30,893 nucleotides of DNA. Origin: a virus. Each line of letters opens with the position of its first letter. The first letter of the stretch is position 1. The translations under genes were made by a program, and so were the position numbers. The notes beneath the pieces are model-generated. The model saw only the letters and a list, made by a program, of their open reading frames with translations, had not been told where the DNA came from and searched no databases. Of the stretch, positions 1 to 30,893 are shown piece after piece. The DNA is taken from positions 1-30,893 of IMG/VR virus record IMGVR_UViG_3300038441_000780; one strand, given 5' to 3'.

Positions 1-172
1 TTCTGCCGTATTCATATATGGATTTATACCCGAAAAACTGGTATATCCTGGAGGCGATCTTATCGTAATCGTTCTTACGAATAGATTTATCCAGCAAGCC
101 CATTTGCTTCAGGCCCGGCACGTCGAAATTCTGCTCGATGAACATTTTTAGCTTTAGTTGTTCGTAAGTCAT
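1..172 (-). CDS. Hypothetical protein, C-terminus cut by window edge
   Basis: An open frame begins with ATG at 172 and runs off the left edge (57 codons visible, beginning MTYEQLKLKMFIEQNFDV). It starts one base after the TGA of the preceding gene (junction TGATATG), the same tight packing seen at other gene borders on this strand. The visible part is rich in charged residues with no motif I recognise; function unknown. The open frame and the packing make it a likely real gene. Confidence 0.65.
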   Translation of the reverse strand, partial: MTYEQLKLKMFIEQNFDVPGLKQMGLLDKSIRKNDYDKIASRIYQFFGYKSIYEYGR

Positions 173-173
173 A

Positions 174-356
174 TCAATCTTGTTTATCGGGGTTGTTCAA
201 TTCCTTCAGGGCGATAACGGCGGTGTAGATTATCTCAATAAGCGAGTGATCTACAATGTATCCACGTTGAGAAAAAAATGCTTTAATAGCATCAATTCTT
301 TTACCTGTTATGGATTCCTGAATCTTATCGTCTAATTGGTCTTGCGTGATGTTCAT
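174..356 (-). CDS. Small hypothetical protein (60 aa)
   Basis: A 60-residue acidic soluble protein with a probable helical N-terminus (MNITQDQLDDKIQESITGKR) and a hydrophobic helix around residues 38-52. No signal peptide or known domain. It lies between the HTH-protein gene upstream (43-base gap) and the truncated gene that starts one base after its stop, so all three are probably co-transcribed. Function not recognised. Confidence 0.6.
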   Translation of the reverse strand: MNITQDQLDDKIQESITGKRIDAIKAFFSQRGYIVDHSLIEIIYTAVIALKELNNPDKQD

Positions 357-398
357 GTGGTTGTTTTAAGTGGTTAGTGTTTTCAAAATATTTACATA

Positions 399-1136
399 CT
401 ATTTGAAATTTACGATCCTCCCTAAGTGGAATTTTACCCCTCCATTACATAAAGAGTAAGTACAATTATAAAAGGGCCGATTTTGTTCAGCAAAAGCTAT
501 TTTAGCCTGCGTAGATCCTTTTACTTCATAAAATGATTGCTGATACTCGTAAGTCACTTTATTAAGCTGTAAAAGCCTATAAAGGGCCTTATTCGCTGTT
601 GCATGAGACATTCCTATTACTTTAGCTATTGACCTGGAAGAAGTGCGAACCTCTTTAACACCGAATGCACGAAACGAAGCGCGGTTTTTAACCCACGATA
701 ATGCTTTGGAGGCTCGCAACCCCTTTGCTTTAACTCCGCTTTCAAATAGACAGTCACCCGTTATTAAAAAGTCTTGATTCTTCAGATTGTTATATGCTAC
801 CGCTGCTCGAATGTTTTCTTTTGTTTCTTGTAGGTTTTTGCCCCTGGTGATAGAAATATATCTACCACTTTCACCAAAGAGCATGGTGAATACTGTCTTA
901 TAAGAAGCAACGCAATAATTGCCGCCTCCATCGATTCGAATGAAACCTTTTTTCTGGCACTCATTGAAGTACTTTATGTAAGTATTAATAGACATCCCGC
1001 ATTCCCTAGCCACTACGTGGTTTTTAGTCCTATGCCAAATGCATGAGGATATAAACCTACGCTTGACTAAAATAATAAATGCTAATATATCTATGGATGA
1101 TTTCAATGCAGCGCCGCCAGCAACGAGCCGGCCCAT
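399..1136 (-). CDS. Putative DNA-binding protein with two helix-turn-helix regions
   Basis: The 245-aa product has two probable winged-helix segments. The first spans about residues 39-69 (VVARECGMSINTYIKYF then GFIRID), the second about 167-198 (SIAKVIGMSHATANKALYRL then VTYEY). Both have the helix-turn-helix pattern followed by a short strand typical of wHTH proteins. The C-terminus holds two cysteines (NCTYSLC). A role as phage transcription regulator or replication initiator is inferred from the fold only. It is the first sizeable gene after the hairpin-rich region and tRNA, and would be expressed by transcription coming through them. The ATG at 1136 is the first in frame. Confidence 0.6.
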   Translation of the reverse strand: MGRLVAGGAALKSSIDILAFIILVKRRFISSCIWHRTKNHVVARECGMSINTYIKYFNECQKKGFIRIDGGGNYCVASYKTVFTMLFGESGRYISITRGKNLQETKENIRAAVAYNNLKNQDFLITGDCLFESGVKAKGLRASKALSWVKNRASFRAFGVKEVRTSSRSIAKVIGMSHATANKALYRLLQLNKVTYEYQQSFYEVKGSTQAKIAFAEQNRPFYNCTYSLCNGGVKFHLGRIVNFK

Positions 1137-1139
1137 GAA

Positions 1140-1800
1140 AGTAGAAACTAATCTTTAAACACTCGAGTGTTAGCGCTATTTGTCGGGCTTGTCCCGACTA
1201 CCATTGTATTTGTAAGCTCCCATCAAGGCTACTGCATACCTGTAGAATGGAACCGGCATGCTAAGTTTCAACCATTCTCGTGGTTCCTACACGATTTGAA
1301 CGTGTGACCTTCAAATTATGAGTTTGCTGCTCTACCAACTGAGCTAAGGAACCAATCCGGGCCTTTCACCCGACCGATCGGCTAACCATTCGGCTCCGAC
1401 TAACGGTTTTTTTGCTGATCCGCTTACAGCTTTAAAATGCCTGCGTCCAGGCGGCGTACTTTTTAACGTGGCTTTCCGCCTTCCTCCCACATAATTTTTA
1501 AACTACTCCGCCCATTTCCAGCTGGGATAAGCTATATGAAGATCCCGTTACTCTATTCATATACTTCTGACTACACGAACAAGTCGCTTACCTCTCCAAT
1601 GAACGCCGCTACTGGAATAGCTGTAATAATTGACAGTGTTTAGTTTTAGTTACAATGGGAGCGACCCCGTCACTGACGTTTTTACACCTCTGGCTATATC
1701 AATTTAGCAGCTTTCTGTCTATTACCGTCCATCTTCAAGCAGAGTAGTATCAGGGCCGCGATTTCCACTCGCATAGCGTTGTACGTTCGCGGGTAACCTG
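1140..1800 (-). ncRNA. Candidate large structured RNA enclosing a tRNA (GOLLD/ROOL-like by context)
   Basis: About 660 bases without a convincing gene on either strand, read as RNA on the minus strand. It contains many helices: 1800-1797/1754-1751 stacked on 1792-1787/1761-1756 and 1785-1782/1773-1770; 1674-1669/1665-1660; 1563-1556/1540-1533; 1526-1523/1514-1511; 1480-1476/1454-1450 competing with 1452-1448/1443-1439; 1250-1247/1223-1220 around 1245-1242/1232-1229; 1198-1193/1187-1182; and a 14-base palindrome at 1158-1171. G+C is higher than in flanking genes (33/60 in 1741-1800 and 30/60 in 1441-1500, against 18/60 in 2221-2280). Established knowledge: giant phage RNAs GOLLD and ROOL lie beside or around tRNA genes. 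Membership in either is inference; I cannot match their consensus by eye. Ends are approximate. Confidence 0.45.
1281..1353 (-). tRNA. tRNA with CAT anticodon (Met or Ile2)
   Basis: A complete 73-nt cloverleaf: acceptor GGTTCCT/AGGAACC, D arm GCTC-AGTTGGTA-GAGC, anticodon loop CTCATAA, variable AGGTC, T arm ACACG-TTCAAAT-CGTGT, discriminator A. The anticodon stem GCAAA/TTTGA has a G-A mismatch at its outer pair. CCA is not encoded. Anticodon CAT means elongator Met, or Ile2 if the C is modified to lysidine; the sequence alone does not decide. It sits inside a hairpin-rich non-coding stretch. Upstream bases 1390-1399 can also pair with its 5' acceptor strand. Confidence 0.93.
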
Positions 1801-1806
1801 AATTAT

Positions 1807-1929
1807 TTATAAAAATCTTAATCCATAACCTTTACATTGATTCTTTCTAAGGAATTCAATGCATTCTTTATACGATCCTTTAAACATCTGAACTTCTGGA
1901 ATTGTTTTACTATAAACCTCGTATTCCAT
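1807..1929 (-). CDS. Small protein (40 aa)
   Basis: ATG at 1929, TAA at 1807-1809, encoding a 40-residue peptide beginning MEYEVYSKTIPEVQ and containing SYKECIEFLRKNQCKGYG. Composition (alternating charged and aromatic residues, one amphipathic helix) looks like real coding and resembles the short strand-helix-strand proteins common in phage early regions. It sits between two hairpin-rich stretches and ends a few bases before the first stacked helix of the candidate structured RNA. Function unknown; no homologue named. Confidence 0.5.
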   Translation of the reverse strand: MEYEVYSKTIPEVQMFKGSYKECIEFLRKNQCKGYGLRFL

Positions 1930-1948
1930 AAAATGAAGTTAAGAAATT

Positions 1949-2025
1949 GTGCGAGTTCCCGTACATCGCACTACCTACAGAAGGCTGTCGGAGCCTTAAC
2001 TAATAGTAAACGGCCGTTTTCTCCG
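1949..2025 (-). other. Hairpin-rich leader segment
   Basis: In minus-strand RNA this short gap contains a perfect 6-bp stem GTGCGA/TCGCAC (1971-1966/1954-1949, 11-nt loop), a 12-base palindrome AAACGGCCGTTT (2019-2008), and two competing 5-bp stems CGGAG/CTCCG (2025-2021/1993-1989) and AAGGC/GCCTT (1997-1993/1985-1981). It lies between the terminator at 2060-2096 and the 40-aa gene, so it may be the 5' portion of the structured region or a leader. Function unknown. Confidence 0.35.
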
Positions 2026-2057
2026 ATCATTGAAGTATTGTCATGAAACGAGTTAAA

Positions 2058-2141
2058 AAGAAAAACCCGCCGTATCGTGCAACTGAACAGGCGGGTGTTG
2101 TTTCTATCCATTTCTGGAAATATCTTTATTGTTCAGTTGCA
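2058..2141 (-). ncRNA. Candidate small RNA or attenuator leader
   Basis: From the promoter at 2145-2174 a transcript would start near 2141 and reach the terminator about 80 nt later. Its 5' end GTGCAACTGAACA (2142-2130) is the exact complement of TGTTCAGTTGCAC in the terminator loop (2089-2077). Between them is a small UCCA-GAAA-UGGA hairpin (2116-2105). Only 5 nt join the loop segment to the terminator 3' arm, too few to bridge a 13-bp helix, so the long helix and the full terminator are probably mutually exclusive, as in an attenuator. Regulation of the downstream tRNA, structured RNA and HTH gene is inference. Confidence 0.45.
2060..2096 (-). terminator. Intrinsic terminator with long loop
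   Basis: Minus-strand RNA forms ACCCGCC (2096-2090) / GGCGGGT (2071-2065) followed by a T-rich tract (TTTTTCTTTTT, starting within the arm's last T). It would end transcripts of the early operon 5054-2159 and of the promoter at 2145. The 18-nt loop contains a 13-nt segment (2089-2077) perfectly complementary to an upstream segment (2142-2130), which could compete with termination. Confidence 0.75.
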
Positions 2142-2144
2142 CAA

Positions 2145-2174
2145 CAAACATACAACATTTACTCCAAATCCAAA
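2145..2174 (-). promoter_or_regulatory. Bacteroidota-type promoter
   Basis: The minus strand has TATGTTTG at 2152-2145, a full match to the -7 element TAnnTTTG, with TTTG at 2174-2171, 18 bases upstream. Predicted start near 2141. It overlaps the end of the 76-aa gene and points at the attenuator-like leader. Confidence 0.55.
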
Positions 2175-2389
2175 AGTTTTTTCTCACTTTCTTTTAAAAT
2201 AATTTTTATGGCTTGCTGAATTTCTTCATAACAAAATTGGCTTGATGACAAAAACTGCGTCATTGTCATATTACTATCAACATATTTACATAGATAATAC
2301 GCCGCATGCACCATCATCATTTTCTTAACCGGCCCAGCGTTCTCGCCCAGGAGCAGGCCGTACATATCGATAAAATTCTGTGTTGTCAT
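2159..2389 (-). CDS. Hypothetical protein (76 aa)
   Basis: A helical 76-residue protein with a methionine-rich stretch (KKMMMVHAAYYLCKYVD) and an acidic/lysine-rich C-terminus. It begins one base after the stop of the 140-aa gene (junction TAATATG), so it belongs to the same operon, of which it is the last gene before the terminator at 2060-2096. No domain recognised; helices suggest a small soluble or DNA-associated factor, but this is not established. Confidence 0.6.
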   Translation of the reverse strand: MTTQNFIDMYGLLLGENAGPVKKMMMVHAAYYLCKYVDSNMTMTQFLSSSQFCYEEIQQAIKIILKESEKKLLDLE

Positions 2390-2390
2390 A

Positions 2391-2813
2391 TTAACGTTTT
2401 TTGTACATTAAGCAGTTGTTGGCCTTGCAGGTTGATATTGTAAGTTCGTTTCGATGTGACATATTTACGATCGCCCATTTCGTAAAACTATGTTCTATAC
2501 CAAATTCCGTCTGAATATCCGAAGCGATTTCAATTGCAGTTTTAAACTTATCAAGCTTTGAAACATACTGATGTATTTTAATGTATTCATCGCCCCTCCA
2601 ATTTGTCGGCTTTTTAAAATCTGATGCTGCGTAATTAATCTCATCGCTTTCAACTACGCGCCATATTGCACTAACAATTTCCCCCACGTGATTTTTTTCA
2701 GCATATACGAGATCCTTTATAAGCGGATGCGTGATCTTGTCACATCTATTTTTAATATGGTTGGATACATACATTTCAGCGTCCAATAGCGTATCGAATA
2801 AATGTAGGCTCAT
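2391..2813 (-). CDS. Hypothetical protein (140 aa)
   Basis: The 140-aa product is mostly helical, with a conserved-looking segment IVSAIWRVVESDEINYAA near residues 46-63 and a C-terminus carrying two cysteines (STCKANNCLMYKKR). No signal peptide or membrane segment. The ATG at 2813 lies one base after a TAA at 2815-2817 that ends an open frame unconnected to any start codon, see the frameshift entry. Early operon member; function unknown. Confidence 0.6.
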   Translation of the reverse strand: MSLHLFDTLLDAEMYVSNHIKNRCDKITHPLIKDLVYAEKNHVGEIVSAIWRVVESDEINYAASDFKKPTNWRGDEYIKIHQYVSKLDKFKTAIEIASDIQTEFGIEHSFTKWAIVNMSHRNELTISTCKANNCLMYKKR

Positions 2814-2814
2814 A

Positions 2815-3197
2815 TTATGGTTTTTTGAAGGTGATGGGGAAAGTGCCGATATATGTTTCTAATTTATCTGCTTTTAGTGCTGTTTCTTTCTTAGCGTAAC
2901 CAACTGATGTACCAACTTCAAAGGAAATTGAATCATTGACTTAACATGAATTACTTCATCAACTATTCTTCCATCCATCGTTATAACCTTCTCACCATTA
3001 AGCGCCCGCTCCAAATCAAACGGCTCCGGCTTTGGATCGCCATGTTCTAGGATCTCACAGTCATATGACATGATAGTTCCGCCAATACCAATTACATCAT
3101 AATTACCATGGTTATTCAATTTACATGATAATATTGATCCTATTTGATCTTTGTACCAAAAATCATTTTCTGTACATTTAACGATTCTCACTTTCAT
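2815..3197 (-). pseudogene. SH3-like phage protein, apparently frameshifted near its C-terminus
   Basis: The uninterrupted frame 3197-2874 gives 107 aa: an N-terminal small beta domain (MKVRIVKCTENDFWYKDQIG) and FDLERALNGEKVITMDGR, a pattern seen in many phage early proteins. Its last residues (LVTLRKKQH) look unlike coding. From 2940 to a TAA at 2815-2817 another frame is open (KKETALKADKLETYIGTFP), lacks any ATG, GTG or TTG start, and ends one base before the next gene in the TAATATG arrangement used elsewhere on this strand. A single indel near 2940-2945 would join the two into one protein of about 125 aa. It could be a real lesion, a sequencing error, or less likely recoding. Confidence 0.5.
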
Positions 3198-3388
3198 TTT
3201 GCTTCTTTTAAAGTGTCAAGAATAAAGTTTGCTATTTGTTCAAGTTCTTTATGATTGCAGTTAAAATATACATCCTCTGGGAAATCTCCTTTAGCATCTG
3301 TTATGAAATGAATTTGTGACAAATCATCTGTAAGATAAATTTCGAACACTCCATTATCATCTTCTAATAACAAGCTTTTTCTATTCAT
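3194..3388 (-). CDS. Hypothetical protein (64 aa)
   Basis: A small acidic protein with predicted strands followed by one C-terminal helix (KELEQIANFILDTLKEAK). Its TGA overlaps the ATG of the downstream gene (ATGA), indicating translational coupling. No recognised domain. Confidence 0.6.
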   Translation of the reverse strand: MNRKSLLLEDDNGVFEIYLTDDLSQIHFITDAKGDFPEDVYFNCNHKELEQIANFILDTLKEAK

Positions 3389-3397
3389 AAAAATTAT

Positions 3398-3736
3398 TTA
3401 AAAGTTAGGAATGTAGGCCAATTTTTTTATGGAATAAACGGGATTTTCAAAATTTATAATATGCCAATCTCCGTAAACGAAGTTATACCACGCTAATTGA
3501 ATACCATGTGATTCTGTTTGAACTAATACTAAATCTGTTAAATGCGGTTCGTCTGTTGATTCAGGAGGCAATTCATTCTTTGGATCAAACCACTTAGGGC
3601 GGTTGGCTTCCCATTCTGCACCGTACACAAAATAGTCTTCTAATAATCCAGGCGGAACCCAATCGTCCCCTCTATACACTATGTCATCACTTCTAAATCT
3701 TACCGCCGCTTCTTCTCTTAGCTGTTGAATGTTCAT
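3398..3736 (-). CDS. DUF551-like phage protein (112 aa)
   Basis: An N-terminal helix is followed by a region resembling DUF551-type small phage proteins: KWFDPKNELPPES, then DLVLVQTESHGIQLAWYNF and GDWHIINF, i.e. W..LP...VLV......A.Y....W. This family occurs in early regions of many phages and has no established function. Assignment rests on the spacing of these residues only. Early operon member between small unknown genes. Confidence 0.55.
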   Translation of the reverse strand: MNIQQLREEAAVRFRSDDIVYRGDDWVPPGLLEDYFVYGAEWEANRPKWFDPKNELPPESTDEPHLTDLVLVQTESHGIQLAWYNFVYGDWHIINFENPVYSIKKLAYIPNF

Positions 3737-3738
3737 AA

Positions 3739-4086
3739 TTAAGATATTAAATAGTTCATGAATTTTAATTGCAGCTTCATTTTTGTAATCCCCTCCTTTC
3801 TGTCATAATCCTTTACTTTCTTGCTCATTTCCGGGTTCTTATCGCTCCTATCAAGATCATACGGCGTCAAGTCAATTAACCTATCAATCCTATCTTTAGT
3901 CTGTGATATGGAAAGTTTCAAATAATCAGTGTTGGGTTCATTTATTAGATAATTTTCGGCCAATTGAATAAATTGAATTCGCTTCTTTATTCTTGATATC
4001 TTTGATTTTTCAGTTATGACGCAAAGTTGTTTTGCTTCCTCACGAAGATTGTTTATCTCCATTTTCACATCCATTAGTGTTTTCAT
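3739..4086 (-). CDS. Hypothetical coiled-coil protein (115 aa)
   Basis: Lysine-rich, mostly helical 115-aa protein, with a likely coiled coil in residues 5-50 (EINNLREEAKQLCVITEK onward) and a second helix near the C-terminus. Start at 4086 overlaps the end of the 273-aa gene by 47 bases; Met5 or Met9 would reduce the overlap. No domain recognised. Confidence 0.55.
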   Translation of the reverse strand: MKTLMDVKMEINNLREEAKQLCVITEKSKISRIKKRIQFIQLAENYLINEPNTDYLKLSISQTKDRIDRLIDLTPYDLDRSDKNPEMSKKVKDYDRKEGITKMKLQLKFMNYLIS

Positions 4087-4861
4087 TCTTTTCGTTTTGA
4101 AGTTTAAGTAATAGTTGTTTTACATGAATTGTTTTAACACGGGTGGAAATGTAACGCTGAACCTTTCTATCTTTACGCCAATCGATGCATTTAAGACGTT
4201 CTATTTCGGCTTTATCTTGTGGCGTTTGTGGATATTTCCGCTGTAGTATTGCCAATTCCTCTACTCGGGCCTGATTAACTAATTCTTCATTGATCTCAAT
4301 ATTCCCATTACGTTTTAGCCAGTCGTAAAAGCATGTCCAAGGCGTCCACTCGTAGAAGGCGTTATCTGGATCAAAGTTTTCGATGAGATTTTCCCATTCA
4401 TCCGTCCAATCTTCTTCTCCTCGTGGAAGAGAATCTAATACGTCTGAAATTATCGTCACAGGCTTAAACCCCTTAACTTTCATCAATGCCCATTCTCGGT
4501 AAGCGTGGAAAATACGCCCGAAATATTCACAACTAAAATTCTCGTAACACTTCACATCCGCTAACTCCAATTGCCCGGCGTAAGCGGATTCAAAAGCCAC
4601 ACGAATTTCCTCAATCCGGTGTGTTCCGTATTCCTGGCGAATCCAGTTTATGAGAACCTGTTTTTCCTCGTCAACTGGCATGTTATGAGCGCGAATACCT
4701 GACATGAGCATAGCAAGGCGTAGCTTCTCCTTTATATCCTCATCGCTGCAAAATCGTATTTGTCGGCTTTGCAACGCATCCGCTACTCCCCATTCACCAC
4801 CCTTTGAGGGCGTCAAGTCTTGATTGTGATGTTCCTGTTTTGCCGGCTTGTTGTCCTCCAT
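4040..4861 (-). CDS. Putative replication-associated protein (273 aa)
   Basis: The core (DEDIKEKLRLAMLMSGIRAH, then VLINWIRQEYGTHRIEEIRV and VKCYENFSCEYFGRIFHAYR) matches my memory of a protein repeatedly found in Bacteroidota phage replication modules; a function in loading or organising replication is inference. The C-terminus is lysine/asparagine-rich. I chose ATG 4861 (MEDNKPAKQ): the frame extends further only to a TTG at 4918, which would overlap the upstream gene by 125 bases. With 4861 the overlap is 68 bases. Confidence 0.55.
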   Translation of the reverse strand: MEDNKPAKQEHHNQDLTPSKGGEWGVADALQSRQIRFCSDEDIKEKLRLAMLMSGIRAHNMPVDEEKQVLINWIRQEYGTHRIEEIRVAFESAYAGQLELADVKCYENFSCEYFGRIFHAYREWALMKVKGFKPVTIISDVLDSLPRGEEDWTDEWENLIENFDPDNAFYEWTPWTCFYDWLKRNGNIEINEELVNQARVEELAILQRKYPQTPQDKAEIERLKCIDWRKDRKVQRYISTRVKTIHVKQLLLKLQNEKNENTNGCENGDKQSS

Positions 4862-5054
4862 TGTTGTAATTTTTAGGTTCAAAAAGACCTTGCCATCCAT
4901 TTCTAATAGAAGTCTCAATAATTTGCTCCCTTATATCTTCTGGATATTTGCAAAGCCATTTCATGGCAGCTTCTTTAGACATCTCTGATTTATAAGGCTT
5001 CTTTATCTGTTTCCGATAGTCAATCCATCGAAACCATGCTTCCGTCCATGCCAT
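4794..5054 (-). CDS. Small protein with replication-protein C-terminal motif (86 aa)
   Basis: Starts MAWTEAWFRWIDYRKQIKKP and has EQIIETSIRNGWQGLFEPK in the middle, a signature I know from the C-terminal ends of Bacteroidota phage replication initiators (helix then NGWQGLF). It is the first gene of the leftward early operon. The frame extends to a TTG at 5099, but the operator (5078-5091) and the -7 element (5070-5077) lie within that extension, so ATG 5054, about 10 bases after the predicted transcription start, is the better start. Confidence 0.65.
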   Translation of the reverse strand: MAWTEAWFRWIDYRKQIKKPYKSEMSKEAAMKWLCKYPEDIREQIIETSIRNGWQGLFEPKNYNNGGQQAGKTGTSQSRLDALKGW

Positions 5055-5069
5055 AAGTTTATTTTTAAG

Positions 5070-5100
5070 CAATGTTAGGCGATATTTCGCAATAAACAAA
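5070..5100 (-). promoter_or_regulatory. Leftward early promoter
   Basis: TTTG (5100-5097), 19 bases, then TAACATTG (5077-5070): one mismatch from the Bacteroidota consensus. An operator-like TGCGAAATATCGCC (minus strand, 5091-5078) fills the spacer. Predicted start about 5064, ten bases before ATG 5054. Confidence 0.65.
5078..5091 (-). promoter_or_regulatory. Operator-like site 1
   Basis: TGCGAAATATCGCC on the minus strand, sharing 11 of 14 positions with the site at 5362-5375. It lies between the -33 and -7 elements of the leftward promoter, where a bound repressor would block RNA polymerase. Confidence 0.5.
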
Positions 5101-5105
5101 ATTTA

Positions 5106-5138
5106 TTTGCGAAAGTTGGCATTTTATTTTTACCTTAG
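5106..5138 (+). promoter_or_regulatory. Rightward promoter before HTH gene
   Basis: TTTG (5106-5109), 21 bases, TACCTTAG (5131-5138; one mismatch to TAnnTTTG). The predicted start near 5143 leaves only a few bases before ATG 5147, so the transcript may be nearly leaderless or translation may begin at a later Met (5153 or 5180). Confidence 0.5.
5108..5121 (+). promoter_or_regulatory. Operator-like site 2
   Basis: TGCGAAAGTTGGCA, 12 of 14 positions identical to the site at 5362-5375. It overlaps the -33 element of the promoter at 5106-5138. Confidence 0.5.
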
Positions 5139-5146
5139 CATAAAAT

Positions 5147-5347
5147 ATGAATATGAAAATAGCAGACAAATACGTGACAATGCAGGAAATGGCGCAAATG
5201 CTTGGCGTACCGGCGCGTACTCTTAATGAATGGATGAAAAGGGGATTAGAGATAGAAGGGGTGAAATCATACGAAAAACTTTACCCGTACAGGTCTAGCC
5301 CTTATATGATCGTTCCTGACCAAAAATATTTTGAAAAAAGTTCGTGA
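5147..5347 (+). CDS. Small MerR/excisionase-like HTH protein (66 aa)
   Basis: Residues 10-33 (VTMQEMAQMLGVPARTLNEW and following) form the helix-turn-helix of the HTH_17/MerR-like family of small DNA-binding proteins, followed by a basic, aromatic C-terminal part. Such proteins act as excisionases or regulators in phages. It is the first gene of the rightward operon and is flanked by three operator-like sites, so it is the natural candidate for the regulator that binds them; this is inference. No integrase is visible here to support an excisionase role. Confidence 0.65.
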   Translation: MNMKIADKYVTMQEMAQMLGVPARTLNEWMKRGLEIEGVKSYEKLYPYRSSPYMIVPDQKYFEKSS

Positions 5348-5351
5348 TTTA

Positions 5352-5383
5352 TTTGGTAGATTGCGAAACTTCGCATATCTTTA
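5352..5383 (+). promoter_or_regulatory. Rightward early promoter for the recT operon
   Basis: TTTG (5352-5355), 20 bases, TATCTTTA (5376-5383; one mismatch in the last base of TAnnTTTG). Predicted start about 5388, ahead of ATG 5405. The operator-like palindrome lies in the spacer. Confidence 0.65.
5362..5375 (+). promoter_or_regulatory. Operator-like site 3 (best palindrome)
   Basis: TGCGAAACTTCGCA: perfect arms TGCGA/TCGCA with a 4-base centre, placed between -33 and -7 of the promoter at 5352-5383. Best-conserved of the three related sites. Confidence 0.55.
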
Positions 5384-5404
5384 CATCATCAAACAAAACA
5401 AGCC

Positions 5405-5617
5405 ATGAACGCACAAGAAATCCAATCCGTAAGAAATGAATACCACGCCGCCCCTAAAATGTCAGCCGGGAACACACATATCGCAGTGATCGTAGAAACC
5501 AAAATCAGCGCACGTAAGAAATGGGCGGGTGTGCAGTATTGGACGCCGGAAATGATCGCAGCAGCCGTGAGGATTAACGATGATCGTTCAGTATCTACAT
5601 ATATAGAAAATCTGTAA
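5405..5617 (+). CDS. Hypothetical protein (70 aa)
   Basis: A 70-residue protein with predicted strands flanking a basic stretch (VETKISARKKWAGVQYWTPE). First gene after the promoter at 5352-5383; a strong GC hairpin follows its stop. No family recognised. Confidence 0.6.
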   Translation: MNAQEIQSVRNEYHAAPKMSAGNTHIAVIVETKISARKKWAGVQYWTPEMIAAAVRINDDRSVSTYIENL

Positions 5618-5623
5618 TCACCC

Positions 5624-5639
5624 GGCCGGGCAACCGGCC
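5624..5639 (+). terminator. GC hairpin between early genes
   Basis: GGCCGG (5624-5629), GNRA-type tetraloop GCAA, CCGGCC (5634-5639). The bases after it are ACATATTTATCTT, without a clean T run, so it is more likely an RNA-stability or partial-termination hairpin than a full terminator. Confidence 0.4.
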
Positions 5640-5652
5640 ACATATTTATCTT

Positions 5653-6006
5653 ATGAACACAGCAAAACGCGAACGCATCATTAAGAACCTTTATGATCTG
5701 CAATGTTTGGATAGCTGGGAGGATGGCAGCGACTTCATTGAGTGCATTAAATCAGTTCTGTCAAATAATGGTTTTTCTTTTTATCCGCTGTATGTATTAA
5801 CCGAAAATAGAAAACTTGATGTTATAAGAGTTTATCAAGAGCTTGGATATAATGCAAGAAATGAAGATTTTGATGAAGATCAATGGATTTCTTTTTATAA
5901 TTCTTACAATTATTCAGAAGATGCTTTTTCGGATGAAACTAACTATAATTTAAGTTTTGAGCAATTTAATAATTTATGTTATAAATACATAGATTTCGGG
6001 TTATGA
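5653..6006 (+). CDS. Acidic hypothetical protein (117 aa)
   Basis: Strongly acidic and aromatic, especially residues 70-110 (many Asp, Glu, Tyr, Phe, Asn), with a helical N-terminus (AKRERIIKNLYDLQCLDSWE). Highly acidic small phage proteins sometimes mimic DNA, but there is no motif to support that here. Its TGA overlaps the ATG of the next gene (ATGA at 6003-6006). Confidence 0.6.
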   Translation: MNTAKRERIIKNLYDLQCLDSWEDGSDFIECIKSVLSNNGFSFYPLYVLTENRKLDVIRVYQELGYNARNEDFDEDQWISFYNSYNYSEDAFSDETNYNLSFEQFNNLCYKYIDFGL

Positions 6007-6176
6007 TAAACTGGCACAAATTATCTGAATTGGCATTGGATGAGGCATTGCATTATTCGAGGCTTATTGATGATTCAAATAAGACGAATGTAATGATGCA
6101 CTATGCAGATTTGGTAAATAAATACCTTGAAATACACAATTATTGCACAATACGACTTTTAAAACATGTACAATGA
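6003..6176 (+). CDS. Small helical protein (57 aa)
   Basis: ATG at 6003 overlaps the previous stop and TGA at 6174-6176 overlaps the next ATG, so it is sandwiched in a chain of coupled genes. The product (MINWHKLSELALDEALHYSR...) is one long helix pair, soluble, unknown function. The double overlap is the main support. Confidence 0.6.
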   Translation: MINWHKLSELALDEALHYSRLIDDSNKTNVMMHYADLVNKYLEIHNYCTIRLLKHVQ

Positions 6177-6280
6177 CGCACTTTTATATCTGGCTTTGCG
6201 CCTTCACACCGGCCGCTTTATTCGTGGCCTACACAGTTCGGAAACACTTTTACGCTAACTTCAAAAAACATGGGAAATGA
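6173..6280 (+). CDS. Membrane micro-protein (35 aa)
   Basis: ATG 6173 overlaps the upstream stop; TGA 6278-6280 overlaps ATG 6277 of the next gene. The product has one membrane segment (FYIWLCAFTPAALFVAYTV) and a basic tail (KHFYANFKKHGK), predicted to sit in the inner membrane with the basic end in the cytoplasm. Function unknown. Confidence 0.55.
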   Translation: MTHFYIWLCAFTPAALFVAYTVRKHFYANFKKHGK

Positions 6281-6546
6281 ACTACGAAAAGAAATTTACT
6301 CCCGGCCCATGGCATATAGATGATGATGGTGATGTCAGTTCGATAGACATGCGTACAATTTGTGAGATAGAGCCATTAAGTAGAAATGAATGGAAATTTA
6401 ATTCTCACCTAATATCTTCTGCTCCAGAACTTCTGGATGCGATGATTGATGTTTTAGAATTGGCTTCAGCATATGGAATGAAAGGTTCAATTTATGATAA
6501 ATGTATTTTATCAGTAAACAAAGCCCTCAACATTAAAAATTCTTAG
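6277..6546 (+). CDS. Conserved phage protein of FTPGPWH type (89 aa)
   Basis: Begins MNYEKKFTPGPWHIDDDGDV and has HLISSAPELLDAMIDVLE in the second half. The pattern TPGPW..........G.V......IC, then N.HLI.AAPELL.AL, defines a widespread family of small phage proteins of unknown function. Translationally coupled to the preceding micro-protein. Confidence 0.8.
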   Translation: MNYEKKFTPGPWHIDDDGDVSSIDMRTICEIEPLSRNEWKFNSHLISSAPELLDAMIDVLELASAYGMKGSIYDKCILSVNKALNIKNS

Positions 6547-6548
6547 TA

Positions 6549-6740
6549 ATGACCACAACGCAAATCATATTCGGAACAATTTTAGGCATCGGCCTGTTAT
6601 CATTCTTACTTTATATCTATGAAAGAACTAAATATCATCTTAACGTCCGTAAAAAACAATCCAATTCTGTTGCTCCCAATAATCGTCTGCGGGTATCTTC
6701 TTTTGAAGTTAACGTGGATGACGTTTTTGGACGGAACTAG
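6549..6740 (+). CDS. Single-pass membrane protein (63 aa)
   Basis: N-terminal membrane helix IIFGTILGIGLLSFLLYIY (residues 6-24), then a basic cytoplasmic region. Begins two bases after the previous stop. Function unknown. Confidence 0.6.
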   Translation: MTTTQIIFGTILGIGLLSFLLYIYERTKYHLNVRKKQSNSVAPNNRLRVSSFEVNVDDVFGRN

Positions 6741-6760
6741 ATTAGACGACACAAGATTAG

Positions 6761-6880
6761 ATGAACACGAAATCGAATCATATCATGACTGAACAAAAAC
6801 CGCGCAAAGGCTGGCAGATTGTGGAACTTATTCTTTCCATCGCTCCGGCTATTATTAACATATTCAAAAAGAAGAAATGA
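6761..6880 (+). CDS. Membrane micro-protein (39 aa)
   Basis: ATG 6761 (or Met9 at 6785) to TGA 6878-6880, overlapping ATG 6877 of the next gene. The product carries GWQIVELILSIAPAIINIF and ends KKKK: an amphipathic or membrane helix with a lysine tail. Function unknown. Confidence 0.5.
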   Translation: MNTKSNHIMTEQKPRKGWQIVELILSIAPAIINIFKKKK

Positions 6881-7101
6881 CAAGGGAAGAATTTTTAAGC
6901 CTGAAGGAAGGTGATATTGTTTTAATTAATGATTTACATTCTCCTACCCATTCATTTGCTCCTGGCCAACGCGTCATATACAAAAATGTTGGAAGTTGGC
7001 CCGAACCTATAGATGGTTTGTTTTTAGGAACATCAAAATATACGGGTCATCAAATTATTCAGCGCCTTCACTTTTCTGAAATAATTATATTAAATGAGTA
7101 A
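6877..7101 (+). CDS. Small beta-barrel (SH3-like) protein (74 aa)
   Basis: All-beta pattern: LKEGDIVLINDL, then FAPGQRVIYKNV, DGLFLGTSKYTG and FSEIIILNE, consistent with a small SH3-like barrel. ATGA overlap upstream and 8-base overlap with the next gene. Partner or ligand unknown. Confidence 0.6.
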   Translation: MTREEFLSLKEGDIVLINDLHSPTHSFAPGQRVIYKNVGSWPEPIDGLFLGTSKYTGHQIIQRLHFSEIIILNE

Positions 7102-7204
7102 CAAGAAACCACACTACTACCTTGTTTATGAAACATGGGTATGGGCAACGTCGATGCCTGAAGCAATCAGGATTTATAACGAAATGTATGCTAAAATTCA
7201 ATAA
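7094..7204 (+). CDS. Small hypothetical protein (36 aa)
   Basis: ATG 7094 lies 8 bases inside the upstream gene; TAA at 7202-7204. The product (MSNKKPHYYLVYETWVWATS...) looks like a strand-helix micro-protein: YYLVYETWVWATSMPEA, then RIYNEMYAKIQ. This frame fits the packing better than the longer alternative frame over the same bases. Confidence 0.5.
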   Translation: MSNKKPHYYLVYETWVWATSMPEAIRIYNEMYAKIQ

Positions 7205-7206
7205 GC

Positions 7207-7374
7207 ATGTTTTCATACTTACTCACCTTATCGGCTATCCTGTATACGCCATATACAAAGCTTTCATCAAAAGAAAGAATAAGAAGGGGACGCGTAATAG
7301 ATAATATCTATTGTATTTTCTGGCTTGCTTTCGGTACTTTTATTGTCTGGTTAATCACAAAATGTAAATTATGA
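7207..7374 (+). CDS. Membrane micro-protein before recT (55 aa)
   Basis: ATG 7207, three bases after the previous stop; TGA 7372-7374 overlaps the recT ATG (ATGA). The product has an N-terminal hydrophobic stretch (MFSYLLTLSAILYTPY), a basic linker (KERIRRGR) and a second membrane helix (IFWLAFGTFIVWLI). A longer frame over the same bases has basic, cysteine-containing, poorly protein-like sequence and no coupling, so this frame is preferred. Confidence 0.55.
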   Translation: MFSYLLTLSAILYTPYTKLSSKERIRRGRVIDNIYCIFWLAFGTFIVWLITKCKL

Positions 7375-8306
7375 CACAAGTTGCGTTAGTAACAGAAAGC
7401 AAACTTTTTGACTTTCTATCTCCCAAGAAATCAGACATCGTTCGATTCATGGGTGGAGAGGACAACTATAAGCGAGAAGTATCTTTTGCTATTCAAGCTG
7501 CAAACTCCAACCCACAATTGCAGAAAGCAACACATGACAGCATTTGTAAAGCAATCTACAACCTGTCAATTACGGGTCTTTCTCTTAACCCAATCTTAAA
7601 ACTTGCTTATTTAACGCCTCGTAAGAATGGAGAAGCGATTGAAGCGCTATTAATGCCTTCCTATCAGGGATTAGTAAAGCTTTTGAAGGACAGCGGATGC
7701 GTTAAGCAAGTATATGCACATTGTAGGTTTGAGGGGGATAATTTCGAATATGCGCTGGGCAGTCAGGTAACAATCAATCACATCCCACTATTCAAATCAA
7801 AGGTAATTTTAGGCGTTTATGCGATCGCTGTACTGCCGGATGGTGAAAAGATCGTAGAGTACATGCCGTTAGAGGAAGTTGAGGAAATTAGGAGTAGGTC
7901 GGATGGATATCGGGCATTCAAAAAAGGGCTTATTAAGTCCACACCGTGGGTTACAGACGAGGCGGAAATGTTCAGGAAAACAGCTATCCGGCGCATCTTT
8001 AAATATGTTCCAAAGACAAGTAATTATAACAAAATAGCGGAAGCCATCGCGCTGGATGAAAAGGAGTTCCCGGCAACGCTTGGGCAAGAACAATTTATCG
8101 AATCACTTGTTAAAACTTCAACCTACGACCACGACACGCAAGAAATGATTTTAGCTAAGATTGGAGAAATGACAAGCGGGGAAGCTGAAAACATAATTGC
8201 TGACCTTCATATGAACCAGGTTAATCCAATTACTGAAGGATCACCCGGCGCCGGATATAATCAAGGGGATATTAAGAAGCAGATAAAAGCACAGCATGAA
8301 GCCTAA
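7371..8306 (+). CDS. recT: RecT-family single-strand annealing protein
   Basis: 311 aa, in the usual RecT size range. Diagnostic segments: AIYNLSITGLSLNPILKLAY, then YLTPR, LLMPSYQGLVKLLKDSGCVK and WVTDEAEMFRKTAIRRIFKY. RecT proteins coat single-stranded DNA and promote strand annealing in phage recombination and repair, normally with a nuclease partner. The following gene encodes a nuclease-fold protein overlapping by 11 bases, consistent with that partnership. The C-terminus is a flexible, Gly/Lys-rich tail. It is translationally coupled to the preceding micro-protein. Confidence 0.93.
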   Translation: MTQVALVTESKLFDFLSPKKSDIVRFMGGEDNYKREVSFAIQAANSNPQLQKATHDSICKAIYNLSITGLSLNPILKLAYLTPRKNGEAIEALLMPSYQGLVKLLKDSGCVKQVYAHCRFEGDNFEYALGSQVTINHIPLFKSKVILGVYAIAVLPDGEKIVEYMPLEEVEEIRSRSDGYRAFKKGLIKSTPWVTDEAEMFRKTAIRRIFKYVPKTSNYNKIAEAIALDEKEFPATLGQEQFIESLVKTSTYDHDTQEMILAKIGEMTSGEAENIIADLHMNQVNPITEGSPGAGYNQGDIKKQIKAQHEA

Positions 8307-8607
8307 AGAATCGCTATTTTTTATCCTTAAATCCATATTCGTTAATGAACTTTACACGGAATACAAGTTTCATGAAACGCGCCGTTTTAGGTTCGATTAC
8401 GCCGTGCCGATGTATAAAATAGCAGTGGAATACGAGGGCATAATGGGAGGTAAGGCTCGGCACACAACAATAAAAGGGTATACAAAGGACTGCGAAAAGT
8501 ACAATTTAGCGAATGAAATGGGTTGGCACGTATTCCGGTATACAGTGCTAAACGTCGATCAATGTTATAGCAATATTCAATCATTTTTGCGCCATAAACA
8601 GAAATAG
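8296..8607 (+). CDS. PD-(D/E)XK-like endonuclease (103 aa)
   Basis: The core RRFRFDYAVPMYKIAVEYEG has Asp34, then Glu45-Tyr-Glu47, matching a small phage nuclease family in which R-FDFA-P--KIAVE--G precedes a histidine-containing region (here GKARHTTIKGYTKDCEKYN) and a final strand WHVFRYT. The fold is that of Vsr/VRR-type restriction-like nucleases, probably cutting branched or single-stranded DNA intermediates. Overlaps recT by 11 bases, so it probably acts in the same recombination pathway. Specificity cannot be read from sequence. Confidence 0.75.
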   Translation: MKPKESLFFILKSIFVNELYTEYKFHETRRFRFDYAVPMYKIAVEYEGIMGGKARHTTIKGYTKDCEKYNLANEMGWHVFRYTVLNVDQCYSNIQSFLRHKQK

Positions 8608-8644
8608 CCATCCTAGAAAGGACAGCTATCACTACTTACTAACC

Positions 8645-8676
8645 GGCTCCGTTATTGCAACGGGGCCATTTATATT
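8645..8676. terminator. Terminator between converging operons
   Basis: GGCTCCGTT (8645-8653) pairs with AACGGGGCC (8659-8667) around a 5-nt loop, 9 bp including one G-T, followed on the plus strand by ATTTATATT. It lies 37 bases past the nuclease stop and abuts the endolysin stop, so it can serve the rightward operon; the reverse direction lacks a T run. Confidence 0.6.
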
Positions 8677-9164
8677 AATACGATATACGGTGACTTCTCG
8701 ACGAACTTACCGCTTTCATACAGCTTTTTCATATCTTGCCATTTAAGGCCAAATGTTTTTTCAAAGTGGGGGCCGTCTGGACTTTTCGTCCAATCACCGC
8801 CCCATGTCCAGCCGTATTTTTTGAATACCTTAACACACTCGATCCAATCAGCTTGCTTATCTCCGTCAAAGTCTTTTTCCATATCCCAAATGGCCTGCTT
8901 ACCATCAACGATAAGGCAAATATCTATAGCTAATCCATAGTTATGATAGCTTTGTCCGGGCTTGGCATTAGTCTTCCAAGGGCCCTTAATGGTACGGCCA
9001 GATGCATAAAGTTGTGCTTGCTCGGCAAAGTCTCGTAAGGTATGAGTAAAGCGACAAATGGCATTACCAGTCAGCGCCTCGCATATTTCGCCGTAAATGT
9101 CGCGCGCCTCCTGCCTGACGGCTGGGTGCAATAATTCAATACGTTTAAGGGTAATTTCATCCAT
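8670..9164 (-). CDS. M15-family peptidase endolysin
   Basis: 164 aa, with the M15 zinc-site signature: His74 and Asp81 in SYHNYGLAID, and His133 in GPHFE. This is the fold of phage T5-type L-alanyl-D-glutamate endopeptidases, which cut peptidoglycan cross-link peptides for lysis. Residues 98-109 (DFDGDKQADWIE) match an EF-hand-like calcium loop, in keeping with the calcium dependence described for T5 endolysin. There is no signal peptide, so it would need a holin; small membrane proteins just upstream are candidates. Last gene of the leftward late operon. Confidence 0.88.
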   Translation of the reverse strand: MDEITLKRIELLHPAVRQEARDIYGEICEALTGNAICRFTHTLRDFAEQAQLYASGRTIKGPWKTNAKPGQSYHNYGLAIDICLIVDGKQAIWDMEKDFDGDKQADWIECVKVFKKYGWTWGGDWTKSPDGPHFEKTFGLKWQDMKKLYESGKFVEKSPYIVLI

Positions 9165-9165
9165 G

Positions 9166-9226
9166 TAAGTAGTTATTTGGCTTTTATTTTGTATGATGCA
9201 ATGATTAGTTTCATAAGTAGTTATTT
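9166..9226 (-). repeat. Duplicated 13-base translation-leader motif
   Basis: AAATAACTACTTA occurs at 9226-9214 and 9178-9166 (minus strand). Each copy contains a TAA stop codon of the upstream frame and is followed at once by an ATG, the first opening a 13-codon frame (MKLIIASYKIKAK, 9173-9214), the second leading to the endolysin ATG at 9164. It looks like a partial duplication of the endolysin start region. Confidence 0.6.
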
Positions 9227-9490
9227 ACGGTCTTCCTTGTCTTTTAGGAGAATCTTTATTTCGTAAATGCTGTTCATTATACGGTCAAACTTTTCGTTCT
9301 GGATCTTCATATCAATCTCCCTGTTTTCCTCAAGCTTTGTGATCCGCTGCCCGTGCTGCTGCTGCGTCATTTCCAGGCGTTCACTATCACGACCCTTTGA
9401 CACTGCGAAGTTCCACGCGCCGGTAAGACTTACAACAATAGCTACCACCAGCCCTAATAATGCGTGCCATACTTTCAGCTGTTTTTCCAT
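9221..9490 (-). CDS. Membrane-anchored coiled-coil protein (89 aa)
   Basis: N-terminal membrane helix (HALLGLVVAIVVSLTGAWNF, residues 9-28), then a helical, charged region predicted to be coiled coil (residues 35-85). The shape resembles i-spanins and phage lysis-accessory proteins, and its place next to the endolysin fits, but small coiled-coil membrane proteins of other function are equally possible. Start overlaps the upstream gene by 16 bases. Confidence 0.55.
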   Translation of the reverse strand: MEKQLKVWHALLGLVVAIVVSLTGAWNFAVSKGRDSERLEMTQQQHGQRITKLEENREIDMKIQNEKFDRIMNSIYEIKILLKDKEDRK

Positions 9491-9882
9491 TTCCTGCCTT
9501 TTTTAAAATGTCGCCACCAAAATAAGCCGCCGCTAACCATCATAATCAATAACTCAACATATAACACCCCTTCGCAGCGTTTAAACCATAATAAATAATG
9601 AGGCAAATCTATTGCCAATATGATAAAATATGCAGTGAATACGTCTTTAAAATCTCTGTCCTGCCGGTAATTACCCGTTATATATAGCCAGATTGCCCAA
9701 AAAATCATAAGCCAGGAAACAATATTTAAAACATCCTTTATATACCATTGTATATCCAGTTGTTCAGGTTCAAACATGAATGGAGTGATAACCTTTTCAG
9801 GCCGGTTATTTAGTACTCTATGAACTAAATTAACCGGCCATGAAAGGTACATCAGCAGCATTATGTACGCTTTTCGGTTCAC
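9475..9882 (-). CDS. Multi-pass membrane protein of the lysis region (135 aa)
   Basis: Three or more membrane segments: roughly residues 50-70 (IVSWLMIFWAIWLYITG), 82-100 (FTAYFIILAIDLPHYLLWF) and 107-124 (LYVELLIMMVSGGLFWW), ending in a basic tail. I take the GTG at 9882, which overlaps the upstream TGA (GTGA); the first ATG is at 9861. A 15-bp hairpin lies inside the coding start (9800-9839). Possible holin or accessory membrane protein; not demonstrable from sequence. Confidence 0.55.
   Translation of the reverse strand: MNRKAYIMLLMYLSWPVNLVHRVLNNRPEKVITPFMFEPEQLDIQWYIKDVLNIVSWLMIFWAIWLYITGNYRQDRDFKDVFTAYFIILAIDLPHYLLWFKRCEGVLYVELLIMMVSGGLFWWRHFKKGRKWKNS
9800..9839. other. Strong hairpin inside coding start of membrane-protein gene
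   Basis: GGCCGGTTATTTAGT (9800-9814) is the inverted repeat of 9824-9839 except for one extra base, giving 15 pairs around a 9-nt loop. It lies 43 bases inside the gene. No T run follows on either strand. Confidence 0.6.
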
Positions 9883-10073
9883 GGCTTAGTGGGCGGTTTA
9901 CTTGGGTTAGTTCCCCCAGGCCCTGTGCCTCCTTCGTTACCTGGATCATCGCCTGGAGCGACGTTGGCTGTTACATCACCATCAGGAATTTCAATTTCGT
10001 CACCAACTTGTACGCCTTGGTCAATTAAATCTGGATTCTGATCCAAATCCTCTTGTGTTACAACTTTTTTCAT
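9879..10073 (-). CDS. Acidic, low-complexity small protein (64 aa)
   Basis: The first 35 residues are acidic (TQEDLDQNPDLIDQGVQVGD) with a hint of a LysM-like or small beta segment; the rest is disordered, rich in Gly, Pro, Asp and Asn (PGNEGGTGPGGTNPSKPPTK). Overlaps both neighbours by 4 bases. Such tails are common in Bacteroidota phage late genes; function unknown. Confidence 0.6.
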   Translation of the reverse strand: MKKVVTQEDLDQNPDLIDQGVQVGDEIEIPDGDVTANVAPGDDPGNEGGTGPGGTNPSKPPTKP

Positions 10074-10339
10074 GTGTTTTCAGTTTTATCTTGTTTAGCA
10101 GTAAACGAAAGGCCGAAAGTAGTGGCCAATGCTGCAAATATAACATCCATCCACTTAATTACCGCGTCAGGTACGTCTAAAATGCCATTAGCATCTAATG
10201 AATAAGCTGCCCCAGCGAGCGCGATCAATAAACCTGCGATGTATCGAAGCGCCACATACCTTTTGGGTGATTTCTCTTTAATTCCGTTGATAAAATCACG
10301 GAATATTTGCGTACTTAGAATGTATTTAAGAATATTCAT
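10070..10339 (-). CDS. Putative holin-like protein, two membrane segments (89 aa)
   Basis: An N-terminal amphipathic region is followed by two membrane helices, YIAGLLIALAGAAYSL (about residues 33-48) and VIKWMDVIFAALATTFGLSF (about 60-79), with a charged C-terminal tail. Size, topology and closeness to the endolysin suit a class II holin, but similar small proteins of unknown function are frequent in these operons, so this remains inference. Confidence 0.6.
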   Translation of the reverse strand: MNILKYILSTQIFRDFINGIKEKSPKRYVALRYIAGLLIALAGAAYSLDANGILDVPDAVIKWMDVIFAALATTFGLSFTAKQDKTENT

Positions 10340-10344
10340 AATTA

Positions 10345-10809
10345 TTAGTTGAAAAGTACCTCTAATCCGGGATATGCTCTAAATGTGGGCGTACCGATTG
10401 TATTTACAGTTCGCATACGAAGCCAAGTATTTCGCGGTATTGTTCCCTTTAGGGTTACATGAAAAGTAAATGTTGGCATAAGAACGCCACCTGAAATAGA
10501 AGCAATCGCTGTATCAATTCCAGTCCATGCACTATTATCAGGAGAAGACTCTAAAATTATCATCCCTCCACTACCTGTTACTACTGTCGCATTACATGTA
10601 ATTGTATTGCTATAAGCCACTATTGCACATCGTTGTTGACTAATCATAAAAGATGTATTAAGTGCGCGGGAAGCAGTATTATTTGCTATGGCTGGGGTAT
10701 GTGAAAATCCGTTAGATTTTACCGACATGTTAACCCCAAGCGTAATGCCCATTACTGTTAGGATGAAAATGGATACAATCCAAATAATGTTTCGTTTTAT
10801 AAAAGCCAT
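10345..10809 (-). CDS. Membrane-anchored beta-rich protein (154 aa)
   Basis: N-terminal signal anchor (RNIIWIVSIFILTVMGITLG, residues 6-25), followed by a Ser/Thr/Ala-rich beta region with two cysteines (QQRCAIVAYSNTITCNA) that could form a disulfide outside the cytoplasm. Lies directly after the spike gene; probably an exported accessory of the fibre or lysis region. No family name I can assign. Confidence 0.6.
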   Translation of the reverse strand: MAFIKRNIIWIVSIFILTVMGITLGVNMSVKSNGFSHTPAIANNTASRALNTSFMISQQRCAIVAYSNTITCNATVVTGSGGMIILESSPDNSAWTGIDTAIASISGGVLMPTFTFHVTLKGTIPRNTWLRMRTVNTIGTPTFRAYPGLEVLFN

Positions 10810-10820
10810 AGGTAAAAAAT

Positions 10821-13367
10821 TTAATTAATCCACCATTGTGTTCCATCACTTTGAATTGTTATTGATTGCAAATAAGTCGTTATAGAATATGGTGTAGATG
10901 AGCCTTCAATATTTTCAGATGCGTTAGGATCTACTGCAATTGTAAATGCATTATTGCTTATTTTCTTAATAACATAAACCCTTCCAGTACAAGTAGACGC
11001 AGCAGGTAGATTTATAGTAATATTAGCTGAATTATTCACATATATAGAATAGTTGGTAGCATTCAACGTACTTGTTCCCGATATTGTAGCGGGAGCAGCC
11101 GAAAAAGATCCTTTAACCTGAAGTGAGGTACTACCATCATCAGTTGCCGTTGAATTTACACCAACTAATGCTCTAGTATTAAGCATCAATGGCGTGGCGG
11201 AAATTAACATAGGTTGTAGAGTATTAGTTCCGCCGCGGTCGAAAGACCATATATTAGCTGTTCCTGATTGCGCAAATAATTCTAGTCCATTACCATTTCT
11301 TATATTAGTAACGCCTGTTACCTTAACCATATTTGTAGTCACCCCATTATTTGTAGTAACTGTTTGTAAATCAATAGTATTTACTGGATTTAAGGTATAC
11401 TGAACACTACTATATGAATACCGGATAGGCGCAAATGTTGCCTGCGCGCCTGGTGCGGAGACCGTAGGCAGATATGATTTAATCCGCCCTATAGATGCGA
11501 AACCAACTGTTCTAAATGCATTATTAGCAGTATCCACCATAACAGATCCGTAAAGGTGCAAGGTATCAGCTATAGGACTTGCATTTATAAATACAGAATT
11601 ATATACTTTATCCGAATTATTGTTAGATAGCCGTAAAGTCTTTAATGAACTATTAGAAATAGCAACTGCTGTTAATAGTGAATCAAAAGAACTGTTGTTT
11701 ACCTCCAAGGTATTAATTGCAGCCCCATTAATTGCTAAGCCCGTACTTTTACCAGGTTTACCACCAACGTGTCTATAATTGTCTACTACCATTCTACGCA
11801 CAATAGCACCTGTTTGTGTAACAATATCAGTATAATTATAGGTGGTGTCGGCAATCGTTTTTATGTTCCGGGCCTGCATAATATCGATATCCGCCAATGG
11901 CTTGACTGTAATAGTTGTCCGGATGCTGTTATCTGGCTTTCGTATTACGTTGTCAATATATACCGAGCGGATTTTGTTGTTAAATGACAGATATTCATTA
12001 TTCGAAATGTTATTCTGCATCTTCACATTGATATTCGAAATTGTAATATCACCAAAATTTCCAGTTCCCAGTCCATATGCGCTTACTTCAAGTAGGTTAT
12101 CTGTAGCTGTTCCAGTTATATTATTTACAATAACTCTATCCATCAATGAAGTTGCTGACAAAAGTCTTACACCTTTCCTCGTCTCATTAAATATGATGTC
12201 ATTTATTATAATGTCTGTTATATCTCCTTGGGTCAACCATGGCCCTTGTGGCACATCTTCAGTATTAAAGGCAATTGCATCATCAAATGTTTTTAATATG
12301 CACCTTGAAACATTAATATGGTGAGCGGGCCCGTTGAAATGAAGTCCATCCTGGTTATGTAATGGTGGGTTATATACGCCTTGATCTATTTCCAACCCAT
12401 GAAAATTACTATAATTTACGTTTGATGCAAATACGGCATATGTTTGAGTATTTATAATTCTACTTGGCGAAAAATCAAGATATTTAACTCCTGAAAATAA
12501 GAATCCTACTACAGGGGTTCCATCAGGCATAAATTTTATTTGATTATCTCCATTCCCAAACCAATTCCCACCTGATATAGTTATCATTGAATCAACGATA
12601 TTCATTGATAAAGGTGTCGTTTTATTTTTATTACTAACTAATGCACAGTTAGCCCCATTCATAAGGTATATTTTTGCCGAACCGCCATATATTTTTGTTC
12701 CTGTACTGACGATCAAGGTACTGTCAATATCATATTGTCCATTTCCATCAAATCCAACCCAAAACCTACCCTGTGAATAGTCTATAGCTGCTTGTATAGC
12801 CAACCTATCCGATATCCCATCATTAGGAATAGCCCCAAACCATCTGGGATTTACCCACAATCCACTATCTCTATATTGCTGTAATGTAATTGCATCATCA
12901 AGTGCTACGCCCTTATCAATTCTAATAGTTCCCTCAAAATAAGCAGATTTGTTTAAATATGAAGGTAATGTACCAATATTTAACGGCGCTGCCAATGGAT
13001 TAGTTGTCGCAATTTTTAAAGTATTTCCAATTGTTCCATTCCCAGTTATATTAAAACTAGCATTTTGAGGAGATGTCCCATTTTTAATAAAATCATCTGG
13101 ATCTATTGCTTGTGAGCCTAATATTGTCCATCCAAATCCATCATGCCCCCAAAATTTACCAAATTGGTAAGCAATACGACCAGAATCCCCTACAGGAAGA
13201 CCATTAAAAAGCATGTTGTTTTGTGCAGATGTATCACGCGGCACAATATGCACGCTATCTGACTTGGACGATCGCATCTTCCTGTTAGATGGATCAGATT
13301 GCCAAATTCCCTGCGCCATTGCGCCAGATGAAACAAAAAAAGTAAGTAGTATTAAAATGTATTTCAT
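10821..13367 (-). CDS. Right-handed beta-helix tail spike with Sec-type signal peptide
   Basis: 848 aa from ATG 13367, which overlaps the preceding stop (ATGA); two codons further upstream is another Met. The N-terminus is a good signal peptide, MKYILILLTFFVSSGAMAQ, with an Ala-x-Ala-like end. Residues about 170-640 have the repeating strand pattern of pectate-lyase/GH28 beta-helices, including NWFGNGDN, QDGLHFNGPAHHINVSRC and FDDAIAFN with the paired Asp typical of that fold. The C-terminal 150 residues are Ser/Thr/Asn-rich (receptor or trimerisation part). It probably binds and may cleave surface polysaccharide. A secretion signal on a phage spike is odd. Confidence 0.75.
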   Translation of the reverse strand: MKYILILLTFFVSSGAMAQGIWQSDPSNRKMRSSKSDSVHIVPRDTSAQNNMLFNGLPVGDSGRIAYQFGKFWGHDGFGWTILGSQAIDPDDFIKNGTSPQNASFNITGNGTIGNTLKIATTNPLAAPLNIGTLPSYLNKSAYFEGTIRIDKGVALDDAITLQQYRDSGLWVNPRWFGAIPNDGISDRLAIQAAIDYSQGRFWVGFDGNGQYDIDSTLIVSTGTKIYGGSAKIYLMNGANCALVSNKNKTTPLSMNIVDSMITISGGNWFGNGDNQIKFMPDGTPVVGFLFSGVKYLDFSPSRIINTQTYAVFASNVNYSNFHGLEIDQGVYNPPLHNQDGLHFNGPAHHINVSRCILKTFDDAIAFNTEDVPQGPWLTQGDITDIIINDIIFNETRKGVRLLSATSLMDRVIVNNITGTATDNLLEVSAYGLGTGNFGDITISNINVKMQNNISNNEYLSFNNKIRSVYIDNVIRKPDNSIRTTITVKPLADIDIMQARNIKTIADTTYNYTDIVTQTGAIVRRMVVDNYRHVGGKPGKSTGLAINGAAINTLEVNNSSFDSLLTAVAISNSSLKTLRLSNNNSDKVYNSVFINASPIADTLHLYGSVMVDTANNAFRTVGFASIGRIKSYLPTVSAPGAQATFAPIRYSYSSVQYTLNPVNTIDLQTVTTNNGVTTNMVKVTGVTNIRNGNGLELFAQSGTANIWSFDRGGTNTLQPMLISATPLMLNTRALVGVNSTATDDGSTSLQVKGSFSAAPATISGTSTLNATNYSIYVNNSANITINLPAASTCTGRVYVIKKISNNAFTIAVDPNASENIEGSSTPYSITTYLQSITIQSDGTQWWIN

Positions 13368-14680
13368 ATCCAAAAAGTTATTGGCCGTGCATAGTTTTCG
13401 GGTCTTGCCTCATATCCGCCATTCGGCAACATAGCTTGTGAAGATCCTAAGTTGGGTTGCCCCGGTGTATTATCAGTATTTACAATTGTCGATTGACCAT
13501 CGTTTTTAAGCAATTCATCATAATCTCCATTTGTATGGCTGTGCGCCTTGTTTTGGTTGCTTTGCTCGCTATTTAACCTAAATCCTAATCCCGCCGTTTG
13601 TCTGTCTTCGTCCTTGTTTTTACCCATGTCTAAGTTTCTAGGGAACCAGCCGCGCAGATCAGGTATGTATATTGTGCCGCCACCTCTGCCCCATTGTAAC
13701 TTATTGCTTCCAGCCCATGCACCAGGGCTTAAAATTGACCCGGCTAAATCCGTAGTTTCAAGGTAATCCAAATAATCGGCCAAAGAAGGAATGGTCGTTT
13801 CTAATACAGATTGCCCATTAGCCCAAATCTGATTTACTCCTTCTATACCTCCCGGGTTTTCGGCCCCTACTCTTTGCCATCTGTCACCGCGTGATAAAAC
13901 ACGCCAGTTATTACCAATCCTGATAAGTAGACAATGATCTGATTCGCCTAAAACGATTCTTGACAAGTTCGTGCCGTCCCAAAGCTGCTGACCTCCCGGC
14001 GCCATAATTATGGCTTGTTTCATCGTGCCACCCCTCACCGTCTTGATAGGACAAATTACATTTTCGGGGTAGTTTGGATTTAAGGTATATGTAATTGCGG
14101 CAGCGGTTGCCCCGTTCAATATAATTAATTTCCTGTCATATGATGGCCCAGCGGCAACACTAGCCGTTACAATCTGCTCCCCATTTGTAAACCTACCAAC
14201 AGCATCAGGGGTAACTATAACTGGTGATATTTGCGTTTTAAACTGTACTGCTATTTGATCTCCTATAGCGAATTCATCTCCAAATACAACTAATCTAATG
14301 CCTCCGCCTGGGATATCATTTTGCCAGTTTACCCCCTTAAATCCGTATTCAAGGCCGCGCCTAAATAAGCTGTATTCTTTACCATCCAAAAACGGGTCAA
14401 TTATTACGTTATTGGTACCAGTAAAGCCAAAATCAACGCCGTTACCTATAGACGCTCCGGGTGGCATTGTATCAAAAGGATAATAATACCTATCCGGGAT
14501 ATTAGCAGCAGTTCCAAGTTCTGTAGATATGATTTGCGCAAGCGTAGAAATGGCAATCTTGTAGCCAACATCTCCGCCATTGAACCCAAAATATAACAAG
14601 TCATCAGCCGTTGGTGTGCCTACAGGGAATCCGAGTTCCTGCAACGTTAATAACAATACTTCATCTACTAGTTTAGGCAT
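13364..14680 (-). CDS. Tail fibre with collar domain (438 aa)
   Basis: The C-terminal 190 residues form a tail-collar-type domain: GINQIWANGQSV-like start (here IEGVNQIWANGQSVL), then GGTIYIPDLRGWFPRNLDMG and the closing ARPENYARPITFWI. This resembles phage tail collar domains (PF07484 class) found at fibre tips. The N-terminal half is beta-rich and probably attaches to the tail. Its gene overlaps the upstream gene by 8 bases and the spike by 4. A glycan-binding adhesin role is inferred. Confidence 0.8.
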   Translation of the reverse strand: MPKLVDEVLLLTLQELGFPVGTPTADDLLYFGFNGGDVGYKIAISTLAQIISTELGTAANIPDRYYYPFDTMPPGASIGNGVDFGFTGTNNVIIDPFLDGKEYSLFRRGLEYGFKGVNWQNDIPGGGIRLVVFGDEFAIGDQIAVQFKTQISPVIVTPDAVGRFTNGEQIVTASVAAGPSYDRKLIILNGATAAAITYTLNPNYPENVICPIKTVRGGTMKQAIIMAPGGQQLWDGTNLSRIVLGESDHCLLIRIGNNWRVLSRGDRWQRVGAENPGGIEGVNQIWANGQSVLETTIPSLADYLDYLETTDLAGSILSPGAWAGSNKLQWGRGGGTIYIPDLRGWFPRNLDMGKNKDEDRQTAGLGFRLNSEQSNQNKAHSHTNGDYDELLKNDGQSTIVNTDNTPGQPNLGSSQAMLPNGGYEARPENYARPITFWI

Positions 14681-15458
14681 AATATGGACTTGTTAATTGG
14701 TCATTGTCTAAATCAGGTGAAAGCCCTTCGTTATTATCAAGGTCAGGCGAAAGCCCCAAATCAGGTGCAGCTTGTGCAAATACAACATCTGGTATGTATG
14801 GCGCATTCCAATCGCTTGACAAAACGAAATCGCATCCCGTTTCCCCTAATGAAAGTGTCCAGTATAGATTTTCTGAATAATTGTTATACCAGTCTACAAC
14901 CTCATCTGCATTATTGGCCACGCCTATGAAAGTGCCGATATTATTCCCATCGTTTGTATACCAGAATACCGATACTGGATAAGGATTCGGACACCCAAAC
15001 AACCGTACTTTATTCGCATCTGCCAAGTACACATTGGTTACTATATCTATGTATTCGGTCGTTTTTGGGCCACATCCTATTCCTACAGTACTAGCAGTAA
15101 ATTCACCCCTAACCGGACTAGCCCAAGAATCATTAGTTAAAATAACAACACCAGAATGCACCACCCCGGCTAAATTTTGATCTGAACCCTTCCAAGCTAG
15201 TTTGTCTCCATTATCAAAGGCCTCTATAACATCCACATAGCTAAATCCGTCATAATAACTTACTACGGCGTCAAATTGAATAGTATACCCCTTGAATGTT
15301 GGTATATAATCCCTATCCTGTCCCTGCGGACCTGTTATTTCTAGCGTATCTCTCGTTCTTGTAAGCGTAAAATCAGTACAATAGCATGCCGGAGTGTAAA
15401 CTCCACCTTTGTTAAAGTATAGAATAAAATCCCGACCGCGTATTGATCTGATTGCCAT
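14673..15458 (-). CDS. Tail-tube-like protein with C-terminal repeats (261 aa)
   Basis: Residues 1-130 follow the layout of the major tail tube protein encoded at 20207-20659: a start strand, YTPACYCTDFTLTRTRDTLE, a long beta region and GEFTASTVGIG. I read this as a tail-tube fold reused near the tail tip. The next part is beta-rich and the C-terminus repeats the unit SPDLDN twice. Start: the frame opens with TTG at 15464; ATG at 15458 is preferred. Probably a tail-tip or fibre-connecting protein. Confidence 0.6.
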   Translation of the reverse strand: MAIRSIRGRDFILYFNKGGVYTPACYCTDFTLTRTRDTLEITGPQGQDRDYIPTFKGYTIQFDAVVSYYDGFSYVDVIEAFDNGDKLAWKGSDQNLAGVVHSGVVILTNDSWASPVRGEFTASTVGIGCGPKTTEYIDIVTNVYLADANKVRLFGCPNPYPVSVFWYTNDGNNIGTFIGVANNADEVVDWYNNYSENLYWTLSLGETGCDFVLSSDWNAPYIPDVVFAQAAPDLGLSPDLDNNEGLSPDLDNDQLTSPYYA

Positions 15459-15466
15459 ACTCAAAT

Positions 15467-17419
15467 TTAGCTTTTTTCTTCTTCAATATCCCATTGATCT
15501 ACAACAATGTTGCCCCCTTCCTCCGGCAGTATTTCCATAATGCCTATTTGATGGACACATGTTCTATTATTATATGTGTCTCTAAACTGCATAAACCTTT
15601 TGCCGGGGATGTGCTGGAACTCTATAACCGAATAAAATTCAAACTGATTGCTATACACTGACCCAGCAAAAGACAGTATGCTCCTTGCGTATTGTTCAAC
15701 ATGGGCGCGCGCCATGTGATCCTCAATATCTCTTTCAATGCTTCCTGCCTTGGAAGTCTGCCACCCTTCAGCCGGTTCTTGGGGTGCTCCCGTAAAGATA
15801 GTGTTTGAAATACCAGGATCTCCCATATCAATAAATGTAAAATCCTGTTGCGGCAAAACTTGCGAAAACTCCGCGTCGTTTGTCGCCCTTACATGCCTAC
15901 CTTTAGAACTGGACTTTATAATAGCCAACTTTAAAGGATAAATATGTACTGAATCAACAAAAGGCCCATCCGGCGTATCACTGAATTGATCGGGCGGCCA
16001 AATGAGAATAACCATCCTATATGAATCTAAGGGAGGTGATCCGGGGGAGCCTACTGGCTGCATAGCAGGTATTGGGTCAGATTTTACTTTTATTGACCCC
16101 TTTTGCTTTCTTCCTGACCGCGTTACCTCTACCCTGTTAGTAAAGGTGATCCCAGCGCCGTCACTTATCCACTGACCGCCGGATGTCATTTCCCATCCTC
16201 TATAATCCGATGTCTGACTATCCAAGTCAATTAAATACCCGAACCGTTTTGTATTAAAAAACTCGTAAGGGAATTCAATTTCTATTATATCTCCAGGCTG
16301 CACGTATACTTCGGGAGTTCCCATCCACCCCTGTGAAATATTATGTGTTAACACGGTATCATATGGAATAATAGCCCTATACGGGTCTATAGTGGTGCCT
16401 GATCCAGTGCGGAAAAGAGACGGCGTTCCGGCCGCTCTATACCAATCGGTAAAATCTGATCCTGTAAAATTTTCCCAAAAAGAATTCGTTAAAATGTTTA
16501 TCCCCTGGTACTGGGTTTCAAAAGAGGCTTTTTTAACTGCTCTTTTAGGTGAAATAACGCCGTCCAGGTTGACCGGAATCATGTCATGAGAAAATGCAGG
16601 CCCAGCTGAAATAAGCATATCGGGGACAGACACGGCCGTAACCGTTGTTGAATCGGTATACCTATCCACGGTAAAAGATGGCAAATCTAAGTCCTGTGTA
16701 CGGATAAACCATAATTCTCCCTTTGCCATAAACATTCTAGCCGTAAATGCTGTTGCGATTTTTATAGCAGCACTCCTCACAGAGTTAGCCCCCTCAACAA
16801 AGTCATAGAAAATATCTGTATGGACAAACTCCCCAAATAGCATTTTTTCGCCCGGCTCAATATTAGTAGGATAAAGCGTACAAAGTACATTTACTGGCGT
16901 ATTTGGCTCAATACATTGAAACAATCCCCGTGTTAAAAGTGCTTCATAAAGATTAATTTTCTCGTATTTCAGTAAGCCACCGTTATCCATATTGAACAAC
17001 ACGCCAGCCGCAAAAGACATTCCATCAACGGCTTTTATCTGCACTGCAAATGGTGTGGGATGATAAGGATAAGTACAGAAATCAGGCTTTACCCAGTAAA
17101 CACCATCTAACACGCCATTTTTCCTTACCTCAACTTTAAAACGCCGTTCCGATGCCTCAAAAAATTCTGTAGGCAAGGGCTCGTTGGGCAATCCGCCGTA
17201 TTTATAGGTTATGGTTATTTGGCGACCTATTATAGAAGTAAATTTATTTTCCTCGGTGTCAATTCGTTCGGTTATCAAACAATCACCTACGCCCTGTAAG
17301 GGAATCGGATTAACGTCAATACTCCCCTCACTATCCAATATATCAACCCGCCACGTTGCGGGTGTGTTGGCGTGTGCATCCTGAAACTCTAAATAATATT
17401 TTTGGTAGTAAGTCGCCAT
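15467..17419 (-). CDS. Large tail-tip (baseplate) protein (650 aa)
   Basis: Located directly after the tape measure gene, where siphoviruses encode distal tail and tail-associated proteins. The N-terminus (MATYYQKYYLEFQDAHANTP) has a beta domain followed by ITITYKYGG and a segment EASERRFKVEVRKNGVLDGV typical of Bacteroidota phage tail-tip proteins as I remember them. The rest is a mix of strands, with no enzymatic motif seen. Start ATG shares one base with the tape measure stop. Confidence 0.7.
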   Translation of the reverse strand: MATYYQKYYLEFQDAHANTPATWRVDILDSEGSIDVNPIPLQGVGDCLITERIDTEENKFTSIIGRQITITYKYGGLPNEPLPTEFFEASERRFKVEVRKNGVLDGVYWVKPDFCTYPYHPTPFAVQIKAVDGMSFAAGVLFNMDNGGLLKYEKINLYEALLTRGLFQCIEPNTPVNVLCTLYPTNIEPGEKMLFGEFVHTDIFYDFVEGANSVRSAAIKIATAFTARMFMAKGELWFIRTQDLDLPSFTVDRYTDSTTVTAVSVPDMLISAGPAFSHDMIPVNLDGVISPKRAVKKASFETQYQGINILTNSFWENFTGSDFTDWYRAAGTPSLFRTGSGTTIDPYRAIIPYDTVLTHNISQGWMGTPEVYVQPGDIIEIEFPYEFFNTKRFGYLIDLDSQTSDYRGWEMTSGGQWISDGAGITFTNRVEVTRSGRKQKGSIKVKSDPIPAMQPVGSPGSPPLDSYRMVILIWPPDQFSDTPDGPFVDSVHIYPLKLAIIKSSSKGRHVRATNDAEFSQVLPQQDFTFIDMGDPGISNTIFTGAPQEPAEGWQTSKAGSIERDIEDHMARAHVEQYARSILSFAGSVYSNQFEFYSVIEFQHIPGKRFMQFRDTYNNRTCVHQIGIMEILPEEGGNIVVDQWDIEEEKS

Positions 17420-19494
17420 TATCCGTTTATACTTGCAATTGAACCTTCAGCCTGTTTCAAAAGAATAACTAAGTCAGTCCCGGAAACACGGGTTTCAGCT
17501 ATTATTGCATTCCCTCCGCCAATACCCGCACCTTGGGCGATCTTTTTCAGTTGCAAATCGCTCAAAATATGTTCTTTTTGGGTGGTGTTATCCCCCGCTT
17601 GGATCATTTGAGATCCGTAAACCGTGCCGCCTGTAGCAAAAGACGGCGCCTTAGAAAGGGAGCTTTCAATGAGTGACCCCGCTGCCACAGCAATAATACC
17701 TGCGGCAACTGCGGCATAAGGGTTTTTGATAAGCGCCTTGGCCGCTATGGTTGCAGTACCGGCCGCAATCATGGATTCCCCCAACTGTTTGATAAAGCGT
17801 CCGAAAAGCCCAATGATACCATTAAACACATCGCCCAAGCTTTTTGCACCCGTTATTAGTCCTCCAATTGCTTCGCCGATACCAGACGCGATATTTGCTA
17901 CACCTGAACGCAGGGCATTATTAAAATTATCGTTGAATCTTTTTTGAAAATCGGTCAGTTGCTCGAAATCTAAACTATCTACCAATGGTTTAAATGCTGC
18001 TGCCACATTTGATTGAGAGGGTGGAATAGGCTCAATGTTAACCGGGATTTTTAAGTTTACCGGAGTGCGAGCAAGCCCACTTTCTAGTTGCTTAATCCTT
18101 GCATCAATTTGCAAGAAAAGGTTATCGGTAGGCTTAATCCCCAATTCCCCTAAATCTTGTAGCGCCCGCTGTAATCTCTTTATCTTGTCGTTTGCCAAAT
18201 CTGCGACATTGCCGCCAGTAGATTTAAAAACAAGATTAAGACCGTTTATATCTGATTCTAGTTTGGATATTATTTTTGATACTTCATCGATCTCTTTTGC
18301 CGCGTTTCCTCCGCCTTCCCCCGCAGGAGATTTAAAGGGATTTAACTGTACTTGAAGATTGGCTATTTTTGTTCCCGTAGCGAATATCTGGTCATAAATA
18401 GCATTTTGTTGCTTAATTGCATTATTTGTTTCTAAAATTAGGTTGGCCCTTTCTCTACTCAATCTAACAACACGATCAAACCTGCTTTCCCCCTCAATGT
18501 CTCCGCCTGGCCTATTGGCCTCTGCAATGGCCTTATTAAGTTCATCAATCCTTTTTTTCCCATCTTCTCCCTGCTGTGCTAATTTCCCGTAAGCGTCTGC
18601 AAGATCTTGCACCTGCTTTTCATTCGACTTTATTAAGGCACTAACAAAAAGAGATTGGTTAAATTGATCTAGTGCTTTACGCGCCTTTTCGGTATTGATA
18701 GTTTCAAGGCTAAGACTGTCCAAATATCCATCAGTTGCCGACTTTAATTCCCTAAGTGCGGCGGTTCTATCTTTCCTGCTTCTTGTTTCATCCTGGGCTA
18801 TGCTAAAAAGCTGATTCAATACCGAAACCTCTTTTAAAGCATTGGCATTGCTTGTTTTTAAGGTCTGATTATAGTCTTTTTGAATATCAGAAAGGCTTTT
18901 TATCTGGTCGCCAGCATCTTTCGCTGCTTTTTCGGTGCCAAATAAATCATTGGCAAATATGGTTAGCAACGTTACCCCCAGTTGAATCACACCCCCTATA
19001 GAAAATAGGCTAGCGCCCAATCCCTTTAAAACGCCAATAAACCCATTACCGGATCTAATGGCATTATTTACCGAATCTACAAATATCGGAATGTTATTTG
19101 ACAGGGACAGAATACCAATACGTGCATCAATAGCAAAATTTGGAGTTTCCCGTAAAAGCTGGTTGAATGAATTTGTTACGCCAGATATAGCGCGGATATT
19201 AGGGGCTGACCTAGCTACATCACTACCAAATGTTTGAACTGCTCGCCCGGCGCTATTTACAGCCATCCCAGTGGCAACAAACTGGGTTTCCCCCGTTTTA
19301 AGGCCAGCAACAAGCCCCTTTAAGTCCTTTTGTAAAGCGTCTATGTAGTTACTGGCCCCTTGAATACGGACACCCGCCGCAACAATCCCCTTAGCTGCGT
19401 TATTTGCAGCCGTCTGCGCGTTACTCATGCCACGTTCAAACTGATTTACATCAGCCTCTAACAAAAACTTCATCCCTTCTTCAGTAACGGCCAT
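17419..19494 (-). CDS. Tail tape measure protein (691 aa)
   Basis: Long helical protein with Ala/Gln/Lys-rich coiled-coil stretches (residues about 190-460), hydrophobic glycine-alanine segments near residues 555-620 (AVAAGIIAVAAGSLIESS) and a C-terminal end (ETRVSGTDLVILLKQAEGSI) of the type seen in Bacteroidota phage tape measures. It sets tail length: at the family rule of about 0.15 nm per residue, the tail would be near 100 nm. Position after the tail chaperone genes confirms the call. Confidence 0.9.
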   Translation of the reverse strand: MAVTEEGMKFLLEADVNQFERGMSNAQTAANNAAKGIVAAGVRIQGASNYIDALQKDLKGLVAGLKTGETQFVATGMAVNSAGRAVQTFGSDVARSAPNIRAISGVTNSFNQLLRETPNFAIDARIGILSLSNNIPIFVDSVNNAIRSGNGFIGVLKGLGASLFSIGGVIQLGVTLLTIFANDLFGTEKAAKDAGDQIKSLSDIQKDYNQTLKTSNANALKEVSVLNQLFSIAQDETRSRKDRTAALRELKSATDGYLDSLSLETINTEKARKALDQFNQSLFVSALIKSNEKQVQDLADAYGKLAQQGEDGKKRIDELNKAIAEANRPGGDIEGESRFDRVVRLSRERANLILETNNAIKQQNAIYDQIFATGTKIANLQVQLNPFKSPAGEGGGNAAKEIDEVSKIISKLESDINGLNLVFKSTGGNVADLANDKIKRLQRALQDLGELGIKPTDNLFLQIDARIKQLESGLARTPVNLKIPVNIEPIPPSQSNVAAAFKPLVDSLDFEQLTDFQKRFNDNFNNALRSGVANIASGIGEAIGGLITGAKSLGDVFNGIIGLFGRFIKQLGESMIAAGTATIAAKALIKNPYAAVAAGIIAVAAGSLIESSLSKAPSFATGGTVYGSQMIQAGDNTTQKEHILSDLQLKKIAQGAGIGGGNAIIAETRVSGTDLVILLKQAEGSIASING

Positions 19495-19797
19495 TTATTT
19501 TTTCTTTTTACTTCCAAAGTATCGGTTAGCAATCGCGTTTAATTCTTCTTGAGAAAGTTCTTCCTCTTTTTCTATTTTAGGCGCTGGCGGATCTGTTATA
19601 AGCGTAAACAACCTATTTTCTTTTACTCGTTTAGCACCTGCGGCAATCAATGCCCAGTAAGCCGTTTTCCTTATCCCCTCTAGGTATCTACATTGACGTA
19701 TAATATACCCCTGCGCATGTCTTTGATAGTCACACCATGCCATAGCAAGAAATTCATCTGGCATTAGCCCTATCTCACCTAACGCGAAGTCTTTCAC
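19495..19797 (-). CDS. Tail assembly chaperone, downstream part (T-like; reached by -1 frameshift)
   Basis: 100 codons from GTG at 19797. It lies in the -1 frame of the upstream chaperone and is open through to its A9 run, so a -1 shift gives a continuous fusion: shared N-terminus, then EPNTWEDVKDFALGEIGLMP. The segment GEIGLMPDEFLAMAWCDY is typical of gpT-like extensions. The weak GTG with no ribosome site supports expression by frameshift. The fusion would be about 230 residues. It guides assembly of tail tube around the tape measure. Confidence 0.8.
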   Translation of the reverse strand: MKDFALGEIGLMPDEFLAMAWCDYQRHAQGYIIRQCRYLEGIRKTAYWALIAAGAKRVKENRLFTLITDPPAPKIEKEEELSQEELNAIANRYFGSKKKK

Positions 19798-20186
19798 GTC
19801 TTCCCACGTATTCGGCTCTTTTTTTTTGTCTGATTTTCAGCTATTTGCGCCAACTGTTCCACGTGAAACAACGGCCGATCTTCCTGGGATTTAAAAAACA
19901 CCTTTAGTGCTGGGGCTAAATCCGCATCATTTGCAGATTCAAGCCAAATAGATACATCCTGGACGGTAAAGTCTACGGGTTGCCGCATAAATCTGCAATT
20001 CCCCACAAGCCCACAAAAAACAACGTCTTCCGCTGCCGACGTATAGCTATCCTTCCACGTTTCGGCCAAGCGTTTTATAGCTTCTAGGGGGTCAATATCA
20101 TATAATCGACCCAAAGCCTCCCGGAAATGACCATTAAAATTAACCGTGCGGACTTTGCCGCCCAATTTTATATCAGCCGTATACAT
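19794..20186 (-). CDS. Tail assembly chaperone (gpG-like, 130 aa)
   Basis: A small helical protein between the tail tube and tape measure genes, where siphovirus tail chaperones lie. It ends in a poly-Lys/Arg tail encoded by a slippery A9 run, where part of the ribosomes should move to the -1 frame. The leader includes AACTACTACTTA before ATG 20186, a sequence related to the repeat near the endolysin gene. Confidence 0.8.
   Translation of the reverse strand: MYTADIKLGGKVRTVNFNGHFREALGRLYDIDPLEAIKRLAETWKDSYTSAAEDVVFCGLVGNCRFMRQPVDFTVQDVSIWLESANDADLAPALKVFFKSQEDRPLFHVEQLAQIAENQTKKKSRIRGKT
19818..19828 (-). promoter_or_regulatory. Programmed -1 ribosomal frameshift site
   Basis: Minus strand reads ACA AAA AAA AAG AGC in the chaperone frame: nine A (19827-19819) then G. 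A-AAA-AAG and A-AAA-AAA are classic slippery heptamers. The -1 frame after it is open for seven codons to the GTG of the downstream part and through its whole length, the arrangement known for gpG/gpGT genes of many long-tailed phages. Confidence 0.85.
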
Positions 20187-20206
20187 GTTAGTAAGTAGTA
20201 GTTATA

Positions 20207-20659
20207 TTAGGTAGTAGCTGGCTCGACTTCTTCGGTCAGCGTCTCCAAGTCAAAAGTAAAAGTGAAAGTGCTTTCTTCAGCGGCCGGGTACGTTTCTTCC
20301 CATTCGCTTACGTAGCCCTCACCGGTATACGTCACATCTCCTTCAACGGGAGTGCCTGACGCAGGCCCAGAAACAACGGTGACACGCTGACCGGCTTTGA
20401 TCATCTTGAACAAATCAACGGATGAATAAGCCGTGCCGGTGGTCGGATTGGTAAATAGCATGATCTGGCCTTCCCCGGTAATCTGAAAATCCGGGTCACC
20501 TTGGGGGCTTTTCTTGCGACCGCACTTTGTATCTACGTTGGAAATTTCCTGGGATGCGGTGATAGTATGGGAGGTAAGGCACTTAATGGGGATCATCGGC
20601 GGCGTGCCGGTATCTACAAAAAGCCACACATTTTTCCCGATTACTGTTCTTTCTGCCAT
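20207..20659 (-). CDS. Major tail tube protein (150 aa)
   Basis: All-beta 150-aa protein resembling TP901-1-type major tail proteins: start VIGKNVWLFVDTG, then MIPIKCLTSHTITAS and DTKCGRKKSPQGDPDFQITG, a late GEGYVSEWEETYPAAEESTF, and a Glu-rich end. Encoded between the tail terminator and the tail chaperones, in the usual order. Builds the hexameric rings of the tail tube. Confidence 0.85.
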   Translation of the reverse strand: MAERTVIGKNVWLFVDTGTPPMIPIKCLTSHTITASQEISNVDTKCGRKKSPQGDPDFQITGEGQIMLFTNPTTGTAYSSVDLFKMIKAGQRVTVVSGPASGTPVEGDVTYTGEGYVSEWEETYPAAEESTFTFTFDLETLTEEVEPATT

Positions 20660-20670
20660 TTTATTATATT

Positions 20671-21081
20671 TTAATTTTCTTTAATAATGTGTTGAAACCG
20701 AATGATCCGGCGATAAACCTTGTATGTATCACTAAGCCCGTCTAACGTAGTGTCACTTATCTTCCGCGTACTTCCTGGAATGAATGTTAAGCCTATCGGC
20801 AATGGAAGTGCAGTATTTCTAATTTTAGGTATCAAAATATCCGCTACATCATCACACTGCACGCCACCGCTGTTATTTAGCGTTTTATGAAATATTTCAA
20901 AAGAGCCTATAACTGTATGTCCATTATCGCATTTATCAAGTTGCTCGCTATCTTCTTGGGCGGTTATGACTACGTATGTATCATCTGGCACGTCATCCGG
21001 AACAAAGCGGTCATATACAACTATATCAATTTCATTGCATAGTTGTACATAAGCTTTTCTTGTTTCCTTAATGACGTCCAT
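20671..21081 (-). CDS. Tail terminator/completion protein (136 aa)
   Basis: Size, predicted alpha-beta layout and place between the gp10-like and tail tube genes match the tail completion proteins (DUF3168/lambda gpU-like class). It includes VVITAQEDSEQLDKCDNGHT and ends RRIIRFQHIIKEN. The product caps the tail tube for joining to the head. Confidence 0.65.
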   Translation of the reverse strand: MDVIKETRKAYVQLCNEIDIVVYDRFVPDDVPDDTYVVITAQEDSEQLDKCDNGHTVIGSFEIFHKTLNNSGGVQCDDVADILIPKIRNTALPLPIGLTFIPGSTRKISDTTLDGLSDTYKVYRRIIRFQHIIKEN

Positions 21082-21663
21082 TTATATTCGCTTTAGTTGT
21101 TTCCTTATTCGATCCACTATTTTAGGTGCCGTTTGCTCATAGGCCGGAATGAAAAAGGGCTGCGGATTCACACCATATTTTAAGATAGAGCGCATAATTA
21201 AATACGCTACCTCGTAATCTTGTTGCGCCTGGGTCTTTTTATTACCAGTCCTACGCCTCGTTTTAACTGAATACGTACCGGATATGCCCTTTCGCCTAAC
21301 CCATGCTATCAGCCTATAAAAGAACTGCATTATATTGCCTCGTCCCGCCTTCCCCTTATATAACCTTGCAAAATCCTCATATCCAGCTGGTATTTTCGTC
21401 TTTGTACCAGTTCCAAACTCCATGTAAGCAGACCAAAACACACTGGAAAAAAACTCCTTATGAAATGGCTTTGAAATATCCGCGCCAATGCCGTTTCGCA
21501 ATGTTCCTTCATCTACTGGCGCCCTTCGCTTCGCTATCCCGGCCATTTCTAATGCGCCGGCGGTAAGTTCATTATCTACTATTTCGGGCGCCTTTGCATT
21601 TAGCCTATCAATAGTTGACAGCATTTTATTAAGGCCGGTAACTTTTGCTTTGAATGCACTCAT
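21082..21663 (-). CDS. HK97 gp10-like minor structural protein (193 aa)
   Basis: Begins MSAFKAKVTGLNKML and contains APVDEGTLRNGI, a hallmark of the HK97 gp10-like family, then VFWSAYMEFGTGTKTKIP and a C-terminal RSILKYGVNPQPFFIPAYEQ. The frame runs upstream to a TTG at 21711, but ATG at 21663 overlaps the previous stop as ATGA and begins at the conserved domain. Family members act at the head-tail interface. Confidence 0.85.
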   Translation of the reverse strand: MSAFKAKVTGLNKMLSTIDRLNAKAPEIVDNELTAGALEMAGIAKRRAPVDEGTLRNGIGADISKPFHKEFFSSVFWSAYMEFGTGTKTKIPAGYEDFARLYKGKAGRGNIMQFFYRLIAWVRRKGISGTYSVKTRRRTGNKKTQAQQDYEVAYLIMRSILKYGVNPQPFFIPAYEQTAPKIVDRIRKQLKRI

Positions 21664-22007
21664 GTGGTAACAGGATTTGCAATCGCCTGCATTGTCGCTG
21701 TAATATCCCAAAAACGGCCTGTTATATCTGAATCCTCAACCACGCTATTTATTACGTACTGGCGACCATGATAAACGACTTTCATTTTAGTGTCCGGCAT
21801 GAATCCTTGACGCCAGCGTATTCTAAAAGTAGTTGTGTTTTTAAGATTTAGTTGCGCTTCGGAAACTGTTCTATTTGAGCGGATAGGATCTTTTTCGGCC
21901 CAGGTACTCAAAATGTCTACGGGGGTATCAATTGTCCCTCCGTAGCCGTCTTCCGTACTGGTATAATCCCGAAATGTTATCCTATGCTTGAAGTTACCTA
22001 TACCCAT
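21660..22007 (-). CDS. Head closure (head-tail adaptor) protein (115 aa)
   Basis: Matches the SPP1 gp16/HK97 gp9 head-closure family: GNFKHRITFRDYTSTEDGYG, then STWAEKDPIRSNR and TFRIRWRQGFMPDTKMKVVY plus the final VEDSDITGRFWDITATM. Overlaps the connector gene by 10 bases and the gp10-like gene by 4. Confidence 0.85.
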   Translation of the reverse strand: MGIGNFKHRITFRDYTSTEDGYGGTIDTPVDILSTWAEKDPIRSNRTVSEAQLNLKNTTTFRIRWRQGFMPDTKMKVVYHGRQYVINSVVEDSDITGRFWDITATMQAIANPVTT

Positions 22008-22546
22008 GTTACGCGCCTGTAAGGTTGTAAATTAGCCCATGCAATGCCGTCGTATTTATCTTTCCACTCATCGCCCCGGTTCTCAAACTGCGCCAATACC
22101 TTCGCACAAATGGCTATTTTCAAGCCCTCCGGCACTTCGGTAAATCCTGCGTCATAGGTGGCAACATATGTTCCATAGCCTATAATACGGGGATAATCAG
22201 CGCCGATGTATTTGATCCCGGTTAACGTTGTGCCTGATTCGTTTTTCACTACGATACTAGCCAAAGGTGTAGTAACTGGGCCATACGGCAATTCAATCCT
22301 ATTCACTGATTCAACCCACGCCGTTACCTCACGCGGTATGATAGAAATTGCCGCATGTTTTTCAGCCCATTCACGCGCCATTGTAATCAATCTTTCGATT
22401 ACGTCGTCGTCATCCGGGTAATCAACGCGCATGTACTCCTTCACTTCTTCAAGCGTCACCGGCTCAACAATAGGGTCGGCGTATACAAATGACACGTCAA
22501 TTACCTTGCTTTGGCCGCTTCTTATGCACTGGCTTTGATTGTACAT
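21998..22546 (-). CDS. Head-tail connector (gp6-like, 182 aa)
   Basis: Contains PIVEPVTLEEVKEYMRVDYP, then VIERLITMAREWAEKHAAIS, the helical signature of HK97 gp6-like connectors (PF05135 class). Later residues give a beta stretch and EGLKIAICAKVLAQFENRGD. Two starts are possible: ATG 22546, or GTG 22495, one base after the stop of a 32-codon frame. The latter fits the packing and begins nearer the conserved region. Forms a ring beneath the portal. Confidence 0.85.
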   Translation of the reverse strand: MYNQSQCIRSGQSKVIDVSFVYADPIVEPVTLEEVKEYMRVDYPDDDDVIERLITMAREWAEKHAAISIIPREVTAWVESVNRIELPYGPVTTPLASIVVKNESGTTLTGIKYIGADYPRIIGYGTYVATYDAGFTEVPEGLKIAICAKVLAQFENRGDEWKDKYDGIAWANLQPYRRVTWV

Positions 22547-22595
22547 GGACAATTTTCTTTTCTCCCTTAGGCTTTATTTCTTTCTTCTCTTTCAT
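22497..22595 (-). CDS. Lysine-rich micro-protein (32 aa)
   Basis: ATG 22595 to TGA at 22497-22499, product MKEKKEIKPKGEKK... ending KKRPKQGN, about 40% Lys/Arg. It lies between the capsid gene and the connector. Its stop is separated by one base from a GTG that could start the connector. Basic micro-proteins at this place could bind DNA or capsid, but nothing proves that. If ATG 22546 starts the connector, the two frames overlap by 50 bases. Confidence 0.4.
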   Translation of the reverse strand: MKEKKEIKPKGEKKIVHVQSKPVHKKRPKQGN

Positions 22596-22601
22596 AAGAG
22601 T

Positions 22602-22627
22602 AAGGGGAAGGCCGTAACCCTCCCCTT
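22602..22627. terminator. Hairpin behind the major capsid gene
   Basis: AAGGGGAaGG (22602-22611) pairs with 22618-22627 with one mismatch, loop CCGTAA. On the minus strand it lies directly after the capsid stop but no T run follows, so it more likely protects capsid mRNA or gives partial termination. A T5 follows on the plus strand. Confidence 0.45.
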
Positions 22628-22636
22628 GGTTTTTCA

Positions 22637-23845
22637 TTAGGTGATATTACCAAAGTCGCCTTTGATGAAAGCATCCGGGTAGTAAACCGCGAATGCCGCC
22701 CTTTCTTCAGCAACAACAGTAACAAGGTTTTTAACTGCGTTGTCCTGATCTTGATCGTACCAACGAACCGTCAGGCCTTTTTTCATTTTCATTTCCGCGC
22801 GGGTGAAGTCGCCCACAAGGTATTCATCTTGCAAGATGATCGGGTGCGGCATAATACGCATGCCCGCTACAGTCAGCGGCGCACCTGCGATAAGTGTCGG
22901 GTGGCTATAGATACCATCAGTTGATTTACGGGTAGCAAGGAACATCCAATCAATCGGGTTCACCATAGACAGGTTAGGCGGCAACCATTTGTTCTGCTGT
23001 TGAGCAATTGCATCAGCCAGCAAATCCCAAGGCTCTCCAGTGCTTACGCCGCTGGAAGGCGTGTGCGTGGAAGCTTGGGTGATGATCCCGTTAAAGTGGC
23101 CAGTGGTGCCAGGGCCGCGAATGATTTCAAAATCCTCAACTTTCAGCACTTCTTCCGGCATGTAGTTGTTAATATAAGAGGTCATGCCCTCAATATCTTC
23201 AACCATTTCTTCAGGCATGCGAACGTGACCAGCGATTTTGATGACCGGCGCGGTCTTGCCGTCGAACTGAAATTGTACTTCAGGCTTCAGCTGACCGGGG
23301 GTAATGCCAGCAGCGGGGCCAGCGTTACCGGGCTTCAGCGTGGCAACTACATAATAGTAGGTGTTAGATGAAGTCGTGCCGACGCGGATAAGGCTGCGCA
23401 TGTGAGGAACCTGGAAAGGTTGGCCGAAAATGTTCGGGTTGAAATCCGGCGCCACAACGGTGCCGGTGGTGTTATTACCAAAAGACATATCTTTTTGGGA
23501 ATGATAGTCTTCCAACTCAAATTCCAGCGGCGTTTTCTTGTTCGCGGCCTGAATGGTTTTAGCATTCTTTTCAACCAGATCACCAATCGCGCTTTCAAAC
23601 GTAGCGGTCTTCTTCACCAGTTCTTTTTGCCCCCATTGTTTTTGCAATTCCTCCGCAAACTTGTTTACAGCTTGGATGTCCTCGGCGTTTTTCGCCAAAT
23701 CTTCCTTGAAAGCCTTGATTTCGTCCTTAGTAGCGGAGCCATTTTGAAGCGCCTCTACACGGTCATTGATGCTTTTGATACGATCTACCGCATCTTTCTG
23801 CATCGTATCGAGTGCTTTAGAAAGTTCTTTGATTTCTAATTCCAT
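22637..23845 (-). CDS. HK97-fold major capsid protein (402 aa)
   Basis: The first 105 residues are charged coiled coil (LSKALDTMQKDAVDRIKSIN and on), the delta/scaffold domain removed by the prohead protease in HK97 phages. The shell domain follows from about residue 120, with NTTGTVVAPDFNPNIFGQPF, MRSLIRVGTTSSNTYYYV and late MRIMPHPIILQDEYLVGDFT. It directly follows the protease gene (2-base gap), the standard order. No sign of a decoration domain. Confidence 0.95.
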   Translation of the reverse strand: MELEIKELSKALDTMQKDAVDRIKSINDRVEALQNGSATKDEIKAFKEDLAKNAEDIQAVNKFAEELQKQWGQKELVKKTATFESAIGDLVEKNAKTIQAANKKTPLEFELEDYHSQKDMSFGNNTTGTVVAPDFNPNIFGQPFQVPHMRSLIRVGTTSSNTYYYVVATLKPGNAGPAAGITPGQLKPEVQFQFDGKTAPVIKIAGHVRMPEEMVEDIEGMTSYINNYMPEEVLKVEDFEIIRGPGTTGHFNGIITQASTHTPSSGVSTGEPWDLLADAIAQQQNKWLPPNLSMVNPIDWMFLATRKSTDGIYSHPTLIAGAPLTVAGMRIMPHPIILQDEYLVGDFTRAEMKMKKGLTVRWYDQDQDNAVKNLVTVVAEERAAFAVYYPDAFIKGDFGNIT

Positions 23846-23847
23846 CG

Positions 23848-24579
23848 TTATATTGATTTAATGGAGTTGTTGATAATTTTTGTTTTCAGCAGCAGCAGGC
23901 CAATGGCATCGTTTTTTTGCGGCTCCGGTGTTTGTTCAACGGCCGGGGTGCTAGATAAGTCAAGTATGTATTGGCTCATTTGCTTTATTTCGATCAGGAG
24001 CGTCTGAATTGTTTCATCAGTTGCGTCCGTGTTTCGGCAGAATTTTTCTACTAGGCCGATCCGTTTTTGCAAGCGCTCGGTTAGCTGCTCTTTGGTTTCA
24101 GACTTGCCATGTACTGTAATAGGCGTAAACTGATTGGCACCCCATGCGGTAAGGCCGGAGCCTTCTTTCAATTTAACCTGAAGCAGGTTGTTCCCTTCCG
24201 CAGTCATTTTTTGCCCACCCTTTACATTTTGGTAACCTATGGAGTGTTCCGTGATAATTCCAGATTCTACCATTTTCAGGTAGTCCACACCCAAATCATG
24301 TGTGCCAGTATGGGCCACGTACAGCAGGCCGACATTATCCTCGTCAAGTTCTTTGATAACACCAGGTACCTGCAATGGGTCGTGATTCAGGAAATATTTA
24401 ATGCGAGGGTGGGCAGACTTTGGGCCGTTCTCTTGGATAGACTTCAGAAATGCGCCTTTACGGGTAATGTCGCCGTCACTGTCCTTCACGTCAAAGGTGT
24501 TGAAATACCCCTTTACAATGCCTGACCGCGTGTCAACATCTTCAAATTTAGCCGGTATAGACTTGTAACCGTAAATCAT
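23848..24579 (-). CDS. Prohead maturation protease (243 aa)
   Basis: HK97-type S78 protease: VKGYFNTFDVKDSDGDITRK at the front, catalytic His66 in FLNHDP and Ser113 in EHSIGY. It removes capsid delta domains during head maturation. The C-terminal 80 residues are helical and variable. It begins 16 bases after a perfect Bacteroidota -7 element, so it heads its own transcription unit. Confidence 0.92.
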   Translation of the reverse strand: MIYGYKSIPAKFEDVDTRSGIVKGYFNTFDVKDSDGDITRKGAFLKSIQENGPKSAHPRIKYFLNHDPLQVPGVIKELDEDNVGLLYVAHTGTHDLGVDYLKMVESGIITEHSIGYQNVKGGQKMTAEGNNLLQVKLKEGSGLTAWGANQFTPITVHGKSETKEQLTERLQKRIGLVEKFCRNTDATDETIQTLLIEIKQMSQYILDLSSTPAVEQTPEPQKNDAIGLLLLKTKIINNSIKSI

Positions 24580-24594
24580 TTAGTCATGTTTGAA

Positions 24595-24625
24595 CAAATT
24601 TAATGATAATATTTTACCAGACAAA
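24595..24625 (-). promoter_or_regulatory. Promoter for the capsid operon (perfect consensus)
   Basis: TTTG (24625-24622), exactly 19 bases, TAAATTTG (24602-24595): full match to TTTG-N19-TAnnTTTG. Predicted start near 24590, about 10 bases before ATG 24579 of the protease gene. It lies between the inverted plus-strand cassette and the head genes. Confidence 0.8.
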
Positions 24626-24696
24626 TAATTGAGTATTGATAATGTTGATAAAATAACACTATATAATTATTGGTATTTATTTAGTAGATTGCAGGC

Positions 24697-24864
24697 ATGA
24701 AAAGATTATTCCTCTACTCACTTATTATTATCAGTATATGGGTCGTTGCATTTGGCGGTATTTATATACTAAATGGGCAACATGAACACAAGATATTATA
24801 TGGATATGGTGTAATGTTTAGCATTTTACTAACCATTATAATGCTCTTAATAAGGAGAAAATGA
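24697..24864 (+). CDS. Two-pass membrane micro-protein (55 aa)
   Basis: ATG 24697 to TGA 24862-24864, overlapping the next ATG (24861). Two membrane helices: LFLYSLIIISIWVVAFGGIY and YGVMFSILLTIIMLLI, joined by a short polar loop and ending RRK. First gene of the plus-strand cassette. Small membrane proteins at cassette heads are often superinfection-exclusion or signalling factors; that is inference. Confidence 0.55.
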   Translation: MKRLFLYSLIIISIWVVAFGGIYILNGQHEHKILYGYGVMFSILLTIIMLLIRRK

Positions 24865-25061
24865 AAGAAAAAAAGAAGTTAGGCAGGCCGAAAACAAAGT
24901 GGCGTACTCCGCGAACGCTGCAAATTGATATAGAACTTTGTCAGGCTGAAGAACGTGGCGAGTTCCCTGAAGGACTTAGCGAGTTGGTAAACCAGCTGTT
25001 GCACAAGTACCGACAGGATAAGGCGGAGGCGTATTCTGACATTTTTAATCCTGAAGCATGA
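24861..25061 (+). CDS. Small basic protein with AT-hook-like GRP motif (66 aa)
   Basis: Starts MKEKKKLGRPKTKWRTPRTL; GRPK flanked by lysines is an AT-hook-like DNA-binding motif. The remaining LSELVNQLLHKYRQDKAEA looks like a helix of a ribbon-helix-helix or coiled-coil protein. It could be a cassette regulator. ATGA overlap with the membrane protein and a 4-base overlap with the next gene. Confidence 0.6.
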   Translation: MKEKKKLGRPKTKWRTPRTLQIDIELCQAEERGEFPEGLSELVNQLLHKYRQDKAEAYSDIFNPEA

Positions 25062-25390
25062 TAGAGGATATGGACATATCCGGGCTGCGAATACCAGAAG
25101 AAACAAAACAGCGCGTTATGGAGTGCATTATGGAAGGGCGTCCGTTTGGTCTGCGGTCTAAAAATGGGTTATCTGTATTCATGCCGGACAGGTTAGGTGC
25201 GGCTCTTTACTACAATGGTTGGCGCAGAAAATGCACATGGGTTCAATCAAACACGCGGCATGAATTCAGAATGTCTATACAAATGGCGCTAGTTGGGCAA
25301 AGGGAGTTCGTTGATATATCGCGGGTGCTGGACTATGTGATGGAGTTTAACAAGATTGAATTAGAACGTAAATTGCTAAGGAATGGATGA
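25058..25390 (+). CDS. Hypothetical protein (110 aa)
   Basis: Soluble, basic, helical protein including IPEETKQRVMECIMEGRPFG and NGWRRKCTWVQSNTRHEFRM. Overlaps both neighbours by 4 and 8 bases. No domain recognised; the basic middle could bind nucleic acid, which is speculation. Confidence 0.6.
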   Translation: MIEDMDISGLRIPEETKQRVMECIMEGRPFGLRSKNGLSVFMPDRLGAALYYNGWRRKCTWVQSNTRHEFRMSIQMALVGQREFVDISRVLDYVMEFNKIELERKLLRNG

Positions 25391-25706
25391 CTTTTCATTG
25401 TATGTAAAAGACGGCGAAAATTGGGAGCCTTTAAAGTGTATCGTTGAATCGTACAATGTGCCAGATGAAATTTATGCCACAGAACCATCATTTGAATTTA
25501 ATGGCGAAATTTTAAGTACTCTTTATATGGCCGGATATGTAAAGATACATCCTGAAATTTTACGATATCTATTCCCCGTCGAATACAAGGCTAAAAGATG
25601 GATCAAACGCGCAAAGAAGATAGGCAAAATGAACTCGCATCGGTTTTTGTGTGGCCATAACCGGCTAATTGAAAAACAACTTAAGGCTAAAAGAATATGG
25701 TTTTGA
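25383..25706 (+). CDS. Hypothetical protein (107 aa)
   Basis: Acidic, beta-type first half (LYVKDGENWEPLKCIVESYN), then a strongly basic end (KAKRWIKRAKKIGKMNSHRF and KQLKAKRIW). The split charge suggests an acidic domain with an RNA- or DNA-binding tail, but no family is recognised. Overlaps the following gene by 10 bases. Confidence 0.6.
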   Translation: MDDFSLYVKDGENWEPLKCIVESYNVPDEIYATEPSFEFNGEILSTLYMAGYVKIHPEILRYLFPVEYKAKRWIKRAKKIGKMNSHRFLCGHNRLIEKQLKAKRIWF

Positions 25707-25939
25707 GGCAATTTGTAGCTATATACAGCCGGTTTCATTGTAACTATTTTTCTGATTTTAACAGCTTCGATGCCGCTAAAGGGTTTTTAGATAGAATGAG
25801 CGATCGCGAAGAATTATTCCCGCTATTGATATACGATTCATCAATAAGAGAAATAGCATGGCGGCATGATTACATTTATGAGCATGAGGCTAATGAGATC
25901 GTAGAAAAATACAAGAAAGGAGAAATAAAATACTTTTGA
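25697..25939 (+). CDS. Hypothetical protein (80 aa)
   Basis: Aromatic-rich N-terminus (RQFVAIYSRFHCNYFSDFNS) followed by a helix and an acidic/lysine-rich end (HEANEIVEKYKKGEIKYF). Coupled to its upstream neighbour and one base before the next gene. Function not recognised. Confidence 0.6.
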   Translation: MVLRQFVAIYSRFHCNYFSDFNSFDAAKGFLDRMSDREELFPLLIYDSSIREIAWRHDYIYEHEANEIVEKYKKGEIKYF

Positions 25940-25940
25940 T

Positions 25941-26165
25941 ATGGTTGTAATTCCCTTTATAGGCGGCCCGATGAATGGTAAAAGCATTTTGCGCGAACGT
26001 ATCGCAAAGTCTTATATAATGCCTGTATTTGATAAAGATGACCCATTTTTATGCGTATTAGTAGTCGAATATCGGGCAAAAGATGGCGCATATGTCTTTC
26101 ATTTAGACAAAAATGGGAAACTATGGCAAGAACAATCAAATCGTAATAACCTGCGTGATATTTGA
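25941..26165 (+). CDS. GGPxNGK-type small phage protein (74 aa)
   Basis: Begins MVVIPFIGGPMNGKSI and has YRAKDGAYVFHLDKNGKLW. The pair GGP-(L/M)-(D/N)-G followed by a Y...YVF strand pair is a common small phage family of unknown function. The gene runs 30 bases into the end of the head gene on the other strand, with no terminator between them, so the two operons collide. Confidence 0.65.
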   Translation: MVVIPFIGGPMNGKSILRERIAKSYIMPVFDKDDPFLCVLVVEYRAKDGAYVFHLDKNGKLWQEQSNRNNLRDI

Positions 26166-27014
26166 TGGAGCGGGTCTTTGTACATAAATCCGCGATACGG
26201 GCGTTGTAATAAGGCGTCCGTTTTCGTCTCGGATTGCTTCATGAACCTCACAGCACCTACAATTACAAATATTTCCGGGCGATCCCTTTGGGTCTGCCGG
26301 CCTGCTCAATAATTCTCCATTCACATTAAATGGTTCGCTCAAAGACAATTTTACTCCTTCCATGGCTCTGTGGTCAAATTTTGATTGTGGCAAATGTCTA
26401 ACACGGTTATCCCTGGCGGTTAACCATTCGTGCGTCATGGCTAGTCCTGAACGCTTAGCGGCTTCTTGCGCTGCGTAGTTCATTGCGCCGGCCGTCTCTG
26501 TTCTGGCTATAAGCCGGGCGCGGGAGTTGTTTATATCGTTTTGCAGGATAGTCTGCAATATTTCATCAATTGAATCACCGTGTTCAAGCCCCTTAATGAC
26601 CATCTTCCTAATATACTCCTTAGTCGTATCCGTAACCTCCGTTACTTGCGTTGCGCCATCTGTCAGCATGTATTCACGCACTAGCTGAAGCCAATAAGCA
26701 TTTGGCGTACCGAAAGCCTTTTGTTGTGCCATTTCTGCCCCGTAATCGTCGATTATCTGCTTTGCTGATATATTGGCGTACCTGGGGAATACGGAACGGA
26801 ACAAGTTAGTTATAACGCGGCGGATCGGATCAGGCTTGACCAACACGTCAATTTGAGGTATGGCAATCATCAGTCCTTGATCCTTGGCAAAGTCAGTGAA
26901 GCCCCTCAATTGCTGTTTGAGCGCGAAAAGAATGCGAGGAATCCATATTGCCTCCTGTGCCTCCCGGAACCGGTTATATGCCCGCCAACGCTTATTTTTC
27001 TCCGCTGGTTTCAT
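26136..27014 (-). CDS. Mu F-like minor head protein (292 aa)
   Basis: The C-terminal domain is the SPP1 gp7/Mu gpF fold: RARLIARTETAGAMNYAAQE, THEWLTARDNRVRHLPQSKF then DHRAMEGVKL, and PGNICNCRCCEV with clustered cysteines. Members attach to the portal inside the head and may move with DNA. In most phages it follows the portal gene directly; here six genes lie between it and the portal fragment, and the inverted cassette follows. Confidence 0.88.
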   Translation of the reverse strand: MKPAEKNKRWRAYNRFREAQEAIWIPRILFALKQQLRGFTDFAKDQGLMIAIPQIDVLVKPDPIRRVITNLFRSVFPRYANISAKQIIDDYGAEMAQQKAFGTPNAYWLQLVREYMLTDGATQVTEVTDTTKEYIRKMVIKGLEHGDSIDEILQTILQNDINNSRARLIARTETAGAMNYAAQEAAKRSGLAMTHEWLTARDNRVRHLPQSKFDHRAMEGVKLSLSEPFNVNGELLSRPADPKGSPGNICNCRCCEVHEAIRDENGRLITTPVSRIYVQRPAPSNITQVITI

Positions 27015-27273
27015 ATCCTAATGTTTTCCCAATTGGAATGCTGGTTATTACCATTGGCACTGACATAGAAGCCCCACCACTTTCAAACTTACTCCTAACT
27101 TCTCCAAAATTAGGAGTTACCCGGTGCGCCCCATTGACGCGCCTAATCTCGTCTACCAGCAAGCTAACCGCCTGCTTGAAGTTCTCCCGCATGTATTTCG
27201 CCGTCATCTGCTTCGATGGGCAATTGCTTGGACACGGGAAAAGTTCGTTAGCCAGTTTGTCAAGTGTCATCAT
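26992..27273 (-). CDS. Hypothetical protein with CPxxC motif (93 aa)
   Basis: Contains ELFPCPSNCPSKQMTAKYMR, with two cysteines spaced CPSNC, then a helix and a Gly/Ser-rich tail. The ATGATG start at 27273 overlaps the preceding stop; the end overlaps the Mu F-like gene by 23 bases. The cysteine pair could bind metal; not established. Confidence 0.6.
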   Translation of the reverse strand: MMTLDKLANELFPCPSNCPSKQMTAKYMRENFKQAVSLLVDEIRRVNGAHRVTPNFGEVRSKFESGGASMSVPMVITSIPIGKTLGYETSGEK

Positions 27274-27803
27274 AACAAATGTTTAGCTGATAATGTCGGA
27301 TCGCCAAGGCGGTATTTATGGAACACATAAAGCCCCTTGCATATTGCTAATTTACCGCCTTTTTGTTGAATTCGGCGGCAAAAGTCGGAATCGAATCGGG
27401 GGGAGTTCTCAATAAAGGGTGTTTCCTCCCAGGTTTTACGGCTGAAGAACATGCAGGCGGCGGCAATTGGTTTGATGGATGGCGTAACGATACTATAATA
27501 CATTGCCCTTGTGTCATTTGCGTGCTGTATATGATGGGTAATATCTACATCCTCACTACGCCGACTATTCAAAAGCTGGTGTATCCCTCCCAATCGGTTC
27601 ATAGTTGCTCCGAAAACATCGTAAGTATGGCCGTTACGCTCAATAATATCCTCAATCTGCCGACCGAAATCATCCGTTAGAAACATCACATCGCCATCAG
27701 TTATGCAAATCCAGTCATCCGGCGGTACCAATTCGCAAAAGCCGTTGATGTAACCACCGTAGTTCTTGCCGCTATCCCATATTGTGGTGTACCAGACTTT
27801 CAT
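27270..27803 (-). CDS. Small GT-A glycosyltransferase (177 aa)
   Basis: The DxD motif Asp36-Gly-Asp38 in DWICITDGDVMFL binds the nucleotide sugar and metal in family-2-type enzymes, and NYGGYINGFCELVPPDDW and SPRFDSDFCRRIQQKGGKL match the acceptor-side part. At 177 aa it is a minimal GT-A domain. Sugar and acceptor are unknown. It is coupled to a two-pass membrane micro-protein (ATGA overlap), and stands next to a larger glycosyltransferase. Confidence 0.7.
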   Translation of the reverse strand: MKVWYTTIWDSGKNYGGYINGFCELVPPDDWICITDGDVMFLTDDFGRQIEDIIERNGHTYDVFGATMNRLGGIHQLLNSRRSEDVDITHHIQHANDTRAMYYSIVTPSIKPIAAACMFFSRKTWEETPFIENSPRFDSDFCRRIQQKGGKLAICKGLYVFHKYRLGDPTLSAKHLL

Positions 27804-27979
27804 CTATCAAATACGTTGACAATAAAGCAATACATCAAAGTAATGGGCCAAAAAATAGCTGCTAATATACCCATGCATCCATCCTTAAATGACGTTTCGC
27901 CCTCATTGTCAAATGTAATTATAATTCCAACGCAAATAAAAAATGCATATACTATGCAAAGTATAATTAATAGTATCAT
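27800..27979 (-). CDS. Two-pass membrane micro-protein (59 aa)
   Basis: ATG 27979 to TGA 27800-27802, overlapping ATG 27803 of the small glycosyltransferase. Two membrane helices (ILLIILCIVYAFFICVGIII and GILAAIFWPITLMYCFIV) flank an acidic loop. The gene fills an otherwise empty gap between two glycosyltransferase genes; it could anchor the enzyme or act as a small carrier-type protein. No family assigned. Confidence 0.6.
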   Translation of the reverse strand: MILLIILCIVYAFFICVGIIITFDNEGETSFKDGCMGILAAIFWPITLMYCFIVNVFDR

Positions 27980-27985
27980 AAATAA

Positions 27986-29428
27986 CTATTTATGTTTAAA
28001 CCATGAGATGCCGTTATCTGCTTCGTACTTCTTAAACTCCGTATTAATCTGCTTACCGTGAATAACGCGATCCTTGAAATATGTATAGCATACGTAATTA
28101 TGTGCGCCCATGTCTGTAAGACCAGCGTTTGGTGATCGCTTAAGTTTAGCGTCATGTTCGCCCTCCTGGTACATATCTATCATGCGGGCCGTGTATTCTA
28201 GCATTATATCCACATCCCCGCCTACTAGACCAGCGTTCAAAAGTGGCAAGCCATAATTACGGGCAAAGAATCCTTTTAGCTTCGGGTGATTGTGATGTTT
28301 GTTTAGCCATACAGATCGTAATGTATCCGGCTCATCACCCACATACAATTTACCTTTCTCCATGTGGGGGAACGGATCGCGCAACATTTCTACGTCCGTG
28401 GCATCAACGCACCAAACATAATCTAATTCCGATTGATGTTCAATAAGCCATTCGCGATATGTGACCCAGCGCTGAAAATAAGGGTTGATACTTGGTTTAC
28501 GATATGGCAATGATCGGTCGTCTACAATAACGTCATTTTTCTTAACGCAGTCATGAAACACTATGAACTTGTCCCCCGTTGGGCGATGGCCTTGCAAAAC
28601 GCTTTCCGCCAACTTCAAAACAGGGTAAAAGTCGTAGTGCCATTCCCGCCCCTGCGGATCGGCCACACTTGTAAAGTAACAGGTAAGTACCATATTTGCA
28701 TCTCCTGCCTTATTTCTTCCCTTGCGCTCCGCTCCCTCTCTATACGGCACATATTCCGCACTGTTCAGCCTAGATTCATAAATCGGCTTATTCCTCATGA
28801 TCTGCGCCCGACGTTCCATGCCTGTACAGGTTGAAAAGCCTTCCTGATGTTCGTCGGCAGAATAGAACAACCCGGCGCTGTTTGCTACGTCCATGTAACG
28901 GAATGTGGTTAGGCCGGCGTTGTAGATACGGTTGGATAGATCCGGGTGATCGTATCCCCATTTCCCAAACACTGGATCCATGCCCCCCACATATTGCAAC
29001 ACGGATGAATGGAAATACATCATGCAGCCACGGGCATGGGAATAGGCGACGATCTTATCGTCCCTGTAAATCTCCACTGTGTCGTTTAATTTCTTGCCGG
29101 TAGCAAAATCCTTGAATATGTACATCAAATGCGGTTGACCGGCATTAATATACGGCTCCCACCAATTATCTGCAATGGAATGGGTGTCATCATCAAAAAG
29201 AAAGATATGTTCGCAATCATCGAGCAGTTCAAGGCACTTGTTTTTCGCTGCCGCCACACCTACATTTTTTTCAAAACGGAACGTAGCGCCCTCAATAGGT
29301 ACTGGACTGGCGTCGTCCACAATCACCAATTTGCAGTTTGGCGGCAAAAGCGGCTCCATCTTTTCAATCCATGTTTTCAAATATTCGTTGCGGCCGTGGC
29401 ATGTAACGCCTATCCCAATTTTATCCAT
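27986..29428 (-). CDS. Glycosyltransferase with two domains (480 aa)
   Basis: N-terminal GT-2 domain: GIGVTCHGRNEYLKTWIEKM, VDDAS at 37-41 and Asp79-Asp-Asp81 in FLFDDDTH, then a PVFGKWGYDHPDLSNR acceptor region. From about residue 245 a second GT-A-like domain begins (MVLTCYFTSVADPQGREWHY), with YVWCVDATDVEML as its DxD region and PLLNAGLVGGDVDIMLEY. A two-domain enzyme that could add two sugars or act on a glycan. Substrate unknown. Starts on the last base of the upstream stop. Confidence 0.8.
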   Translation of the reverse strand: MDKIGIGVTCHGRNEYLKTWIEKMEPLLPPNCKLVIVDDASPVPIEGATFRFEKNVGVAAAKNKCLELLDDCEHIFLFDDDTHSIADNWWEPYINAGQPHLMYIFKDFATGKKLNDTVEIYRDDKIVAYSHARGCMMYFHSSVLQYVGGMDPVFGKWGYDHPDLSNRIYNAGLTTFRYMDVANSAGLFYSADEHQEGFSTCTGMERRAQIMRNKPIYESRLNSAEYVPYREGAERKGRNKAGDANMVLTCYFTSVADPQGREWHYDFYPVLKLAESVLQGHRPTGDKFIVFHDCVKKNDVIVDDRSLPYRKPSINPYFQRWVTYREWLIEHQSELDYVWCVDATDVEMLRDPFPHMEKGKLYVGDEPDTLRSVWLNKHHNHPKLKGFFARNYGLPLLNAGLVGGDVDIMLEYTARMIDMYQEGEHDAKLKRSPNAGLTDMGAHNYVCYTYFKDRVIHGKQINTEFKKYEADNGISWFKHK

Positions 29429-29826
29429 TAAATTGATTTTAATCTGTAAATAACATCATCGGATGTATGTCCGTCATATTCTGGTGCCTGCTCTAATTCA
29501 ACTGCATACCAGCAATTGCCCCATTCTGAAATTGGCAAGTGATAGGTCACCTGTTCCCCCGGCTTGGAATTAATACCCATAATAAACCATCCATCCCAAA
29601 CAGTTCCATCACTATGCGCCTTACTTTTCCATACTGATTTCCTGCCACCATACAAAGTATCGTTATCCGCCATCAATCGGCATGCAAGTTGAAACAGCGC
29701 TATCCTATGGACATACAGTTCGCCAAAGGTGTGATAGCCATCCGAAATGTCATTAGTATTGGAGCATTTTTCTTTTATAAGCCGATTAATGTAGTCAACG
29801 CCGGGGTTTAGTCTTATTTCGTCCAT
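29428..29826 (-). CDS. Conserved phage protein of HTFGELY type (132 aa)
   Basis: Contains DISDGYHTFGELYVHRIALF, VWKSKAHSDGTVWDGWFIMG and VTYHLPISEWGNCW, ending with EYDGHTSDDVIYRL. This set of motifs marks a widespread phage protein family whose function I do not know. It starts 9 bases after the T run of an intrinsic terminator. Confidence 0.7.
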   Translation of the reverse strand: MDEIRLNPGVDYINRLIKEKCSNTNDISDGYHTFGELYVHRIALFQLACRLMADNDTLYGGRKSVWKSKAHSDGTVWDGWFIMGINSKPGEQVTYHLPISEWGNCWYAVELEQAPEYDGHTSDDVIYRLKSI

Positions 29827-29837
29827 AATCTCAAATT

Positions 29838-29882
29838 AAAAAAGGATTGGTTTCGCCGCCTCTACACGACTACTCCCAATCC
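29838..29882 (-). terminator. Intrinsic terminator inside the late operon
   Basis: Minus-strand GGATTGG (29882-29876) / CCAATCC (29850-29844), 25-nt loop, then TTTTTT (29843-29838). It lies between the methyltransferase stop and the ATG of the 132-aa gene. Loop segment TGTAGAGG (29866-29859) is complementary to upstream CCTCTACA (29906-29899), and the same CCTCTACA stands just before the ATG of the 71-aa gene (30774-30767). Confidence 0.65.
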
Positions 29883-29915
29883 CGGAATAATTTGTTTTTG
29901 TAGAGGAATACTAAG

Positions 29916-30554
29916 TTATGATTTCTTTTTGATAATTACGAGTTCCTTATATACATGGACATACTCGATGTCGTCATATAAGAACATCTCATCCTTATAT
30001 TTTTCTTCTATAAAATCGCAGTTTACAGAGTGGAGTATTCGGCTGAAGAATCCCATTGCGGTACCTTTTGCCCCTGGCCGTGGGTCGCTATCCTCATAAT
30101 ACGGGTTATAACTTGAATGAAGATCTTCGACACAATACAAGCCGCCGGGCGCAAGCACAGGCCAAAGGTTCTTAAACGTGGCGATGATGTCGGCGTTTAT
30201 GTGGCTTCCATCGTCGATGATGATATCTGATCCGATAACAAACGGATTTGTGGCTAATTGCGGATCTTTTGCATCGGAGTGGATGAATTTAATATTCTCA
30301 ACGGGTCTTTTAGGCTCTATGTCTATCATTGTGACATGCCCCAAATTTGCGAGACCTACGTTATATAAGCAAAACCATTCATCCCATGTCATGGCCGATG
30401 CTCCGTCTAAATAACCTATTTCTGTTAGTCTGAATGATGCAGTGTTTCGGTGGTTTATTGCATCCATAAAATACGGCTCGTAAATCCGGCAGTAATCATG
30501 TCCAAGGCTGGATTTGTCGCAGTTGTGTTTGATGGCGATTTGGTCGAGTGTCAT
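29916..30554 (-). CDS. Class I SAM-dependent methyltransferase (212 aa)
   Basis: Motifs of the MycE/macrocin-type sugar O-methyltransferases (Methyltransf_24 class): GHDYCRIYEPYF at residues 18-29, LTEIGYLDGAS at 43-53 (SAM site), VTMIDIEP, and IIIDDGSHINADII with GGLYCVEDLHSS. These enzymes usually methylate sugar hydroxyls, which fits the glycosyltransferases downstream. I chose ATG 30554 (ATGA overlap with the previous stop) over the in-frame ATG 12 bases upstream, since the conserved part begins with MTLDQIAIKH. Confidence 0.75.
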   Translation of the reverse strand: MTLDQIAIKHNCDKSSLGHDYCRIYEPYFMDAINHRNTASFRLTEIGYLDGASAMTWDEWFCLYNVGLANLGHVTMIDIEPKRPVENIKFIHSDAKDPQLATNPFVIGSDIIIDDGSHINADIIATFKNLWPVLAPGGLYCVEDLHSSYNPYYEDSDPRPGAKGTAMGFFSRILHSVNCDFIEEKYKDEMFLYDDIEYVHVYKELVIIKKKS

Positions 30555-30766
30555 AATGAACCGCATTTAGATGACGAATCTTTTTTTTCAGGCTTTCCGT
30601 TTACTACATCGCAAAGCGCATCAAATGTAAGTAGCGGGTCACCTTTACCGCCTTCGTAAAATTGATCTTTTACTACAACTCCCAGCATTGCGGGCAATTC
30701 TACCCCATTTAAATAAACCCGATAAAAATTTGAAACTGGATCAAACCATACTTGTAATTTTTTCAT
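30551..30766 (-). CDS. Hypothetical protein (71 aa)
   Basis: Beta-rich first half (LQVWFDPVSNFYRVYLNG), acidic and lysine-rich C-terminus with one cysteine. The leader ends CCTCTACA directly before ATG; that octamer recurs before the terminator at 29838-29882. Translationally coupled to the methyltransferase. Function unknown. Confidence 0.6.
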   Translation of the reverse strand: MKKLQVWFDPVSNFYRVYLNGVELPAMLGVVVKDQFYEGGKGDPLLTFDALCDVVNGKPEKKDSSSKCGSL

Positions 30767-30783
30767 TGTAGAGGATTTTAAGG

Positions 30784-30893
30784 TTATAGAAGTCCTTCAT
30801 CTTGGAGCCGCGTCATATCGGCGTCCATGTCTTGCGAAGATACGTTAAGATCGTCAATAGTTACAAGATTTGACGGAACATAATATTTATCCA
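30784..30893 (-). CDS. C-terminal fragment, probably portal protein
   Basis: An open frame enters from the right edge and stops with TAA at 30784-30786; visible end DKYYVPSNLVTIDDLNVSSQ and 16 more residues. Y-(F/Y)-VPSNL-x-x-(I/V)DD near the C-terminus is the pattern I associate with HK97-type portal proteins of Bacteroidota phages, and the location before head genes agrees. The call rests on this short motif and the context. Confidence 0.5.
   Translation of the reverse strand, partial: DKYYVPSNLVTIDDLNVSSQDMDADMTRLQDEGLL

Follow-up and report, generated by a model that had tools for sequence, protein, structure and literature searches.

The giant RNAs GOLLD and ROOL form RNA-only nanocages, and their functions are unknown (PMC12286853). 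The linker of GOLLD can in some cases contain tRNAs, and one example, GOLLD env-38, sits downstream of a Met-tRNA (Kretsch et al., PMC12286853). Abundant long noncoding RNAs (ncRNAs), which their authors compare with GOLLD and ROOL, have also been described in Vibrio phage ICP1, where they occupy gene-free space, and in Staphylococcus phage K, where they lie near tRNA genes (PMC7567579, PMC9241854). A first-pass annotation had suggested that a tRNA-bearing stretch of another phage genome could hold a divergent member of GOLLD or ROOL or a new class of giant RNA, and here we compare that locus with these systems.

The stretch of DNA that we analyzed, called the window throughout, comprises the 30,893 bases of the virus record IMGVR_UViG_3300038441_000780. 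A second record, IMGVR_UViG_3300028809_000005 (38,790 bp), is 100% identical to it across the stretches compared, starts within the right end of the window and extends beyond its left end. By window coordinates the ends of this longer contig overlap by about 127 bases, and therefore the phage genome is probably circular, with a size of about 38.7 kb, of which about 7.8 kb, including the portal and terminase genes, is absent from the window. Coding density is 90%. Besides the portal and terminase, the phage encodes RecT, a head protease, capsid and tail proteins, and glycosyltransferases; two of the glycosyltransferase genes (27270–29428, minus strand) sit in an unusual place within the head gene cluster, flanked by the genes for head morphogenesis and phrog_3392. 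The terminase shares 45–54% identity with its counterparts in Flavobacterium phage 11b, Cellulophaga phage phi10:1 and Bacteroides phage Versailles, and 57% with one from a Pedobacter genome; a Bacteroidota host is therefore likely. The features of the locus discussed below are all on the minus strand, so that they read leftward, and are given here in window coordinates:

2145–2174, minus: promoter-like site of the Bacteroidota type, TTTG-N18-TATGTTTG, a full consensus match
2077–2142, minus: 13-bp perfect inverted repeat, GTGCAACTGAACA (2142–2130) and TGTTCAGTTGCAC (2089–2077); 0.03 expected per window at a spacing of 20–80
2055–2099, minus: intrinsic terminator with an ACCCGCC / GGCGGGT stem, an 18-nt loop and a U-rich tail, from the terminator scan and the inverted repeat
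1807–1929, minus: 40-codon open reading frame (ORF) of doubtful coding status, neutral codon score
1354–1806, minus: noncoding stretch 5′ of the tRNA, candidate long RNA, G- and A-rich on this strand; fold z alone −0.57
1280–1353, minus: tRNA-Met (CAT), elongator type, 69 bits; fold z −3.95
1137–1279, minus: noncoding stretch 3′ of the tRNA, containing the hairpin GUCGGGACAAGCCCGAC (1198–1182); z −2.1
399–1136, minus: gene for a winged helix-turn-helix (HTH) protein of 245 aa (Pfam HTH_24, E 8.6e-6), downstream of the noncoding stretch

Between 1137 and 1806 (670 bases) no ORF of at least 50 codons lies wholly inside, no codon-usage signal was detected, and the six read-through frames show no trace of a protein family in Pfam or PHROG; the one PHROG match among these frames (E 0.02) falls at the tRNA. 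This agrees with the earlier statement that 1140–1800 holds no convincing gene, and the conserved protein frame that would tell against a structured RNA, sought as far as possible through codon usage, Pfam and PHROG, left no protein evidence. The 40-codon ORF at 1929–1807 has no family match in Pfam or PHROG and no significant tblastn match. The stretch 1137–1806 is already the longest gap in the window; when this ORF is discounted, the gap widens to the 1,022 nt that separate the gene at 1136 from the one at 2159 (1137–2158), three times the next longest (327 nt). Gaps of at least 600 nt are rare in related loci, with two listed in 1.14 Mb under the same rule, both visibly A+T-rich. The G+C content of 1137–1806 is 45.5%, against 34.4% in other intergenic DNA and 41.6% in coding DNA, so that the reported enrichment over its neighbors holds. 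A complete 50-codon ORF is missing in 13.6% of shuffles of the same composition, and the absence of ORFs alone is therefore no proof of constraint. A Fis-like fragment (DGNRQKAAKLI, 1774–1694, minus strand), suggestive by eye, found no support in Pfam, PHROG or PDB.

The first-pass annotation rightly placed a tRNA gene inside this stretch. Its closest chromosomal counterparts among those found are tRNA-Met (CAT) genes of 79–84% identity and elongator-type sequence, and it is because of this resemblance that we assign it to the elongator type. A pattern search for this tRNA matched no other viral contig, and a plus-strand match to plastid ycf2 proved to be the complement of the tRNA and fell below the cutoff.

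Outside the tRNA, we found neither a known RNA nor a relative. The GOLLD model (RF02032, 416 positions), run by name on the 38.8-kb contig, gave no match at E up to 10; the ROOL model (RF03087, 574 positions) also gave none at E up to 10, a result without a positive control, as 14 control genomes were likewise unmatched. With all of Rfam, at gathering and at permissive thresholds, only the tRNA was recovered, plus chance-level matches. By these model searches, membership of the stretch in a named RNA family, and with it the suggested placement in GOLLD or ROOL, is not supported. Using blastn against 50,697 phage records we obtained nothing better than E 0.07 outside the tRNA, and there was no convincing match outside it in plasmids, in 36 related viral records, in 18 genomes with related terminases, or in two slightly overlapping draws of about 400 Bacteroidota genomes each (about 800); the query recovered itself in its own record, which shows that the search works. 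No homologue was found in relatives whose terminases are 50–64% identical. Hunts through neighboring proteins (HTH, RecT, capsid, head morphogenesis, terminase and a 292-aa protein), through the tRNA pattern and through an exact 18-mer returned, for the noncoding stretch, the identical contig and chance hits only. A capsid 84% identical to that of this phage is present in IMGVR 3300028596. Judged by these comparisons, the phage is isolated within the phage, plasmid, viral and Bacteroidota collections searched. Weak matches at query positions 306–366 in several genomes cover an A+T-rich stretch, and we attributed them to chance.

A related phage (L113 in G017) has its own 1.2-kb region without ORFs of at least 70 codons (about 975–2178). 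It carries a tRNA without an anticodon stem (1501–1563, 44.4 bits), followed at about 1640–1690 by what looks by eye like a tRNA T-arm-like stretch on an acceptor stem; these tRNA-like elements are possibly tRNA decoys or decay products. As a homologue of our stretch this region was rejected, the best short alignment (E 0.004 at 69%) being unconvincing.

Folded at full length and compared with shuffles, the stretch gives z −2.86 on the minus strand and −0.47 on the plus strand. Among 15 minus-strand windows of the phage the former value ranks lowest, the 14 control windows ranging from +2.0 to −2.7, and with slightly different bounds it becomes −1.83. For the gene-free region of ICP1, taken as a yardstick, the better of the two strands reaches −4.0. 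Much of the folding excess seems to come from the tRNA: when the tRNA is kept intact and the 5′ and 3′ parts are shuffled, z is −1.44 and 12% of shuffles fold equally well. Most local 150-nt windows are average (z +0.3 to −1.8). The individual helices named earlier are mostly present, and a density of them beyond chance is only weakly supported by the fold models. Of these helices, the 6-bp stem 1198–1193/1187–1182 has the strongest support (P 1.00, z −3.5). The 8-bp helix 1563–1556/1540–1533 exists as an inverted repeat, but the predicted fold prefers 1581–1572/1563–1554. At 1751–1800, a hairpin (1800–1750) can form at −18.3 kcal/mol, but its z is −1.9, 12 of 200 shuffles equal it, and a pairing of 1759–1751 with 1669–1661 competes with it in the full-length ensemble.

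The statistically strongest feature near the stretch lies outside the region annotated earlier, at 2174–2055, where the promoter match, the 13-bp repeat and the terminator fall within 120 bp. Bacteroidota promoters follow a TAnnTTTG-type consensus. There are two full matches in the window and 1.1 are expected by chance from shuffles, so that where a match lies and what accompanies it carry more weight than its mere presence. The second match (24625–24595, minus strand) closely precedes the head protease and capsid genes and is a likely promoter of the structural genes; no other matching promoter was found on the minus strand from 2145 to the tRNA. In the terminator scan, which covered both strands of the window, no other strong terminator appeared. 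The first arm of the repeat is at the predicted 5′ end of the transcript and the second is inside the terminator loop, and the two structures are mutually exclusive or pseudoknotted; the minimum-energy fold of the leader contains the 13-bp hairpin and not the terminator (z −2.7). A promoter followed by a terminator and a competing upstream hairpin is, at the level of sequence, what an attenuator presents, and the leader may be one in which early hairpin formation favors read-through. A 46-codon ORF (2111–1971, minus strand) starts in the leader and crosses the terminator; it does not score like a gene in codon usage, but it could be a leader peptide.

At the level of sequence, the gene-free stretch with its tRNA is solid, and so is the arrangement of the leader, whose elements are unlikely to be found together. 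We propose a single leftward transcription unit on the minus strand, running from about 2140 to 1137, which would open with a regulatory leader (promoter, 13-bp hairpin and intrinsic terminator), continue into a noncoding RNA of about 670 nt with the embedded elongator tRNA-Met, and head towards the HTH gene. If the nascent 13-bp hairpin formed first, the terminator would be occluded and polymerase would read through; if the hairpin were prevented, transcription would stop near 2055. Host tRNA-processing enzymes would then cut the read-through RNA and release the tRNA-Met, and the left-over 5′ part of about 450 nt and 3′ part of 140 nt might be a stable long ncRNA that has its own role, as in other phage long ncRNAs linked to tRNAs, or a processing spacer. 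What we infer here is that the locus is transcribed, attenuated and processed, as well as any function that the noncoding part may have, a long transcript across the stretch being plausible from the sequence. As a whole, an attenuator-gated unit that carries a long ncRNA with an embedded tRNA upstream of the HTH gene is our preferred reading, held tentatively and at somewhat less than an even chance. In its favor are the lack of a coding signal, a G+C content above that of coding and other intergenic DNA, a gap that is the largest in the window and of a size rare among relatives, the modeled preference for folding on the minus, tRNA-sense strand, and the leader, whose predicted promoter is the sole match before the tRNA and whose terminator is the sole strong one. 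Against it, with no homologue found, neither covariation nor any sign that the noncoding part is under selection supports it, the predicted folding is not clearly better than that of shuffles once the tRNA is fixed, and the terminator may simply end an upstream operon while the promoter match may be chance.

That a captured tRNA is here surrounded by nonfunctional or decayed DNA, in a cargo site whose genes were lost and where the tRNA is the sole functional part, is a serious possibility, though on the doubtful side. Structure close to chance outside the tRNA, the lack of conservation in the phage, viral and Bacteroidota genome searches, the share of composition-matched shuffles that lack the same ORFs, and the anticodon-stem-less tRNA in the ORF-poor region of the related phage all fit decay; yet the G+C content is well above that of other intergenic DNA, no protein-family remnant is detectable in Pfam or PHROG, and phages seldom keep 670 nt idle at a coding density of 90%. 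We think it unlikely that the stretch is a new-class giant structured RNA comparable to GOLLD and ROOL that folds, and perhaps oligomerizes, around the embedded tRNA. Its size, tRNA company, gene-free context and strand-biased folding, together with the GOLLD tRNA-in-linker cases and env-38 (PMC12286853) and the ICP1 and phage K RNAs in comparable settings (PMC7567579, PMC9241854), would suit such an RNA, but nothing in Rfam matches, the tRNA seems to account for most of the folding excess, and the ICP1 region folds more strongly. The fuller version, in which a new giant-RNA class from a phage of Bacteroidota-like hosts is built around an embedded elongator tRNA-Met, and an antiterminator hairpin turns it on by capturing an intrinsic terminator's loop, strikes us as decidedly improbable.

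Two further explanations concern the leader and what lies below it. The main alternative to an attenuator is that the 13-bp repeat acts as DNA, as a paired repressor operator 53 bp apart or as a recombination site, in which case the leader would be no RNA switch. The perfect arms, their spacing of 53 bp from start to start (about five helical turns) and the overlap of the first arm with the predicted start site are compatible with this, but an operator would not need the second arm to lie exactly in the terminator loop beside the stem, and the window has no further copies of the repeat with fewer than two mismatches; we consider it rather unlikely. More doubtful than any of these is that the stretch serves chiefly as a long 5′ untranslated leader controlling the HTH gene (1136–399), with the tRNA incidental: it lies on the same strand, the terminator scan found no strong terminator between tRNA and gene, and an attenuator-like element stands upstream, but a leader of 670–900 nt would be very long, and once the tRNA was cleaved it would be split from the gene. 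If the stretch turned out to be only a spacer, it would warn against naming giant RNAs on the folding of a single sequence.

Compared with known systems, the putative attenuation unit resembles a transcription attenuator in having a promoter followed by two alternative hairpins, one of them an intrinsic terminator; it differs in that the competing arm pairs with the loop of the terminator and not its stem, and in lacking a known ligand, leader peptide or family match. Our literature search found nothing direct on RNA-based antitermination in Bacteroidota phages, for which this leader would offer a compact test case. From GOLLD the stretch differs in having no RF02032 match and no covariation-supported structure, and from ROOL in having no model match and a single tRNA inside instead of an island; the ICP1 and phage K ncRNAs are supported by RNA-seq, whereas ours is predicted from sequence, and ICP1 has no tRNAs. 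With GOLLD it shares a phage-encoded, large, gene-free stretch with a tRNA nearby, the context typical of GOLLD in phages and prophages being found here as phage genes and a tRNA-Met inside the stretch. With ROOL it shares a similar length (a 574-position model; 659 nt for env-120), phage encoding and tRNA company, ROOL lying near tRNA islands (PMC12286853). With ICP1 and phage K it would share a long noncoding phage RNA, in phage K also one near tRNA genes. As a long stretch without coding capacity, it is best read, by analogy, as resembling the loosely grouped long ncRNAs of phages that are linked to tRNAs, and a further, unrelated sequence with a tRNA inside a noncoding stretch would help to ask whether such a tRNA is cargo, processing signal or chance.
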